Shown here one piece after another: positions 1 through 64,000 of a stretch of DNA of 64,000 nucleotides. The notes under the pieces were generated by a model, which worked only from the letters and a program-made list of their open reading frames with translations, ran no database searches and had not been told where the DNA came from. The stretch's first letter is position 1. Each line of letters starts with the position of its first letter. Origin of the DNA: Thermobaculum terrenum ATCC BAA-798 (lineage in GTDB: Bacteria; Chloroflexota; Chloroflexia; Thermobaculales; Thermobaculaceae). The position numbers and the translations under genes are program-made. The stretch spans positions 248,001 through 312,000 of the forward strand of contig NC_013525.1 of the NCBI RefSeq assembly GCF_000025005.1, given 5' to 3'.

Positions 1-38
1 ATAAGCACACTTTACACTAATAAGTACGTGGAGGGCTA

Positions 39-866
39 ATGCGAGCAAGCACCGCCGCTACTAGCACGAAGTTACAACCCCCTAGAGTGGTTTTCAAGAA
101 CATTACCAAGAACTTCAGATCCAAGAATGGTGATATTTATACAGCTCTCGGTGGTGTCGACCTAGAGGTACCTGCTGGAAAGTTCGTGGCAATAGTGGGC
201 CCATCGGGTTGCGGTAAATCTACACTGCTGCGAATACTCTCGGGGCTAGACAGGCCAAGTTCTGGAGAGGTAATGATTAACGACCAAAGAGTAGCGGGTG
301 TCATGCCCCAAATAGTAGGCTTTCTACAGCAACAGGATACTCTTCTCCCATGGAAGACTGTATTTGAAAACGTAGCTCTAGGACTCAGATTCAGAAAATT
401 CCCTGCGGAGGAGATTAAATCAAGGGTAGAGGATTGGCTGCGGAAGGTAAATCTGTATAGGTTTCGCAATCACTATCCGGCCCAGCTTTCTGGGGGTATG
501 CGCAGGAGAGTGGCTATAGCTCAGACACTTATTCTTGATCCCCCCTTGCTCCTGATGGACGAGCCTTTTTCATCACTGGATGCACAGACCAGATATATGA
601 TGGAGATGGACCTGCTGTCATTGGCTGGATCTGGTGAACGAACTATCATATTCGTAACTCACGACCTAGAAGAAGCTGCCTCCATGGCAGACACTGTAGT
701 CGTTTTGGCTGCTGGTCCTCACAGTAGAGTCAAGGCAATCGTCGATGTAGATATAGAGAGGCCAAGAGACCTACTTGCTATTAGATCCGATCCAAGGTTC
801 GGTCAGATAACCCGCTTCCTATGGGATCAACTTTACGAAGAGGTGAACAAGTCCTATGGCAAGTGA
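39..866 (+). CDS. ABC transporter ATP-binding protein, NitT/TauT (SsuB/TauB-like) family
   Basis: Cytoplasmic ATPase of an importer, 275 aa. Walker A GPSGCGKST is at residues 54-62, the signature LSGGM near 150 and Walker B LLLMDEP near 171, followed by a THDLEEA switch region. The Q-loop reads FLQQQDTLLPW, the pattern of the nitrate/sulfonate/taurine and thiamine-precursor ATPase group. The ATG follows a GGAGGG ribosome-binding site. The gene overlaps the permease start by 11 bp, so the two are co-translated. The substrate-binding subunit is not in the window and probably lies upstream, so the substrate cannot be named. The signature ends in RRR rather than the more usual RQR. Confidence 0.9.
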   Translation: MRASTAATSTKLQPPRVVFKNITKNFRSKNGDIYTALGGVDLEVPAGKFVAIVGPSGCGKSTLLRILSGLDRPSSGEVMINDQRVAGVMPQIVGFLQQQDTLLPWKTVFENVALGLRFRKFPAEEIKSRVEDWLRKVNLYRFRNHYPAQLSGGMRRRVAIAQTLILDPPLLLMDEPFSSLDAQTRYMMEMDLLSLAGSGERTIIFVTHDLEEAASMADTVVVLAAGPHSRVKAIVDVDIERPRDLLAIRSDPRFGQITRFLWDQLYEEVNKSYGK

Positions 867-1671
867 GCAGGTATCTAATATAAGTGTTGCGCAGAAGCAG
901 GAGAGCGGGGAGAGTAAGTACCTATCCGTATATATCCTTAGGTGGGGATTGCTGCTAGTATTTTTGGCGCTATGGGAGCTAGGAGCCAGAACAGGTTTTA
1001 TAGATACATACTTTTATAGTTCCCCTAGCAGGATAATAGAAACTCTCATTCAACAGTTCAGCACCGGAGCCATATGGAAACATCTAGCAGCTACCATGCA
1101 GGCAGCTATCTTTGGACTTATATATGGCTTCATAGCTGGCGCAGCTTTAGGATGGCTTGCTGCTAGGTTCAAGACGCTAAGCCAGATAGTAGAGCCTGTA
1201 ATGACACTCTTCAACTCAGTGCCACGCATCGTGATCGCGCCTATGATCATCATGTGGCTGGGAATAGGAATCGCCTCCAAGATAGCTGTGGCTTTTATAC
1301 TGGTGTTCGTAGTGCTTTTCTTCGCCGTGTACACAGGTATTAGAGAGGTGAATAAAGATCTGATCGATCGAATCAGGCTTCTAGGAGGAAACGAGAGAGA
1401 CATTATACTCAATGTCTATGTCCCCTCTGTTGCGGCATGGATCTTCTCAAGCTTGAGACTTACAGTAGGATTTGCCTTTACGGGAGCTATCGTTGGTGAG
1501 TACATGGCATCCAGTAGAGGTCTGGGCTATATGCTCAACTTTGCACAGAACAGTCAAAACGCCGACCTAATGCTGTCGACAGTAGTTCTTATAATGGCTA
1601 TTATCATGCTTATATTTGCCCTTTTGGGTCGGCTTGAAGCCCGAGCACTTATCTGGCGGGAAGACAGGTAG
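856..1671 (+). CDS. ABC transporter permease, NitT/TauT (SsuC/TauC-like) family
   Basis: Inner-membrane subunit of 271 aa with about six hydrophobic segments. The EAA-type loop (residues about 165-185, reading ...DLIDRIRLLGGNERDIILNVYVPS) docks the ATPase. It is translationally coupled to the ATPase gene, whose 3' end it overlaps. Family membership is clear from the YGFIAGAALGW and GAIVGEYMASSRGLGYML stretches typical of BPD_transp_1 permeases of the nitrate/sulfonate group. Substrate unknown because the binding protein lies outside the window. Confidence 0.9.
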   Translation: MASEQVSNISVAQKQESGESKYLSVYILRWGLLLVFLALWELGARTGFIDTYFYSSPSRIIETLIQQFSTGAIWKHLAATMQAAIFGLIYGFIAGAALGWLAARFKTLSQIVEPVMTLFNSVPRIVIAPMIIMWLGIGIASKIAVAFILVFVVLFFAVYTGIREVNKDLIDRIRLLGGNERDIILNVYVPSVAAWIFSSLRLTVGFAFTGAIVGEYMASSRGLGYMLNFAQNSQNADLMLSTVVLIMAIIMLIFALLGRLEARALIWREDR

Positions 1672-1738
1672 AAACTTAGCAAACGCATAGTTCTACATGA
1701 GCCGATGCACCTCTACTTGCTCATGCAGGATCTCGGGC

Positions 1739-1768
1739 TTGACGCTTTATTAGATTGCTTACTATTAT
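1739..1768 (+). promoter_or_regulatory. Promoter of the SRP RNA gene
   Basis: TTGACG at 1739-1744 and TATTAT at 1763-1768 are separated by 18 bp. The expected start is 6-7 bp downstream at about 1775, which is exactly where the closing stem of the SRP RNA begins. The agreement between two independent predictions supports the promoter. Confidence 0.65.
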
Positions 1769-1774
1769 GTTAGT

Positions 1775-2042
1775 GGTCGTGCTAGACGGGGAACTAGCGG
1801 TGCCCTGTACCCGCAATCCGCTATAGCGGGGTCGAATTCCCCTTCGCGGTCCGGCCCTTTAGGACTGGCTCCGCCAAGCGGCGATGATGGTTGGGTCCCA
1901 CACGGCGGAAGCCCGCGAACCCCGCCAGGTCCGGGAGGAAGCAACGGTAAGCGGTCACTTCCGGGTGTTGTGGGGTAGCCTAACCGGAGCTAGCTAGCGA
2001 GAGCTAAGCTGGAGGGTCGAGATCAACAAGGGGTGCACGACC
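1775..2042 (+). ncRNA. ffs: Signal recognition particle RNA, large bacterial type with Alu domain
   Basis: About 268 nt. The 5' domain contains the conserved Alu-type segment (GGTGCCCTGTACCCGCAATC and the following GCTATAGCGGGG). The S domain contains the apical loop that binds Ffh, GTCCGGGAGGAAGCAACGGT at about 1930-1949. The termini pair perfectly (GGTCGTGC at 1775-1782 with GCACGACC at 2035-2042), closing the long rod. A run of seven Ts (2045-2051) directly after the closing stem acts as the end of the gene. The RNA partners with Ffh/FtsY in co-translational membrane targeting. The large form with helices 2-4 is typical of Gram-positives, Chloroflexota and relatives, not of most proteobacteria. 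The gene explains the whole 1672-2058 gap. Confidence 0.95.
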
Positions 2043-2058
2043 TATTTTTTTGTCCTTC

Positions 2059-4536
2059 ATGCTCTCGTACAAATTCATGAAAGCTTTAAGGTACGTTCGG
2101 GCACATCAAAGAACTTTACCTTCCTTTTTCAGCCTGGAGCTAAGAAAGCTTGATGTTCTAGGAGCGCTAGGTGCTGTATCCTTGACTCTGCTTGCGGTAG
2201 CCCACATGGTAATCAAGGGCACAGCTGTAGGGCTGGACTCAGCAGTCTTCTTCTACCCTATGTATCATTACCTAGGAAGCTCCCTAAGATCCGGAGAGAT
2301 ACCAGTTTGGAATCCATTTCTGTTCTCTGGCTTCCCTTTCGCTGCAAGTCCGCAATCAGGCTGGATGTACTTACCAGCTATGGCATTTTTCACACTACTG
2401 TCTTTATCAGAAGCAGCCAAAACGTACATCCTTTTTCATTGGGTGGTTTCTGCTATCGCCGTATACGTCCTCGCACGCGACCTAGGATTATCCGTATCAG
2501 GTAGTGTACTAGCATCCGTGGCCTACTCGATAAATGGCTTCAGCTATGAAAGAACAGTATGCTGTTTCGCCTACAGTGGTGTATACACATGGGTTCCCGT
2601 AGCCCTCCTTGGCTGTGAGCGTGCAATCAAGACTAGAGAACTTTTGAATAAGTGGATTTGGATCGCAATCTCCAGCTTCTCTCTGGCACAAATCTTCTCC
2701 GCATGGCCAGGGCAAGGTTTCTACTATGGATTCCTGTTGATAGCAAGCTATCTGACATTTAGGATCTTGGTCTTCCCAGAACATAGATCGGGCATTATTG
2801 CGCGCATCACACAGCTACTATCAACCGGAATAATTATGGGTATACTGGCCTTTGGGCTGGGAGCCGCAGACATCCTCCCTAAGCTAAGCTTCCTAAGCCA
2901 ATCTAACCTTGCCAGCGGCTACACTCTGCAACAAGCTGGAGTACATAGCGGATGGACGATTCTTGAATCTCTTTCCCTGCTGGGCCCTACTACATGGTAC
3001 TTAGGGGTTACCGTATTTTCGCTAGCATTGGCCGCACCCTTCTTAGTGCGTACTAGGTACATGACTCCATTCTGGATAGTATGGATGTTTGCTTGCTTAG
3101 TCTTAGCCAGCAGATCTCAGACCCTGTTGCACCTCATACTGTATGAGTTTCTACCCATGTTCAGATCTCTCCATCCCCATGATCCTGAGCGGATAATGAT
3201 GACTTTCTATATAGCCCCATCATTATTGGCAGGATCAACAATAACATACTTATTACAACTAGACAGAAAGCGGATCAAGCGAAAGGTTTACTGGCTAATC
3301 TTGGTCCCACCCATTTTATTAGCGTTCATAACTGCTTATGCAGCCTCACAGATAACAATATACGTTTCCATCATATTGCTCGTATTCTCAATAGGACTTG
3401 GGATATATATAGTAAATCCAAGCGCTCAAAATAAAATACTTCTGACTTTACTGGTCTTAGCCTGTGTGTTCGCAGACCTATACATAGTCAACAACCATGT
3501 ACAAGCACAGCGACTGCAGACCCGTATGGTCTACGCACTCCGAAAGGTTAATCTAGAGAGTTACTACAGTTCTACAAAAGCTGTTAAGTTTTTGAGGTCT
3601 CAAGGCCCTAATTACACATTTAGGTTTTTCGGATACGACCCAAGGCTACGCTGGTTCCCTGGCAAAGCCGATCCAAGTATTCCGCCCCCCGGGATCCTAT
3701 ATAGATACCTGTGGATGGACTACAGAACCAAAATCCTGCTAGTTAACAACCGAGCTCTCGTGACTGGTATTCAAGATATCCAAGGGTACAATCCTCTACA
3801 ACTATCGAGTTATGACTCCTTTTTTGGAGTAATAAACGGCCAATCGCAGGAATATAGAAGCACTTACGTCTTACAGAGAGGGCTCTCTTCACCTCTACTG
3901 GATCTGCTCAATGCGAGATACGTGATCACTCTAAGGAGCTTCGGCCCCAATTTTCCGGAATACGAATCTCTAGAGAAAACCTCGAGATTGGTATATGAAG
4001 ATTCAACGATTCGTATATGGGAACGCCAGACGGCATTGCCCAGAGCATGGATAGTACATTCCTGGCAGAATGCCCCATACGAAGAGGTTCTACACATCTT
4101 GGCAAACAACGCCCTAGATTTCAGAAAGATAGCACTGGTAGAAGGTCTTGAAAGCCACATACAAGACATAAATCCTTCAGATGACGCCGTAACTATAGAT
4201 CACTATTCACAATCTAGAATAACACTAACCACTAAGTCTCACTTGCCAGGAATGCTTATACTGAGCGAGGTTTACTATCCCGACTGGCGAGCTTATCTAG
4301 ATGGAAAGCCAGTGAACATCTACCGCGCATACGGCTTACTACGTGCTGTAACCATTCCGGCAGGGGAACATAAGATAGAGTTCAGGTATGAATCTAAGTC
4401 TTTGGAGTACGGGCTTATAATCTCTATAAGCTTTTACCTGCTGGTAGCTTCCTTGCTACTGTCGAAATTGTTAACATATGCAAAATCCAGGACTATGGAT
4501 AACATAAGGGGTAGGAGTATTGATATTAGAAACTAG
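2059..4536 (+). CDS. YfhO-family polytopic membrane protein
   Basis: 825 aa from ATG 2059. An in-frame TTG at 2050 lies inside the SRP RNA T-run and is a less likely start; no clear ribosome-binding site is visible for either. The first membrane segment starts near residue 37 and about twelve follow up to residue 480. The loop after TM1 (DSAVFFYPMYHYLGSSLRSGEIPVWNPF...) is the YfhO/GT-C hallmark with an acidic residue near the membrane. The C-terminal 280 residues form an extracytoplasmic part ending in a beta-rich module (YYPDWRAYLDGKPVNIYRAYGLLRAV) and a last helix. Relatives are linked to glycosylation of cell-wall polymers or lipids. The partner methyltransferase overlaps its 3' end, suggesting a shared surface-glycan role (inference). 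Confidence 0.8.
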   Translation: MLSYKFMKALRYVRAHQRTLPSFFSLELRKLDVLGALGAVSLTLLAVAHMVIKGTAVGLDSAVFFYPMYHYLGSSLRSGEIPVWNPFLFSGFPFAASPQSGWMYLPAMAFFTLLSLSEAAKTYILFHWVVSAIAVYVLARDLGLSVSGSVLASVAYSINGFSYERTVCCFAYSGVYTWVPVALLGCERAIKTRELLNKWIWIAISSFSLAQIFSAWPGQGFYYGFLLIASYLTFRILVFPEHRSGIIARITQLLSTGIIMGILAFGLGAADILPKLSFLSQSNLASGYTLQQAGVHSGWTILESLSLLGPTTWYLGVTVFSLALAAPFLVRTRYMTPFWIVWMFACLVLASRSQTLLHLILYEFLPMFRSLHPHDPERIMMTFYIAPSLLAGSTITYLLQLDRKRIKRKVYWLILVPPILLAFITAYAASQITIYVSIILLVFSIGLGIYIVNPSAQNKILLTLLVLACVFADLYIVNNHVQAQRLQTRMVYALRKVNLESYYSSTKAVKFLRSQGPNYTFRFFGYDPRLRWFPGKADPSIPPPGILYRYLWMDYRTKILLVNNRALVTGIQDIQGYNPLQLSSYDSFFGVINGQSQEYRSTYVLQRGLSSPLLDLLNARYVITLRSFGPNFPEYESLEKTSRLVYEDSTIRIWERQTALPRAWIVHSWQNAPYEEVLHILANNALDFRKIALVEGLESHIQDINPSDDAVTIDHYSQSRITLTTKSHLPGMLILSEVYYPDWRAYLDGKPVNIYRAYGLLRAVTIPAGEHKIEFRYESKSLEYGLIISISFYLLVASLLLSKLLTYAKSRTMDNIRGRSIDIRN

Positions 4537-5437
4537 TGATCTTGAATATATCGACTGTAACCTATGTGGAAGCAAGAGTCACTCATTGTTTCTGCCAGCA
4601 AACACTGACTTCTCACAGATCTCAGCTAACGCTCTAGCTTGTACAAGCATCCACCATAGCAAACATGGACCTATTGTGAGGTGCAATAATTGCGGCCTGA
4701 TATTTGCCAATCCCAGACCTTCTCCACAGAAAATAATCGAGATCTACTCACAAGTAGAGGATCATGTATATCTTGCCGAAGAAGAGGGACGAGTAGCCAC
4801 CTTCAAGAACAACCTTGCTGAGATCTCCAGATATAAAAGAAAGGGCAAGTTGCTGGATGTGGGATGCCACGTTGGCACATTTTTGGATATAGCTAAAGAC
4901 TATGGCTATGAGGTCTACGGGCTTGAACCATCAAAGTGGGCAGCTGAGTATTGCAGGAATAAGAGAAACATAGAGGTACAGGAATGCGGCCTTTCTGAGG
5001 CAAATCTGGAGGATAGTAGCTTCGAAGTAATAACCATGTGGGATGTTATAGAGCACCTTACAGATCCTTATAAGGAACTCAGAAGAGCAAACTCGTTGCT
5101 AAGAGACGACGGCATTTTGGCAATCACCACTATGAACGTAGATTCCGTGTTCGCCAAGGTATTGGGGAAGCACTATCCTTGGTATATGCTAATGCACTTA
5201 TATTACTTTACGCCAGACACAATGGAGAAAATACTTGGAAAATCAGGGTTCAGAATTCTGGAAATCAAGCATCACATTAGGGTTGTTAGCCTAAGATATC
5301 TCTTCTCCAAGATAAAAGCCTACAGTCCAGCAGCCTATAGAGCTGCTCATACCGTTGCTCATCTCCTAAAGATACATGATCTTAAGGTTCCTTTGAACTT
5401 TGGAGATATCATGACGGTCATAGCCAGAAAGATATAG
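4520..5437 (+). CDS. Class I SAM-dependent methyltransferase with N-terminal zinc-ribbon motif
   Basis: 305 aa. Two CxxC pairs (CNLC at 13-16 and CNNC near 53-56) form a probable zinc ribbon. The methyltransferase core follows: SAM motif I LLDVGCHVGTFLDIA near residue 112, then GLEPS, and motif WDVIEHLTDP, the Methyltransf_13/23 pattern common in nucleotide-sugar C-methyltransferases and surface-polysaccharide loci. TTG start at 4520 with AAGGGG about 8 bp upstream; the reading frame overlaps the YfhO gene by 17 bp, so coupling is likely. The exact acceptor is unknown. A role in modifying a glycan made or moved by the upstream protein is an inference. Confidence 0.8.
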   Translation: MILETSDLEYIDCNLCGSKSHSLFLPANTDFSQISANALACTSIHHSKHGPIVRCNNCGLIFANPRPSPQKIIEIYSQVEDHVYLAEEEGRVATFKNNLAEISRYKRKGKLLDVGCHVGTFLDIAKDYGYEVYGLEPSKWAAEYCRNKRNIEVQECGLSEANLEDSSFEVITMWDVIEHLTDPYKELRRANSLLRDDGILAITTMNVDSVFAKVLGKHYPWYMLMHLYYFTPDTMEKILGKSGFRILEIKHHIRVVSLRYLFSKIKAYSPAAYRAAHTVAHLLKIHDLKVPLNFGDIMTVIARKI

Positions 5438-5459
5438 GTGCAGCGGAGAACAAAACATT

Positions 5460-6419
5460 ATGTCATTTCTGGTTCCGTATCTGAACAAGCTGGAACAGCT
5501 AGGTAACAAGATTAGGGTTCCACTGGCAAGACACATAGGAATCGCAGATCTGCTAAAGCAAGTCTGGAAGGAAGCCTCGGAAGATCACTTGGGGGATTTT
5601 GCAGCCAGCCTGACCTATCATGGCATATTTGCCATTTTCCCTTTTCTGACTTTCCTAATATCTATGCTGGGAATATTTGACAAAGTGCTGGGCGTATTTG
5701 ACACCTCTCAGCTAATAAAAGACTTCTTATCACGCCCCCAGGTCAGGCAAGCTATACCAGTAGAGGTCATAGATTTCGTACAGCAACAGATAGATAGACT
5801 TATAGGTAACATAAGACCTGGAACTTTTACTACAGGTGCCATAGTATCCGTACTCTTAGCCCTATGGGGAGTATCGGGGGCCTTTAGGTCGATCATGGAA
5901 TCTCTCAATGTAGTGTACGAGATAAAAGATTCAAGACCGATCTGGAAGAAGTACCTTATATCGATAATGCTATCTGTTATTGCTGTACTATTACTGCTGA
6001 GCGCAGGCATACTAGCAGTCTTTGGACCTAAGATAGCAGATTGGCTGGCTCGTACCACCGGTCTAGGAACGCTCTTTGCCTGGAGCTGGAAGATAGCTCA
6101 ATGGCCCTTGCTTATACTTATAGCTCTATTAGCCTTTGCACTTATCTATCACTACGGCCCAGATATCAAGCAGCCACTCAGACTCGTAACACCAGGCTCG
6201 ATCTTAGCCCTTCTTGGCTGGCTAGTCTTCACACTTATATTCTCCTTGTATGTAAACAACTTTGGTAACTACAACAAGACCTACGGAACGTTGGCCGGAG
6301 CCATATTACTGATGCTTTACATGTATTACTCCTCTTACATACTCCTAATGGGTGGCGAGGTCAACCATGTCGTAGAGACCTACAGCAAGACCAGCGAGGA
6401 AGTTAAGCAAAGCGTATAA
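5460..6419 (+). CDS. YihY/BrkB-family inner membrane protein
   Basis: 319 aa with about six membrane helices. The family signature starts near residue 40 (DHLGDFAASLTYHGIFAIFPFLTFLIS) and continues through the GVSGAFRSIMESLNVVYE loop and the C-terminal NNFGNYNKTYGTLAGAILLMLYMYYSSYILLMGGEVN. Proteins of this family were once called ribonuclease BN, but they are membrane proteins of uncertain function and transport or envelope roles are suggested. GGAG lies about 11 bp upstream of the ATG. The stop codon sits in the first copy of a 15-bp tandem repeat. Confidence 0.85.
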   Translation: MSFLVPYLNKLEQLGNKIRVPLARHIGIADLLKQVWKEASEDHLGDFAASLTYHGIFAIFPFLTFLISMLGIFDKVLGVFDTSQLIKDFLSRPQVRQAIPVEVIDFVQQQIDRLIGNIRPGTFTTGAIVSVLLALWGVSGAFRSIMESLNVVYEIKDSRPIWKKYLISIMLSVIAVLLLLSAGILAVFGPKIADWLARTTGLGTLFAWSWKIAQWPLLILIALLAFALIYHYGPDIKQPLRLVTPGSILALLGWLVFTLIFSLYVNNFGNYNKTYGTLAGAILLMLYMYYSSYILLMGGEVNHVVETYSKTSEEVKQSV

Positions 6420-6437
6420 ATAAAAGCGTATAAATAA
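6409..6437 (+). repeat. Short tandem duplication at the yihY-ccmE junction
   Basis: AAAGCGTATAAATAA occurs at 6409-6423 and again at 6423-6437 (period 14). The first copy contains the stop codon of the YihY gene; the second lies in the gap just before the G+C-rich ccmE segment. Confidence 0.8.
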
Positions 6438-6482
6438 CAGTCCTCTCGGCTTTCTGCCTCCATGTGGTATACTGCCAAGGGA

Positions 6483-6902
6483 ATGGCACAAGCTGTAGCG
6501 GTAGACACCACAAGGAGAAGAAACCTGGGACTGCTAGTTGTGGGACTGGTGGCAGCTGCCGCCATCCTCTATCTGGTGGTCTCCAACTTCTCGGCCAACA
6601 CCGTCTACTACCTGAAGGTCTCCGAGCTGCAGTCCTCCTATCATGGGGGACAGGTCAGGGTGTCAGGCAAGGTGTTGCCTGGCTCCATCTCCAGGCAAGG
6701 AGACAAGCTCAGCTTCACAGCCTATGATGGTTCTGGCAGGATGAGGGTGGAGTATCAGGGTGTGGTGCCGGACATCTTCAAGGACAATGCTGATGTGGTG
6801 GTGGAGGGCACCTATGATGGGCAGGTGTTCCATGCCCACACCCTGCTTGCCAAGTGCCCCTCCAAGTTCCAGTCCAAACCCTCCCAAGGATATGCCCAGT
6901 GA
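6483..6902 (+). CDS. ccmE: Cytochrome c maturation protein CcmE, cysteine-type heme chaperone
   Basis: 139 aa from ATG 6483 (an in-frame ATG at 6462 would add seven residues; neither has a good ribosome-binding site). A membrane anchor at about residues 14-35 (LGLLVVGLVAAAAILYLVV) is followed by the OB-fold heme chaperone domain. The heme-attachment motif, HxxxY in the standard protein, reads CPSKF here, with Cys codon 6855-6857 and Phe codon 6867-6869. Cys-type CcmE (CxxxY) is known from System I* of archaea and some bacteria; Phe at the last position is a further change. The gene is about 60% G+C by line counts against about 45% for neighbours and prefers C/G-ending codons, suggesting a different origin from the rest of the cluster. 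Confidence 0.87.
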   Translation: MAQAVAVDTTRRRNLGLLVVGLVAAAAILYLVVSNFSANTVYYLKVSELQSSYHGGQVRVSGKVLPGSISRQGDKLSFTAYDGSGRMRVEYQGVVPDIFKDNADVVVEGTYDGQVFHAHTLLAKCPSKFQSKPSQGYAQ

Positions 6903-6939
6903 TTTCCATATCACATAGAGAAAAACCTCTTGTACATGT

Positions 6940-7683
6940 ATGTTTTCCAACAAACCCTCACAATCGATGAGTGACCCCGTACCTGTTATAGAAGCCCAAG
7001 GTATAGGAAAGCTTTATAACCGACGTTGGGCACTAAGGAACGTAAATATCAAAGTCTTTGCTGGGGAGAGGGTTCTATTATGGGGACCAAATGGGTCTGG
7101 CAAAACATCTCTGCTAAGGATTTTGGCTACTCTGTCCAGAGCCAGCAGGGGGGAGCTAAAGCTCTTTGGACTTGAAGCGATAAAGTACAAGCGTGACCTA
7201 CGAAATAGAATAGGTTATCTAGGTCATAACCTAACCCTCTATGACGACCTCACTGCAAGGGAAAATCTCAACCTGTACTCGAAGCTTTACTCAGTAAAGA
7301 ACCCTGAAAACCTCTACATGCCCTTGATATATACTTTTGGCTTGGTATCTTTTCTAGATTCCAGAGTGCGCAACTACTCCAGAGGCATGCAACAGAAGCT
7401 AGCGATCGTCAAGGCCCTGATTCATCAACCAGAAATACTACTGTTGGACGAGCCCAGCACAGGACTCGATGCAGAGTCTACTCACAAACTGGAAGAGGTT
7501 CTTGCCCAGTACGATGGCACGATAGTCTTCAGCAGCCACGACCTTGAATTTGGATTAAGTGTAGGCAATCGTGTATTGGTATTATCTAATGGAAGCATAA
7601 TAGCAGATAAGAGCGTACAGGAGATCGACTCAATAGATCTACAGCATCCCACACAAAGGCATAAACTAACCATCCAACCATGA
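6940..7683 (+). CDS. ccmA: Cytochrome c maturation ABC ATPase CcmA
   Basis: 247 aa, or 238 if ATG 6967 is used; no clear ribosome-binding site separates the two. Walker A GPNGSGKTS, signature YSRGMQQK, Walker B LLLDEPSTGLD and an SSHD switch are present. With CcmB it forms the ATPase that releases holo-CcmE from CcmC, acting at the cytoplasmic face. The signature begins YSRG rather than LSGG, as is common in CcmA and other ABC-A ATPases. The last bases overlap the ccmB start codon (ATGA), so translation is coupled. Confidence 0.85.
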   Translation: MFSNKPSQSMSDPVPVIEAQGIGKLYNRRWALRNVNIKVFAGERVLLWGPNGSGKTSLLRILATLSRASRGELKLFGLEAIKYKRDLRNRIGYLGHNLTLYDDLTARENLNLYSKLYSVKNPENLYMPLIYTFGLVSFLDSRVRNYSRGMQQKLAIVKALIHQPEILLLDEPSTGLDAESTHKLEEVLAQYDGTIVFSSHDLEFGLSVGNRVLVLSNGSIIADKSVQEIDSIDLQHPTQRHKLTIQP

Positions 7684-8351
7684 AATTTTGGCAACAAGTC
7701 CTAGCCTTAGTTCACAAAGACCTGGTTCTCGAGATAAGGCGAAAAGAAATCATTATCTCAATGTTCGTCTTTGCCCTCCAGATACTTGTCATATTCAACT
7801 ACGCTTTCGATCTTCGGGTAGAAAATGTAAAATCAATAGGACCCGGAGTAATCTGGGTGTCGATATTCTTTAGTTGCGCAGTAAACGTGGGGCGTACCAT
7901 ATTTCTCGAGAAAGAGCGCGGAGGTTGGGAAGGTCTTATAACAGCCCCCTTGGAGTTAGGGGCTTTGTATGTTGCTAAACTTATAGGAAATATCCTTTTC
8001 ATGTTGTTTGCAGAAGTCCTGATACTACCGATGTTTGTGGTGTTGTTCAATCTGCAGGTTATTACACTGCCTATAATAACTGTCTTGATATTAGGCACTA
8101 TAGGGTTTGCATCGATAAGCACTATGTTCGCAGGGCTTCTAGCTAGTACCAGAGCAAGAGAGATCATGCTGCCAGTACTTATATTCCCAATACTTCTACC
8201 CGTAACCATAGCTACTGTGGAAGCCACAGCTAATCACTTGACTGGCACAACAGCTATGAACAGAGCTCCATGGACGGGCCTTCTAATAGCCTTTGATGCG
8301 CTATTCATATGCGCTGGTTACATATTATTTGATCAAGTCTTAGAGGAGTAA
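7680..8351 (+). CDS. ccmB: Cytochrome c maturation membrane protein CcmB
   Basis: 223 aa with six predicted membrane helices. Typical CcmB features are an N-terminal KDLVLEIRRKE stretch before TM1, a conserved FLEKERGGWEGLITAPLELGALYVAKL loop and the GLLASTRAREIMLPVLIFPILLPVTIA segment. It pairs with CcmA, whose stop overlaps its ATG. Standard family length. Confidence 0.92.
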   Translation: MKFWQQVLALVHKDLVLEIRRKEIIISMFVFALQILVIFNYAFDLRVENVKSIGPGVIWVSIFFSCAVNVGRTIFLEKERGGWEGLITAPLELGALYVAKLIGNILFMLFAEVLILPMFVVLFNLQVITLPIITVLILGTIGFASISTMFAGLLASTRAREIMLPVLIFPILLPVTIATVEATANHLTGTTAMNRAPWTGLLIAFDALFICAGYILFDQVLEE

Positions 8352-8355
8352 GACC

Positions 8356-9075
8356 TTGGCACAAATAACAGCAGCAGTACAATCTACACGTTATTATGGC
8401 TGGGTAGACAAGCTGAGCCAAGTGCTAGCGTTTGTTACCTTGCCACTCATGGCACTAACTCTTTACATGACATTGATATATGCCCCCACAGATGCCACAC
8501 AAGGTGACGTGCAACGTATCTTCTACTATCACGTTCCCACCGCATGGAACGGCTTCCTGGCATTTTTCCTAGTGTTTGTGGCTAGCGTCGTGTACCTCTT
8601 CAAGAGCAGTCGCTTTTGGGATGCATTGGCGCGTGCTTCTGCTGAGGTGGGTCTTGTCTTTACAACCATTATGATCATCACCGGATCCCTTTGGGGCAAG
8701 CCAGTATGGGGTACATGGTGGAGTTGGGATCCAAGAATGACCACCACTCTAATCCTGTGGTTCATCTACCTTGGATACCTCATGCTAAGAGCTTATGCTC
8801 CCAGCAAACAACAAGGCGCGCGCTATGCCGCAGTGCTAGGGATAGTTGGTTTCGTGGACGTACCTATAGTCTATATGTCTACCAAGTGGTGGAGAACCCT
8901 CCACCCACAACAGGTCGTAGAGCCTGGCCAGGTTAGCATGCCTCCCGAGATGCTACAGGCATTTATGGTATCTCTCTTAGCTTTCACCTTGCTCTTTATA
9001 TGGATTCTTATCATAAGAACAAGAATAGCGCTAATAGAGGATGAGCTAGAAATCAGGAGTATAGAAAATGGATAA
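8356..9075 (+). CDS. ccmC: Heme lyase/exporter subunit CcmC
   Basis: 239 aa with six membrane helices. The WWD heme-handling motif reads WGTWWSWDPRMT (about residues 118-129). Two external histidines flank it (YYHVP near 55 and RTLHPQ near 181), as expected of CcmC, which loads heme onto CcmE. TTG start four bases after the ccmB stop with GAGGAG upstream. The stop is inside the first codons of ccmD (8-bp overlap). Confidence 0.92.
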   Translation: MAQITAAVQSTRYYGWVDKLSQVLAFVTLPLMALTLYMTLIYAPTDATQGDVQRIFYYHVPTAWNGFLAFFLVFVASVVYLFKSSRFWDALARASAEVGLVFTTIMIITGSLWGKPVWGTWWSWDPRMTTTLILWFIYLGYLMLRAYAPSKQQGARYAAVLGIVGFVDVPIVYMSTKWWRTLHPQQVVEPGQVSMPPEMLQAFMVSLLAFTLLFIWILIIRTRIALIEDELEIRSIENG

Positions 9076-9223
9076 TTTTGGATTTCTTTTCGCTGCATTA
9101 CTTGTCGTATGGATAGGTATCTTCGTCTATATCTACTACATTGGTCAGAAACTCAACGACCTCCGTCAGCAACTATCGGAAGTTGAAATTCGAGAAAACC
9201 AAAATACGAAGGAAGATCAGTAA
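9068..9223 (+). CDS. ccmD: Small membrane protein CcmD-like
   Basis: 51 aa, short enough to be missed by gene finders. One membrane helix (residues about 3-25, FGFLFAALLVVWIGIFVYIYYIG) is followed by a charged coiled-coil-like tail (QKLNDLRQQLSEVEIRENQ). Size, topology and position directly after ccmC and before the thioredoxin gene match CcmD, which stabilises the CcmC-CcmE complex. The ATG overlaps the ccmC stop by 8 bp. Sequence conservation in CcmD is too low for certainty from sequence alone. Confidence 0.82.
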   Translation: MDNFGFLFAALLVVWIGIFVYIYYIGQKLNDLRQQLSEVEIRENQNTKEDQ

Positions 9224-9245
9224 ACGTTGGAGTATCTGAAGATCT

Positions 9246-9812
9246 ATGAACGCTGCTAGATGGCTGGTAGCTGGTATACTTGCCGGCGTCTTAGTACTAC
9301 TGATATTGTTCGGCTATGGACTTGCTAAGCAGAGGGAAGGAGATACCCTCGAGCAAGGAGCTAGGATCGTATCTGTAGGCGGAGATGTGCCCATAGAGCC
9401 TCACCCAGCACCAGACTTCACTCTAAAGGGTTTTGATGGGAAGCAGGTAAAGTTGTCCGATTATAAAGGTAAGGTCGTAATAGTTAACTTCTGGGCCTCC
9501 TGGTGTCCACCGTGTGCCGAAGAAGCTCCCACGCTCGAGTCAGGTTGGCAAAAATTCAAAAATGAGGGCGTGGTTTTCCTCGGCGTTAACTTGTGGGATG
9601 ATCCACAAAATGCTGAGCAATTTATAGAAGATAACGACCTGACCTACATCAACGGCACTACTAAAACTGGCACAGCTACAGAGTACGGCCTGACAGGTAT
9701 ACCTGAAACCTATGTGATAGACAAAAATGGGCAAGTAATACGTCGGTGGAGAGGACCGCTGACAGATCATGAACTTGCAAACTTGGTTGAGGCTGGACTA
9801 AGCTCGAAGTAG
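9246..9812 (+). CDS. ccmG: Membrane-anchored thioredoxin-like protein (CcmG/DsbE/ResA type)
   Basis: 188 aa. N-terminal membrane anchor at residues 5-27, then a TlpA/ResA-type thioredoxin fold: APDFTLKGFDGK, active site WCPPC at 86-90, and the cis-proline loop GIPETYVIDKNGQV. It would reduce the apocytochrome heme-binding cysteines outside the cytoplasmic membrane. It closes the ccm cluster. No ccmF, ccmH or ccmI follows, so the heme ligation step must be encoded elsewhere. ATG at 9246 is preceded by GGAGTATCTGAAGATCT. Confidence 0.87.
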   Translation: MNAARWLVAGILAGVLVLLILFGYGLAKQREGDTLEQGARIVSVGGDVPIEPHPAPDFTLKGFDGKQVKLSDYKGKVVIVNFWASWCPPCAEEAPTLESGWQKFKNEGVVFLGVNLWDDPQNAEQFIEDNDLTYINGTTKTGTATEYGLTGIPETYVIDKNGQVIRRWRGPLTDHELANLVEAGLSSK

Positions 9813-9833
9813 TTGCATGTTAAGGAGTACGGA

Positions 9834-10766
9834 GTGCGTATAGTATCCCTGCTGCCAAGTGCTACTGAAATTGTTTGCTCCCTCGGGCTCATAGATAGCC
9901 TGGTGGGAGTTACACATGAATGCGATTACCCTCCAGAAGTAATGGGTAAGCCTATACTTACCAGGTCGTTGATAGATACTACTCAAGACAGTTATTCGAT
10001 AGATAGGCAAGTAGTAGAGAGCCTACATGAGCACCGCACACTATACGCACTAGATGAAGAACTACTTAGAGAGCTATCTCCCGATCTAATCCTGACCCAG
10101 GAACTATGTGACGTTTGTGCAGTGTCGTATACCGTTGTAGAGAAGGCTGCACGCATACTACCCGCTGAAACACCAGTAGTATCCCTGGAGCCTAACACGC
10201 TATACGATATACTTGAGACCATCCTACTTGTAGGCAGGCTTACCGGTACGGAAGCAAGAGCACAGAAGCTGATAGATGAACTGATAACACGCATCAGAGC
10301 GGTAGAGTCTAAGGCCTCGTCCGTAGCCCACAAACCCAAGGTATATTGCATGGAATGGGTAAACCCTCCCTATAAATCTGGCCATTGGATCCCTGAGATG
10401 GTTAGGATAGCCGGAGGAGAAGAGGTCTTTGGTCTTGAGGGCATCCCTTCGAGCAGAGCTTCTTGGGAAGAAATAGCTCAGGCTGCACCTGAAGTAGTAG
10501 TAGTAATGGCCTGTGGGTTCGATGCCGATAGAACCGAGCGGGAGCTGATGCTAATCAATGAAAGGGAAGAGTGGCAATCGCTGCCTGCTGTTAGGAACGG
10601 TAATGTATGGGTATCCAACGGATCGGCTTACTTCGCGCGTCCTGGTCCAAGAATAGTGGACTCTCTTGAGATGCTTGCGCACGCCATACACCCAGAGTTG
10701 TTCCCAGAGCCAGACAGAACTCAATTCAGAAGATTTAGACCTCTGGCTGCCGCATCTCTAGTCTAG
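9834..10766 (+). CDS. Cobalamin-binding-type (BtuF-like) helical-backbone protein without signal peptide
   Basis: 310 aa from GTG 9834, preceded by AAGGAG six bases upstream; a TTG at 9813 would add seven residues but lacks a ribosome-binding site. The protein opens with RIVSLLPSATEIVCSLGL, the start of the class III substrate-binding domain found in cobalamin and siderophore ABC systems, and continues with a second lobe (PEVVVVMACGFDADRTERE). No export signal or lipobox precedes the domain. Signal-less members of this group are widespread and their role is not settled. No BtuC/BtuD partners and no cobalamin riboswitch are nearby. Confidence 0.8.
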   Translation: MRIVSLLPSATEIVCSLGLIDSLVGVTHECDYPPEVMGKPILTRSLIDTTQDSYSIDRQVVESLHEHRTLYALDEELLRELSPDLILTQELCDVCAVSYTVVEKAARILPAETPVVSLEPNTLYDILETILLVGRLTGTEARAQKLIDELITRIRAVESKASSVAHKPKVYCMEWVNPPYKSGHWIPEMVRIAGGEEVFGLEGIPSSRASWEEIAQAAPEVVVVMACGFDADRTERELMLINEREEWQSLPAVRNGNVWVSNGSAYFARPGPRIVDSLEMLAHAIHPELFPEPDRTQFRRFRPLAAASLV

Positions 10767-10783
10767 GCATAGAAAATGCGTTC

Positions 10784-10806
10784 ACCTCCCTGAAAACAAG
10801 GGAGGT
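10784..10806 (+). promoter_or_regulatory. Hairpin sequestering the ribosome-binding site of the YtxH-like gene
   Basis: ACCTCCCT (10784-10791) and AGGGAGGT (10799-10806) form a perfect 8-bp stem around the 7-nt loop GAAAACA. The 3' arm is a near-perfect Shine-Dalgarno sequence 7 bp before the ATG at 10814. No T-run follows, so it is not a terminator. A translational switch, such as an RNA thermometer or a protein-controlled leader, is inferred. Confidence 0.6.
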
Positions 10807-10813
10807 TAGCACC

Positions 10814-11290
10814 ATGAGCAGAGCCTACACAGCCTTAAAGTGGTTTACGATAGGCATTGTATTATCTATACTCTTTGCTCCAAGAAGTGGCAGAGAAACT
10901 AGATCGATCCTGCTTAGCAGATTAAGAATGCATGGAAATGCATCCCAAGTGAACGATACCCCTGTAGTCAATAACCCTCGAGAGAATACACAGCAAGCTA
11001 ATACTAGTGAAAAGAGGGATCATAGGAATATCACCAGGGATCCTTTAGCAGAGATTGAAGATAAAGCTCAATCAGCACAAGAGCAGCTTGATAAACAGGT
11101 TAGAGACAACGTAAGCCAAGCTATAGATCAGGCGATCGATGAGACTCAAGGTGAAGTTGAAGCCACCCTGGAAGAATCAAGAAGGATCATAAAAACAGAA
11201 GAAGATTCTATACAGGAGAAGCAAGAGAATATCAGAAGCCAGCTAAACCAGATGCCTAGGCTGAAGGATGATCATAATGAACAAAGCTAG
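10814..11290 (+). CDS. YtxH-like small membrane-anchored protein
   Basis: 158 aa. Residues 1-38 carry the YtxH pattern: a short membrane segment (KWFTIGIVLSILFAPRSGRETR) whose APRSGxETR box is characteristic. The rest is charged and helix-prone with many Gln/Glu/Lys residues (about 80-150), a likely coiled coil. YtxH relatives are often general-stress proteins. Its ribosome-binding site is the 3' arm of an 8-bp hairpin, so translation may be conditional. Function unknown. Confidence 0.7.
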   Translation: MSRAYTALKWFTIGIVLSILFAPRSGRETRSILLSRLRMHGNASQVNDTPVVNNPRENTQQANTSEKRDHRNITRDPLAEIEDKAQSAQEQLDKQVRDNVSQAIDQAIDETQGEVEATLEESRRIIKTEEDSIQEKQENIRSQLNQMPRLKDDHNEQS

Positions 11291-11296
11291 TATCTT

Positions 11297-11707
11297 CTAG
11301 GCATCCATAATATTTTTGTATTTATCCTCCTTGATGGAGGATCTCCAGCGGTCTTTTCTTTCGAGCCCTTCCAAGGAATGAATAGCTCCACGGATAATCT
11401 TTTGTACAGTTAGTTTGCTAAGACCAAGAACCTGAGCAATCTCTTCGTATGAGTACTCGCGGGATTCCTCGTTGAGTCCATAACGCATCTCAAGAGCAAA
11501 GACCCATGTGTCCTTCAGCTTGTCTTTATATATGGGCAACAATCTACTTACCTTCTGCTTATTTTCCTCAGATATCTGTTTGGGATTCGTTTCCAGCCGA
11601 GGCATCTGCGAACTTATCTGAGTGGCTCCACATCTAAGGCATCTCCAAACACTACCTCTAACATTGATCCTCTGCCATACATGACCTTTTGCTGACCTAC
11701 ACCCCAT
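11297..11707 (-). CDS. Zinc-ribbon / sigma region 4-like DNA-binding protein
   Basis: 136 aa from the ATG at 11707, chosen because AAAGGGG lies just upstream. The N-terminus has C-H-CxxC spacing (MGCRSAKGHVWQ...WRCLRCG) typical of a small zinc ribbon. The C-terminal half (about 70-115) resembles sigma-70 region 4: ALEMRYGLNEESREYSYEEIAQVLGLSKLTVQKIIRGAIHSL, with a helix-turn-helix. No sigma region 2 is present, so it is not a complete sigma factor; a transcription regulator is more likely. It is divergent from the glucanotransferase gene across 82 bp. Confidence 0.65.
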   Translation of the reverse strand: MGCRSAKGHVWQRINVRGSVWRCLRCGATQISSQMPRLETNPKQISEENKQKVSRLLPIYKDKLKDTWVFALEMRYGLNEESREYSYEEIAQVLGLSKLTVQKIIRGAIHSLEGLERKDRWRSSIKEDKYKNIMDA

Positions 11708-11789
11708 AACAAAACACCCCTTTCCTAGGTATAAATTATCTATGTATCTTGGAGCAATTGCACAGCTAAGGGGCATTCAGGAGCAGGGA

Positions 11790-13304
11790 ATGAATGATCA
11801 CAGAAGAAGTGGTGTGTTACTTCACCTAACATCAATCCCCACCAAGTACTCTATAGGAGATATGGGGCCCAAAGCTTATGAATTTCTGGATTTTATTACA
11901 AGTAGCGGGCTAAGCATATGGCAAATGTTACCGGTAGGTCCAGTTGGAAAATCTAATTCTCCGTACCAATCCTATTCGGCCTTTGCCGGCAACCACCTAC
12001 TGATAAGTCCAGATCTGCTGCTCGAGGAGGGAATACTGGCAACAGCAGACTTACCAAAAGAGCCTAATACCAAGCATCAGCGGACAGATTATGCCCTCGC
12101 AAGAAGGATAAAGTCACTCATTCTACAGAAAGCCTTCTCAAGGTTTACCCCTACCAAGGATTTTGAGTCCTTTTGCGAAGAATACAGCTACTGGCTAGAT
12201 GATTATGCAATGTTCATGACACTCCTTGAGCTGAATAATGGTAGGCCCTGGAACCTTTGGCACACTGATATCTCCAGAAGAGACAAGACGACGCTAGAAA
12301 GATTAAGTAGAGAGCATAAGCAAAGGATAATGTTCCATAAGTTCGCCCAATACTTGTTCTTCAAGCAATGGTTTGAGCTAAAGAAGGCATGTAATTCTCG
12401 CGGCGTTAAGATCCTAGGAGATCTGCCCATATTTGTTGCTCATAACAGCGCAGATGTTTGGGCTCATCCAGAAATATTTAAGCTCAAACCAGATGGTAAC
12501 CCACGCATGATAGCTGGTGTTCCACCGGACTATTTCAGCAGCACCGGGCAGCTATGGGGCAACCCCCTCTATGACTGGCAGATGCTAGAAGCTCAAAATT
12601 ATTCTTGGTGGATAGATAGACTCAAGTGGTCACTTAAGCTCTTTGACATGGTAAGGATAGACCATTTCAGGGGTTTCTGCGCTTGCTGGGAAGTACCATA
12701 TGGAGAAACAACCGCAGTAAATGGTAGGTGGGTAAAGGTTCCTGGGGCAAAGTTCTTCAGAACAGCCATAAAAGCTTTAGGTTCACTGCCTGTAATAGCT
12801 GAAGACTTAGGGGTTATCACTCCGGAAGTAGAAGCGCTGCGTGACAAGTTTGGCTTCCCGGGCATGAAGGTACTACAGTTTGCATTCACGAACCCACAAA
12901 ATCAGTACTTGCCTCACAACTACGTAACCTTCAACTGTGTAGTGTATACCGGCACGCACGACAACAACACTACACTGGGTTGGTGGGAAGAGCTAGACAG
13001 CAAACATAAATCTATAGTTAGAAGCTATGTAGGGAGAAAAACTGGAAAGGATTTAGTATGGGAGCTTATTAGAATGGGGATCTCCTCGACTGCAAAGTAT
13101 GCAATTTTCCCGCTACAAGATTTTCTAACTCTCGGGTCAGAGGCGAGGATGAACATCCCTGGTACAGAGTTCGGAAACTGGGAATGGAGTTATCCTGAAA
13201 GTGCGCTATCCGAGGAAATTGCAGGCAGAATAAAGCATCTATGCAAGCTGTACAATAGGGTACCTCCAGAGGAGAAAGAGCAACAGATTACAAATCCCCA
13301 GTAA
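11790..13304 (+). CDS. malQ: 4-alpha-glucanotransferase (GH77, amylomaltase)
   Basis: 504 aa, standard size. Start ATG 11790 is preceded by AGGAG six bases upstream; an upstream in-frame ATG at 11742 lies in the divergent promoter region. GH77 landmarks are GVLLHLTSIPTKYSIGDMG at the N-terminus, the nucleophile motif VRIDHFRGF, the acid/base motif IAEDLG, and TGTHDNNTTLGWW. It transfers maltosyl and longer glucan units in starch or glycogen metabolism in the cytoplasm. Its tail overlaps the convergent anti-sigma gene by 17 bp. No glycogen genes are adjacent. Confidence 0.93.
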   Translation: MNDHRRSGVLLHLTSIPTKYSIGDMGPKAYEFLDFITSSGLSIWQMLPVGPVGKSNSPYQSYSAFAGNHLLISPDLLLEEGILATADLPKEPNTKHQRTDYALARRIKSLILQKAFSRFTPTKDFESFCEEYSYWLDDYAMFMTLLELNNGRPWNLWHTDISRRDKTTLERLSREHKQRIMFHKFAQYLFFKQWFELKKACNSRGVKILGDLPIFVAHNSADVWAHPEIFKLKPDGNPRMIAGVPPDYFSSTGQLWGNPLYDWQMLEAQNYSWWIDRLKWSLKLFDMVRIDHFRGFCACWEVPYGETTAVNGRWVKVPGAKFFRTAIKALGSLPVIAEDLGVITPEVEALRDKFGFPGMKVLQFAFTNPQNQYLPHNYVTFNCVVYTGTHDNNTTLGWWEELDSKHKSIVRSYVGRKTGKDLVWELIRMGISSTAKYAIFPLQDFLTLGSEARMNIPGTEFGNWEWSYPESALSEEIAGRIKHLCKLYNRVPPEEKEQQITNPQ

Positions 13305-14001
13305 TCACCTGGCGAGAAGAACCTTGCACTACTATATCTATTCTCTGATATTTAGATAAACCACCTTCAGGATCCAAATATACTCTGGCAGTACCATTAG
13401 ATAGAGGAGTGAAGGTGGCTGCCATCACCCTTCCATCAGAGCCAACAAGCCAAACCTCATATGTGCTGTCTGGAGTCAGATTACTTACCATCAATACCCC
13501 TTCGCGGCCATCCTGACTCAGATATAGCTTGGCTCGCACATCGGTACCCTGAGCACGGAGGTCCAGAGTCTGCACGTTATCGCTTGTCATGAGAGCTACC
13601 ATGTGCTCATCATAGTTGTGCTGCTCCGCCAAGCTTTTCTCCAGAGTCCAAGCTCTGGCGCCTAAGAGAATAGCTACAAACAACAGCACTATAGCCACAC
13701 CCCAAGCGACCACGAGCTTTGAGGTAAAGTTTGATTGCTGTACTTGCACAGTTTCTCCTTGTCTACTGTTCTTTACAGCTTGAGGATTGATCCTCTTCAT
13801 AAGCCTGCGATTGAAACCCGTCGGCAGATCAAACTCATCGACTGATAGATTTAAGGCATCTAACACGGGTGTATATGAGAGCAATTCAGACTTACACTTG
13901 TTACACGCGAGTATATGAGCTTTGATCTCCTCAAGCTCGGAATCGTCCAGAGCCCCAAGGGCTAGAGCTGGGATTTTATCCTCTACAACTTCACAGTTCA
14001 T
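13288..14001 (-). CDS. RskA-family anti-sigma factor
   Basis: 237 aa. An N-terminal zinc-binding anti-sigma domain (HILACNKC near residues 29-36, HxxxCxxC) is followed by one membrane helix (about 95-118, VVAWGVAIVLLFVAILLGARAW) and an external RskA-type domain (STYEVWLVGSDGRVMAATFTPL...). It would hold the partner ECF sigma factor at the membrane and release it on an envelope signal. The start codon overlaps the sigma factor stop by 4 bp. Confidence 0.9.
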   Translation of the reverse strand: MNCEVVEDKIPALALGALDDSELEEIKAHILACNKCKSELLSYTPVLDALNLSVDEFDLPTGFNRRLMKRINPQAVKNSRQGETVQVQQSNFTSKLVVAWGVAIVLLFVAILLGARAWTLEKSLAEQHNYDEHMVALMTSDNVQTLDLRAQGTDVRAKLYLSQDGREGVLMVSNLTPDSTYEVWLVGSDGRVMAATFTPLSNGTARVYLDPEGGLSKYQRIDIVVQGSSRQVITGDL

Positions 14002-14624
14002 TCGGAGGCCCCTGAGCTAGTTAATATCTGCCTAAGCTTCATCATGCCCAAGCGCATTCTCGTCTTGACGGTCCCTGTCGAGGCGCCAGTAAGTTTAGCT
14101 ATCTGCGATATAGTCATACCGCCATAGTATGCAAGCTCTATGACTTCCTTCTGTTCGCTGGGGATTAAAGCTAATGCTCCTCTTACCTCTTCTGCTTGTA
14201 ACTTTCTGACAACATCCTCTGAAGGGTCCTCATAACCATCCGGCAGGATATCGAATTTCTCGAAACCTACCTCATACTTTTGCTCACTGCCATGTCTACC
14301 TCGTAAGTTGTCGATAGCCGCATTGTGAGTTACACTAAGCAACCAACGCCTGAGATCCCCACGCTTGGGATCGTACATATCAGGCTTCTGCCATAACTTT
14401 ACAAGCACATCTTGAAGTACTTCCTCAGCCCATCCCTGATCACCTAATATACGTAGCGCCAGAGAATAAGCTAACCTGCCATATCTATTGACGACTTCTG
14501 CCAGAGCCTGATGGTCTCGCTCTTTTATTAAGTACAAAAGATATTCGTCGTCGTGATCAGAGTAGCTATTGCTCTGGTTTGCAGAGTCTTCGTTATCTAT
14601 TAGCTTACGCAATTCTCTCTTCAA
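13998..14624 (-). CDS. ECF RNA polymerase sigma factor (SigK-like)
   Basis: 208 aa. Region 2 is at about residues 40-105 (ALRILGDQGWAEEVLQDVLVKLWQKPDMYDPKRGDLRRWLLSVTHNAAIDNLR). Region 4 is at about 150-205 with the helix-turn-helix MTISQIAKLTGASTGTVKTRMRLGMMKL. It is coupled to an RskA-like anti-sigma gene, as in SigK-RskA systems. TTG start at 14624; a second TTG four codons later is possible. The divergent cupredoxin gene is a candidate target, an inference from position. Confidence 0.9.
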   Translation of the reverse strand: MKRELRKLIDNEDSANQSNSYSDHDDEYLLYLIKERDHQALAEVVNRYGRLAYSLALRILGDQGWAEEVLQDVLVKLWQKPDMYDPKRGDLRRWLLSVTHNAAIDNLRGRHGSEQKYEVGFEKFDILPDGYEDPSEDVVRKLQAEEVRGALALIPSEQKEVIELAYYGGMTISQIAKLTGASTGTVKTRMRLGMMKLRQILTSSGASE

Positions 14625-14799
14625 TCAAGTCTTCGTTTTCAAACTTTCCTATGTATCTTACTCGTACATCAAGTGAGCTGACAAGGATAAAACCGTTTCC
14701 AATTCCACACTCGTATTAAGGAATGCAGGGGATACAAGCACCTGTTTGTACAAGGCAGAAACTGAGAAGCCAGTAAAGTTCTTTTGCAGGAGGAGATAC

Positions 14800-15273
14800 A
14801 TGAAGACTTGGATTAAACCTCTTATAGCACTTCTAATCCTATTGCTAGTCGCAATGCCTTCCAAAGTGTCAGCTACCACGAATACTACTCATAAAGTGGA
14901 GGTTGATGACAACTATTTTGAACCCAAAACTATCACCATACGTGTGGGCGACACCGTCGAGTGGGAAAACGAAGGTCAGAATCCCCATACAGTAACTGCT
15001 GACGACGGTAGCTTCGACTCAGGAAACCTTAATTCTGGAGATAGCTTTAGTCACACATTTACTAAAGCAGGTAAATATGCTTATTACTGCAAGTATCATG
15101 GCGCCGCAGGCGGTGTAGGTATGGCAGGCACTGTAGTAGTAATGTCTGGACCTGCCCAAACGGGAGCTGGGGGTATGGCTAACCACGAGAGCTTACTCCC
15201 CATTTTGTTGCTGGTAGTAGGGGTAGTCATACTCTATCTAGGACTGAGATTCAAATATAACCGCATATCATAA
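14800..15273 (+). CDS. Membrane-anchored cupredoxin (plastocyanin-like blue copper protein)
   Basis: 157 aa from ATG 14800, which follows a strong GGAGGAG; an upstream ATG at 14746 would only add an unstructured basic stretch. A signal peptide (residues 1-25) leads into a cupredoxin fold with the type 1 copper ligands His63 (NPHTV), Cys97, His100 and Met108 (YYCKYHGAAGGVGM). A C-terminal helix (about 132-149) anchors it outside the cell membrane. It probably shuttles electrons or binds copper. It is divergent from the ECF sigma/anti-sigma pair. Confidence 0.85.
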   Translation: MKTWIKPLIALLILLLVAMPSKVSATTNTTHKVEVDDNYFEPKTITIRVGDTVEWENEGQNPHTVTADDGSFDSGNLNSGDSFSHTFTKAGKYAYYCKYHGAAGGVGMAGTVVVMSGPAQTGAGGMANHESLLPILLLVVGVVILYLGLRFKYNRIS

Positions 15274-15280
15274 TTATTCT

Positions 15281-15308
15281 GGGAGCACCTATTCTCTTAG
15301 GTGCTCCC
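15281..15308. terminator. Shared hairpin between convergent cupredoxin and S9 peptidase genes
   Basis: GGGAGCACCT (15281-15290) pairs perfectly with AGGTGCTCCC (15299-15308) around an 8-nt loop. It covers the last codons of the minus-strand peptidase. Neither side has a good T-run, although the minus-strand side continues into an A/T-rich stretch. Confidence 0.55.
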
Positions 15309-17184
15309 CAAACCAATCCAGTATACGTTCGTACATATCTCGGACGTAGGATTTCTTATCGATGCCGTGCCCTTGCCCCGGATAAACGACTAACTTGGTT
15401 GTCACTTGGTGTTCCCTTAGGGCTCGGTACATCTCGTAAGCCTGTCCTACAGGCACACATGCATCCTTTTCTCCATGAAGTATCAAGGTAGGAGTCTTAG
15501 CACTGCTAACCCAGTTAACAGGAGAGAATTTATCAAAGCGGCCACCTAGCTTGTATGGATCATCTCTGTAGTAGAGCTTATCCCAGGTAGGAATATTGGT
15601 AACGCCATGAAAACTCCTCCAGTTAGCAATACCAGCTCCCATGACTGCAGCTTTGAATATGTCTGTTTGGGTGATCATCCAAGCTGTCATGAACCCGCCA
15701 TAACTCCACCCAGCTATGGCTAATCTGCTTGGGTCAACATATCCTAACTCTAGTAAATACTCTATACCTGAGATTATGTCTTCCTTATCCATACCCCCCA
15801 TATCGCCTAGGTTAGCTTCTGCAAAGGCGGTTCCCCAGCCATAGCTACCTCTGGGATTAGGCAAGAAAACTGCATAACCGTTCGATACCAGGACAGGAGC
15901 CAGAAAGTAGCTGCCCAAAAAGCTATGATGGTACATGGAGCTAGGCCCTCCATGTACGATGGTCACTAGGGGGGGTTTTACCCCGCTAAAGTTTCTAGGG
16001 TGCAAAAATATACCCTGTATATCTAAGCCGTCGCTGCTTTTCCAGACTATGGTCTTGGGTTCTCCATTGTACTTAGATCGTAGATCTGGAAAAACATCTG
16101 TAATCTTTTTCCACTCACTAATATCACTATCAGAAAGGGCAAAAGACCATACATCAGGAGGTGAAGAATGCGACTCTTTTATTAGCACCCCAAAGTTCTT
16201 GTGTCTATTCAGAGTAAACCGAGCGCACCATCGATGGGACACCATGGATTCTTCCAACCAAAGTCTGCGTCTATTACCATCAAGAGACAGCGCTAATAGA
16301 CATGCGTTGCCGTTCTCATAACCTATGGCCAGCACACAAGAAGAGTTCAACCAACGTACTGAGCAGAAACTTCCTGGGTAGTCCTCCGTAAGAGACCTAT
16401 ACATACCACCTTGTAGATCTACCACACATACCTCACCTCCAACGCTACCCCTGTCACTAAAAGAACCCTTTATGAAGGCTATATGCTTCGAATCCGGAGA
16501 GGGCGCTGGATTTGCTATTTGCTTATCTGGTGAGTATAGAACTTTATATTCGCTTGATGAAGCATCAATTAGAGCAAGAAAAGGCTCATACCAGCTCCAT
16601 TCATATGGATATCTTGAACATACAGCAACTAAGGCAGAAGAGTCCTCCAGCCACTCAAACTCCCATACATGCAGCCCTTCAGGTGATAGAGGCTCAGCAT
16701 CTCCACCTGATGAGGCTACCTTCCAGATTCGAGTCGCCTGATCTTTTTCTTCAAACACCATGGGGGAATCCTCATGTGGATTCCTACTAACTTCTAATAA
16801 CAGACCTATATATCTTCCATCTGGGGACCATCTTAGGTCCAAAACCGAACCTTCCAAATCCGCCAGCTTGATAGCCTCACCACCGTGAACATCGATAGTA
16901 AAGAGATCAAATCTGGCCTCTTCCTCTCTATCTGAGATAAAAGCTAGTTTATTGGAGTCTGGACTCCAACGTGGGCAGGCATCCGCCCCAGGACCACTAG
17001 TAAACTGTTTTGATTCTCCAGTCGTTATGTCAGCCACATAAATGTGGGAAGACCTAACTTTTAACTCTTCCCTGTAAGCATCTCTGATTACATAAGCCAC
17101 GTATTTGCCATCTGGAGATATCTGCGCATCCTCAACATGCCTTAGATTTAACACATCCTCTATAGTCCAATCAGCTTGACCCAT
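15289..17184 (-). CDS. S9 family (prolyl oligopeptidase-type) serine peptidase
   Basis: 631 aa. A WD40-like beta-propeller (residues about 1-360, with repeats such as SPDGKYVAYVI and SPDSNKLAFIS) leads into an alpha/beta hydrolase. Catalytic triad: Ser in GWSYGGF, Asp in HGEKDACVP and His in GQGHGIDK. No signal peptide, so cytoplasmic, of the acylaminoacyl-peptidase/dipeptidyl-peptidase type that trims short peptides. ATG preceded by AGGAG nine bases upstream. It lies 26 bp after the epimerase gene on the same strand. Confidence 0.9.
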   Translation of the reverse strand: MGQADWTIEDVLNLRHVEDAQISPDGKYVAYVIRDAYREELKVRSSHIYVADITTGESKQFTSGPGADACPRWSPDSNKLAFISDREEEARFDLFTIDVHGGEAIKLADLEGSVLDLRWSPDGRYIGLLLEVSRNPHEDSPMVFEEKDQATRIWKVASSGGDAEPLSPEGLHVWEFEWLEDSSALVAVCSRYPYEWSWYEPFLALIDASSSEYKVLYSPDKQIANPAPSPDSKHIAFIKGSFSDRGSVGGEVCVVDLQGGMYRSLTEDYPGSFCSVRWLNSSCVLAIGYENGNACLLALSLDGNRRRLWLEESMVSHRWCARFTLNRHKNFGVLIKESHSSPPDVWSFALSDSDISEWKKITDVFPDLRSKYNGEPKTIVWKSSDGLDIQGIFLHPRNFSGVKPPLVTIVHGGPSSMYHHSFLGSYFLAPVLVSNGYAVFLPNPRGSYGWGTAFAEANLGDMGGMDKEDIISGIEYLLELGYVDPSRLAIAGWSYGGFMTAWMITQTDIFKAAVMGAGIANWRSFHGVTNIPTWDKLYYRDDPYKLGGRFDKFSPVNWVSSAKTPTLILHGEKDACVPVGQAYEMYRALREHQVTTKLVVYPGQGHGIDKKSYVRDMYERILDWFGEHLRE

Positions 17185-17210
17185 TCAACAACACTCTCCT
17201 AATTAAGATA

Positions 17211-18122
17211 CTAAGGCCAGGGCGGATTCTTAGGTGTCCTGTAGTCTGGATGCTGCTCCAACTCTTGCAGCCACCAAGAGAAGTTATACTCTGGCCTGAA
17301 ACCCAATTTCTCCTCAGCCTTACTTATTGGGATGAATTCGTGAATTGGATATAGCCTCTCAACTCCTCTCTCTTTCAACAAGTTGACAGCATCTTTGTAG
17401 TATTTATCAAGCACAGGCAAAGGATTCTTCCTAAGCTGAGGACCATCTTCTTTGGTAAAAGGCACTTCTGAGGCTATATTTAGCACTTCCCATCTTATCT
17501 TACCTGCTTCCATAGCCTGGATGGACTTGAGCACAGCCTGAGCAACATCTCGAGGATCAACACCACCATAGAGTAAGCGAATACCGTGTCTGAAGAAAGG
17601 TTCTGGAGTAAACATACCTAACCTAAGCGCGACAGCTGGCACCCCATAGCGACGCACATAATATCTAGACATCTCCTCTCCAAGAAACTTAGTTAATCCA
17701 TAGATGTCACTTGGGAGAAGAGGCATGTTCTCACTTAATGCAACTACAGCATCCTCCCTTGGAGGACGTCTGCTTTCCCCGTAAACAGATACGGAACTAC
17801 AGAATACAAACCCTTTGATTCCAGCCTGGGCTGATGCTTCCCAGACATTAAACGTGCCTGTCAAGTTTATAGAATAGAATTCTCTTGGGCTACGAGTAGA
17901 AAGATGTATACCATGCAAGCCAGCAGCGTGGACTACAAAATCCACACCTTCCATAACAGGGGACAGAGCATCCGCATCCAAGATATCTATTTGGTGAAAT
18001 TCATATTCAGACTCAATCGGTTGTATATCAACGAGTTCCAGATGATATCCAGCACCTGCTATTACAGGTATCAATGCCTGTCCTAAAGTGCCAGCCGCCC
18101 CAGTAATTAGTACTTTAGACAT
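17211..18122 (-). CDS. NAD-dependent epimerase/dehydratase (extended SDR)
   Basis: 303 aa. Rossmann nucleotide-binding motif GAAGTLGQ (residues 7-14) and active site S-x-Y-xxx-K in SSVSVYGESRRPP...DIYGLTKFLGE. Substrates of this family are mainly nucleotide sugars; the length and the C-terminal part (PIHEFIPISKAEEKLGFRPEYNF) fit a small sugar epimerase or uronate dehydrogenase-like enzyme, but the substrate cannot be fixed from sequence. It is followed by the S9 peptidase and is divergent from the DUF429 gene across 129 bp. Confidence 0.8.
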   Translation of the reverse strand: MSKVLITGAAGTLGQALIPVIAGAGYHLELVDIQPIESEYEFHQIDILDADALSPVMEGVDFVVHAAGLHGIHLSTRSPREFYSINLTGTFNVWEASAQAGIKGFVFCSSVSVYGESRRPPREDAVVALSENMPLLPSDIYGLTKFLGEEMSRYYVRRYGVPAVALRLGMFTPEPFFRHGIRLLYGGVDPRDVAQAVLKSIQAMEAGKIRWEVLNIASEVPFTKEDGPQLRKNPLPVLDKYYKDAVNLLKERGVERLYPIHEFIPISKAEEKLGFRPEYNFSWWLQELEQHPDYRTPKNPPWP

Positions 18123-18251
18123 GATTCGCTCATCCTAGTTCATCGGATATCGTTTGTATAAAACAACTATCATGGAGTGTAATTTAGCAGCATTTACAAT
18201 AATAAATCCAAACCCATTCACTAATCTCTATTTGAGAATAAGGATAACAGT

Positions 18252-19427
18252 ATGAGGTTTATTGGCATAGACTTAGCGTGGAGCCTGATAAATGCTGACA
18301 GACCAGAAACAGGTGCAGCAGTTATAGATGAGTCCGGCAATATTCTATCGCAGGCCAACCTAAGTACCGACGAATCAATATTGGATTTTGTGCTCAGCAA
18401 CATCGATCAAGAGGGCGCAATCGTAGCTATAGATGCTCCCATAGTTGTGCCCAACCTTGAGGGATCAAGAAGATGCGAGATTGCGCTTCAGAGCATGAAG
18501 ATACCAGTCTACCCATCAAATAGAAGTCTCCTTGAGAAAAATCTGGGAGGCATAAGAGGAGAGATCCTCACGCACAAGCTAGAGATTCATGGCTTCAGGA
18601 TTCAAGATAGTATAAGTCCCGGCGAGCCCACAAAGGCAATAGTAGAGGTTTATCCGCGAGCCACTATTAGCAGATTGTTTGGCAAGGTACCTAGTTATAA
18701 GGGCTCCAAGGCCAAGAGATCAGTCCTAGCTCACGGAATACTACACCTCAACCGGCTGATACAGGAAGCGCTTGATCCACCAATCAGGTGGATCCGTTCT
18801 CCTATTGAAGACCCAGCGCGACTTGAAACGCTAACTCCTCGACAACTAAAGCATATAGCAGATATCTTGGATGCGGTGCTGGCTGCCTACGTTGGCTATT
18901 TAGCTTGGAAGGAAGACGGCAGAGTCGAAGTCATAGGCGATGTCCACGAAGGCTTTATTCTTATACCAACGACTCACGAGAGACTGCCACAACAGTCCCA
19001 GATAAGAACTCCTAAATGGCTTGTATCCGAATACAAGCAACAGGCTATCAGGTTCTTCAAGGCATTAGTTGATGCTGATATCGCAACCCTAGAAAGAATG
19101 TTACCTCAGGATTATCAAGGGGTCGAACTATCCAACGGCAGAACCCTGAACATAGAGGATACTTACAAGACCGTCAGTAGCCTACGAGGGCTAGGATTGC
19201 ACCTGGATTTTGAAGATATAGTCGGGGAGGATTCAAAGATATGTGTAGTGTACCGCATATCCAATAGATCAACCGGCAAAGATGTAAGATGTATGTCACT
19301 ATTACAATTTAGACAGGATAAGATTCAAAAGGCTTATCACAGTCACGAATTGAGACACATTGTAGAGGTACTTTTGGATAATCCTGCAGAGGAGGTTACC
19401 CATGAAAGAGATAGTACCAAGCATTAG
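18252..19427 (+). CDS. DUF429-domain protein with C-terminal NTF2-like domain
   Basis: 391 aa. Residues 1-240 match DUF429, a predicted RNase H-like fold, with GIDLAWS at the start and AIDAPIVVPNLEG following. The last part (about 262-375, FFKALVDADIATLERMLPQDYQGVE...IQKAYHSHE) looks like a SnoaL/NTF2-like cone barrel joined by a short linker. The fold assignment of this tail is mine from pattern only. The fusion is unusual. AAGG is 8 bp upstream of the ATG. Function unknown; no catalytic residue can be claimed. Confidence 0.65.
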   Translation: MRFIGIDLAWSLINADRPETGAAVIDESGNILSQANLSTDESILDFVLSNIDQEGAIVAIDAPIVVPNLEGSRRCEIALQSMKIPVYPSNRSLLEKNLGGIRGEILTHKLEIHGFRIQDSISPGEPTKAIVEVYPRATISRLFGKVPSYKGSKAKRSVLAHGILHLNRLIQEALDPPIRWIRSPIEDPARLETLTPRQLKHIADILDAVLAAYVGYLAWKEDGRVEVIGDVHEGFILIPTTHERLPQQSQIRTPKWLVSEYKQQAIRFFKALVDADIATLERMLPQDYQGVELSNGRTLNIEDTYKTVSSLRGLGLHLDFEDIVGEDSKICVVYRISNRSTGKDVRCMSLLQFRQDKIQKAYHSHELRHIVEVLLDNPAEEVTHERDSTKH

Positions 19428-19722
19428 TAACCAGAGTAAGGCTTTGGTCCCACTCAAGTCCGCCCTTAGGACCAGCTCACGTGGACTGCTTACCCGACTG
19501 ATATCAAGTAGAGTAGGTGTCCCGGCAGCACTAATAGCAGGCGGAGCGATAGGAGGAGCTTTAGTCAGCAATACTGTAAGAAGATTAATAATAAATGGAA
19601 AACAACCTCCTGCCCACGAGAAAAGGTCCTTTATCATACAGATGACCAGGCTTCGAGTAATAACGCCAGGACTTGGGCATGAAACCTTAACCTACAGAGT
19701 AGTAAGAGCTGATGAAGAGTAA
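19402..19722 (+). CDS. Hypothetical small protein with glycine-rich membrane segment
   Basis: 106 aa. The start follows a GAGGAGG ribosome-binding site and overlaps the 3' end of the DUF429 gene by 26 bp, so it is expressed with it. A short hydrophobic glycine/alanine-rich segment (about residues 38-58, VGVPAALIAGGAIGGALVSNTV) is flanked by basic stretches. No family recognised. Confidence 0.55.
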   Translation: MKEIVPSISNQSKALVPLKSALRTSSRGLLTRLISSRVGVPAALIAGGAIGGALVSNTVRRLIINGKQPPAHEKRSFIIQMTRLRVITPGLGHETLTYRVVRADEE

Positions 19723-19735
19723 GTGTTGACAAACC

Positions 19736-20269
19736 TTACTCTTTGTTGCTTGGGCGAGGTATAAATTCATCAAAGTTCGCCATTTCAGGAATAAGGCGAG
19801 CATAGGCGCTATTGTAATAAAGCAAGGGATCGCCTACAGATCCCAGCGATAGTTCCTGTACCTCACCAAAGAAGACCGTGTGATCTCCCTGCTCCACAAA
19901 ATCTGTAACACGACAGTCTAGCCAGGCTAAGCACTCTTCAAGGATGGGAGCACCAGTGGTGGCAATCTTCATGTCGATATCAGCAAACTGGTCAGGAGGT
20001 CTGTTTGAACTTGCAAATCTCCTTGCTATCCATATTTGATCTGCCCTAAGAATATTGACCCCAAAAACTCGCGAGCTCCTGACAGCATTATTAGTGGTCA
20101 AGCCACGTGTTATCGCTACCATCACAATGGGAGGTTCTAATGATATGGATGTAAAAGAGTTAGCTGTCATAGCCCAGGGCTTACCATCCTCAAGCAGCGT
20201 GGTAACCAATGTAACCCCAGTGACAAACTGCCCCATTACCCGCCGAAATAGAAAGGGATCAATAGGCAC
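19736..20269 (-). CDS. Flavin reductase-like protein (FMN-binding split barrel)
   Basis: 177 aa from GTG 20269, with AGGAG 8 bp upstream; a TTG at 20275 would be only 2 bp from it. Flavin_Reduct domain landmarks: FRRVMGQFVTGVTLVTT at the N-terminus, MTANSFTSISLEPPIVMVAITR, FGVNILRADQ and DHTVFFGEVQ. It reduces FMN/FAD with NAD(P)H, often for a partner monooxygenase, which is not seen in the window. It runs towards the hypothetical gene with a 13-bp gap. Confidence 0.87.
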   Translation of the reverse strand: MPIDPFLFRRVMGQFVTGVTLVTTLLEDGKPWAMTANSFTSISLEPPIVMVAITRGLTTNNAVRSSRVFGVNILRADQIWIARRFASSNRPPDQFADIDMKIATTGAPILEECLAWLDCRVTDFVEQGDHTVFFGEVQELSLGSVGDPLLYYNSAYARLIPEMANFDEFIPRPSNKE

Positions 20270-20331
20270 TATCAACTCTCCTGAGTGTTTCTGAGCAAAC
20301 AGAACTTCAATTATCGTCTTAGATAAATCTT

Positions 20332-20370
20332 AGGTTGGGCTAACCAAAGTGTCAAATTAGCATCCAACCT
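20332..20370 (-). terminator. Imperfect hairpin upstream of the methyltransferase end
   Basis: AGGTTGG-GCTAA (20332-20343) pairs with TTAGC-at-CCAACCT (20357-20370) around a 13-nt loop with a 2-nt bulge. It lies beyond the 3' end of the minus-strand methyltransferase gene and may end its transcript. No T-run. Confidence 0.35.
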
Positions 20371-20373
20371 GCA

Positions 20374-21459
20374 TTACAGGCGAGACAAAACGAATATCAT
20401 AAGCCTTAGTTTATCCATCTCAAGCCTTACCTCTCCCTCCTGCCTCCATAAATGTTTGCATAGATCAATAACCTTTCTCATAAGGCGAATCTCGCTTGTG
20501 ATAAATATTCCCCTAGCACCTTCCCGTGCTATTCTAGCCGACTCCTTCAAAGTATCAGGATATAGATGAATGTTATCGGCATGTGAGCCTAGAATATGAC
20601 CAAAGGGTAGATCCGCATAAATAACATCTGCAAAGCCGCTATTGAGCCCCGTACTCCGCATGTCACCACGTAGCAGGTCTACTTTGCCGGTCAAGCCAGC
20701 TGCATAGACATTTCTGCGAGCACATGCAAGAGCTTCGGGATCGATATCCACTCCTACTACCGCCTTAGCAGGTAGCATCTCCAACCTTTCTATAAGGATA
20801 GTCCCCGAACCGCAACCTAGGTTGACTATTACATCCCCGGCAGAAGGCTCAGATAGCCTGGCCATTACATAAGCAACAGTGCTATTGATGGCACCAGGGA
20901 AATCGCATACCCTCCAGGGACGTACAGAGAGAGGCCTGGGAGTTAGCCTAATGGATACCTCAAAGCCGTCCCCACGGACTATAGGTTTACGCACTCTGAG
21001 GAATAAATCCCCATCCTGGGAAGGTATTAACCCTGTCGATAACTCTAGCTCCTTATATATCCTCCTGAAGACAGGAGAATCGCTACCTGCAGCGCTTATC
21101 CTGAAAGTTTTGAAACTCCCCTCAGGATGTAAACTCAGGACACTCTCTATCAGGGTAAGCAGCTGGCTGAAGTTTTGGTGCCCTAATAGCGCGAGAGGCC
21201 TTGGCACTTCAAACAGCTTTACTACGAAGGCGCTACCAACGGAACGCAGCTTCAATAGTTGTCTGGGGTCACCATAGAAATTGAACTGGAAATTGCCGCT
21301 TTTTACATAGGGATAGATCTCCTCTAGATTTACCAACTTTTCGTGTAGCTCCTCGAGTACGAAAGGTTCCAGTCCCGGGACAAATTCCACCTCATAGAAG
21401 ACATTCTGAATGGGAGCGGGCTTTAACTTGGAAGGCTTAGAGCGCTCGCGCTTCAACAT
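20374..21459 (-). CDS. THUMP/TrmN-type RNA guanine-N2 methyltransferase-like protein
   Basis: 361 aa from ATG 21459; a longer reading frame to 21546 would run through the ferritin gene's terminator, and GGAG lies before 21459. The N-terminal half looks like the THUMP-type domain of Trm14/TrmN and RlmL-like enzymes. The C-terminal methyltransferase has SAM motif VIVNLGCGSGTILIERL and catalytic motif ADLPFG in place of the more usual N/DPPF. Expected substrate is a guanine in tRNA, or 23S rRNA if RlmL-like. The Leu in the catalytic tetrapeptide is seen in some family members, so activity is plausible. Confidence 0.75.
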   Translation of the reverse strand: MLKRERSKPSKLKPAPIQNVFYEVEFVPGLEPFVLEELHEKLVNLEEIYPYVKSGNFQFNFYGDPRQLLKLRSVGSAFVVKLFEVPRPLALLGHQNFSQLLTLIESVLSLHPEGSFKTFRISAAGSDSPVFRRIYKELELSTGLIPSQDGDLFLRVRKPIVRGDGFEVSIRLTPRPLSVRPWRVCDFPGAINSTVAYVMARLSEPSAGDVIVNLGCGSGTILIERLEMLPAKAVVGVDIDPEALACARRNVYAAGLTGKVDLLRGDMRSTGLNSGFADVIYADLPFGHILGSHADNIHLYPDTLKESARIAREGARGIFITSEIRLMRKVIDLCKHLWRQEGEVRLEMDKLRLMIFVLSRL

Positions 21460-21502
21460 AGTACTCCGAGTATTAGTACGTCCGTTATGAGGAGCACCAT
21501 AG

Positions 21503-21537
21503 TAAAAATAATAGCAGGGTCGGAAATCCAACCCTGC
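21503..21537 (-). terminator. Rho-independent terminator of the ferritin-like gene
   Basis: On the minus strand the stem GCAGGGT/ACCCTGC (21537-21531 with 21520-21514) encloses a 10-nt loop and is followed by TATTATTTTTA. This is the clearest classical terminator of the window and fixes the methyltransferase start downstream of it. Confidence 0.8.
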
Positions 21538-21579
21538 CCAGTACAAAATTCAAAAGAATGCTAGCCTTTAGCCCAAGCG

Positions 21580-22092
21580 TTAGGCCTTTCCTTCTGCCTC
21601 ATACTCTCGAAGAAAGCCCTCAAATAGCCTAAGATGTCCCTGCTCATCATGGAGTATATCTATGACCATATCTTGAGTCACCAGATCTACTTCTTCAGTC
21701 TCATGTAGTATCTGCGTGTAGAATTCTATAGCTCCCTTCTCCGCCTCTATTACCCCTTTAATGACATGGACGATATCTGTCTGGTTCTCTGGAGGCTGTA
21801 GATAACTCTGCTCAGGCTTGAAGTCCATGGAGCCAGGCACCACACCGTACAACTCCTTTATTCTAGAAGCAAACATCTGTGCATGCCCGAGCTCTTCCTG
21901 TATATCTTGAGATAGAGCTTCAGTGATCTCTCTTGCCCTCACACCGTCCGGGTTGACGGAGTTGGTTATGTAATTCATCACAGACTCAATTTCCATCCAA
22001 TAAGCCTTGGTTAAGAGCTGGATTATCTTTTCTCTCTTAGCAGCATTTTCTTCAGCATATATGCTGTGAGAAGAGGTAGTGTGCATAGCCAT
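21580..22092 (-). CDS. Ferritin-like diiron protein
   Basis: 170 aa from ATG 22092, which has a perfect AGGAGG 7 bp upstream. Four-helix ferritin-like pattern: AYWMEIESVMNYITNSVN in helix A, EELGHAQMFASRIKELYG in helix B, EAEKGAIEFYTQILHETEE in helix C and DEQGHLRLFEGFL in helix D. The E, ExxH and E, DExxH ligand pattern predicts a diiron centre. Probably iron storage or peroxide protection. Standalone transcription unit ended by a terminator. Confidence 0.85.
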   Translation of the reverse strand: MAMHTTSSHSIYAEENAAKREKIIQLLTKAYWMEIESVMNYITNSVNPDGVRAREITEALSQDIQEELGHAQMFASRIKELYGVVPGSMDFKPEQSYLQPPENQTDIVHVIKGVIEAEKGAIEFYTQILHETEEVDLVTQDMVIDILHDEQGHLRLFEGFLREYEAEGKA

Positions 22093-22151
22093 GTGTGGAC
22101 CTCCTAATAGCCTTAAAGGCAAAATTAATCTTCCGCCTGTCGTAACAGCAA

Positions 22152-23360
22152 TTACGATGCCCAGGCAGCAGGATTAGTCAGCCTGTGACACAAAAAGGCA
22201 TATGCCATAGATGCTTCAACCATCTCCTCAATCGAGATCCTTTCCTGGTTAGTATGAGCCAAGGTCTCATCACCAGGGCCAAAACCAATACTTGGTATAC
22301 CTGCAGCCACTAAATGTCCCGCATCGGTTGCAAAATCCCAACGCTTGACCTCAACCTTCCTAGAAAAGGACTCACTTAGAGCCTCCTGAGCTATTCTTAC
22401 GAGAGGATGCTCCTCATCTATCAGGAAGGGAGGAAAGTGTGCAGGCACATTACGAGTTGCCCCAGTATAAGTAGTAAGGGTAATATCCTTTACTTTAATC
22501 TCACCCCAAGCTCCATCTACTAACGATTTTTCTAACAAGGAAGCAAGCATCTCTTTGATCTCATCAGGCGATCGCTGGGGTACAGTGCGCCAATCTATAT
22601 GCAGTCTTAGTTCGGACGGGACAACATTAGATGAAGTCTGATCTGCATAGACAAGTGTTGGGGTAAAAGTCTCACTACCCAGGAAAGGATCTTCGACCCT
22701 GTCTAAATGCCTAAGAGCAGCGACAAAGTTAGCCATAGAATAATGAGGGTTGATACCTTTATCCGGCATGCTAGCGTGACAGGACCTGCCTCTAAAGATA
22801 GCTATTATTTCTATGCGGCCTCTGTTTCCCCTTCTAAGAGTGTTGCTGCTAGGCTCACCTACGATAGCACAATCCACACGCAAGGATTTGCCCAATTCTA
22901 TCGATCCGAGGCCACCAACTTCCTCCTGTACAACACCAACAACATATACGTCTCCATAGATTGGCAATCCCGCCTCCCTAGCAAGGAAAGGAGCATATAC
23001 CTGCGATGACGTAGGACCTTTTATGTCCACAGCACCTCTACCACACACGTAACCATCACGTATCTCTCCAGAGTAGGGATCATAATCCCAACTAGACCTG
23101 TCGCCGATATCGACATGGTCCATGTGTGTGTTCAGCATCACCGATTTCCCAGATCTATCACCCTTTATCAAACCGATCACATTACCGACCTCATCTTGCC
23201 ACACGTCATCGTATCTCAGAGCCTTCATCTCGCTCATTATTAGCTCTGCAGCTTGCATCTCCTGACCGGGCAAGCTAGGAGTTTGAATAAGACGCGAGCA
23301 AAAGTCAGCAATTCTATCTCGATGAGAGGCCGCAACTTCTCTTAGCCTATCAATAGTCAT
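22152..23360 (-). CDS. M20-family metallohydrolase (ArgE/DapE/YgeY-like)
   Basis: 402 aa. The zinc sites are visible: HMDHVDIGD (His and Asp near residue 80), the RGAVDIKG bridge motif, QEEVGG with the catalytic Glu and metal Glu, GEPSS and the C-terminal HTNQERI. A dimerisation domain of about 110 residues sits in the middle (RGRSCHASMPDKGINPHYSMANFV). The family removes N-acyl or dipeptide groups. The YgeY-type group fits by pattern, but the substrate is not fixed. ATG preceded by GGAGGGTAAGAA. Confidence 0.85.
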   Translation of the reverse strand: MTIDRLREVAASHRDRIADFCSRLIQTPSLPGQEMQAAELIMSEMKALRYDDVWQDEVGNVIGLIKGDRSGKSVMLNTHMDHVDIGDRSSWDYDPYSGEIRDGYVCGRGAVDIKGPTSSQVYAPFLAREAGLPIYGDVYVVGVVQEEVGGLGSIELGKSLRVDCAIVGEPSSNTLRRGNRGRIEIIAIFRGRSCHASMPDKGINPHYSMANFVAALRHLDRVEDPFLGSETFTPTLVYADQTSSNVVPSELRLHIDWRTVPQRSPDEIKEMLASLLEKSLVDGAWGEIKVKDITLTTYTGATRNVPAHFPPFLIDEEHPLVRIAQEALSESFSRKVEVKRWDFATDAGHLVAAGIPSIGFGPGDETLAHTNQERISIEEMVEASMAYAFLCHRLTNPAAWAS

Positions 23361-23450
23361 TTCTTACCCTCCTACTTGGGGTTGCAAACCGCTTGTACCA
23401 AAGTGATACACTTTGAAAAAGATATTACATGATCTTTACAGGAGCTTCCC

Positions 23451-24611
23451 ATGCGCAGTTTCATAGCTGAAAGGCTTCAACAAGTAAAGCCCTCCGCCAC
23501 CATAAGCATTGCAGATAAGGCAAAGCAGCTCAAAGCAGATGGCAAGGATATAATAGACCTTTCTGGCGGCGATCCCCACTTCCCCACTCCACAGCATATA
23601 GTACAGGCCGCGTTTGAAGCCATAAACCGAGGTGAAACTCACTATTCTCCAAGTAGAGGTACCCCTAACTTGCTAAGGGCAATACAGAAGAAGTTCGCAT
23701 CCGAGAACGGCCTGGAATACTCCCTGGAAGAGATAATAGTGACACCTGGTGGCAAGCACGCTATCTATGCCACGCTTGTGGCTACGGTAAATGATGGTGA
23801 TGAAGTACTACTGCTATCACCTGCGTGGGTAAGCTATGAGCCATCTGTGTATTTAGCAGGGGGCAGACCAGTATATATACCCCTGGAGCCGGAAGACTAC
23901 AGGATAACCCCAGAGATACTCCGCTCTGTGGAGGCCCCAAGAGCAAAAGTGCTTATATTCAACACGCCCAACAATCCTACTGGTAGAGTGGCTACTAAGG
24001 AAGAGATCGAAGCTGTGGCAGAATTTGCCATAGAAAGAGATCTGTTGGTGATCTCTGATGAGCTCTATGAAAAAATCCTATTTGATGGGCACGAACACAT
24101 AAGTATAGCAACGCTACCCGGAATGCGAGAGCGCACAGTTACTATCAATGGGGTTTCCAAGAGCTATGCAATGACGGGATGGCGATTGGGGTATCTTGCG
24201 GCTCCCAGGCAGATAGCATCTCAAGTACTCAAGGTACACCAGCACTCCGTTACCGCCGCAGCTACATTTACACAGGAAGCAGCTGCCTGTGCACTCGAGG
24301 GTCCTCAGGACGTAGTAGAATACATGGTAAAAGAATACGAAAAGAACAGAGCTCTAGTTGTAGAGGCTCTTAATGCTATACCTGGGATCGAATGCAAAGC
24401 TCCGGAGGGAGCATTCTATGCATTCCCCAAAGTGGATGGTGACAGTATAAAATTCGCGGATGCTATGCTCGAGAAGGCAGGCGTAGCTCTTACACCAGGC
24501 ATCGCCTTTGGGCCTACAGGAGAGGGTCATGTAAGGATCTCCTTCGCGACTGATTACAACCTTCTAGAGAAAGCTTTCGACAGGATGAAGCGAGCTGTAG
24601 TTGGGCGATAA
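23451..24611 (+). CDS. Class I/II pyridoxal-phosphate aminotransferase (aspartate aminotransferase-like)
   Basis: 386 aa. The Schiff-base lysine is in NGVSKSYAMTGWRLGY (near residue 233). The substrate and phosphate contacts NTPNNPTGR and SDELYEKI are present, as is the C-terminal GHVRISFA arginine. Family I-gamma transaminase, usual length. AGGAG lies 7 bp upstream of the ATG. It overlaps the acyltransferase by 11 bp and is divergent from the M20 hydrolase across 90 bp. Likely substrate aspartate or another amino acid. Confidence 0.88.
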   Translation: MRSFIAERLQQVKPSATISIADKAKQLKADGKDIIDLSGGDPHFPTPQHIVQAAFEAINRGETHYSPSRGTPNLLRAIQKKFASENGLEYSLEEIIVTPGGKHAIYATLVATVNDGDEVLLLSPAWVSYEPSVYLAGGRPVYIPLEPEDYRITPEILRSVEAPRAKVLIFNTPNNPTGRVATKEEIEAVAEFAIERDLLVISDELYEKILFDGHEHISIATLPGMRERTVTINGVSKSYAMTGWRLGYLAAPRQIASQVLKVHQHSVTAAATFTQEAAACALEGPQDVVEYMVKEYEKNRALVVEALNAIPGIECKAPEGAFYAFPKVDGDSIKFADAMLEKAGVALTPGIAFGPTGEGHVRISFATDYNLLEKAFDRMKRAVVGR

Positions 24612-25221
24612 ATCAAGACCAATTTCTATATTCCATCCCAGGATAAACAAACCCCGATTCTACCCGCTGCTGCGGATATTTACCGAAATCATCCTCCTGA
24701 GATACAGATTAACGATGCGCGGTAGGCTTAGGATAGGACGGGGTTTTATATGTAATCAGCGTTTGAGGATATCAGGACCTGGAAAGGTGGTGATAGGCGA
24801 CTGGGTAAATGCCTGGGCTCATCAGGAGCCCACTATGCTCATCACCGCCGATAAGGAGGCAAAGATCATAATAGGCAACAACGTCAGATTAAACGGTCCC
24901 ACCCTAATAGCTAGTCGACAGATAGAGATAGGAGATCTTTGCATTCTTGGTTCAGCTGTAGTATTCGACACAGATTTTCACTCCGTTCATAAGGACAGAA
25001 GTACGAACCGAGATGCACCGGTAAGAAAATCTCCTATAAAAATAGGCAAAAACGTATGGCTTGCCGGCCAGTGCGCGGTACTTCCTGGCGTGCATATAGG
25101 GGATGACTCGGTAGTAGGGTTTAGGGCCGTGGTTACTAAGGACGTCCCCGCAGGTGTAATAGTGGCTGGTAACCCAGCGAGAGTCGTAAGAGAGATCAGC
25201 GAAGAGAGCAGACATTCATGA
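24601..25221 (+). CDS. Left-handed beta-helix acyltransferase
   Basis: 206 aa, TTG start inside the aminotransferase end. Hexapeptide repeats form the helix (IGRGFI, VVIGDW, IIIGNNV, IEIGDLC, IKIGKNV and HIGDDSV). The catalytic His lies in VVFDTDFHSVHK, and the C-terminal cap VVTKDVPAGVIVAGNPARVVR is typical of the maltose/galactoside and WcaF-type O-acetyltransferases. Acetyl-CoA dependent sugar acetylation is likely. Acceptor unknown. Confidence 0.82.
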   Translation: MGDKSRPISIFHPRINKPRFYPLLRIFTEIILLRYRLTMRGRLRIGRGFICNQRLRISGPGKVVIGDWVNAWAHQEPTMLITADKEAKIIIGNNVRLNGPTLIASRQIEIGDLCILGSAVVFDTDFHSVHKDRSTNRDAPVRKSPIKIGKNVWLAGQCAVLPGVHIGDDSVVGFRAVVTKDVPAGVIVAGNPARVVREISEESRHS

Positions 25222-25223
25222 GA

Positions 25224-26945
25224 TCACAGGTCGTATAGGCTACCTGATCCGAGTTCGGCCTCGGATCTTTCCCTCAGCCCTTGCAAGATAGCTTGCACTT
25301 CGCCTCCACTTACCCCAAATCTATGCAAAGTAAATCTTGTAATCTCAAGCGCAAGCTCCATCTCGCCGAGCACTACATGGGATACTCTTCTATGTCTAAG
25401 GTAGTCTCTTTCCTTAGCACTTTGGGCACGAGCCACGATATCTATGTTCGGATTGAGAGCCTTAGCGTTTTCAACTGCTATACGGGTAGCGACTGCATCA
25501 GATATAGCTATTATCAGTATACGTGCTGACTCCACATTGGCAGCACTTAGCACACTCATGTTGGCTGCGTTACCAATTATTGCCGGGATACCCCTTCTAC
25601 GAAGCTCTTTGATAATCCTGGGATCTTCCTCTATAACAACGAAGGGGAATCCCCTTCTCCTTAATGCAGCTCCAACTACTGCTCCAACCCTGCCATAACC
25701 ACATAGCACAGCGTGACGCCTATCTGGGAGGTCAATGTCAGGTGTTGCATACTGAGTGGGTTGTGGAATGTTATTGGCAGATATCAGATTGTTAACAAAA
25801 CTTACAATTGGCGCTCTGAGCCTATAAATAAAAGGATTAATTATAACGCTGATGGTGGTAGTGGCTAACATCAACCTAAAGGAGTTTTCAGAAAGAAGTT
25901 CCAGATCACGACCTATAGACGCTAGCAGGAATGAGAACTCTGCACACTGTGCCAACAGCAAACCCACCAGTACAGAGGTCTTTATAGCATAACCCATGGC
26001 GAGCATGATACCTGTAGATATCAACGACTTAACAATCAAGATCAACACTAACCCCAGGACTACCAGGTGCCAGTCAGAGATGATCATCCTCGGATCAAGC
26101 AGCATACCTATGGAAACAAAGAAGAGCGCTGAAAAAACATCCCTTATCGGGACGATATCTCCCAGTATTTGGTGAGAGATCTCAGACTCACTAACTATCA
26201 GCCCAGCGACAAAGGCTCCCAGAGCTACTGAGAGTCCAAACATCGAAGCCCCCACAGCTGCTATCAATGCTACAGCTGCGGTCGCCAGCAATAATACTTC
26301 TCGATTACGCAAGAGCGCTAGCCTATTCATGAACCAAGGCAGAACAAAGAACCCCCCACCAAAGGCAATTACGAGGAAGCCAAAAGTTTTGACCATTGAA
26401 AGAAGTACCGAGTTGTTGTCTGTACCTACAGAGGAAAAGAGCGGCATAACTGCAACCATGATAATAGTCACAATATCCTGTATAGCTCCCCAGGCTAGAG
26501 CTATACCTCCATGATCTGTAGAGCCTTCACCACTATCCTCAAGCACTTTGCTTATAACTACGCTGGAAGAGATAGCTACCACAAACCCTAAGACAAGTGA
26601 TGTGCCTGTATCCATCCTTATCAGGCGCCCGATAGCCATGGCTATGAGAATTACAGCCAATACCTGTAAAGGAGCACCAATAAGCACTAACTTGCCGTAG
26701 CTTAGGATCTCCTTGATAGATATGTGCACCCCAACAGCAAACATAAGAAATATCACACCTATATCAGCCAGCTGACTGATGATCTCCACATTGCTTACTG
26801 GACCAGGGGTAAAAGGGCCAATTATTATGCCCGCCAGTAAGTAGCCTATTATTGGACTCTGCTTGAGCGCTGTAGAAACCAATCCACCAATTGCAGCTAC
26901 GGATAAAGCTAGTACTAGGTTGGTTAACAAGTCAGCTTCATGCAT
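25224..26945 (-). CDS. CPA2-type K+/H+ antiporter with TrkA-N (RCK) domain
   Basis: 573 aa. About twelve membrane helices (residues 5-380) carry the Na_H_Exchanger pattern (LLAGIIIGPFTPGPVS, VLGFVVAISSSVVISKVLEDS, ALGAFVAGLIVSESEISHQI). A Rossmann RCK-N domain follows (AVLCGYGRVGAVVGAALRRRG...IEEDPRIIKELRRRG, about 410-500), which senses NAD(H) and gates the transporter. Like KefB/KefC in layout. Start ATG 26945 has an AAAGGAAAAG ribosome-binding site. Divergent from the site-2 protease. Confidence 0.87.
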   Translation of the reverse strand: MHEADLLTNLVLALSVAAIGGLVSTALKQSPIIGYLLAGIIIGPFTPGPVSNVEIISQLADIGVIFLMFAVGVHISIKEILSYGKLVLIGAPLQVLAVILIAMAIGRLIRMDTGTSLVLGFVVAISSSVVISKVLEDSGEGSTDHGGIALAWGAIQDIVTIIMVAVMPLFSSVGTDNNSVLLSMVKTFGFLVIAFGGGFFVLPWFMNRLALLRNREVLLLATAAVALIAAVGASMFGLSVALGAFVAGLIVSESEISHQILGDIVPIRDVFSALFFVSIGMLLDPRMIISDWHLVVLGLVLILIVKSLISTGIMLAMGYAIKTSVLVGLLLAQCAEFSFLLASIGRDLELLSENSFRLMLATTTISVIINPFIYRLRAPIVSFVNNLISANNIPQPTQYATPDIDLPDRRHAVLCGYGRVGAVVGAALRRRGFPFVVIEEDPRIIKELRRRGIPAIIGNAANMSVLSAANVESARILIIAISDAVATRIAVENAKALNPNIDIVARAQSAKERDYLRHRRVSHVVLGEMELALEITRFTLHRFGVSGGEVQAILQGLRERSEAELGSGSLYDL

Positions 26946-26984
26946 GTAAGCTTTTCCTTTCCGCTGGGCTATACTTGTATGAGC

Positions 26985-28103
26985 ATGAATCCTCTAAGCG
27001 GATTTAGACTATGTAAGATATTTGGCATACCTATTTACGTAAACCCTACCTGGTTTCTGGTGTTTGCCTTAATCGTCTACTCGCTGGCAAGCGACAGGTT
27101 ACCGGAGTTCATACCAGGATCGAGTAATCTATTTTACTGGTTGGCAGCTATAGTAGGCACTTTGCTGTTCTTCCTGTCTCTTACTGCCCACGAACTGGGT
27201 CACAGCTTGGTGTCAAAAAGTTTTGGTATTCCTGTCAGATCCATTACGCTTCACATGTTTGGTGGTATAGCCCAGCTTGGGAGCGAGGTTAGAAGAGCAA
27301 GAGAGGAGTTTTGGATAGCCATAGCTGGGCCGATAGTAAGCTTTGCGCTATTTCTGACTTTTTGGGGATTGTCAGACATCATTACATCAAGTATGCCTGC
27401 AATAGGATCCTTTCTAAGCCTACTAGCATTACTCAATATAGGGGTAGCCTTATTCAATCTGTTCCCTGGTTTTCCCTTAGATGGAGGAAGGATACTTAGG
27501 TCAATCGTATGGGGTATAAGCGGCAACTATATCCGTGCTACGAGGATCTCAGCGCTAGGAGGCCAATTGTTTGGTTACCTGCTTATAGCTGCTGGGGTTC
27601 TATTTGCCATTCTGGATAGATATCTGGGATATCTATGGATGGTCCTTTTAGGAGCTTTCATTATAATTCTGGCCAGACAAAGCTATAGACAATCACTAAC
27701 TTATCACAAATTGTCCAACATCAAGCTAGCGGACGTGTACATACCGCTTGTCCATGTTGAAGAAGATACTTTAGTAAGCGATCTCTTTACGGACTATATA
27801 AGGTCTTCTGGAAGACAGTTTTTTATAGTGGACTTCCATGGTGAACCTGTAGGTTTACTCACACCTTACGAAATACTCCGATTGCCGCAACCCTTCTGGC
27901 ATATCACACCAGTAAGATCTATCATGATAAACTTAGCTTCTGTAGGCAGATTACCTGCCGATTTATCTTTGTTTGACGCTATGAACTTGTTCGAGAGAAC
28001 AGGGCATAATCTCTTCTTAGTGATTGACGATGACCGAATAGAAGGAATAGTCACAAGAGACACTGTTGTACATGTTCTTGGCAGAACAACGTCGAGGGTA
28101 TAA
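26985..28103 (+). CDS. Site-2-type membrane metalloprotease (M50) with CBS domains
   Basis: 372 aa from ATG 26985; an ATG at 26979 is also possible. TM segments carry the zinc site: TAHELGHSLV (HExxH-type) and the NLFPGFPLDGGRIL motif supplying the third ligand Asp. The C-terminal part (about residues 240-370) contains two CBS-like stretches ending in FLVIDDDRIEGIVTRDTVVHVL, which often bind adenine nucleotides. It cuts membrane-bound regulators. A TATACT box lies 9 bases before ATG 26985 without a visible ribosome-binding site, so the message may be leaderless. Confidence 0.85.
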   Translation: MNPLSGFRLCKIFGIPIYVNPTWFLVFALIVYSLASDRLPEFIPGSSNLFYWLAAIVGTLLFFLSLTAHELGHSLVSKSFGIPVRSITLHMFGGIAQLGSEVRRAREEFWIAIAGPIVSFALFLTFWGLSDIITSSMPAIGSFLSLLALLNIGVALFNLFPGFPLDGGRILRSIVWGISGNYIRATRISALGGQLFGYLLIAAGVLFAILDRYLGYLWMVLLGAFIIILARQSYRQSLTYHKLSNIKLADVYIPLVHVEEDTLVSDLFTDYIRSSGRQFFIVDFHGEPVGLLTPYEILRLPQPFWHITPVRSIMINLASVGRLPADLSLFDAMNLFERTGHNLFLVIDDDRIEGIVTRDTVVHVLGRTTSRV

Positions 28104-28169
28104 TGGGGACGAATAGCAATTAGTAAAAGGCAGAGATCTAACCTTGAGCAAAGAAATGGAGGTTTTCCC

Positions 28170-28298
28170 ATGGAAGAAGATGTGAGAAGAAGGCTATTGA
28201 AAGGCCTTTTGGGTCTAGTATTGGGGATCGTTGCAACCTGGTTGGCTGCCTACATAACTGATCTGATACTCGGCCCCGAAGGCGAAACTAAATCCTAG
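28170..28298 (+). CDS. Small single-pass membrane protein
   Basis: 42 aa. ATG 28170 has GGAGG 7 bp upstream. A basic N-terminus (EEDVRRRLLK) precedes one hydrophobic helix (residues 11-34, LLKGLLGLVLGIVATWLAAYITDLIL) and an acidic tail. No family recognised. It sits between the site-2 protease and a hairpin. Confidence 0.6.
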   Translation: MEEDVRRRLLKGLLGLVLGIVATWLAAYITDLILGPEGETKS

Positions 28299-28359
28299 GA
28301 AGTCGCTCCTTAGCTACACATATAGAAGATTCTAATCTTAACCCTCTGAGGTTAGACCC

Positions 28360-28389
28360 AAGAGCACATCTAGCTTTAGATGTGCTCTT
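28360..28389 (+). terminator. 13-bp perfect hairpin after the small membrane gene
   Basis: AAGAGCACATCTA (28360-28372) pairs with TAGATGTGCTCTT (28377-28389) around a GCTT loop. The tail AACTTTG has only three Ts in a row. A terminator is likely for the protease and small-protein unit. Confidence 0.6.
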
Positions 28390-28455
28390 AACTTTGTATG
28401 GATCTACAAGTAAAATCTGATAACCTTCTACACCGTCAGTTGGAGCCAGAAGCTA

Positions 28456-29622
28456 ATGAGCGGTATAAGAGTAACCTCATATCAGGGAGTAGATCCAAGG
28501 AGATTTATTGCTGGCTTTTTGGCAGGAATAAGTATCGTATTATTCCTGCTACTCATCTTTGCGCTATTAGTATTTACTGGTGGCTTTTGGGAGACGCTCA
28601 GAGATGTCTCTTTCCAGATAAGGAGCGGACACTCATTCTGGAGCTTACTCCTCCAGTCGCTTAAGCAAACCCTACTGTCATTTCCATCTTACCTCTGGAG
28701 CGCCAGAAATGGTTTCTTTGTAATGGGAATATTAGGCATCATACTCGCCTTCATAGACGAGACAGGTAATAGATTGAGGTTATTATGGGCCGAAAATCTG
28801 GGTTTGGTAGTATTAGTAGCAATTTTATCCTTTTCCACAACTACTGGTGCTTTTATCTGGCAGGAAAAGGCAGTAGAGAGACTAGCCAACAATCCTGGCT
28901 TATTCTACGACCTGCGTAGCCTACTAGTATCAAATACTACTTGGCTGTTTATGGCTATACTTACATCTTTGGCATTTTCCTATCTGATATGGATATCCTG
29001 GATATGGTGGCAAGACTTCTGGTGCAGAGTTTTCGGCACACACAGACCTACTGGGGAGACTAATACAGCAACATCATTCGACACCTCAACTTACTCAAGA
29101 GGCAATAGTAGTTCAAAGATTGGTATAGCATTTGTCTTGCTTGCTGCTATAGCAACTGTAGCCCTTTTGAAAGCTTACTCTTATCACTCTTCCAAACTAA
29201 TCACCTCAGAACTATGGATCACAAAGGACTCACCAAGAGGAGAAGTTTTATTTAGTTTCAAGCAAGATCCTGAATTTGTAGTAGCCTCCAATGTTGCAGG
29301 GAGAGGAAATGTTAACTTCGATGTTTTGACTAAGAATCAAAACTCGATAATCCAAAATAACACGATGAAATTATCCGAAAGTCCAAATAGCTATAGTAGT
29401 GTAAAGCTGCCCTTACAAGGCAATGCTCCTGGCGATTTCTTGGTAAAGGCATCTTTGATATCGGGAGAAGGTGGACTCATCAGGTTCGTAGCAGTTGATG
29501 GTAGCACCAGCTTGGCATTGGTATTAGCAGTTTTGATCGGTTTTTGTGTTTCACTAGCGATGACTTCTTTACTGGTGACCTTTTTATCTTACAGAGCAAG
29601 AGAATCTAAACACGCCCTATAA
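28456..29622 (+). CDS. Hypothetical multi-pass membrane protein with extracytoplasmic domain
   Basis: 388 aa. Hydrophobic segments at about 19-41, 85-105, 113-132, 163-186, 220-240 and 353-380. A polar stretch (about 245-350, beta-rich by appearance, ITSELWITKDSPRGEVLFSFKQ...) lies between the last two and should be outside the cell. The following gene is a PQQ-propeller protein 17 bp downstream, so the two may work together. No family recognised; the ribosome-binding site is weak. Confidence 0.6.
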   Translation: MSGIRVTSYQGVDPRRFIAGFLAGISIVLFLLLIFALLVFTGGFWETLRDVSFQIRSGHSFWSLLLQSLKQTLLSFPSYLWSARNGFFVMGILGIILAFIDETGNRLRLLWAENLGLVVLVAILSFSTTTGAFIWQEKAVERLANNPGLFYDLRSLLVSNTTWLFMAILTSLAFSYLIWISWIWWQDFWCRVFGTHRPTGETNTATSFDTSTYSRGNSSSKIGIAFVLLAAIATVALLKAYSYHSSKLITSELWITKDSPRGEVLFSFKQDPEFVVASNVAGRGNVNFDVLTKNQNSIIQNNTMKLSESPNSYSSVKLPLQGNAPGDFLVKASLISGEGGLIRFVAVDGSTSLALVLAVLIGFCVSLAMTSLLVTFLSYRARESKHAL

Positions 29623-29639
29623 AGGAATGTCACTGAAAA

Positions 29640-30863
29640 ATGATAAGCAAATTCGTTAGATCTGCATACTCACAAACTAAGCTGATTTTGTTCGGCATTA
29701 TAGCTGTGGTTGCCTTACTATATGCAATCCTAAGAACTGGTTTGAGCTTTACCTTACCTCATGCTCTAACAGACGAGAAAAGCAAAATAACTTCTAGTAA
29801 ATCCTGGCCCATGGAAGGATTCAACCCGGCTAGAACAAGAAGTGTGAACTATGAATTATCTCCGCCACTTAGACAGATCAAAGTAATATCCTTGAGAGAT
29901 GATGTTGGCACAGGATCTCCACCAGCTATAGCAAACAACACTTTATTCATCGACTCTAACAAATCACTAAGAGCTATAGACGAAAGGAAAGCCAGAGAGC
30001 TATGGGCATTGCCCTTAGCAGGAGAATATCTATCACCAGCGCTATACAAAGGATTAGTGATAATTAGATCCGAGAGTGCAAATCAAGGCCAAGTATTAGC
30101 CTTAGATGTACAAACTGGGAGAATTAGATGGGCATTTCAACCTCGTAGAATAAGCAGCGCAAGTAATGACTACTGGGGAGGACACATCACGTCTCCAGTA
30201 ATAGTGGATGACGAGGTCTTCATAGGAGCCGGGAAAGAACTCTACGCACTAGATGCGGGCACCGGCACAATCTTATGGGAATACGATATGGCAGATTATG
30301 TATCCTCATCTGCTGCAGTAGACAAAAACAAAGTTGTAATATCAGATGCCCAATACTTATATGCAATAGACAAAAACAATGGCAAGTTGATCTGGAAGAC
30401 ACCTATCAAGTTTTCAGTATTCTTTTCCCCAGTGATCGCTGAAGGATATATCCTAGCAACCAGTGACAAATCTATAGTTGTAGCTGATCTACAGAGTGGC
30501 AAGCAAGTGTGGACCAAGGCAATTGCAGGTGAAACACTGATACCAGTTGGAACAGATGGCAAACTAGCTTTTGCGAAATCATCTTGGACTCTGAGAGCTT
30601 TCGATTTGAAAACGGGAAGGGAACTTTGGGCTTATAAAGATGGCAACTTTGTCTCTATGCCTGTGATAACCAAAACTAATATCTTTGTTGTAAGTGGAGT
30701 ATCTGCGCAAACCCACATAAGGTGTTTGGAGAAAAGCACGGGCAAAGTTTTGTGGAGCCTTTCCTATCCAAATTTATCGAACGCTTCCCCTGTGTTATCG
30801 GACGGCAAATTATACGTAAGAACCTCTAAAGGGCAGGTAATAATTTTCTCTCCTCAGGGGTAG
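29640..30863 (+). CDS. Membrane-anchored PQQ-like beta-propeller protein
   Basis: 407 aa. N-terminal anchor at about residues 13-36. From residue 70 on there are repeated blades with the PQQ signature, for example ALDVQTGRIRWAFQP, ALDAGTGTILWEYD, AIDKNNGKLIWKTP, FDLKTGRELWAY and LEKSTGKVLWSL. BamB-like in fold, but an assembly role is not implied for a monoderm. Probably a surface scaffold or receptor. It follows the hypothetical membrane gene in one unit and precedes the sugar importer promoter. Confidence 0.8.
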   Translation: MISKFVRSAYSQTKLILFGIIAVVALLYAILRTGLSFTLPHALTDEKSKITSSKSWPMEGFNPARTRSVNYELSPPLRQIKVISLRDDVGTGSPPAIANNTLFIDSNKSLRAIDERKARELWALPLAGEYLSPALYKGLVIIRSESANQGQVLALDVQTGRIRWAFQPRRISSASNDYWGGHITSPVIVDDEVFIGAGKELYALDAGTGTILWEYDMADYVSSSAAVDKNKVVISDAQYLYAIDKNNGKLIWKTPIKFSVFFSPVIAEGYILATSDKSIVVADLQSGKQVWTKAIAGETLIPVGTDGKLAFAKSSWTLRAFDLKTGRELWAYKDGNFVSMPVITKTNIFVVSGVSAQTHIRCLEKSTGKVLWSLSYPNLSNASPVLSDGKLYVRTSKGQVIIFSPQG

Positions 30864-30882
30864 AAACTCACCTAATAAGGTC

Positions 30883-30911
30883 TTGACAAGAGAAAAAAGT
30901 AGGCTTATATT
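30883..30911 (+). promoter_or_regulatory. Sigma-A promoter of the sugar ABC importer operon
   Basis: TTGACA at 30883-30888 and TATATT at 30906-30911 are separated by exactly 17 bp. The start should fall near 30918, just before the dyad operator. It is the best housekeeping-type promoter seen in the window. Confidence 0.8.
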
Positions 30912-30921
30912 TTGCTCCATC

Positions 30922-30947
30922 CTATGAGTCTAAAATTAGACCCATAG
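30922..30947. promoter_or_regulatory. 26-bp dyad operator downstream of the promoter
   Basis: Half-site CTATGAGTCTAA (30922-30933) mirrors TTAGACCCATAG (30936-30947) with one mismatched pair and a 2-bp centre. Placed at about +5 to +30, it would block transcription when a dimeric repressor binds. The repressor is not identified in the window. Confidence 0.65.
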
Positions 30948-30980
30948 CTGGAAATAGAAACTGCTGAGGGTTAGGGTAGT

Positions 30981-31934
30981 ATGGCTATGCTAGGTATATT
31001 GCCAAAGGGCAAACTTGCCCGTCGCGAAGCTCTCTGGTTTTGGTTCTTTATATCTCCATGGGTCTTTGGTTACTTAGTGTTTACTCTGGGTCCCATATTA
31101 GCGTCCTTTTACTTGAGCCTCACCAGGTACAATATTGCTTCTCCGCCTAAATTTATTGGTCTAGCTAATTATCAGCTATTACTACAAGATCCCATTTTTT
31201 GGAAGTCACTCAAGGTATCAGCTTATTACACCTTCTTGAGTGTGCCGCTAGGAATATTCTTCTCTCTAATGCTGGCAGTACTACTAAACCAAAAAGTGCC
31301 AGCATTAGGCGTATTTAGGACTTTATTCTATTTGCCTGCAATTCTGCCTGCCGTAGCAGCCACATTATTGTTTGTTTGGCTACTTAACCCTGATTTCGGA
31401 ATCGTAAATTATGTCATAAGATCACTGTTTGGCACCAATGGTTTGATCCCACTCGGCTGGAATGGACCAGATTGGCTAGGGGATCCTAAATGGGTTATCC
31501 CTTCCTTCACGCTAATATCGCTATGGGGTTTCGGCGGTCCCATGCTTATCTACCTATCAGCGCTTCAAGGAGTTCCCACGCAGCTCTATGAAGCTGCCAT
31601 TATAGATGGCGCGGGTAGAATCAAGCGTTTCTGGCACATAACTATTCCCATGATATCCCCAGTGATTTTGTTTACCTTCATTACTGGGATTATAGGGTCC
31701 TTCCAGGTGTTTACACAGGCCTGGGTAGTCAATGGAGGTACGGGAGCACCGGACTATTGGTCAATGTTCTATGTATTGTATCTCTTCCTTAATGCCTTCC
31801 GTAGATACAGGATGGGGACTGCAGCTGCACAAGCATGGCTACTTTTCCTGGTAATACTTGCACTAACCATTTTGTTCCTATGGGCTTCTAGGCGATTTGT
31901 CTACTACGAGACTTCTGAAGGTGGAAGGTTCTAA
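30981..31934 (+). CDS. Sugar ABC transporter permease (MalF/UgpA-type)
   Basis: 317 aa, six membrane helices. The EAA motif reads YEAAIIDGAGRIKRFWHITIPMISP (about residue 212), the site that docks the ATPase. Two permeases and a binding protein form this importer, while no ATPase gene is present, suggesting a shared MsmX-like ATPase encoded elsewhere. The regulated promoter at 30883 precedes it. Substrate is a carbohydrate by family; the nearby sugar-acid genes make a deoxy-sugar or polysaccharide breakdown product possible (inference). Confidence 0.9.
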   Translation: MAMLGILPKGKLARREALWFWFFISPWVFGYLVFTLGPILASFYLSLTRYNIASPPKFIGLANYQLLLQDPIFWKSLKVSAYYTFLSVPLGIFFSLMLAVLLNQKVPALGVFRTLFYLPAILPAVAATLLFVWLLNPDFGIVNYVIRSLFGTNGLIPLGWNGPDWLGDPKWVIPSFTLISLWGFGGPMLIYLSALQGVPTQLYEAAIIDGAGRIKRFWHITIPMISPVILFTFITGIIGSFQVFTQAWVVNGGTGAPDYWSMFYVLYLFLNAFRRYRMGTAAAQAWLLFLVILALTILFLWASRRFVYYETSEGGRF

Positions 31935-31958
31935 GTCCGTCGGAGGGGTGAGAAGCTA

Positions 31959-32882
31959 ATGGCAGAGATAACTACTAGACCAACAGTTGCCAGGCCACAG
32001 GTAAATTTCTGGCAGAACAAGAAATTTCAAGATAGAGCCATCACTATAGGGGCTACTATTCTATGCATAATCGGGGTTATCATAATCCTGTTTCCCGTTG
32101 CATGGATGCTATCAACCGCTCTAAAGACCAGAGCGGAAGTAGCCAGGTTTCCACCTACATGGATACCAGCGGATCCTCAGTGGATAAACTTTAGGGATGC
32201 TCTCTTCTCTACTGAGAACCCATTCCCTACATACTTCAAGAACACTATGTTCTACGCCTTAATGGCTATGATTGGAGAAACACTCTCCTGTGCTTTCATA
32301 GCCTATGGGTTCGCACGCCTCAGGGCTCCGGGAAAGGATATACTCTTCCTGCTGGTACTAGCTACTATGATGTTGCCCTGGCAGGTAACTCTGATCCCGC
32401 AATATGTTATGTTCGTAAAACTTGACCGCATGCACTTTCTTGGACTTGACTGGATAAATAGTTACGCCCCCCTAATTGTGCCCAAATTCTTTGGTAGCTC
32501 CTATCTAATATTTATGTTGAGACAATTTTATAGGGGGTTGCCTAAGGATTATGAAGAAGCTGCCATTATGGATGGAGCAAACTACCTAAATATATGGGCT
32601 AGAATCATATTGCCTCTCTCTAAACCTGCGCTTGGAGCTGTAGCCATCCTAAGCTTCATGTATCACTACAACGACTTCATGGGACCATTGCTTTATATAA
32701 ATGACAACGCAAAGTATCCCGTATCTTTAGGTTTGCAACAGTTCCGAGCACCTTTTGGAGGAACAGCTTGGCATCTATTAATGGCCGCCTCTCTTGTAAC
32801 TGTGTTACCTCCAGTAATAGTCTTCTTTGTGGCTCAAAGGTACTTTATACAGGGCATAGTCATCAGCGGAGTGAAGGGCTAA
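31959..32882 (+). CDS. Sugar ABC transporter permease (MalG/UgpE-type)
   Basis: 307 aa with six membrane helices. EAA motif YEEAAIMDGANYLNIWARIILPLSKP (near residue 205) and the MLSTALKTRAEVARFPPTWIP stretch after TM1 are family hallmarks. Ribosome-binding site GGAGG is 15 bp upstream with GAGAAG nearer. It is the second membrane subunit of the importer and lies 24 bp after the first. Confidence 0.9.
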   Translation: MAEITTRPTVARPQVNFWQNKKFQDRAITIGATILCIIGVIIILFPVAWMLSTALKTRAEVARFPPTWIPADPQWINFRDALFSTENPFPTYFKNTMFYALMAMIGETLSCAFIAYGFARLRAPGKDILFLLVLATMMLPWQVTLIPQYVMFVKLDRMHFLGLDWINSYAPLIVPKFFGSSYLIFMLRQFYRGLPKDYEEAAIMDGANYLNIWARIILPLSKPALGAVAILSFMYHYNDFMGPLLYINDNAKYPVSLGLQQFRAPFGGTAWHLLMAASLVTVLPPVIVFFVAQRYFIQGIVISGVKG

Positions 32883-33010
32883 CACTTCGCTAGAGACTTG
32901 AGAAGGGGGTGATCGATCGGGTTGCCTTCTGCTATGCATATCAAAAGAAAGTGACAACTACGCTGTATAAACCATAAGCCTTCTAATTATTCGAAGGAGG
33001 GGTAGTGTTA

Positions 33011-34543
33011 ATGCCAAAACTCACTAACTGGTATACCAAGTACAAATTTCCAGTTTTGTTTGTGTATCTAATGATAGTAGCGTTGATCATTGCTGCATGT
33101 GGCGGAGGAGCTGGATCTAACACCCCTACTGCATCGCAACCAGCAGCTAGTACAGGCGAGATGGGGGCTAGTAATACCCCAGTTCCAACCATAGTTGCTA
33201 CACCACCTGCCATCGCAAGACAGGCCACAGGCGTTCCAGATATACAATGCAAGCCTGATCAAAAGCAACTAGTGTGGATGGTCCGTAATGGTCCGGTAGA
33301 GAACCAGTGGGAGGCCAATATAGTTCGCCCTGAGTTCCAGAAAGCTCATCCTGAGATATGTCTGAAGATTCTTAGCATAAACCAGGATGATATAGCCGTT
33401 AAGCGCCAGGCAATGATTGCAGCCGGCGAACCTCTACACGTTTGGTCGCCTAACTGGGGTGGTGATGGGTTTGCAAGCGACCGCATCCGTGGTCTAATCG
33501 CTGATCTCACCCCTTTAATTCAAAGGGATAATTTTGATCTTAGTGTGTTTGATCCGAACGTACTCAAGATCTATCAGATAGATGGGAAGACCTGGGCGCT
33601 ACCTTTCCTGACTACAGGATCTTTCGTCTACTACAACAAGGAGCTCTTTGATAAAGCCGGAGTACCATATCCACCTACTAGTTGGGATGATACGAGTTGG
33701 ACTTGGGATAAGTTCATTGCTACCGCTAAAAAGCTTACCAAGAACACCAACAACCTGAACAAGGCACAGTTCGGTGCAGCTAATGGTTTGTGGCCACCTG
33801 TTGATGCTATAGGAGCCCTATGGGGCTATTGGATTATCCCAGACGAAGCTCAACAGACTGGTTTCTCCGATGGTGTACAGGTTGTCAACGATAGAACCAT
33901 AAAGGCCTTCCAGGCAATGCACGACCTGGTATACAAAGATAAGGTTGCTCCTAACAACGCTGCTGTGTCTGCTCTTACACAGTTAGGTGGAGTGTTTGAG
34001 TCTGGACGAGTAGCCATGTTCATGACTGGTGGTTGGGGGCACTGGTCATATCATCCGTTGATAGATGACCCGAACGGCTTCTGCTGGGGTGCAGCGCCTC
34101 TTCCAATGGGTACTCCCGATGCCAAGAGAAGAGCCGTGCTCTTCACGGATCCGTGGGTCATAACAGCTAACCTCTCCCCAGAGGAACAGGATCTCGCCTG
34201 GACCTTCATTAAGTTCCTAGTAAGTGAAGATCAGGCTCGTAAGTATATGGAAGCTACTGGCACTCCCCCAACGCAAACCAAGCTCATGCAGGAGTACTAT
34301 AAGCAGTTCTCCAAGTGCATGAAGCCTGAGGATATGAAGGAAGTGTTTGAGGGTGCGTTCTCTCATGGTAGAGAGTCTTCTAACCACCTGCTGGTGAAGT
34401 TCGATGAGCTAAACCAGATCTGGGACAATGGTCTGGCAACTTTCTGGAACAATCCAAATGCCAAGGCCGAAGATGTCCTGAAGAAGATAGAGCCTCAGTT
34501 CAATAGCGCCCTCAAACGCATCAAGGCTGAAGAAGGTCAGTAG
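33011..34543 (+). CDS. Sugar ABC transporter substrate-binding lipoprotein
   Basis: 510 aa from ATG 33011, with AAGGAGG 10 bp upstream; GTG 33005 is close by. A signal peptide ends in a lipobox (IIAAC near residue 33), then a Ser/Thr/Pro-rich linker and a type 1 binding protein fold (LVWMVRNGPVENQWEANIVRPEFQKAHPEI..., ...ALPFLTTGSFVYYNKELFDKAGVPYPPTSW). CUT1 family. It is the receptor of the operon. A weak 5-bp hairpin (32979-32997) overlaps the ribosome-binding site, which might tune expression. Confidence 0.9.
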   Translation: MPKLTNWYTKYKFPVLFVYLMIVALIIAACGGGAGSNTPTASQPAASTGEMGASNTPVPTIVATPPAIARQATGVPDIQCKPDQKQLVWMVRNGPVENQWEANIVRPEFQKAHPEICLKILSINQDDIAVKRQAMIAAGEPLHVWSPNWGGDGFASDRIRGLIADLTPLIQRDNFDLSVFDPNVLKIYQIDGKTWALPFLTTGSFVYYNKELFDKAGVPYPPTSWDDTSWTWDKFIATAKKLTKNTNNLNKAQFGAANGLWPPVDAIGALWGYWIIPDEAQQTGFSDGVQVVNDRTIKAFQAMHDLVYKDKVAPNNAAVSALTQLGGVFESGRVAMFMTGGWGHWSYHPLIDDPNGFCWGAAPLPMGTPDAKRRAVLFTDPWVITANLSPEEQDLAWTFIKFLVSEDQARKYMEATGTPPTQTKLMQEYYKQFSKCMKPEDMKEVFEGAFSHGRESSNHLLVKFDELNQIWDNGLATFWNNPNAKAEDVLKKIEPQFNSALKRIKAEEGQ

Positions 34544-34571
34544 TGTTAGCTATACTCTGACAAATCATGTA

Positions 34572-34606
34572 GTGAGGAGGGATAATTGGAGCTTATCCCT
34601 CCTCAC
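34572..34606 (+). terminator. Terminator of the sugar importer operon
   Basis: GTGAGGAGGGATAA (34572-34585) pairs perfectly with TTATCCCTCCTCAC (34593-34606) around a 7-nt loop. It is followed by TCCCTTT. A 14-bp stem with only a weak T-run. Confidence 0.75.
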
Positions 34607-34638
34607 TCCCTTTAAGGCGTAATTTAGAAAGGGGTAGT

Positions 34639-36888
34639 ATGAGAATAAAGGTCCGTGGGATCATATTGATAATGTTTTTTATGTCGGGAGTCACCTCGCT
34701 AATTTATGAGGTGAGCTGGTTTCGGCAACTCAGCTTGACCCTTGGAGTTAGTGCCTATTCAGCAGCGGCAGTGGTAAGTGCATTTATGGGAGGTCTAGCG
34801 TTAGGAGGTTGGTTAGGAAGCAAGATCATAAAGAGGGTCGACGCAATCAAATTCTATGCGTGCTTGCAATTACTAATAGCTTGTTGCGCTTTCCTTACAC
34901 CTGTTGTTTTCAAGTTCATGCCTTCTATATACACCAGCCTATACAATGAGTACAATCCCGATTTCTACTTATTCAATCTTCTTAGATTTGGGCTAGCATG
35001 TATGGTCCTTCTTTGGCCGACTACACTTATAGGAATGACCTTCCCAGCGGTTAGTCAGGCTTATACGATATACAACCAACGCGGCAAAGATCTTGGAAGT
35101 CTCTATTCAGTCAACGCTATAGGATCAGTACTAGGAGCTCTATTATCTGGACTAGTACTTATAAGGCTCTTAGGCACTAGAGATACTATTTTAATTTCGG
35201 GAATTATAGATCTTATGCTAGCTGCGTTAGCTTTCGCTATTTCCTCTAGGATAGTGAAACAGAACAAGGACCTAAGAACACTTCAAGCTAATCCGCAAAA
35301 TATAGATCTATATCCAAAGAGATTGGTCAATATAGCTTTTTGGGGATTTGCATTATCTGGCTTCGTATCCCTTGGCTACGAAGTAGTATGGTTTAGGATA
35401 CTATCCAACTTCACACTCAACTCGGTATATTCATTCACCGTCCTTCTCTCAATATTTATTCTGGGACTATCGATAGGTAGTTTTCTAGCTTCAAGGCTAG
35501 TAGATTCTGCCAAGTCACCAATATCTGCTTTTGCAATTATCCAGCTTGGCATAGGGGTATCAGCAGTTTTATCTCTCTATGTATTCCACAGATTACCAAC
35601 TATCCTACTTAGAATAGGTTTACCTTCCAGTGCTTTACAGGAGATAACCATCGAAGTCATAGCGGCTGCACTTACTATATTTGTACCCACAGTTCTCATT
35701 GGTGCTACTTTTCCTTTAGCAGCCAGGATCTATACCAATAGCAATGTGTATAAGATAGGTAATCCTGCCGGTAAGTTGTATGGAGCTAATACTGTATTTT
35801 CAATGATAGGTTCCCTAGTAGCAGGTTTCCTACTCATACCTACTATGGGACTACAAAAATCTGTTCTGATGCTAGCCCTAGTAAACATTCTCATAGGCAT
35901 AGCAGCATTATTACAAATAAGCGATCCCCCCAAAATAGAAGCTTATGCTTTGCTAGGAACAGCAGCCATAGGAGCCTTACTTCTACCGCAGGGAGTTTTT
36001 CTAGGATTTAGAGAAGGCACCAACCCTTACCTCGTGTACTACAAGGAAGGTGTAGATGCCAACGTATCAGTATTCATAGTACCTAATCCGCCGCTGAAGA
36101 TCTCGTTCGTCAATGGTAGAAACGAAGTGCCAACAGATAGATATAGCATGAGAGCTTTCTACCTTATGGGACACTTACCTGCATTACTCAAACCAGATGC
36201 CAAATCTGCTCTAGTACTAAGCTTCGGTAACGGCATAGCAACAGGAGCTCTATCCAGACACAAAATACAGCATATAGATGCTGTCGAGATAGTTGCACAA
36301 CAAGTAGAAGCAGCCAGATTCTATCAACCTGAGAACAGAAACGTGTTGTCGTATCCTGGTCTGAATATAACAATAGAAGATGCTCGCAATTATCTACTCA
36401 GGTCAGATAAAAAGTACGACATAATAACTGCAGATGCTACTCATCCCACAAACAGTAGTAGTTGGGCCATGTTCACGCAAGAGTTCTACAAGCTAGCTAG
36501 ATCTCACTTATCACCGGATGGTGTTATGGTGCAGTGGTTACCTATCCACGATATATCCAAAGAAGACTACATAAGTATCATCAAGACATTTCAAAGTGTG
36601 TTTCCACACACAACTCTATGGTACGTGGGCAGTACGCATACGTTACTTGTGGCGACCCCCCATAAGTTATCCACGCAGGAAGTTCTGGCTCTTGATTCGT
36701 TGATAGATAAAAGAGGCATAAGAGATGACTTGATAGACTCCAGAACTCTTGTTAGCAATTACCTAATGAATGAAGATCAAGTTAGAAAGTACAGTTCATC
36801 GGGTAGTATAGTCACTGATGATAAAGCCTTCTTCTTACCAGCAATGGACGACGGGGTCATATTGCAAAGTTTTCAATTAGCGAAATAG
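34639..36888 (+). CDS. Fused polytopic membrane / spermidine synthase-like protein
   Basis: 749 aa. The N-terminal about 460 residues hold a dozen or more membrane segments in two similar halves; FMSGVTSLIYEVSWFRQLSLTLGVSAYSAAAVVSAFMGGLALGGWLGS near the start is mirrored by GFVSLGYEVVWFRILSNFTLNSVYSFTVLLSIFILGLSIGSFLAS near 235. The C-terminal domain (about 470-745) resembles spermidine synthase: LVLSFGNGIATGALS, a DARNYL motif and ADATHPTNSSSW. The Gly-rich SAM/decarboxylated-SAM loop is altered (FGNGIATG), so the activity may differ from a canonical aminopropyltransferase. Substrate not known. Confidence 0.82.
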   Translation: MRIKVRGIILIMFFMSGVTSLIYEVSWFRQLSLTLGVSAYSAAAVVSAFMGGLALGGWLGSKIIKRVDAIKFYACLQLLIACCAFLTPVVFKFMPSIYTSLYNEYNPDFYLFNLLRFGLACMVLLWPTTLIGMTFPAVSQAYTIYNQRGKDLGSLYSVNAIGSVLGALLSGLVLIRLLGTRDTILISGIIDLMLAALAFAISSRIVKQNKDLRTLQANPQNIDLYPKRLVNIAFWGFALSGFVSLGYEVVWFRILSNFTLNSVYSFTVLLSIFILGLSIGSFLASRLVDSAKSPISAFAIIQLGIGVSAVLSLYVFHRLPTILLRIGLPSSALQEITIEVIAAALTIFVPTVLIGATFPLAARIYTNSNVYKIGNPAGKLYGANTVFSMIGSLVAGFLLIPTMGLQKSVLMLALVNILIGIAALLQISDPPKIEAYALLGTAAIGALLLPQGVFLGFREGTNPYLVYYKEGVDANVSVFIVPNPPLKISFVNGRNEVPTDRYSMRAFYLMGHLPALLKPDAKSALVLSFGNGIATGALSRHKIQHIDAVEIVAQQVEAARFYQPENRNVLSYPGLNITIEDARNYLLRSDKKYDIITADATHPTNSSSWAMFTQEFYKLARSHLSPDGVMVQWLPIHDISKEDYISIIKTFQSVFPHTTLWYVGSTHTLLVATPHKLSTQEVLALDSLIDKRGIRDDLIDSRTLVSNYLMNEDQVRKYSSSGSIVTDDKAFFLPAMDDGVILQSFQLAK

Positions 36889-36899
36889 CTGTACGCAAG

Positions 36900-36945
36900 G
36901 TGGCCTATAGGACCTGTTATCAAGTAGAAGGGTCCTATAGGCCAC
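36900..36945. terminator. 15-bp perfect hairpin between convergent genes
   Basis: GTGGCCTATAGGACC (36900-36914) pairs with GGTCCTATAGGCCAC (36931-36945) around a 16-nt loop. It is positioned to end both the membrane/spermidine synthase-like gene and the dehydratase operon. No T-run on either side. Confidence 0.6.
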
Positions 36946-36957
36946 ACAAGTAGAGGA

Positions 36958-38295
36958 TTACATAGTCTTTCTAGACTGGGATTCGCTTAGAGACCAAACT
37001 ATTCCCGTGGGATATTGATATTGCTCCAGCGATTCCTTCTTCATGGTTATGCTGTATCCTGGCGATGTAGGAGGCATGTAATTACCATTTCTGATAACTA
37101 CTGGATCGACAAAGTGCTCGTGAAGATGGTCAACGTATTCGAGCACTCTGTTCTCAAGTGAGGCGCTCACGTATATGTAGTCAAATATTGATATATGTTG
37201 AACATACTCACACAAGCCCACTCCACCAGCGTGAGGACAAACAGGAATTCCAAACTTGGCTGCCATGAGTAGTACAGCCAGCACCTCATTTACCCCTCCA
37301 AGCCGACAGGCATCAACTTGACAGTAATCAATAGCGTTAGCCTGCATGAATTGCTTGAACATAACTCTGTTGTGACAATGCTCACCAGTAGCTACACCCA
37401 CAGGTGCTATCTCTCTGGCTATCCTGGCGTGCCCAAGAATATCATCCGGACTAGTGGGCTCTTCAATCCATACTGGATTGAATTTGGAAAGCTCCTTCAT
37501 CCAACTTATTGCCTGGTCGACATCCCAGACCTGATTGGCATCCATCATTAGCGCACAATCATAGCCTATTATGTCCCTAATTAGGGATGCACGCCTTATG
37601 TCATCTTCAAGATTAGCGCCCACCTTCATCTTGAAGTGCGACCATCCTTCTTCCACGCATCTCCTGCAGAGAGCCGCAAGCTTATCATCAGAGTAGCCCA
37701 GCCAGCCCGCGGAAGTAGTGTAAGCGGGAAAGCCCCTCTCAAGCATCTCGCGTTCCCTTATGTGCTTAGTGGGTTCATTAGACTTGAGTATTTCAAGAGC
37801 TTCCTGGGGAGTGAGAACATCTCTGATATACCTAAAAGGAACACAGGACACTATTTGTTCTGGGGTCATGTCAACTAACAATTTCCAGAGGGGTTTACCC
37901 TCGGCCTTTGCATATAAGTCCCAGACAGCATTTACCAGCGCGGCAAGTCCCAGGTGTATAGCTCCTTTCTCGGGACCTATCCAGCGTAGTTGGCTATCAC
38001 CAACCAACCTGTACCAGAAGGTACCCATATCCGAAGTTATGTATTCCAGGGTTAGCCCACGTATCAGGTAGCTGAGTGCTTGAATAGCGCTTACCACTAT
38101 CTCATTGCCTCTACCTATGGTAAACGCTAAGCCGTGTCCTTCCAGACCATCAGGGCTATCGGTTTTCAGTATCACATAAGCTGCCGAGTAATCTGGAGAG
38201 GGGTTCATAGCATCAGAACCGTCGAGATTTCTAGACGTAGGGAACCTGATATCATAAGTCTCTATATCAGTTATAGTGACGGACACTTGCGGCAC
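36958..38295 (-). CDS. L-fuconate dehydratase (enolase superfamily)
   Basis: 445 aa, the length of FucD-type enzymes. Mandelate-racemase subgroup residues: Lys pair in HFKMKVG, metal ligands in MDANQVW, IEEPTSP and TGEHCHN, and the catalytic His in CPHAGGVGLCEYVQH. Removes water from L-fuconate to give 2-keto-3-deoxy-L-fuconate. Last gene of a five-gene minus-strand set with an SDR dehydrogenase, a FAH-family hydrolase, a 2-hydroxyacid dehydrogenase and a binding-protein homologue. Substrate is inferred from overall similarity; related sugar acids are possible. Confidence 0.85.
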   Translation of the reverse strand: MPQVSVTITDIETYDIRFPTSRNLDGSDAMNPSPDYSAAYVILKTDSPDGLEGHGLAFTIGRGNEIVVSAIQALSYLIRGLTLEYITSDMGTFWYRLVGDSQLRWIGPEKGAIHLGLAALVNAVWDLYAKAEGKPLWKLLVDMTPEQIVSCVPFRYIRDVLTPQEALEILKSNEPTKHIREREMLERGFPAYTTSAGWLGYSDDKLAALCRRCVEEGWSHFKMKVGANLEDDIRRASLIRDIIGYDCALMMDANQVWDVDQAISWMKELSKFNPVWIEEPTSPDDILGHARIAREIAPVGVATGEHCHNRVMFKQFMQANAIDYCQVDACRLGGVNEVLAVLLMAAKFGIPVCPHAGGVGLCEYVQHISIFDYIYVSASLENRVLEYVDHLHEHFVDPVVIRNGNYMPPTSPGYSITMKKESLEQYQYPTGIVWSLSESQSRKTM

Positions 38296-38335
38296 CTTCC
38301 TTACAAAGTGGATTGCAAAATTATATATGATCAGC

Positions 38336-39088
38336 CTATTTAGCCGTCATTCCACCATCAACTACCATGGCCGCGCCTACGATCGATCCGGCCTCATCAG
38401 AAGCCAGGAAGGCTGCCATGGCAGCTATCTCCTCAGGCATCACGAACCTGCCATGAGGCTGCCGTGCTTCCATAGCAGCTCTCGCAGCCTCGGGGTCAGG
38501 GTAATTAGCCGTTATGCGCTCAATCCAAGGCGTCAGAACGGTGCCCGGACAGATGCAATTTATACGCACACCTTCAGATATATGATCTATAGCAGCCGCT
38601 CTAGTAAGAGCCACTATACCCCCCTTAGATGCGCAATAAGCAGCCCTCTCCGGGACACCCACAAGGCCAGCCACGGAGGCAATATTTATTATGGAACCAC
38701 CACCAGAATTCCGTATAGCCGGAATCGCGTACTTCATGCCAAGGAAGGTTCCTTTGAGGTTTATGGCTATTATGCGGTCAAAGTCTTCTTCAGATGTCTC
38801 GGTGGTGGTCGCAGCTACACCCACTCCAGCATTGTTGACCATTATGTCCAATCCCCCCCATTCGTCCACGACATGATTTATAAGTTTATGCACTTCTTCT
38901 GCTTTACTCACGTCAACCCTATAGGGCTTTGTGTTATCACCGAGCTCTTTGGCAACTATTTCTGCAGCTTCCAGATCTATATCAGCTATGACTACTCGGG
39001 CTCCTTCCTGAGCGAATCTGCTAGCAATAGCCTTACCTATCCCTGATCCGGCCCCCGTGACTATAGCCCTCTTACCTTCAAGCCTCAT
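38336..39088 (-). CDS. Short-chain dehydrogenase (2-keto-3-deoxy-L-fuconate dehydrogenase-like)
   Basis: 250 aa classical SDR. NAD-binding TGAGSGIG at 12-19, NNAG, catalytic Ser in IASVAG and YxxxK in YCASK, and C-terminal VVDGGMTAK. In the known non-phosphorylative fucose route the SDR oxidises 2-keto-3-deoxy-L-fuconate to the 2,4-diketo acid for hydrolysis. Its position between the dehydratase and the FAH hydrolase fits that step. L-fucose dehydrogenase activity is an alternative. Confidence 0.82.
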   Translation of the reverse strand: MRLEGKRAIVTGAGSGIGKAIASRFAQEGARVVIADIDLEAAEIVAKELGDNTKPYRVDVSKAEEVHKLINHVVDEWGGLDIMVNNAGVGVAATTTETSEEDFDRIIAINLKGTFLGMKYAIPAIRNSGGGSIINIASVAGLVGVPERAAYCASKGGIVALTRAAAIDHISEGVRINCICPGTVLTPWIERITANYPDPEAARAAMEARQPHGRFVMPEEIAAMAAFLASDEAGSIVGAAMVVDGGMTAK

Positions 39089-39094
39089 GGCTTA

Positions 39095-39937
39095 TCACCT
39101 CGTCAATCTAGTTTTATCTGGTATGGTTATGACTCTATTGGTTAGCTGTATCTCACCCACCCTTACACGAACCTCATCGCCTTCTAGCAGCGTAAAGTCC
39201 TCATCGGGAACGATCCCTGTACCGGTCATCAGAAACACGCCGTAGGGAAAGGACATAGATTTGCCCAGATAGGCCACCAATTCTTTCAGGGTTCTTTTCA
39301 TCTGAGCAGTATTAGTTTCGGCATCAAACACACAGCTGCCCGCTCTGTATATAGTGAGGCGTATATCAATGCTGCTGATCTCTCCCTCAGGGCTTATCTT
39401 GATTCCCCTGCCTATCGCACACGATCTCTCATAAACCTTGGCTTGTGGAAGATACAGGGGATTACTTCCTTCTATATCTCTCGACGACATGTCATTACCT
39501 GCAGTGTAACCCACTATCTCCATTTGGTTATTGATCAACAGCACCAATTCAGGTTCGGGAACATTCCAGGCGCTGTCAGACCTTATGCCAACAGTACCCT
39601 CATCACCAACTACCCTCCAGCCAATGGCCTTAAAGAACAATTCAGGTCTTTCTGCATCGTAGACATCATCGTATATATCACCCCTCTCGGACTCAGCCTT
39701 TCTTGCCTCGCGGCTTCTTAGGTAAGTCACCCCACTGGCCCAGACTTCTTGATTAGGTTCTATAGGGGCCAATATATGTCCATCAGCTTCTTGACCTGTG
39801 GACAGGCGGTAAAGCACCTCTTGTAAATTGGCGGCAGGAACCTGCATGAGCATCTCTAGTTTGAATGCCCTAGGCATATAGTATCCATCAAGGGCCCACC
39901 TAGGGCCGTCATCATCCCAATGTCGTGTAAGGATCAT
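39095..39937 (-). CDS. Fumarylacetoacetate hydrolase-family protein (probable 2,4-diketo-3-deoxy-L-fuconate hydrolase)
   Basis: 280 aa. Typical FAH core: metal residues in [40 protein letters not shown] and the following [22 protein letters not shown]. Splits diketo acids at a C-C bond with Mg2+. Position next to a fuconate dehydratase and an SDR suggests release of pyruvate and lactate from the diketo-fuconate. A simple FAH of another sugar acid is possible. Confidence 0.8.
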
Positions 39938-39953
39938 ACCTAGTCTCCTATAT

Positions 39954-40928
39954 TCAGCTTGATCTTTCTACTGGCATCACTACTGGATATAAAGGACTGC
40001 CATTCTTCAGAAAGGCTACTACATTCATGGCCCATTTATATCTTAGTTCCTTCTCGGACTCCTCAGAGTACCAAGCCACATGAGGAGTGATTATGATCTT
40101 TGGGTGATGGATAATGGGATCTCCAGCTACAGGAGGTTCCTTAGGTAGCACATCTAGAGCTGCACCTGCCAGATGACCGCTATCCAGAAAGTATATTAGA
40201 TCCTCCATATTCACCAGCCCACCACGAGCAGTATTTACCAGGTAGCTTCCAACGGGCATCAGGGCAAGAAACTCTCTGTTGACCATGTTGCTCGTTTCTT
40301 TCGTTAGCGGCAGGTGTAAAGATACCACGTTACTCTTCATGAATAGATCTCTTAGATCTACTCTGTCAACGCCCTCTGGCCATGCGTTAGCAGGCAGATA
40401 GGGATCATAACCTATGACTCTTCCAAAAACATGCAACATCATGCTGGCCAGAGTTCTACCTATTCTGCCTAGGCCAACAACCCCCAAAGTTAGACTACTT
40501 ATCCTGTGAATCTCCCCGGTCGAAAGGTAGTGCCATACCCCTTCCCTAACTTTCCTATCTAGGAAGCATACATGCCGCAGTAGGGACAAAATCATTGCTG
40601 CTGCATGCGACGCTACCTCGTGCACACCATAATCAGGCACATTGGCCACCCATACGCCTTTCTCCTTAGCTGCATCTAGGTCAACACTATCCACCCCCAC
40701 CCCTGCCCTGCTTATTAACTTCAAATTAGGTAAGGCATGGATGACATCAGAAGTTATTGGAGCATACTGTACCATTAGCGCGAAAGCATCTCTAGCGGCT
40801 AGAATGACTTCTTCCGGTAACCTGCACTGAGCAATAGATACTTGACACCCTGCTTCTTCCAGCAAGCGCTGCTCGTCCGAGAGATCTGGATATTCTGCAT
40901 CTGTTATAAGAACTTTATAGACGGACAC
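39954..40928 (-). CDS. D-isomer 2-hydroxyacid dehydrogenase family protein
   Basis: 324 aa. NAD motif [12 protein letters not shown]; catalytic Arg in NTARGGLVN, Glu in PKEPPV and His in [12 protein letters not shown], as in SerA/CtBP-type dehydrogenases. Reduces 2-keto acids or oxidises D-2-hydroxy acids with NAD(H). Within the sugar-acid set it may act on a sugar-derived 2-keto acid or lactate (inference). The end of the binding-protein homologue lies 2 bp upstream. Confidence 0.85.
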
Positions 40929-40930
40929 CC

Positions 40931-42094
40931 TTAAGACTCTCCTCTGGCCGCAGCTGATCCCTCTTTGTTTATGTTCTCAAGAGCTTGGTCTACGTCTATA
41001 TTCCCAATAAGCGCTTGTCTGACGTTCTGCCAGATAACGTCTTCAACAAATGGATAGTTTTTGTGTTTAGGCGGTAACAAGGCGAATTTGCTAGTTTCTT
41101 CCAGTAATGACCATCTTCTGCTCTGTAAGGTACCAGGTTCGCATTCACTCTCTGCATCTTCAAGAGAGTCCTGCCTCGCAGGCAAAGTCCCAAACCTGGC
41201 CTCAAAAGCCTGCGACTCTCGAGATGTTAGAAAACGCAGGAGCTCGACAGCAGCCGCTCTATCCTTTACTGTGACAGGTATGGCAAAGGTATGGCTGCTA
41301 GAGTAAACCTTGCGCCCAGCTACGCCTTGAGGATACATAGACAGGTCATACTTACCTACTATCTTGCTCAGTTTGGGATCTTCGTAAGTATAAAAGCCTC
41401 CAGGCCAATCGGTACTCATCGCCGCTAATCCCTCTCGAAAGCACTGGGCTACTTCGTCATAATGCCAGTCTGGAGTTTGTGGTGGAGCAGCTCGGGTGTA
41501 AAGATTCTTCAGCAAAGTGATAGCCCATTTGGAAGCCTCAGTAGTAGCATTTGGTTCTGGCAGTTCAGGATTGGGGAAAAGATTACCTCCGGCCATCGCA
41601 GTCAACTCGAAAAAGTGGCCGAATAACCCAGATTCCTTCCCAGGGAAGACAAAGCCATAGAAATCTTCCTTTCTAAGCGCCACCGCAAGCTCGTACAATT
41701 CTTCCCATGTTCTAGGAGGGGTACTTATCATGTCCGATCTGTAGTGTAGTAACTTGACGTCAAGATTCCTGGGTATACCATAAAGCTCCCCATTAATTCG
41801 TGCTAACTCCAGGGTCATGGGATTGAACTTAGAGAGTTCATCTATAGACCATACATCATCCACTGGGGTAAGCCACTGCATCTGACTTGGAGCATACTTA
41901 GTGTGGGTGGATATCAGGTCGTAATCTGCAGTACCCTCACTAAACTCCCTAGCAATCGTCCTGTTAAGCTCCGGATGAATAAGGGTGGCTACTATCTCTA
42001 CCTTGATGTTGTGAGCATCCTCGAACTCCCTAAGGCGTGTGTAAAGAGGATCATACATGGGCCCACCCACAAACAATACTCTCAAGGTCTGCAT
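40931..42094 (-). CDS. Substrate-binding-protein fold without signal peptide
   Basis: 387 aa. Pattern of a type 1 (CUT1-like) sugar-binding protein: LRVLFVGGPMYDPLYTRLREFEDAHNIKVEIVATLIHPE..., then ELARINGELYGIPRNLDVKLLHYRSDMISTPPRTWEEL. The start ATG has GGAGGGGG just upstream, and an in-frame TAA lies six codons before it, so no hidden signal peptide exists. It begins directly with the fold and has no lipobox. First gene of the sugar-acid set, divergent from an aldo/keto reductase. A cytoplasmic sensor or binding role is an inference. Confidence 0.78.
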   Translation of the reverse strand: MQTLRVLFVGGPMYDPLYTRLREFEDAHNIKVEIVATLIHPELNRTIAREFSEGTADYDLISTHTKYAPSQMQWLTPVDDVWSIDELSKFNPMTLELARINGELYGIPRNLDVKLLHYRSDMISTPPRTWEELYELAVALRKEDFYGFVFPGKESGLFGHFFELTAMAGGNLFPNPELPEPNATTEASKWAITLLKNLYTRAAPPQTPDWHYDEVAQCFREGLAAMSTDWPGGFYTYEDPKLSKIVGKYDLSMYPQGVAGRKVYSSSHTFAIPVTVKDRAAAVELLRFLTSRESQAFEARFGTLPARQDSLEDAESECEPGTLQSRRWSLLEETSKFALLPPKHKNYPFVEDVIWQNVRQALIGNIDVDQALENINKEGSAAARGES

Positions 42095-42192
42095 TTTCCC
42101 CCTCCAAACTTATCTCTAGATATATTCCCGCTAATTGGATTATCTTATTGATTGTCCGGTTTCTGGTCAAATTCTAAAACGGAGGCGATGCA

Positions 42193-43161
42193 TTGGAGAA
42201 GCAGCAAACACTCCCTCTAAGGCCATTGGGTAGTACAGGATTACAAGTTACGCCGATATGTGTGGGCTGTGCAGAGCTAGGCAACATGCCAGAGACTTTT
42301 GCCTATTCGGTAGAAGAAGAAATAGCCCTGCAAACTATTAGGGAAGCATTCAAAAGCCCAATAAATTTCATGGATACAGCTGCAGCCTATGGAGACGGTG
42401 AGAGCGAGCGGCGTATAGGTATCGTTATAAGAGAGATGGGCGGACTCCCACCAAACTACGTGCTGGCAACTAAGGCAGATCGTAACTTACAGACAGGTGA
42501 CTTTAGCGGAGAGCAGATCAAGAGATCTATAGAGAGAAGCCTAAATTTATTGGGGCTGGATAAACTCCAGCTCGTATACCTGCATGATCCTGAGCACTCT
42601 ACGTTCGAATACATAACATCGAAAGGCGGAGCTATTGATACCCTAGTGGCTTATAAAGACCAAGGGGTCATTGAACATATAGGCATCGCGGGCGGACCTA
42701 TTGACATGATGATACGTTACGTAGAGCTAGATGTGTTTGAGGCTGTAATAACTCACAATAGATATACCTTGATCAACAGAAGTGCTGAACCATTGATAGA
42801 CCTCGCCCATAAGAAGGGCTTGGCAGTTGTAAATGCAGCTCCCTATGGCAGCGGTATACTTGCCAAAGGGCCAGATGCCTATCCTAGATACGCCTACCAA
42901 GAAGCCCCTGACAAGATATTGAATAGAGTAAGAGTTATAGATGAAGTTTGTAAGAGATATGGCGTGCCGATAGCTGCTGTGGCTCTTCACTTCTCTCTAA
43001 GGGATCCAAGAATAACATCCACCATTGTTGGTATGAGCAAGCCTGAAAGAATTAGGCAAACTATAGACCTAGTAAACACTCATATACCTGCAGGGGTCTG
43101 GGAAGAACTTGAACCTCTAGATTATGATACAGAGGATCCTGAAGCAAACAGATGGAAGTGA
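42193..43161 (+). CDS. Aldo/keto reductase (L-fucose/D-threo-aldose dehydrogenase-like)
   Basis: 322 aa. TTG start at 42193 with ACGGAGG about 7 bp upstream; ATG 42188 is out of frame and stops at once. AKR features: FMDTAAAYGDGESERRIG (Asp and Tyr), LATKAD (Lys), LQLVYLHDPEHS (His) and a C-terminal STIVGMSKPERI. Most like the subgroup that oxidises L-fucose or D-threo-aldoses to the lactone, the first step of a non-phosphorylative route. The lactonase that would follow is not in the window. Confidence 0.85.
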   Translation: MEKQQTLPLRPLGSTGLQVTPICVGCAELGNMPETFAYSVEEEIALQTIREAFKSPINFMDTAAAYGDGESERRIGIVIREMGGLPPNYVLATKADRNLQTGDFSGEQIKRSIERSLNLLGLDKLQLVYLHDPEHSTFEYITSKGGAIDTLVAYKDQGVIEHIGIAGGPIDMMIRYVELDVFEAVITHNRYTLINRSAEPLIDLAHKKGLAVVNAAPYGSGILAKGPDAYPRYAYQEAPDKILNRVRVIDEVCKRYGVPIAAVALHFSLRDPRITSTIVGMSKPERIRQTIDLVNTHIPAGVWEELEPLDYDTEDPEANRWK

Positions 43162-43213
43162 TCCCATACAGGATACCTAAAGCTTGTAAATCAAACATCG
43201 AGAAAGGTGGAAT

Positions 43214-44053
43214 ATGATGAACAATCGGATATCCTGTCATCTCATTACCTGGGGGAACGATCTATTGACAGGCATGAAGGAGGCCTCAGAGTTAGGCTTC
43301 CAAGCTTGCGAGACTTTTACTCACCAAGCACTGGAATACGAAAACAGGGTAGAGGAATTTAGGGAACTTCTAGGATCTTATGATCTGGAGCTGTCGGCTC
43401 TGTATGGAGGTGGTAGATTCAGTGATCCCTCCAAAGAGGCAGAAGTCATTGCCTATAACACTCGAGTAGCGCAGTTTCTATCGAAGTTAGGCGTTGACCG
43501 CATTGTATTTGGCCCAGGAGGACCTAGGGAAGGCAAGACCAGCCTTGAAGGACTGAAGCAAATGGCAAAGACAATCAACGAAGCTGCCAAGAGAACGTAC
43601 GACTTAGGGGTGCTTGCATGCGTGCACCCACATTTAGGTACTGAGCTTCAGGATGAAGATGAGCTCGATGCCGTAATGGAGATGACAGACGACAGATACG
43701 TCTTCTTCTGCCCTGACACGGCTCACCTGACGGCTGCGGGTATGAATGCGGCAGAGATCATAAGAAGATACGGGAACAGGATGAGATACATGCATCTTAA
43801 GGACCTAACCCCCGAGAATCCTGATCCGAGCGTATTCACAGCTTTCTCTGGGACGGAAGCTTTGCCTATATTTTGTGAGCTAGGGCTCGGGACGATCGAT
43901 TTTGTTCCGATAATGCAGGCGCTACAAGACGTAGGATACGATGGATGGCTTACCGTGGAGATTGACCAGTCAACCAGTACTCCCTACCAAAGTCTGAAGC
44001 AGTGTCGAGACTTCGTGCAAGATAAACTTGGAATATCTATAAGGTACAGGTGA
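43214..44053 (+). CDS. Sugar phosphate isomerase/epimerase-like TIM barrel
   Basis: 279 aa AP-endonuclease-2/xylose isomerase-like barrel. Metal-binding pattern: LSALYGGGRF, CVHPHLGTEL, PDTAHLTAAG and MRYMHLKDLTP, with a final Glu in VEID. Relatives include IolE-type inosose dehydratases and various epimerases. It lies between the aldo/keto reductase and a Gfo/Idh/MocA gene, which suggests carbohydrate conversion. Exact reaction unknown. Confidence 0.82.
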   Translation: MMNNRISCHLITWGNDLLTGMKEASELGFQACETFTHQALEYENRVEEFRELLGSYDLELSALYGGGRFSDPSKEAEVIAYNTRVAQFLSKLGVDRIVFGPGGPREGKTSLEGLKQMAKTINEAAKRTYDLGVLACVHPHLGTELQDEDELDAVMEMTDDRYVFFCPDTAHLTAAGMNAAEIIRRYGNRMRYMHLKDLTPENPDPSVFTAFSGTEALPIFCELGLGTIDFVPIMQALQDVGYDGWLTVEIDQSTSTPYQSLKQCRDFVQDKLGISIRYR

Positions 44054-45096
44054 TCGATATGAGCTTCAAGATAGGCATAATAGGCTGCGGCAGGATCGTG
44101 GAGGAGGGGCATGCACCAGCACTAAGTAATATGAGGCATGTTGCTGAGGTGGTAGCCCTGGCGGATCCTAGCCCTGAGCGACGGGCAACTATAGAAAATG
44201 TCCTCAACTATAAAGTAAGTGGGCAATATAGCTCCTGGAAAGACCTACTAGAGAATACGCCAAATCTGGATGCAGTACTTATAGCCCTCCCGCATCACCT
44301 CCATGAACCGGCTATCACAGATGCAGCTAGATTTGGCGTGAATGTGATATCTGAGAAACCTTTGGCTGCCACATTGGAGGAGGTCGATCGTATAGGAGCA
44401 GTCATTAAGGAACATAACGTAAAGCTGGCAGTCATCCATAATTACACTTACAGCCGCCCCATGAGATATGCTCTAAGAGCAATTCAGGAAGGCCGTGTAG
44501 GAGAGGTATTTCTTGTGAGGAGTGAGGGTCTTGCCGGTAGTCACTACAAGGGCAAGGATCCTTCTAATCCCGACTGGAGAACGCAGTCCACAAGAGGTGG
44601 GGGCGGTGTGCTCCTGGACAATGGTTACCACAACATGTACGTAGCAGAAGCGGAAGCTCAAAGCCCAGTAATAAAGGTCTACGCAAGGGTCGGGCGTTAT
44701 GTACGAGAGCAAGATGTGGACGATCTTGCTGTAGTGATGCTCACCCATGAGAACGGCGCTACTACCGTAGTTGAAGTAGCTTGGGCGGTCAATGGAGGTG
44801 GAGCATTCGTACATGAAGTACATGGAAAGCTCGGTAGTATAAGATTCAAGATAGAAGCACCATTTGTCGAGATATATGAAAACAAGATAGGACAATGGCT
44901 GCCTCTAAGCTATGCCGACGATAACTTCCAAGAGGGTTTTCATGGTGTGCTACAAGATATATTCAACGCCTGGGCACAAGGCGAGGACGCTCCCACAAAT
45001 CTAGCCAAGGCAAGGCATAATCTAGCTATTCTCAGGGCTGCATATCTATCGGCTCAGCAGGGAACTGTCGTAGATCTCAAAGACGTAGAGCGCTAA
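44050..45096 (+). CDS. Gfo/Idh/MocA-family oxidoreductase
   Basis: 348 aa from GTG 44050 (start-stop overlap GTGA with the previous gene), or 345 aa from ATG 44059. Rossmann motif GIIGCGRIVEEGHAPAL at the N-terminus, catalytic Lys in EKPLA near residue 115 and the C-terminal GFO/IDH C-domain (GLAGSHYKGKDPSNPDWRTQSTRGGGGVLLDNGYHNMYVAEAEAQSP). NAD(P)-dependent sugar oxidoreductase. End of the plus-strand three-gene set, followed by a perfect palindrome. Confidence 0.87.
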   Translation: MIDMSFKIGIIGCGRIVEEGHAPALSNMRHVAEVVALADPSPERRATIENVLNYKVSGQYSSWKDLLENTPNLDAVLIALPHHLHEPAITDAARFGVNVISEKPLAATLEEVDRIGAVIKEHNVKLAVIHNYTYSRPMRYALRAIQEGRVGEVFLVRSEGLAGSHYKGKDPSNPDWRTQSTRGGGGVLLDNGYHNMYVAEAEAQSPVIKVYARVGRYVREQDVDDLAVVMLTHENGATTVVEVAWAVNGGGAFVHEVHGKLGSIRFKIEAPFVEIYENKIGQWLPLSYADDNFQEGFHGVLQDIFNAWAQGEDAPTNLAKARHNLAILRAAYLSAQQGTVVDLKDVER

Positions 45097-45105
45097 GACT
45101 TCTTT

Positions 45106-45143
45106 GATAGCTGGGACGTAAATATATTTACGTCCCAGCTATC
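45106..45143. terminator. Perfect 38-bp palindrome after the oxidoreductase
   Basis: The 19-bp half GATAGCTGGGACGTAAATA is followed directly by its exact reverse complement. In RNA it would be a stem of about 17 bp with a small loop. No T-run follows; a terminator or a protein-binding palindrome are both possible. The following 45144-45350 is A/T-rich and has only a weak promoter candidate. Confidence 0.65.
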
Positions 45144-45312
45144 ATGTACGTACTATAAGATTCGTTTCTTTCAAACTATTAACCTTGGTCATAAATCGAT
45201 TTATAATATTCCCCACGATTGTGCTGCATTTCGTAAGGTTTGCCATAATTAGCAGATAAGATATACAAAATTTATGTTAGATGATAAAATAACGGCCAAA
45301 ATTAGATACAAC

Positions 45313-45341
45313 TTGACACCTGGGACTATTAGGAATATGAA
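45313..45341 (+). promoter_or_regulatory. Possible promoter upstream of the efflux operon
   Basis: TTGACA at 45313-45318 and TATGAA at 45336-45341 are 17 bp apart. The start would fall near 45348, overlapping the ribosome-binding site of the adaptor gene, so the promoter may be an alternative or not be used. Confidence 0.35.
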
Positions 45342-45350
45342 AGGGGAGCT

Positions 45351-46496
45351 ATGTTCAAGCAAGCAGGAAAGAGCCTGAGGGTAGCTATTTATTTTATGGT
45401 GTTCTCCGTATTCTGTTTTGTTTTATCTGGATGTAGTGTTCCAGGAGTTGCACAAGTACCACCTACACCAACCCCACTACCTCCACAGCCAGAGGTCGAG
45501 AAGCCCATCTACACCGTCAAACGAGGTGATATAGTTGAGCTTCTTAGGCTTACTGGCAGGGTCTCAGCGGTAAACGAGAAGGATCTACAGTTTACGAAGT
45601 CGGGCAATGTTTTGAAAGTCAACGTCGAAGTAGGAGACAAAGTACGTAAGGGACAACTACTTGCGGAGTTGGACCAGTCGGACCTTGTTAAGCAACTGGA
45701 GCAAGCACAGCTTGAGTTGGATCAGGCAAACCTAGCGCTACAGCAATATCAAAATCAACACCAGACAGATGTGGCTCTGGCCGAGCTAGACCTCCAGGAG
45801 GCACAACTTAAGTTGGAGGCGGCTACGAGTGAGCTAGATAGAAAACTTGCTGAGATAGCTGTAAAGAGAGCACAAATCAAGCTAGATCAGATAAAGAAAG
45901 CTACCAATGAGGAGCTTCAAAAACAGGTAGCTCAAGCCAGGTTAAACTACGAAAGGATAAAAGACCAAATAGACGCCGGAAGGATCTATGCTCCTTTCAA
46001 CGGTGTTGTCGAGATCGTGAATATAAAGCCGGGAGATCCAGTGCAGCCATTCCAGTCAGTCATGACCATAATGGATCCTGGTGAGAAGGAGATACGAGTA
46101 GACAATACCACTAGCGCTGAGCTCTCTCAACTTAGTCCCCATCAGAAGGTACAGATAAGGTTTCTGCGCTATTCCGACAAAGTGGTAAGTGGCGAAATCA
46201 GAATGCTACCCACAGGTGATCAGGGCAGTGGTGGAGCAATACGTATAAGCTACAACCCAGATGGACTAGACGTAGATATCGGTGATATAGCAAATATCAC
46301 CGTCATATTACAACAGAAACGCAACGTACTATGGCTTCCTCCGCAGGCTATCAGGACATTCCAAGGTAGGCAGTTTGTGGTAGTGCAAGAAGGAGACCGT
46401 CAACGGAGAGTGGATGTGGAACTAGGTATACAAAGCCAGGATAAAGTTGAGATAACAAGTGGTCTGAAGGAAGGCCAAAAAGTGGTGGGACAATAG
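45351..46496 (+). CDS. HlyD/MacA-like efflux adaptor lipoprotein
   Basis: 381 aa. Signal peptide with lipobox LSGC (Cys near residue 28), Pro/Thr-rich linker, then the barrel-sandwich pattern (GRVSAVNEKDLQFTKSGNVLKVNVEVGDKVRKGQLLAELDQSDL), a long alpha-helical hairpin (about 115-200) and the second half-motif IYAPFNGVVEIVNIKPGDPVQ. Membrane fusion protein of an ABC or RND-type exporter. First gene of a four-gene set with an FtsX-type permease and two ATPases. Confidence 0.9.
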   Translation: MFKQAGKSLRVAIYFMVFSVFCFVLSGCSVPGVAQVPPTPTPLPPQPEVEKPIYTVKRGDIVELLRLTGRVSAVNEKDLQFTKSGNVLKVNVEVGDKVRKGQLLAELDQSDLVKQLEQAQLELDQANLALQQYQNQHQTDVALAELDLQEAQLKLEAATSELDRKLAEIAVKRAQIKLDQIKKATNEELQKQVAQARLNYERIKDQIDAGRIYAPFNGVVEIVNIKPGDPVQPFQSVMTIMDPGEKEIRVDNTTSAELSQLSPHQKVQIRFLRYSDKVVSGEIRMLPTGDQGSGGAIRISYNPDGLDVDIGDIANITVILQQKRNVLWLPPQAIRTFQGRQFVVVQEGDRQRRVDVELGIQSQDKVEITSGLKEGQKVVGQ

Positions 46497-46523
46497 AACT
46501 AACCCAAGAGGAGAGGGTTGTCC

Positions 46524-49415
46524 GTGTACTGGCTGCTTAACTTACTAGGTATCGTCAAGATAGCCTTCCTGAGACAAAAAAGTTATCTCGGGCTTGTGCT
46601 TGCTCTGCTTGCAGGGTTCATAGTTGCCATCACCCTAGTGGTAAGCATCCCTCTATACGCTGATGCGGTAGGCTATAGAATCCTGCGCACAGAGCTTCTG
46701 GAAGAACAGGAAGGTAACCTAAGACCCCCGTTCTCCTACATGTTCATGGCTGTAGCCTCAAACGAGCAAAGAGTGCCAATATCTGGATTCAGAAGCGCAG
46801 ATGAGTACTTTACTAAATACGGAGCCCGAGACTTGGGCTTGCCACCGCTAGTTTATGTGAGATACGTAACCACCGATAAGATACGCTTACTTGCACCTGA
46901 AGGTACCGCCTACAAAGAAGAGAAGGGCGAGGAGCAACTTGAGTGGGTAAGCGTGGGATTTGCCAGCGGCCTGGAAAAGAAGGTCAGGATCGTAGAGGGA
47001 AGATGGCCCAAGATCGCAAGTAACGATAGCAATAGCCCAGTAGAGGTTCTAGTACATGAAGGTTTGGCTGACAAGCTAGGCCTACATGTTGGCGAGAACT
47101 ACATAGTAATGGAAAAAGGCGTTGGAGATAATTTACTTAGGCTGCCCATAAAGATATCTGGTATCTGGGAGCCTATAGACCCTTCTGACTCATATTGGTT
47201 TATTCGTCCTCAGTCCCTGCAGGACGTGCTCATGGTTCCGGAGCAAACCTTTTCACAGAGGATACTTCGTACCCATCCAAACGACGGTATATACATGGCG
47301 CTGTGGTACTACGTACTGGATGGGACCTCAGTTCGTAGCAGACACGCTCAGGAGTTGATTGGCCGTATGCAAGGGGTAGAGCGTCACGCTGCGACCCTTC
47401 TGCCCGCAGTTGAGCTTAGAGTATCTCCAGAAGATGCCCTTACTGAGCAACATACACAAGTAAGGTTCCTTACGTTAAGCCTAATAGTATTCAGCATACC
47501 GATACTTGGGCTTATAGCCTATTTCATCATAATGATCACTAGTATGGCAGTACAGAGACAGCAAAACGAGATCGCGGTACTACGTAGTAGAGGTATCTCA
47601 AGGTCAGGCATATTAGGCATTTTCTTGTTGGAAAGCTTAGGGCTTGGAATACTGGCACTAGTTCTCGGGCTCGGCCTCGGACAGTACACAGCGCTAGCAA
47701 TGGGATGGACCAGATCTTTCCTCGACTTCATACCTAGGTACGATTTCCCTGTGGAGTTGTCTCCAGAGAGCATCAGGGCCGGTACTTGGGTCATGGTATT
47801 GACGCTGATAGCCAGCGTGGTTCCCGCAGTAGGTGCAGCAGGCCATACTATAATCTCGTACAAGAGAGAGCGCGCCAGGTCACTTGGAGCCCCGTTTTGG
47901 CAGAAGATATATCTGGATATTCTGTTGCTCATACCCGCCTGGTATGGATATCAACAGCTCAAGCAGAGGGGCACAATCTCTTTCTTAGGAGAAGGGTTAC
48001 CTTCTGATGATCCATTCAAGAATCCATTACTCATACTTACTCCCGTGCTCTGGCTTCTAGCATTAGGGCTCCTTAGCATGCGTATTCTACCGATTGTATT
48101 GGGGTTCATCGCGCAGCTTATCGGGAGGTTAAAAGGCATCTCCAGTGTTATGGCTCTTAGGTACCTGACACGTACCCCCAGGGCGTATTCCGGACCTGTC
48201 ATGCTTATAGTCCTGACTCTTAGCCTGGCTACTTTCACCGCCTCCATGGCTAAGACCCTAGATCGACATACTTACGATCGCGTCTACTACGATATAGGCG
48301 CCGATATGAGACTAGCAGATCTAGGACAGAGCACTGAGCCTTCCTCCGCAGGACCCGGGGGTGGATCATCACAACAACAGCCCGAACAGCAGGACGAAGG
48401 CACTCCCAAGTGGCTATTTCTGCCAGTGACTGAGTATCTGAAAGTACCTGGAGTCGAGAATGCCATGAGGGTAACGAGAAGCGATACGGAGGCAGTCGTT
48501 GGCAACTCACGTCAGCGTGGCACATTACTAGGCATAGATAGAATGGAATTTCCCAAGATAGCCTATTGGAGAGATGACTATGCCACTTATCCTCTGGGAT
48601 ATCTAATGAATGCATTAGGCACGTTCGAGGATGGGTTATTGGTTAGCCGAGACTTCATGCGAGAGCAAGGACTAAGCATAGGATCTAAGATCACACTTAA
48701 CCTCTGGGATGTAGAAGAGTCTAAGCCAGTCCCATTTACTATAGTGGGTGAGCTAAATTACTTCCCGACGCTTTATCCTGAGGACGGGCCATTCTTTGTA
48801 GGAAACATCGACTACATATTTCAAAGAGAAGGAGGGGAATTCCCCTATGAAGTATGGCTTAAGGTAAAGCCGGGTACCACCAAGGAACAGATCGAGCTAT
48901 CCACAACCAAGCTTGGATTCCGAAGTATAGTAACGGATGTAGCTCAGCCTGAGATAGAATCAGATCAAGGGAGGCCGGAGCGCCAAGGATTGTACGGATT
49001 ATTATCGGTAGGGTTCCTTGCCTCAGCAATACTTACAGGGCTTGGCTTTCTTTTCTACTCGATAGTATCCTTCAGGCGAAGGTTCGTAGAGCTAGGGACC
49101 CTCAGAGCTATAGGGCTATCGACTGGTCAGATGGCTGCGATGCTAGCCTGCGAGCAGCTCATTATCATAGGACTTAGTGTAGTTATAGGAACTGTCCTGG
49201 GAGTGCTTGTCAGCGATATGTTCATACCGTTCTTACAGGTGAGTACCGGGGAACATCCACAAACTCCACCGTTTCTGGTGCTTATAGCTTGGGACAGACT
49301 GATGCTTATCTATCTTATATTTGCTGTGCTGCTTGGTCTAGCGCTGGTCATGCTGGCAATGCTGCTACTTAGAATGAAGATCTTCCAGGCAGTGAAGCTA
49401 GGGGAGTCGGTATGA
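46524..49415 (+). CDS. Large FtsX/MacB-type ABC permease
   Basis: 963 aa from GTG 46524, preceded by GAGAGG; TTG 46518 is possible. Two FtsX modules are seen: TM near residues 15-40 and three TMs at about 320-430 with IAVLRSRGISRSGI, then TM segments near 470-540 and a final set near 830-960 (LGFLFYSIVSFRRRFVELGTLRAIGLS). A low-complexity linker (SSAGPGGGSSQQQPEQQDEG) lies in the second external part. It would couple ATP use to export or mechanical work at the membrane. It overlaps the first ATPase gene by 4 bp. Confidence 0.87.
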   Translation: MYWLLNLLGIVKIAFLRQKSYLGLVLALLAGFIVAITLVVSIPLYADAVGYRILRTELLEEQEGNLRPPFSYMFMAVASNEQRVPISGFRSADEYFTKYGARDLGLPPLVYVRYVTTDKIRLLAPEGTAYKEEKGEEQLEWVSVGFASGLEKKVRIVEGRWPKIASNDSNSPVEVLVHEGLADKLGLHVGENYIVMEKGVGDNLLRLPIKISGIWEPIDPSDSYWFIRPQSLQDVLMVPEQTFSQRILRTHPNDGIYMALWYYVLDGTSVRSRHAQELIGRMQGVERHAATLLPAVELRVSPEDALTEQHTQVRFLTLSLIVFSIPILGLIAYFIIMITSMAVQRQQNEIAVLRSRGISRSGILGIFLLESLGLGILALVLGLGLGQYTALAMGWTRSFLDFIPRYDFPVELSPESIRAGTWVMVLTLIASVVPAVGAAGHTIISYKRERARSLGAPFWQKIYLDILLLIPAWYGYQQLKQRGTISFLGEGLPSDDPFKNPLLILTPVLWLLALGLLSMRILPIVLGFIAQLIGRLKGISSVMALRYLTRTPRAYSGPVMLIVLTLSLATFTASMAKTLDRHTYDRVYYDIGADMRLADLGQSTEPSSAGPGGGSSQQQPEQQDEGTPKWLFLPVTEYLKVPGVENAMRVTRSDTEAVVGNSRQRGTLLGIDRMEFPKIAYWRDDYATYPLGYLMNALGTFEDGLLVSRDFMREQGLSIGSKITLNLWDVEESKPVPFTIVGELNYFPTLYPEDGPFFVGNIDYIFQREGGEFPYEVWLKVKPGTTKEQIELSTTKLGFRSIVTDVAQPEIESDQGRPERQGLYGLLSVGFLASAILTGLGFLFYSIVSFRRRFVELGTLRAIGLSTGQMAAMLACEQLIIIGLSVVIGTVLGVLVSDMFIPFLQVSTGEHPQTPPFLVLIAWDRLMLIYLIFAVLLGLALVMLAMLLLRMKIFQAVKLGESV

Positions 49416-50416
49416 GTGAGCCAATTATAATATGCGAAAACTTAGTCAAGATCTATAAGCTAGCACAGGTTGAGGTCCTAGCCCTACAAGGATTAGATCT
49501 AACTGTCGAGCGAGGCGAGGTCATGGCACTTGTCGGCCCCTCGGGTTCGGGGAAGACATCCCTCATGAACGTTATTGGTGGACTCGACAGACCTACCGCT
49601 GGCCGGGTGGTGGTGGCTGGACAGGAGCTGCTAAAGCTTAGCGACAGGCAGCTGAATCACTACAGAAGACACGTGGTGGGGTTCGTATGGCAGCAGGTAG
49701 CTAGAAACTTGGTGCCTTATTTGAACGCAGAACAAAACGTGGAGTTGCCCATGCTAATGGCAGGCATCAAGCCAGCGGAGAGAAAGGCTTGGGCTAATGA
49801 GCTCCTTGAGGTAGTGGGGCTTGGAAATCGCAAGAAGCATAAGCTGGCGCAGCTGTCTGGAGGTGAGCAACAAAGGGTAGCGATAGCGGTTGCTCTAGCC
49901 AACAAGCCCCAATTACTATTGGCTGACGAGCCCACAGGAGAGCTGGACTCAGCTACGGCCAAGACTATATTCGATATCTTCCATAAGTTGAATGAAATGT
50001 ATGGGATAACAGTTGTAATAGTATCCCACGACCCCCAGATTTCACGCCACGTATCTCGTACTGTAGCAATAAGAGATGGCAAGACTAGTACCGAGACTCT
50101 AAGACAAGTAGTCGAAACAGAGAAAGAGGATGAGGCTAAGGAAGAACAGCATCATTTCATAGAGTACACCGTCTTAGATCCCGCAGGGAGATTGCAAGTA
50201 CCAGAGGAGTATAGAGAGCTATATCGTATCGGGAGAAGAGTGATACTTGAGACCCTACCAGACGGTATAGTTATCCGGCCCGTGCCAGGAGAAGAAGTTA
50301 CTACGGTTCAGCCTCTGGTAGATGAAGATGAACCACCGCCTAAGAAGCAGAACTTAGTATCACGTATAAGAAAATTCCTACCGATGGGAAGTAAAGGAGA
50401 GAGTGAACAGAAATGA
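49412..50416 (+). CDS. ABC ATPase (MacB/LolD-type) with C-terminal AbrB-like domain
   Basis: 334 aa. The ATPase domain (about 1-228) has Walker A GPSGSGKTS (42-50), signature LSGGEQQRV (148-156), Walker B LLLADEPTGELD and the SHDPQ switch. After an acidic linker (236-248) comes an AbrB/SpoVT-like swapped-hairpin pattern (about 249-291, EYTVLDPAGRLQVPEEYRELYRIGRRVILETLPDGIVIRP), and then a Lys/Arg-rich tail. This appended DNA-binding-like module is not part of the usual LolD/MacB ATPase. Fold assignment is by pattern only. Confidence 0.82.
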   Translation: MSEPIIICENLVKIYKLAQVEVLALQGLDLTVERGEVMALVGPSGSGKTSLMNVIGGLDRPTAGRVVVAGQELLKLSDRQLNHYRRHVVGFVWQQVARNLVPYLNAEQNVELPMLMAGIKPAERKAWANELLEVVGLGNRKKHKLAQLSGGEQQRVAIAVALANKPQLLLADEPTGELDSATAKTIFDIFHKLNEMYGITVVIVSHDPQISRHVSRTVAIRDGKTSTETLRQVVETEKEDEAKEEQHHFIEYTVLDPAGRLQVPEEYRELYRIGRRVILETLPDGIVIRPVPGEEVTTVQPLVDEDEPPPKKQNLVSRIRKFLPMGSKGESEQK

Positions 50417-51171
50417 GGCCCGAATCAAGTTCCCAGACACACCCTGATAGCTGGTTATTGGACAAGGATGGGTTTAAACAGCCTGCCATACAGGTTGTAG
50501 ACGTGGTTCGGAAATATAAGGTAGGCAGCGAAGAGGTGCAAGCTCTCAGGGGAATAAATTTGACTGTGCCTGAAGGACAGTTCGTGGCTCTGATGGGACG
50601 CTCGGGCTCAGGGAAAACAACATTGCTCAACATCATAGGGGGGCTAGATAGACCTACAACTGGAGAGGTATTTATATCAGGACAATCCCTTAGCAACCTC
50701 TCTGAAGGCGAGTTAACTAAGTTGAGGCGTAGCCAATTTGGTTTCGTATTTCAGTCATTTGCGCTTATACCGATACTGTCTGCTGCTGAGAACGTAGAAC
50801 TCCCCCTAAGGATAGCCGGCAAGTATAGCCTTAGAGAGCGTAAGCAGCGAGTGATGGAAGCCCTATCTCTTGTAGGGCTGGCTAAGTGGGCTGAGCACAG
50901 GCCATACGAGATGTCTGGAGGCCAGCAGCAAAGAGTTGCTATAGCTAGGGCTTTAGTCACGAGACCTAAGATACTGATTGCTGATGAGCCAACGGGAGAG
51001 CTGGATAGTAAAACTGGACAGATGGTCCTAAACCTTCTTAGAAAGGTTGTGGATGAATCGAAAGTGACGTTAGTAATGGCAACTCACGATCCAGCGGTAG
51101 AAGAGTATGCTGATGTACTCTATAGAATGCAGGACGGACAGATAATAGACACCCTCATAAAGACTATGTGA
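50413..51171 (+). CDS. Second ABC ATPase of the MacAB-like exporter
   Basis: 252 aa. Walker A GRSGSGKTT (near residue 61), signature MSGGQQQRV, Walker B ILIADEPTGELD and THDPA. It overlaps the AbrB-tailed ATPase gene by 4 bp. With only one permease gene in the set, the two ATPases may form a heterodimer or serve different states. LolD/MacB-type family. Confidence 0.9.
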   Translation: MRPESSSQTHPDSWLLDKDGFKQPAIQVVDVVRKYKVGSEEVQALRGINLTVPEGQFVALMGRSGSGKTTLLNIIGGLDRPTTGEVFISGQSLSNLSEGELTKLRRSQFGFVFQSFALIPILSAAENVELPLRIAGKYSLRERKQRVMEALSLVGLAKWAEHRPYEMSGGQQQRVAIARALVTRPKILIADEPTGELDSKTGQMVLNLLRKVVDESKVTLVMATHDPAVEEYADVLYRMQDGQIIDTLIKTM

Positions 51172-51248
51172 GCGCTTCATCGATAGGTTATTATTACTAT
51201 TGCCTATTCACAACTAGGACAACCATATAACTCATAGGAGACCATACG

Positions 51249-51494
51249 GTGACACAAGAGTTTTTTAGTCACGGCATGAGCGTTGAAGTCCTCCAGATCC
51301 ATAACCCTCTTGCAGAAGATGAGGACGATCTGATAGTCCAGGGGTACGTAGTTGACCACAATGAGATAGGGCTCCTACTGGATGGAGTCGAGGGTGAAGA
51401 TGGAGGCCAGATATTCATTCCATGGTCTAACATAGCTCAAGTCATAACAATAGAGTTCGAAGAAGAATCCGGAGAAGAGGAAATTCTTCCCTAA
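51249..51494 (+). CDS. Hypothetical small acidic protein
   Basis: 81 aa, GTG start with AGGAG 8 bp upstream. Very acidic (many Asp/Glu), with a central hydrophobic pattern LIVQGYVVDHNEIGLLLDGVEGEDGGQIFIPWSNIAQVITIEFEEE that looks like a small beta-barrel. No family recognised. It overlaps the end of the convergent cupredoxin gene by 4 bp. Confidence 0.6.
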   Translation: MTQEFFSHGMSVEVLQIHNPLAEDEDDLIVQGYVVDHNEIGLLLDGVEGEDGGQIFIPWSNIAQVITIEFEEESGEEEILP

Positions 51495-52057
51495 TAACCT
51501 GGCTCTTTGGCCTGTACGATAAATGTGCCCGTCATTATCTGAGGGTGAACATCGCATCTGAAGAAGTAGTTCCCAGGTCTGTTTGGAGCTTTAAACCGAT
51601 ATGTCGTGCTGCTAGGGCCATTGATTATCTTTCCCACAAATATTTTTTCCTTAGCAGTTTTATCAGTGTAAAAAGCCATGTTGTGAGGAACAGAGTCTTC
51701 GTTTTTGAACTTAATAACAACCAACTGTCCGGGTTGCACAGTTATAGTCTTCACATCAAACGCGAGTCCCTTCGCAGTAACAGTAATGGAATACTCACTA
51801 CCCGTTGGAGGCGTGCTGGCAGCCGGACTCGGCGATATCTCCGTGACCGTTGGAGTGGTAATTGGGCTAATCGATGGCACAGGGGTGGGACTGGCTATGT
51901 GTTCCTCTGTGGGAATAGGCGTAGGCATGGAAATAGTAGTAGGGACAATCGAAGGTAATCCCTGAGATACTGGCAAGGTAGGGGTAGCCTCACTAGACGC
52001 TCCGCAGCTAATAAGAGTTAATGACAAGAGTACTATCTTTAGTAGTCTCTTCTTCAT
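51491..52057 (-). CDS. Cupredoxin-domain lipoprotein
   Basis: 188 aa. Signal peptide with lipobox LISC (Cys18) and a long Pro/Thr/Ser linker (19-86) before a cupredoxin fold. Type 1 copper ligands His125 (VPHNM), Cys168, His171 and Met175 (FFRCDVHPQIMTG). Anchored to the outside of the membrane by lipid. Similar ligand set to the membrane-anchored cupredoxin at 14800, but with a different anchor type. Electron carrier or copper-binding role inferred. Confidence 0.85.
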   Translation of the reverse strand: MKKRLLKIVLLSLTLISCGASSEATPTLPVSQGLPSIVPTTISMPTPIPTEEHIASPTPVPSISPITTPTVTEISPSPAASTPPTGSEYSITVTAKGLAFDVKTITVQPGQLVVIKFKNEDSVPHNMAFYTDKTAKEKIFVGKIINGPSSTTYRFKAPNRPGNYFFRCDVHPQIMTGTFIVQAKEPGY

Positions 52058-52101
52058 GAAATCGGACCTCGTATCTACTTCTATGCTATCTCCAATATTT
52101 A

Positions 52102-52905
52102 CTACGAAGTCTGAAGCCTTTTTGGTTCTAAGCTCACTTCTTCTTGAATGGATTCAATCAGCCTCAGGATAGCCTCATGGTGACTTCCCTTCCAATAGAT
52201 CTTCCCACAACCACGGCATCTCCTGAACTCGTCGTAGTAAAGTATGGTCTTTGGCAGTAGAAGATGAATGATCTCACGCTTAGGGACATCTATCAGTAGA
52301 TCATTGCAGTGCGCACACCTACCAAAAGGATTGATCTTATCAAGCAGCTTGAACTGCTTTATCACTTCTATGATCTGCCTCTTCGGTTCGGTTTCTCTCA
52401 CATAATAACCTCTGAAAACTATTTTTCTCTTCAAGAGCCCAATATCCCTTGTAAGAAGTATTCTGCCATCGGCCTTTGAGGCAAACGCCAGATCCAGATC
52501 TGAAGAGTCGGGATCATAGATAGTATCGAATCCTAGCATCCTAAGATAACCAGCCAACTTGCCCAGATGAGCATCTAGAACAAACTTTGGATTTGGATCT
52601 AGATCAGGCTTGAGATGATGACCCAAGGATAAAGATCTGAATTCTGGATATACACTTATCCTGTCACCACACTTGGGAACGTAGGAGAAATCTATGATGT
52701 CTCCATTAGCAACCAGCAGGTCAACCTCGGTATGGGGTACGCCTAAAGACTCTACAAGGTCTTTGATCGACGTCCTTCTATCGAGATCTATCAGCCAATC
52801 TTGTTGCCTCTTGTCAGCAGGTAGGAAATCGTTTAGCTCTGCGTAGAACCTAAGAGTAACTTGGCAAGGAGTATTTTTATCTGGCGTATCAGGAAAGTTG
52901 CTCAT
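52102..52905 (-). CDS. Mut7-C RNase-like protein with N-terminal ubiquitin-like domain
   Basis: 267 aa. Residues 1-90 resemble the MoaD/ThiS-like domain of Mut7-C ubiquitin proteins (TLRFYAELNDFLPADKRQ...SVYPEFRSL). The PIN-like Mut7-C domain follows with FVLDAHLGKLAGYLRMLGFDTIYD (conserved Asp residues). Then a zinc ribbon with CAHC and CRGC near 200-240, and a C-terminal KGSHHEAILRLI. Predicted ribonuclease. Upstream neighbours do not explain its target. Confidence 0.82.
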   Translation of the reverse strand: MSNFPDTPDKNTPCQVTLRFYAELNDFLPADKRQQDWLIDLDRRTSIKDLVESLGVPHTEVDLLVANGDIIDFSYVPKCGDRISVYPEFRSLSLGHHLKPDLDPNPKFVLDAHLGKLAGYLRMLGFDTIYDPDSSDLDLAFASKADGRILLTRDIGLLKRKIVFRGYYVRETEPKRQIIEVIKQFKLLDKINPFGRCAHCNDLLIDVPKREIIHLLLPKTILYYDEFRRCRGCGKIYWKGSHHEAILRLIESIQEEVSLEPKRLQTS

Positions 52906-52928
52906 TGGAGCATCTAATTAGGCAGCTG

Positions 52929-54731
52929 CTAAGCCACCCCCATCAGGATACGCATATGATGGTTGTATAGATTTGCGTAGTGGCCACCCCGTGCCAGCAG
53001 CTCTTCATGAGTACCATCCTCAACTATTCGACCTCTCTCGAGTACTATTATTCTATCAGCGTTCCTGATCGTCGTGAGCCTATGAGCTATGATAATACTT
53101 GTTCGATTCTTCAGAATTCTTTGCAAAGCATCCTGGATTAGTGCTTCGGTAGCAGTATCTATGCTTGAGGTAGCCTCGTCTAGCACTAGAACACCCTTGG
53201 GGCTGAGTGCTATAGCCCTAGCGAGTGACAGAAGCTGTCTTTGACCTATAGAAAGATTCTCTCCACCTGGCTCGACCAGGGTATCGTACTTCTCGGGAAG
53301 CTGTTCTATAAACTCTGCAGCGTTCGCTTGTTCCGCAGCTCTTCGAACCTCCTCAAAGGATATCGAAGAGTCGTATAGCCGGATATTATCTGTAATCGTG
53401 CCTGCTATACATATGGGATCTTGAGGCACAACCGTGATGGCATGTCTAAGTTCATCAAGTTTGAGGGTCCTTATATCTTTGCCATCTAGCAGGATCTGTC
53501 CCTTTTGAGGGTCGTAGAATCTTGCGAGTAGAGAAACCAATGAGCTCTTGCCAGCACCAGTTGGACCCACAACTGCTACGCTCTGTCCAGGCTTAATATG
53601 GAGATTTATTCCCTTGAGTACCGGCTCCTCAGGGTTATAGCCGAAATAGACATCCCTGAATTCTATTTCTCCTCTTACCTCACCTAGAGGCACAGGCTTT
53701 TGAGGATCCTTAATCGAGGGTTCAACGGACAGGAGCCTAGCTACCCTTTCAGCAGCAGCCAGGGCTATCTGTACGTTGTTGTATTGCTCAGATAGTCTTA
53801 GAACAGGTTGGAACGCGCGCTCCGTGTACTGTACGAATGCCACGAGAACACCTAGCGAGGCCCAGCCTGCCAGCACACCCTTACCACCCCAATAGAGCAA
53901 CGATGCTAAGGCTACAGCCGTTATTATTTCCTGGACTGATAGAAACTGAGCGCTCTCCTTACGCTGCCAGAGCAAAGCTCTCCTGTACCTAGCATTGAGG
54001 TCCTGATAGCCTGCCATGCTTCTCTTCTCATTGCGAAACAGCTGAACGAGCAACATTCCCTGAATCTGCTCGTTCAAGTATCCACTGACCATAGAGTTCA
54101 GACTGCGCTCCACATCCGAGGTGCGTCTTATACGTCGCCTGAAGAAGACCGTGATTACCGCTAAGAAAGGTAGTATTGCCAGTGCAAGCAACGCTAACCG
54201 CCAGTTCACCAGGAACATAGCCACTACCACAGTGACTAAAGTGACACTATCTATTAGTATCATCACAACACTGGTGGAAAGCAAAGAGTTGAGGGCATCA
54301 ACATCGCCAGTAATCCGCTGCACTAGCTCCCCAACACTGTGCCTATTGAAGAAATCCATATTCTGCTTGAGCATATGATCCAGCATTCGCTTTCTGAGAT
54401 CAGCCAAAGCCTTCTGACCACTGCTCTGCAATAAGTATGTTTGCCCGAACTGGAAGCCAAAACTCACCAGGACTGTGATGGCATATAGTATAGCCAGAGG
54501 TAAAAGATCACTTGTATCTCCAGTCCTTATTGGACCATCTATTACCAATTGAAGGAGGTAAGGAGGAACAGCTGCAAGTACTGCCACTCCGCCAAGCATA
54601 AGCAAAGCAACTAAGATAAGCCGCCAGTAAGGAGCCATAGTGGTTATGATCAGCCACAGCAGAGCAGTATCCTGTGATAACTGGCGTACACCTACCCTTT
54701 CTCTTTCCTGCACATAAGTCTTGCTGCTCAT
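52929..54731 (-). CDS. Heterodimeric ABC exporter half with consensus catalytic Glu
   Basis: 600 aa. Six-helix transmembrane domain (about 30-325) then an ATPase domain. Walker A VGPTGAGKSS, Q-loop VPQDPICIAGTI, signature LSIGQRQ (Ile for Gly at position 3), Walker B VLVLDEATSSID with the catalytic Glu, and the switch His in AHRLTT. The altered signature sits opposite the degenerate Walker B of the partner gene. The start overlaps the partner's stop (ATGA). BmrCD/TM287-288-type drug or lipid exporter by layout. Confidence 0.9.
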   Translation of the reverse strand: MSSKTYVQERERVGVRQLSQDTALLWLIITTMAPYWRLILVALLMLGGVAVLAAVPPYLLQLVIDGPIRTGDTSDLLPLAILYAITVLVSFGFQFGQTYLLQSSGQKALADLRKRMLDHMLKQNMDFFNRHSVGELVQRITGDVDALNSLLSTSVVMILIDSVTLVTVVVAMFLVNWRLALLALAILPFLAVITVFFRRRIRRTSDVERSLNSMVSGYLNEQIQGMLLVQLFRNEKRSMAGYQDLNARYRRALLWQRKESAQFLSVQEIITAVALASLLYWGGKGVLAGWASLGVLVAFVQYTERAFQPVLRLSEQYNNVQIALAAAERVARLLSVEPSIKDPQKPVPLGEVRGEIEFRDVYFGYNPEEPVLKGINLHIKPGQSVAVVGPTGAGKSSLVSLLARFYDPQKGQILLDGKDIRTLKLDELRHAITVVPQDPICIAGTITDNIRLYDSSISFEEVRRAAEQANAAEFIEQLPEKYDTLVEPGGENLSIGQRQLLSLARAIALSPKGVLVLDEATSSIDTATEALIQDALQRILKNRTSIIIAHRLTTIRNADRIIVLERGRIVEDGTHEELLARGGHYANLYNHHMRILMGVA

Positions 54732-56542
54732 CTGGCGGTCTTTACCTCTCTCCTAGTATCTTCTATCTGCACACCCGCACTAGAAACAGCATCATCCAAT
54801 CTGTTACTTCTCTCTCTATGTTGATTGGCATACATGTTAGCGTAGAGCCCACCCAACTCCACCAGCTCTTCGTGAGTGCCCTGTTCTACTATCCTGCCGT
54901 TATCCAACACCAAGATCACATCGGCATGCCTTACAGCCAGGAGGTTTTGAGTGACGATAAAAGTAGTACGCCTATAGCCGTTAGTAAGATCCTTGCGTGT
55001 TAGACCTTGTATTATTTGAGTAGCAGTATGCGCATCTACACTTGCAAAAGCATCGTCCAAAAGCAGTATCTTAGGCTTTCTAACTAAAGCTCTAGCTATA
55101 GATGTTCTCTGTCTTTGACCACCTGAAAGGCTACTGCCACCTTCGCTTACCATGGTATCTAGGCCATTAGGAAACTGAGGCATATCATTGACCAACCTAG
55201 AAGTGTTGACTGCATATTCCAAATCCTCTTTTGTGACTTTCTCAAGCCCAATGGTTATATTCTCTCGAATGGTCATCTCAAACAAAAACGTCTGCTGCGG
55301 GACAAGGGCTATAGCTTTTCGCAAGGAATCTAGCTTGATCGTCCGAATATCTCTATCATCTACAAGAACACACCCGGAATCTGGATCTTGTACTCGCGCT
55401 ATCAGAGAAAGCAAAGTTGACTTGCCAGAGCCGGTAGGTCCAACTATACCAACCGTACTACCAGCTGGAACCTCAAAATTCACATCCTTCAGCACCCATC
55501 TACCGCCTGCTCGTACACCAACATCCCTCATAGCAACGCTACCTTTTATGTCGACTTCGGTAGCCTCTGGCAAATCTTTTACATGTGGCTCATGCCTGAG
55601 CACCTCGGCAACTCTCGCGGTTGCTGCAGCACCCTGCTGTAGGCGTTCGTAAGCAGAGCTCATCTGGATAGCAGCATTGCTGAGGAGGTTTAGATATACC
55701 ACAAACTGCACGAGCTCTCCTAGAGTTAGGAGGTTTCTTATTACCATGAAGCCTCCTACTCCTAGGACGACCGCTGCACTCAGTCGCACTACCAGTCCTG
55801 GTAGCGGGCTGAAAAGCCCGCTACGAAGTGCGAACATAGTGTAGCTTCTAGCATAAGCTCTGTTTACATCCTCGAAAGCTTCGACGACTTCCCTCAGTTG
55901 GGAATAAGCCTTGAACATTCTTACAGCCCCCAGGTGCTCCTGCACGAACGCCGACAACCTTCCAACATCGTGCTGCACCCTGTCAAAGGATCTCTCAAGG
56001 AAGGGCCCATTGAATATTTGAACCATCATTATAAGTGCTAGAGATATAAAAACTAGAGCAGCTAACGGTAGGCTGGAGCTAGCCATCAAGACTACGCCTA
56101 CAAACAACAACACCAGGGAATGGAGCATCATCTGGAAGCCCGCACTAAAGAACCTCCATATGTAGATGAAATCCATGGTTCCCCTGGATAATAGATCACC
56201 ACGTCCAAAGAAAGCGTAGTTCTTTTGGTCCAAAACTAGTAGTTTCTGAAAGAATTCCTGACCCAGCTCATAGGTAACCGTAGCTGCCATATTACCTGTG
56301 AGCATACGCAATAGGTATCTGAAGACAGCAACGGTCACAGAGAGTGCGAGCAAGCCAATTGCGTAAAAGATGATAACGTCCAGCCTAACGCCCTTCTTGA
56401 GCTCATCCACCGCGTGCCCTAAGACAAAAGGGCTAAATGCGCTGGCTGTTCCTCCCACAGCTGCTAAGAATAGACACCCTATGATCCAATGACGGCGGCG
56501 TGCTATATAAGGCCACAGAAAGGTTATGCTTGATCCTCTCAT
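54728..56542 (-). CDS. Heterodimeric ABC exporter half with degenerate catalytic site
   Basis: 604 aa. Six-helix transmembrane domain (about 15-300) and an ATPase domain with Walker A VGPTGSGKST, canonical signature LSGGQRQR, Walker B KILLLDDAFASVD in which the usual catalytic Glu is Asp, and Gln in place of the switch His in VTQNLLAV. The Asp and Gln changes fit the non-catalytic side of a heterodimer such as TM287 or BmrC. C-terminal tail polar. Coupled to the partner by 4-bp overlap. Confidence 0.9.
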   Translation of the reverse strand: MRGSSITFLWPYIARRRHWIIGCLFLAAVGGTASAFSPFVLGHAVDELKKGVRLDVIIFYAIGLLALSVTVAVFRYLLRMLTGNMAATVTYELGQEFFQKLLVLDQKNYAFFGRGDLLSRGTMDFIYIWRFFSAGFQMMLHSLVLLFVGVVLMASSSLPLAALVFISLALIMMVQIFNGPFLERSFDRVQHDVGRLSAFVQEHLGAVRMFKAYSQLREVVEAFEDVNRAYARSYTMFALRSGLFSPLPGLVVRLSAAVVLGVGGFMVIRNLLTLGELVQFVVYLNLLSNAAIQMSSAYERLQQGAAATARVAEVLRHEPHVKDLPEATEVDIKGSVAMRDVGVRAGGRWVLKDVNFEVPAGSTVGIVGPTGSGKSTLLSLIARVQDPDSGCVLVDDRDIRTIKLDSLRKAIALVPQQTFLFEMTIRENITIGLEKVTKEDLEYAVNTSRLVNDMPQFPNGLDTMVSEGGSSLSGGQRQRTSIARALVRKPKILLLDDAFASVDAHTATQIIQGLTRKDLTNGYRRTTFIVTQNLLAVRHADVILVLDNGRIVEQGTHEELVELGGLYANMYANQHRERSNRLDDAVSSAGVQIEDTRREVKTAR

Positions 56543-56706
56543 CTCTCCTGCTCACTACAACGAGAAAGAAGAGAGCACCCCGAACGCTAATTTCTCGCTG
56601 CAAATCTTTTCAAAAATTATTGTTTATCTCCAAATTATTCGGGGTCTGCAAACATTCTAACATAGATGATAACTTACGAGGGTAAATACGTTGGAAATTG
56701 TACCTT

Positions 56707-57732
56707 TTATCTATTGATTACATGGTGAGAGGTGTGCTCATGGTGGTCAACACCGCTGTGACCACAGGGATCAGCATGCACGTTTACGACCTCGAGTCTG
56801 GGGATATCATGGAACAGTTTATGTCTAACATCCTCAAGTATCTTATGGCTAGCGTAAGTTGGGAGATCCTCATCAACGGTAACATGCATCTCAGCCTGTA
56901 AATTATGCCCAAGCCACCTTACTCGTATATCGTGAACATCCTGTACACCTTCGACGCTGCCTGCCGATCGCTCTATAGCATCCAATATCGAAGGATCTAC
57001 GGCATCCATAAGCCTCCACCACATCTTGAAACCTACATCCCTTAGTATGAAGATTATGAAGAACGCAATAACCAAGCCTACTATGGGATCAATCAGAGGA
57101 AAACCCAGTATCACTCCCAAAGACCCGAGAAGCACAGCAAGAGATGTAAGGCCATCGGCTTGCGCATGTTTGCCATCAGCTATCAGTGCCTCCGAACCTA
57201 GCTTCTTACCAGTACTGATTCTGATCCAAGCTGCTAATTCGTTCCCACAGAAGCCGACGAGCGCGGCGAGAGCTACTAGCAATGGGTACCTGACCTCATG
57301 AGGACGGAAGAACTTGAGTATGCTTTCGTAAGCAGCTATAAGCGCGCTTGCAGCAATGACAAGTACTATAAAGACTCCAGCTACATCCTCGATCCTACCA
57401 TAACCATAGGTATAGCTTCTATTAGGTGGACGCCGACTAAGAGATAAAGCTAGCCACAGGGGAAGAGACGTTAGGGCATCAGAGAAGTTATGTATAGTAT
57501 CCGATAGCAGAGCAACACTCCCCGATGGCAGATAAATAGCTAGCTGCAGTATAGAGGTCAGCAGAAGAACCAGTAGTGAGATCTTTAGAGCTTTTATACC
57601 TTCTTGGGAAGAGATCACCTCGATATCGAAGTTTTCAGACTCGTCTCCATGAGTATGCAGATGCAGCAAGTCTGCTAGCCTATGAATGATGCCTGAGTGC
57701 TCGTGGGAATGATCTTCACCCTTGGTGCTCAT
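56707..57732 (-). CDS. Cation diffusion facilitator (metal efflux, ZitB/CzcD-like)
   Basis: 341 aa from ATG 57732, which has GGAG 7 bp upstream; an in-frame codon at 57762 would add ten residues. Six membrane helices with metal sites LLSDTIHNFSDALTSL (TM2) and IADGKHAQADGLTSL (TM5). The N-terminus has HSHEHSG and HLHTHGDE, and the tail is His-rich (HADPCGHSGVDHHEHTSHH). Exports Zn2+ or a similar divalent ion. Followed by hemL 76 bp away on the same strand. Confidence 0.9.
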   Translation of the reverse strand: MSTKGEDHSHEHSGIIHRLADLLHLHTHGDESENFDIEVISSQEGIKALKISLLVLLLTSILQLAIYLPSGSVALLSDTIHNFSDALTSLPLWLALSLSRRPPNRSYTYGYGRIEDVAGVFIVLVIAASALIAAYESILKFFRPHEVRYPLLVALAALVGFCGNELAAWIRISTGKKLGSEALIADGKHAQADGLTSLAVLLGSLGVILGFPLIDPIVGLVIAFFIIFILRDVGFKMWWRLMDAVDPSILDAIERSAGSVEGVQDVHDIRVRWLGHNLQAEMHVTVDEDLPTYASHKILEDVRHKLFHDIPRLEVVNVHADPCGHSGVDHHEHTSHHVINR

Positions 57733-57808
57733 ATCTACGCTCCAACAGCTTACAGGAAGCATATACCTCTAGATAGGATCAAGTAATACAAAAATTATGC
57801 CAAGGATG

Positions 57809-59101
57809 TTATATCTTCTTAAGGGCTGTGTAGGCCGCTTCTATAGTTCTATCTAGATCTTCGCGAGTATGAGCAGTGGATAAGAACCAGGCCTCGAATT
57901 GGCTGGGCGGTAAATAGATGCCTTGCGCCAGCATATTTGAATGGAACTTAGCAAACATAGTGGTATCGCTTCGCTTGGCATCTTGATAGTTAGAAACTGG
58001 ATAGCTGGAGAAGAAAATAGTTAGCATGGAACCTGCTCTGTTGATAGTAACCCCTACACCAGCATCCTTCGCGGCATCTTGGAGACCTTTTTCTAGATAT
58101 GATCCCATATAGTCTAGGCGTTCATACACACCTTCATCCTGTTGTAGTATATGAATGGTCTTGTAACCTGCCGCCATTGCTATAGGGTTACCGGACAGAG
58201 TGCCAGCCTGATAAACAGGACCGTTAGGGGCTAACATGTTCATGATCTCTGCAGTCCCACCATAGGCACCAACGGGAAGCCCTCCGCCTATTATCTTCCC
58301 CAGAGTTGTTATATCGGGTTTTATATCAAATAGCTGCTGTGCTCCACCTAACGATAGCCTGAACCCAGTGATAACTTCGTCAAATATAAGGAGTGCACCA
58401 TATTTAGATGTCAGCTCGCGCAATTTCGCAAGGAAATCTTGCTTAGGTAGCACGACTCCCATATTACCTGCAACAGGTTCCACTATAACTGCAGCTATCT
58501 CATTGCCTCTTTCTTGGAAAAAGGTAGTGACATGTTCAATGTCGTTGTAAGGCAAAGAGGCTGTGAGGGAAGCTATCTGATTGGGCACTCCAAGGCTATC
58601 TGGTTGCCCTAGAGTCATGGCACCCGAGCCAGCTGCAACGAGAAAGAAATCTGCATGTCCATGATAGCAGCCATCAAACTTTACTACTAGATCTCGCGAG
58701 GTTACAGCTCTTGCCAAGCGTACCGCGCTCATAGTAGCTTCGGTTCCAGAATTGACGAACCTTACTACATCTACGCTCGGAACAAGACTAGTAACCATCT
58801 CAGCAAGCTGCAGCTCATATTGATTAGGTGCGCCAAAACTCGTACCTTTATCCACAGCTTCGTGAATAAGCCTCAACACTTCGGGGTGGGCATGACCAAG
58901 GATCATGGGACCCCAGGATCCAACGAAGTCTATATACTCCTTGCCATCTACATCAAATAAACGAGAGCCCTGCGCCTTGTCTATAAATATAGGTTCTCCT
59001 CCTACAGCTCTAAAAGCCCTAACCGGGCTGCTCACTCCACCAGGCATCACCTTCTGAGCACGTTGGAACAATTTGGAGGAGTTATTTGCCAGGATTTTCA
59101 T
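57809..59101 (-). CDS. hemL: Glutamate-1-semialdehyde 2,1-aminomutase
   Basis: 430 aa. Characteristic PLP-aminomutase pattern: VMPGGVSSPVRAFRAVGGEP at the start, GCYHGHADFFLVAAGSGA, DEVITGFRLSLGGAQ and the Schiff-base Lys in TTLGKIIGGGLPVGAYGG. Makes 5-aminolevulinate from glutamate-1-semialdehyde. The start overlaps hemA by 20 bp, so both C5-pathway steps are translated from one message. Normal length. Confidence 0.95.
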   Translation of the reverse strand: MKILANNSSKLFQRAQKVMPGGVSSPVRAFRAVGGEPIFIDKAQGSRLFDVDGKEYIDFVGSWGPMILGHAHPEVLRLIHEAVDKGTSFGAPNQYELQLAEMVTSLVPSVDVVRFVNSGTEATMSAVRLARAVTSRDLVVKFDGCYHGHADFFLVAAGSGAMTLGQPDSLGVPNQIASLTASLPYNDIEHVTTFFQERGNEIAAVIVEPVAGNMGVVLPKQDFLAKLRELTSKYGALLIFDEVITGFRLSLGGAQQLFDIKPDITTLGKIIGGGLPVGAYGGTAEIMNMLAPNGPVYQAGTLSGNPIAMAAGYKTIHILQQDEGVYERLDYMGSYLEKGLQDAAKDAGVGVTINRAGSMLTIFFSSYPVSNYQDAKRSDTTMFAKFHSNMLAQGIYLPPSQFEAWFLSTAHTREDLDRTIEAAYTALKKI

Positions 59102-60341
59102 GATTTACCCCCCACATGTCCGCGAAGAGCCTCTTTAAGTCCTCGTCCTCTACCTGCTTTATCCATATCGTGGGATTGTGAAGTATGGCATTGACTATGG
59201 ACTTGCTCATCGCATCTATTACATACCTCTGTTCATCAGTGAGGTCCTTTAGTATTCCGAAGGTTTTCTCTAGCCTATCTTTACGGATCTGCTCTGCCTT
59301 GCCACGCACATCTCGGATTAGAGGAACAGCTAGCCTCTCATGCTGCCACTTGAAGAACTCCTCAACCCAATACTGCAGCTCCTTGTGCGCTAGACGTGCT
59401 GCCATCTTCCTTGCATGCCTGTTTCTATTACATATCTCCTGTATATCGTCCATATCGTACAAGCTAACGGAAGGCAGACTACGTACTTGGGGATCTACAT
59501 TCCTAGGTATAGCGATGTCTATTACTAATAACTGTCGATCTTGCTTATATCTGACTGCATGCTCCAGATGGCTGGTAAGCACTAGGGGTCTAGGAGAGAG
59601 CGAGCAAGTAATCAGTACATCAGCAGAAGCCAGAGCAAGATCCATATCTTCTATCGGTACAGCTTCCCCACCTATGTCTTCTGCTAGGAACTTAGCTCTT
59701 TCGTAGGTTCTATTGATTATAGTTATCCTCTTGACGCCAGCCGATCTAAGGTTTCTAGCAGCTAATCTTCCCATCTCTCCAGCGCCAAGCACTACTACGC
59801 AGAGATCCCGCAAGCTGCCAAAGCGAGACCTAGTCAGCTCCACCGCAGCGTGCGCAACCGACGTAGCACCCCTTCCTATGGGCACTTTCGTTCTTACATC
59901 TTTGCCTGCCTGGAGGGCATACCTAAACAGGGTATTCAGTACAGGACCAGTGGTATCCAGAGAAGCTGCCTTTTCCCAAGCCTGTCTGACTTGCCCTAAT
60001 ATCTGGGACTCTCCCAGCACCACTGAATCAAGACCAGCAGCTACAGACATAAGGTGGTAGACGGCTTCGCGATCAGATTTCGTGTATGAATGAGATGTTA
60101 TCTGCTCCTCAGGAGCATTTACCAAGGAGGATATGCAGGAAACTACGTATCTATGGTCAGGAGACGAATCATAGATATATATCTCTAATCTGTTGCAGGT
60201 CGAGAGGACCACGGCCTCTTCAAACCTTTGATTGAGTTTGGCAAGTAGAGTCGCGATATCAGGATCAGACAGATATAGCCTCTCCCTGATATCTGCGTTA
60301 GCTGTAGTATGATTGATTCCCGTTAGAAATATACCACTCAA
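59082..60341 (-). CDS. hemA: Glutamyl-tRNA reductase
   Basis: 419 aa. Catalytic Cys49 in VVLSTCNRLEIY, His in MSVAAGLDSVVLGESQILGQVRQAW region, NADP motif VVLGAGEMGRLAARNL and the C-terminal dimer domain RLEKTFGIL. First step of the C5 heme pathway. Start is TTG 60341 and no ribosome-binding site is evident. No hemB, hemC or other heme genes adjoin in the window. Confidence 0.94.
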   Translation of the reverse strand: MSGIFLTGINHTTANADIRERLYLSDPDIATLLAKLNQRFEEAVVLSTCNRLEIYIYDSSPDHRYVVSCISSLVNAPEEQITSHSYTKSDREAVYHLMSVAAGLDSVVLGESQILGQVRQAWEKAASLDTTGPVLNTLFRYALQAGKDVRTKVPIGRGATSVAHAAVELTRSRFGSLRDLCVVVLGAGEMGRLAARNLRSAGVKRITIINRTYERAKFLAEDIGGEAVPIEDMDLALASADVLITCSLSPRPLVLTSHLEHAVRYKQDRQLLVIDIAIPRNVDPQVRSLPSVSLYDMDDIQEICNRNRHARKMAARLAHKELQYWVEEFFKWQHERLAVPLIRDVRGKAEQIRKDRLEKTFGILKDLTDEQRYVIDAMSKSIVNAILHNPTIWIKQVEDEDLKRLFADMWGVNHENPGK

Positions 60342-60421
60342 CTTCGTATTACTAACCAGCAGTCGCTAAGGAAACATAAAACTATCCTAGCAATTATACC
60401 TTGAGAGGATATTGAATCTAA

Positions 60422-61120
60422 CTAAAAGGCCTGCCTGGCTAAACCACGCTCGGCAGATTCCCTGATAGCGCGTATATTCTCCTCTATTGAGCCTTGCCCA
60501 AATATAGCAGATCCAGCTACCAGCACTCTGGCACCGGATGCAGCCACCGGCTCAGCTGTATTCGGATCTATACCACCGTCAACCTCAAGCTCTATATCAT
60601 AGCGCCTATCGTCGATCATCATACGGAGTCTCTTTAGTTTCTGCAAAGAGGTTGGGATGAAATGTTGGCCCCCGAAGCCTGGATTGACGCTCATAACAAG
60701 TATTAGATTCACGAAGGGCAAGATCTCGTCAAGCATGAATGGAGGTGTTGAAGGATTGATAGCTACACCAGCTTTAGCACCCAGATCCCTGATCCTCATG
60801 ACTGTCCTATGAAGATGCACGACTGCTTCATAATGAACAGTGATGATGTCAGCCCCAGCACTGACAAAATCGGGGATATATCTATCGGGATCTTCTATCA
60901 TAAGATGCACATCCAAAGGCAGAGATGTACTGCGCTTTACTGCTTCAGCTATGTACGGCCCCATGGATATATTGGGCACAAAATGACCATCCATAACATC
61001 ATAGTGGATGTAATCAGCACCTGCGGCTTCAGCTTCTTGTACCTGCTCTCCAAGCCTCGTAAAATCGGCCGAAAGTATAGAAGGGGCTATCTTGAGCTTT
61101 CCCTGTTTCACGTGAAACAT
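60422..61120 (-). CDS. rpe: Ribulose-phosphate 3-epimerase
   Basis: 232 aa TIM barrel. Motifs [31 protein letters not shown] and [13 protein letters not shown] with the metal His and Asp residues; EVDGGI closes the site. Interconverts ribulose-5-P and xylulose-5-P in the pentose phosphate pathway. Its first codons read MFHVKQ because a parS palindrome lies over the start of the gene. The ATG 61120 has AAGGAG 13 bp upstream, a loose spacing. It is 71 bp from sucD. Confidence 0.93.
61104..61119. other. parS: parS-like ParB-binding site 1 (canonical)
   Basis: TGTTTCACGTGAAACA is a perfect 16-bp palindrome identical to the widely conserved bacterial parS consensus. It overlaps codons 1-6 of rpe. 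The ParB-CTP clamp would load here to segregate the chromosome. Confidence 0.9.
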
Positions 61121-61170
61121 ACCCTGAAATCCACTCCTTACAACAAATTACTCTCTATATCTTAGCGAAA

Positions 61171-61186
61171 GGTTTCACGTGAAACG
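61171..61186. other. parS: parS-like ParB-binding site 2
   Basis: GGTTTCACGTGAAACG has the same 14-bp palindromic core (61172-61185) as site 1 and differs from consensus only at the outer pair. Centres of the two sites are 67 bp apart. It lies in the rpe-sucD gap. Confidence 0.8.
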
Positions 61187-61191
61187 TGAAA

Positions 61192-62064
61192 TTAGGCGCC
61201 AGCCAGGGCAACCTCAACAAGCTCTGCTATTTGCGATGGCGTTTCAGCTATATGAGCGTTGGCACCTTCAAGAGCTCGAATCTTGCTCTCTGCTGTACCA
61301 CTACCACCGCTTATTATCGCCCCTGCATGTCCCATTCTACGGCCAGGAGGTGCAGTGCGACCCGCTATAAAGGCAACCACGGGCTTCGTCATCTGTCTTA
61401 TGTATTCTGCAGCCTCCTCTTCGGCGTTCCCACCGATCTCTCCAATAAGTACCACGGCGTGCGTCTCGGGATCATCTTCAAACATCTCTAGCACTTCACG
61501 AAAGCTTGTGCCCACAATAGGATCACCACCTATACCCACGACCGTACTTTGTCCTATGTCAGCCGCTGTAAGGGCAGCCACCGCCTCATAAGTTAGTGTG
61601 CCAGAGCGGGATACTATGCCTACTGGCCCACGCTTGTGTATATTGCCTGGGATTATACCTACCTTGGCTTCCCCTGGCGTAGTCAGCCCTGGACAATTAG
61701 GGCCTATCAGTCTACTACCCTTCTCCCTGACATAATGGTACATCTTTACCTCATCAACAGCTGGTATGTGCTCAGTTATGCACACTATGAGGGATATTCC
61801 AGCTGAGGCAGCCTCGTAGACCGCATCAGGGGCAAAAGGTGCAGGAACATAGACTATCGAGGTGTTAGCGCCCGTGGCCTCCACAGCTTCTCTTACAGTG
61901 TTGTAGACAGGAACCCCACAAACTTCCCGCCCTGCTGCTCCTGGCGTCACACCAGCCACTACGTTGGTTCCGTACTCAACCATCTGCTGGGTATGAAAGG
62001 ATCCCTCCCGACCGGTTATACCCTGCACAAGAAGCCTCGTATTCTTGTCTACCAGTATGCTCAC
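61192..62064 (-). CDS. sucD: Succinyl-CoA ligase alpha subunit
   Basis: 290 aa from GTG 62064, with GGGGAG about 7 bp upstream; a GTG at 62079 is possible. CoA-binding Rossmann domain ([18 protein letters not shown]...[14 protein letters not shown]), [17 protein letters not shown], and the phosphohistidine in [15 protein letters not shown]. Forms succinate plus ATP or GTP in the TCA cycle with SucC, whose gene ends 30 bp upstream. Confidence 0.95.
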
Positions 62065-62094
62065 GCCACATCTCCCCACTTAGATTAATCGGAG

Positions 62095-63243
62095 TTATCT
62101 AGAGACCGTGCTCTTGGAGGCAAGTTCAACAGCCAGCTTGGCAGCTTCTTCCAAAGAGGATAGGGATCTAAGTCCTGCATCCTCAAGTATCCTATGACCT
62201 TCCTCCTCATTGGTTCCTACCAACCTGACCACTATAGGCACTCCTCTTTTGATGTTTCTAAGCCCCTCTACTATCCCACGAGCCACATCATCACATCTCG
62301 TTATGCCACCAAATATATTGATCAAGACCGCACTTACCTTCTCATCAGATAGAATGATATTCATCGCAGCTTCAACTTGATCAGCATGCGCTCCACCACC
62401 TATATCGAGGAAGTTAGCTGGACTACCCCCATATAGCTTTACGAGATCCATGGTAGCCATTGCTAGACCAGCTCCGTTAACCATACATCCGATGTTACCA
62501 TCGAGCTTTATGTAGCTTATACCTACTCGAGAGGCCTCTACCTCAGCAGTCTCCTCCTGGCTTAGATCTCTCATCTCAGCTATATCTGGATGTCTAAATA
62601 GAGAGTTATCATCCACGACGATCTTGGAATCCAGCGCTATCAGATCACCAGAGGAAACCTTGGCCAGGGGATTTATCTCCACAAGACTAGCTTCCACATC
62701 CAGAGCACATCTGTAGAGAGACATTGCTATTTCTACGAAAGTCCTAACGAGCGAGCCCTCGAAACCCACTTTGTAGGCTAGCTCTCTTGCTTGATAAGGC
62801 TGTAGTCCTAGCCAAGGATGGGCGGGCACTCTCAAGATGCTATCAGGATGTTCGCGAGCAACCTCTTCTATATCTACCCCGCCTTCAGCACTGGCAATAA
62901 GGGTGAAGGTTTTCAGCTCCCTATCTAACACTACGCTGAGATAATATTCTTTTTGTATATCGGCAGCGGGAACAACCAAAAGAGCACTAACAGGGCGGCC
63001 GCCTATATTCATGCTTAGTATAGTTGGAGCTACATATTCAAGCTCTCGCTGCGAGTTTACCAGCTTTATACCGCCAGCCTTGCCTCTCCCTCCAGAATGC
63101 ACCTGAGCCTTAATTACTACAGGATAACCAAGAGAAGAGGCTGCCTCAACAGCCTCTTCCACGCTTCTTGCCAATATTCCGGGTGGGATAGGAATGCCAT
63201 GTTTGGCAAGTATTTCCCTTGACTGATACTCATGTAGGTTCAT
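62095..63243 (-). CDS. sucC: Succinyl-CoA ligase beta subunit
   Basis: 382 aa from ATG 63243, with AGGGGA upstream. An in-frame extension to 63324 adds 27 hydrophobic residues that do not fit the family. ATP-grasp domain: MNLHEYQSREILAKHGIPIPPG, VVIKAQVHSGGRGKAGGIK, VEINPLAKV and the C-terminal GGITRCDDVARGI. Works with SucD. Confidence 0.94.
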   Translation of the reverse strand: MNLHEYQSREILAKHGIPIPPGILARSVEEAVEAASSLGYPVVIKAQVHSGGRGKAGGIKLVNSQRELEYVAPTILSMNIGGRPVSALLVVPAADIQKEYYLSVVLDRELKTFTLIASAEGGVDIEEVAREHPDSILRVPAHPWLGLQPYQARELAYKVGFEGSLVRTFVEIAMSLYRCALDVEASLVEINPLAKVSSGDLIALDSKIVVDDNSLFRHPDIAEMRDLSQEETAEVEASRVGISYIKLDGNIGCMVNGAGLAMATMDLVKLYGGSPANFLDIGGGAHADQVEAAMNIILSDEKVSAVLINIFGGITRCDDVARGIVEGLRNIKRGVPIVVRLVGTNEEEGHRILEDAGLRSLSSLEEAAKLAVELASKSTVSR

Positions 63244-63363
63244 CCCCAGTTCCCCTCGTGTAAACAAAAATGATAAGGCCAATATGGCCAGCGATCTTCT
63301 GAGGGTATGATAATCCCATCTCAATGGGTTGTCTATCGCTCAAGTTGAGGAATATTTGCCGAA

Positions 63364-64000
63364 TTACCTGGCCGGGATAGCTATGTAAAAAGTGGTACCA
63401 TAACCTGGCTCTGACTCAAACCATATACGCCCGCCGTGAAGCTTTACGAGCTCTGAAGATATATAGAGGCCTAGACCGAGCCCTCCGCTACATTCGGCTC
63501 CCCTGTAAAATTTCTCGAATATATGAGGGCTGTCCTTAGGCTGTATACCTTTGCCATAATCAGTAACCGTCAGGTATATATCATCCATATCCTCATATGC
63601 TTCCACTAGCACTGCTTTGTCTGGATCTGAGTTCTCTACAGCATTGCGTAAGATATTCTCGATCACCTGAGACAGTCTTACAGGATCTATGTTTGCACGC
63701 AGCTCGTGTGAAGGCATCTTTATGTCTATGTTTCGACCAGGAATCGATGACCTTACTTCTTCCACAGCTTCCTGTACTATCATACGTAGGTCATGATCGC
63801 TTTTGGTAAGCTTTATCCTGCCTGAAGCTAATCTAGAGGTATCTAACAGACTATCAACCATATAGGATAATCTGTTAACCTGCGAGATTATCATGCCCAG
63901 TAACTTCGATTCTCTATCGCTCAGGTCGCCATTTCTCAGCAGTGTCCTCTCCAGAAGCTGTGTGCCTCCTTTAATAGCGGTTAGAGGAGTCTTGAGTTCA
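63364..64000 (-). CDS. Sensor histidine kinase, C-terminal part (cut by window end)
   Basis: Partial on the right: translation starts before the window edge, with the last base of the window supplying the final base of the phospho-His codon in the (H)ELKTPLTAIKGG box. About 212 residues are seen: HisKA dimerisation helices, N-box NILRNAVENS, G1 DYGKGI, F-box PHIFEKFYRG and G2 GLGLGLYISSELV. The sensing domain and any response regulator lie outside the window. A start at 63894 inside the helices would be an artefact of the cut. Confidence 0.9.
   Translation of the reverse strand, partial: ELKTPLTAIKGGTQLLERTLLRNGDLSDRESKLLGMIISQVNRLSYMVDSLLDTSRLASGRIKLTKSDHDLRMIVQEAVEEVRSSIPGRNIDIKMPSHELRANIDPVRLSQVIENILRNAVENSDPDKAVLVEAYEDMDDIYLTVTDYGKGIQPKDSPHIFEKFYRGAECSGGLGLGLYISSELVKLHGGRIWFESEPGYGTTFYIAIPAR

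Follow-up and report, generated by a model that had tools for sequence, protein, structure and literature searches.

The window analysed here, a stretch of 64,000 nt from a 3.1-Mb genome in two contigs, carries a gene for a signal-less CUT1-type solute-binding protein of 387 aa (positions 40931–42094, minus strand). The gene heads a same-strand run of five, bearing out the first-pass annotation, which had called it the leader of a catabolic operon. Two base pairs 3′ of it lies a PGDH-like 2-hydroxyacid dehydrogenase (39954–40928), followed on the same strand by a FAH-family hydrolase/dehydratase (39095–39937), an SDR dehydrogenase with 40% identity to the SDR of alphaproteobacterial L-fucose loci (38336–39088) and, as the last gene, an enolase-superfamily protein (36958–38295). 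This last product is by similarity an L-fuconate dehydratase, with 63% identity to an annotated one and a match of 3e-172 to FucD (1yey); the solved FucD entries that it matches are Xanthomonas-type. No permease gene is present in the operon.

A divergent unit on the plus strand begins with an aldo/keto reductase, a candidate aldose 1-dehydrogenase (42193–43161), and continues with an IolE-like TIM-barrel protein (43214–44053) and a Gfo/Idh/MocA oxidoreductase (44050–45096). Between the two units, a sigma-70-like promoter match (TTGACC-17-TAAGAT, 42142–42170, minus strand) is weak and not above shuffled expectation. About 6.4 kb from the binding-protein gene, on the opposite strand, is a separate CUT1 importer (30981–34543, plus strand) made up of a permease pair and a lipoprotein-type binding protein that has a signal of its own.

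Together, the predicted L-fuconate dehydratase, SDR, FAH-family enzyme and candidate aldose dehydrogenase would provide the set for non-phosphorylative L-fucose (D-arabinose) catabolism. Because the nearest solved relative of the FAH-family protein is 2-keto-3-deoxy-D-arabinonate dehydratase (2q18), the pathway may act on L-fucose, on D-arabinose or on both, and its route may be of the dehydratase type instead of the diketo-deoxyfuconate hydrolase route.

Start, fold and conservation of the signal-less protein

The start of the gene is fixed by its own sequence. The letters leading into the ATG at 42094 read AGA TAA GTT TGG AGG GGG AAA ATG, placing a strong ribosome-binding site, GGAGGGGG, just 5′ of the start and an in-frame TAA six codons upstream (42095–42115, minus strand). 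The first beta strand begins after only four residues, and no N-terminal export signal was found in the start, upstream frame and N-terminus, consistent with the cytoplasmic location that had been proposed. The CUT1-like pattern noted at first pass is likewise intact: matches to PF13416 (1.1e-23) and PF01547 (6.5e-20) span almost the whole length and lie well above the curated cut-offs (84.9 bits versus 27 and 72.8 versus 26, respectively). The nearest solved structures are MalE3 (6dtq, 1.4e-21) and TMBP (1eu8, 2e-21). A structure prediction from the window protein and its orthologue L018 only reached a pLDDT of 44. The host genome contains eight binding-protein matches, all others being 25–28% identical to the window protein.

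Orthologous signal-less loci number 19 and occur in Chloroflexota and one other phylum, that of L018, which a genome-contig scan found at 56% identity to the window protein. A relative at E ≤ 1e-30 is present in 14 of 400 Chloroflexota genomes; further members of this group and of an exported group came from profile searches, and genome-wide sampling covered Chloroflexota and the phylum of L018. The profile scores fall into two groups, 478–677 bits for signal-less and 210–306 bits for exported proteins; the model holds eight signal-less rows, with other signal-less members (for example, G473, G689, G699 and G788) outside it, and absence of a signal was no criterion for inclusion. No genome in the profile searches had listed members of both groups. 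The protein is patchily distributed, in 3 of 158 genomes of the window's own class and 7 of 43 of L018's phylum, which suggests horizontal spread. A scan of viral contigs returned no relatives, and a plasmid search with two queries gave nothing closer than 31% identity, its matches all being distant proteins of exported type or other binding proteins.

The lack of a signal is a property of the whole clade. At their likely starts, the proteins of the 19 loci begin 3–13 residues before strand 1, and 14 of 18 members have an in-frame stop no more than 47 codons from the GGPxY anchor (residue 10 of the window protein). In the remaining four (L018, L081, L083 and L085), all in high-GC DNA, the upstream frame is open and strand 1 is immediately preceded by an ATG. 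A hydrophobic stretch occurs upstream in L081 alone (12-residue mean 2.1); it sits about 45 residues ahead of strand 1, and an arginine-rich segment follows it. In the nineteenth orthologue, L103, the frame is likewise open upstream, and none of 157 codons there is a start codon. An export signal is absent in 19 of 19 orthologues. The clade is under purifying selection: dN/dS is 0.08–0.14 across six proteins from genus g51 and 0.13 for L082/L084.

These observations bear on whether the protein is simply a decayed or mis-annotated binding protein, whose signal was recently lost or whose start was wrongly called. Wrong starts do occur among relatives: in the exported fucose-type L034:8965–10218, the annotated start lies inside the signal sequence and removes a clear signal, the upstream frame reads MKHFVTGASAGVIALAIGAGSAMAQ, and by annotation alone the protein looks signal-less. 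The artefact is real in that case but does not account for the window gene. In-frame stops directly upstream, conservation of the clade in two phyla and a dN/dS of about 0.1 refute this reading, and we give it almost no credence.

An exported sister clade with its own transporters

Exported forms were sought among relatives and found only in a separate sister clade, 27–31% identical and with its own transporter genes. Its 14 rows carry Sec, Tat (SRRxFLK) or lipobox signals and serve ABC transporters of L-fucose type. In a tree without distant outgroups, the 19 signal-less and 14 exported rows are split at 100/100 support, leaving the window protein on the other side of this branch from the L-fucose-type exported clade. 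With outgroups, the groups still fall on one side each (support 72/99 and 91/97), but where the root lies is uncertain; loss of the signal, giving a cytoplasmic from an exported protein, is for this reason the likely and not the proven direction of change.

Permease genes follow exported members in every locus where the contig continues. Five alphaproteobacterial exported-type loci carry mutarotase, SDR, FAH, MR and L-fuconate dehydratase genes, and those of Chloroflexota carry mutarotase and L-fucose isomerase-type genes. Two further arrangements were seen around such loci. In Chloroflexota fucose-type ABC loci, L090:1904–4681 (also G502, G547, G558, G672 and G680) encodes tandem-fused double binding proteins of about 925–950 aa, in which a single lipoprotein signal precedes two full SBP domains. 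Adjoining the alphaproteobacterial L-fucose locus is a further signal-less protein, a very divergent SBP_bac_8 member that lacks its own permeases (L034:5776–6906 and L035:5828–6964), beside a CaiB/BaiF CoA-transferase gene (plus MaoC in L035), which may be another cytoplasmic binding-protein family.

By contrast with the exported members, no signal-less gene in any readable orthologous locus has a permease directly 3′ of it; linked permeases have been lost. The earlier claim that no permease genes accompany the gene stands for the operon and fails for its surroundings, since the window has a separate ABC importer not far off, as do about half of the orthologous loci. The protein could then still take part in import, leaving the cytoplasm by a non-classical route and docking to an ABC transporter encoded elsewhere, such as the CUT1 permease pair about 6 kb away. 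We regard this as very improbable. Nine signal-less loci (L018, L019, L027 and L079–L084) carry a separate ABC system, but with its own exported binding protein, as the importer in the window also has; L103 holds a permease pair. None of the 19 lineages has a signal, no permease follows any of the genes, and we know of no route by which folded binding proteins without a signal are exported.

Binding-site residues and gene company

Columns identical in the signal-less and exported groups include G11, Y14, H64, R109, D112, E163, W230, H268 and R307, so that the conserved frame of the ligand-binding site (H64, R109, D112, E163, W230 and H268) is kept in the window protein. D112 and W230 align with Asn134 and Trp259 of LpqY, and H64 with the position of Asp80 (LpqY) or Asp70 (TMBP). 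Asn134 and Trp259 of LpqY contact trehalose and matter for binding (PMC7949145).

Against this shared frame, two charge differences are fixed. Position 66 is Lys in 18 of 18 signal-less proteins versus Ser in 14 of 14 exported ones, and position 114 is Lys or Arg (18/18) versus Ser (14/14); L103, the nineteenth, also carries both. K66 lies two residues from H64 and K/R114 two residues from D112, placing both, we infer, at binding-site or cleft positions. A first manual alignment had put K66 at MalE Asp65; the profile alignment instead puts H64 at Asp70/Asp80 and K66 two residues on. Other fixed differences in the signal-less proteins (exported residue in brackets) are N44 (Asp), Y67 (Phe), Q71 (Tyr), P151 (Ala), S155 (Glu), G156 (Ala) and Y264 (Trp). 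Cysteine content does not separate the clades.

The proposed association with fuconate and related sugar-acid enzymes extends from the operon to the orthologous loci, although gene neighbourhoods differ between lineages and no single regulator gene is conserved across them. In the window, L019, L020 and L103, an enolase-superfamily sugar-acid dehydratase (L-fuconate dehydratase or related MR) stands directly next to the binding-protein gene or within its gene run. Of the two features suggested for relatives, absence of the signal is general and a dehydratase neighbour is found in part only; other loci have lactonases or hexonate or uronate enzymes instead. L020 also has a galactarate/altronate-type dehydratase and a Lar_N protein, L021-type loci an SMP-30 lactonase, and L027 a hexonate epimerase and UxaE. 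L080–L084 encode an aldo/keto reductase, 60–64% identical to that of the divergent unit in the window, and an SDR. E1-type dehydrogenases occur at L018, L027, L081, L083 and L085, and fucosidase-type hydrolases, GH95-like and GH29 (alpha-L-fucosidase), at L085 and L103. L019 has a GntR-FCD regulator immediately upstream, and L103 has one a short way upstream of its fucosidase gene.

This constant company of enzyme genes is one reason to weigh a different role, our main rival explanation: that the protein is a cytoplasmic CUT1-fold enzyme of the sugar-acid pathway, acting for example in mutarotation, lactone opening or epimerisation. Fixation of Lys66, Asn44 and Tyr67 throughout the clade fits an enzyme, whereas conservation of the binding-type residues does not favour one. 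MqnA/MqnD and THI5 provide a precedent as cytoplasmic enzymes with periplasmic-binding-protein-like folds, but they belong to other clusters, and to our knowledge there is no enzyme in the CUT1 cluster. Of 17 genomes with the signal-less protein, 13 lack the rhaM mutarotase family, whereas 5 of 5 exported-type genomes checked have it at the locus; this pattern is confounded by relatedness, as 12 of the 13 rhaM-less genomes come from one genus and one phylum (the comparison set G000, the G683 group and g51 against G490, G651, G613, G459 and G497). Replacement of a mutarotase is suggestive at that level, and for lactone opening, lactonases already stand beside the signal-less gene in g51 loci. 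On balance we consider an enzyme unlikely.

The ligand might also be uncharged, namely the neutral sugar L-fucose, or else a sugar phosphate, with the protein as its cytoplasmic buffer or sensor. The sister clade is linked to L-fucose transport, L-fucose isomerase-type and FGGY kinase genes occur at some signal-less loci, and the host genome encodes at least two alpha-L-fucosidase genes; FGGY genes are, however, absent from the window locus. The two fixed Ser-to-Lys/Arg changes and the loss of Glu (S155 versus E) favour an anion over a neutral ligand; the positive pocket would fit a phosphorylated sugar too. This reading appears to us no more probable than an enzyme.

A putative intracellular receptor and its relation to known systems

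The explanation that we prefer, at roughly even confidence, is that the protein acts in the cytoplasm as a receptor for a fuconate-like sugar-acid intermediate, serving as a sensor or regulatory partner or as a buffer. It would have arisen from, or share a common ancestor with, exported L-fucose-type CUT1 solute-binding proteins, losing the signal sequence and the transporter partnership and keeping the two-lobed fold and binding-site residues. Because two additional positive charges are fixed at positions of the binding site, the most likely ligand would be an anionic pathway intermediate: L-fuconate, 2-keto-3-deoxy-L-fuconate or a similar aldonate. Closure on this ligand would signal to a partner, either a pathway enzyme or a regulator, or the protein would buffer the intermediate. 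Cytoplasmic location in vivo, an acidic ligand and receptor or sensor action are what we infer from these sequences.

More tentatively, and across phyla, CUT1-fold proteins may have been recruited to the cytoplasm as a dedicated aldonate receptor or as an enzyme of deoxy-sugar catabolism, a role undescribed for this fold cluster. The open-access literature yielded no account of cytoplasmic or signal-less sugar-binding proteins like this clade; one may exist elsewhere. Annotation pipelines label such genes extracellular solute-binding proteins and count them as parts of transporters, whereas the whole clade appears to act inside the cell with a re-charged pocket. The window protein is of the CUT1 family by sequence but should not be called an ABC substrate-binding protein, because it lacks two defining features, the signal and the linked permeases. 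If our preferred explanation is true, the clade shows an importer protein turned into an intracellular metabolite receptor or enzyme, offers a testable two-residue signature (K66 with K/R114) and would correct transporter predictions for Chloroflexota and related uncultured lineages.

A precedent for a binding-protein domain at work in the cytoplasm as a sensor is the SgrR/DsvR family, in which an SBP_bac_5 domain is fused to an HTH (PMC13060122). That family belongs to another binding-protein cluster and has an N-terminal DNA-binding domain, whereas a domain search of the 387 aa of the window protein found SBP_bac domains only and no DNA-binding domain. Thermotoga MalE3 and Thermococcus TMBP align over most of the length; they differ in being exported transporter proteins for alpha-glucosides. 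Also close are the exported L-fucose-type CUT1 proteins (Thalassospira, Sinorhizobium pSymA, Ruegeria and Roseibium, and Chloroflexota lipoproteins), which have the same fold, align full-length from strand 1 and share the six-residue binding-site frame and the same catabolic gene company, but which differ in their Sec, Tat or lipobox signals, their linked permeases and their Ser at 66 and 114, Trp at 264 and Glu at 155.
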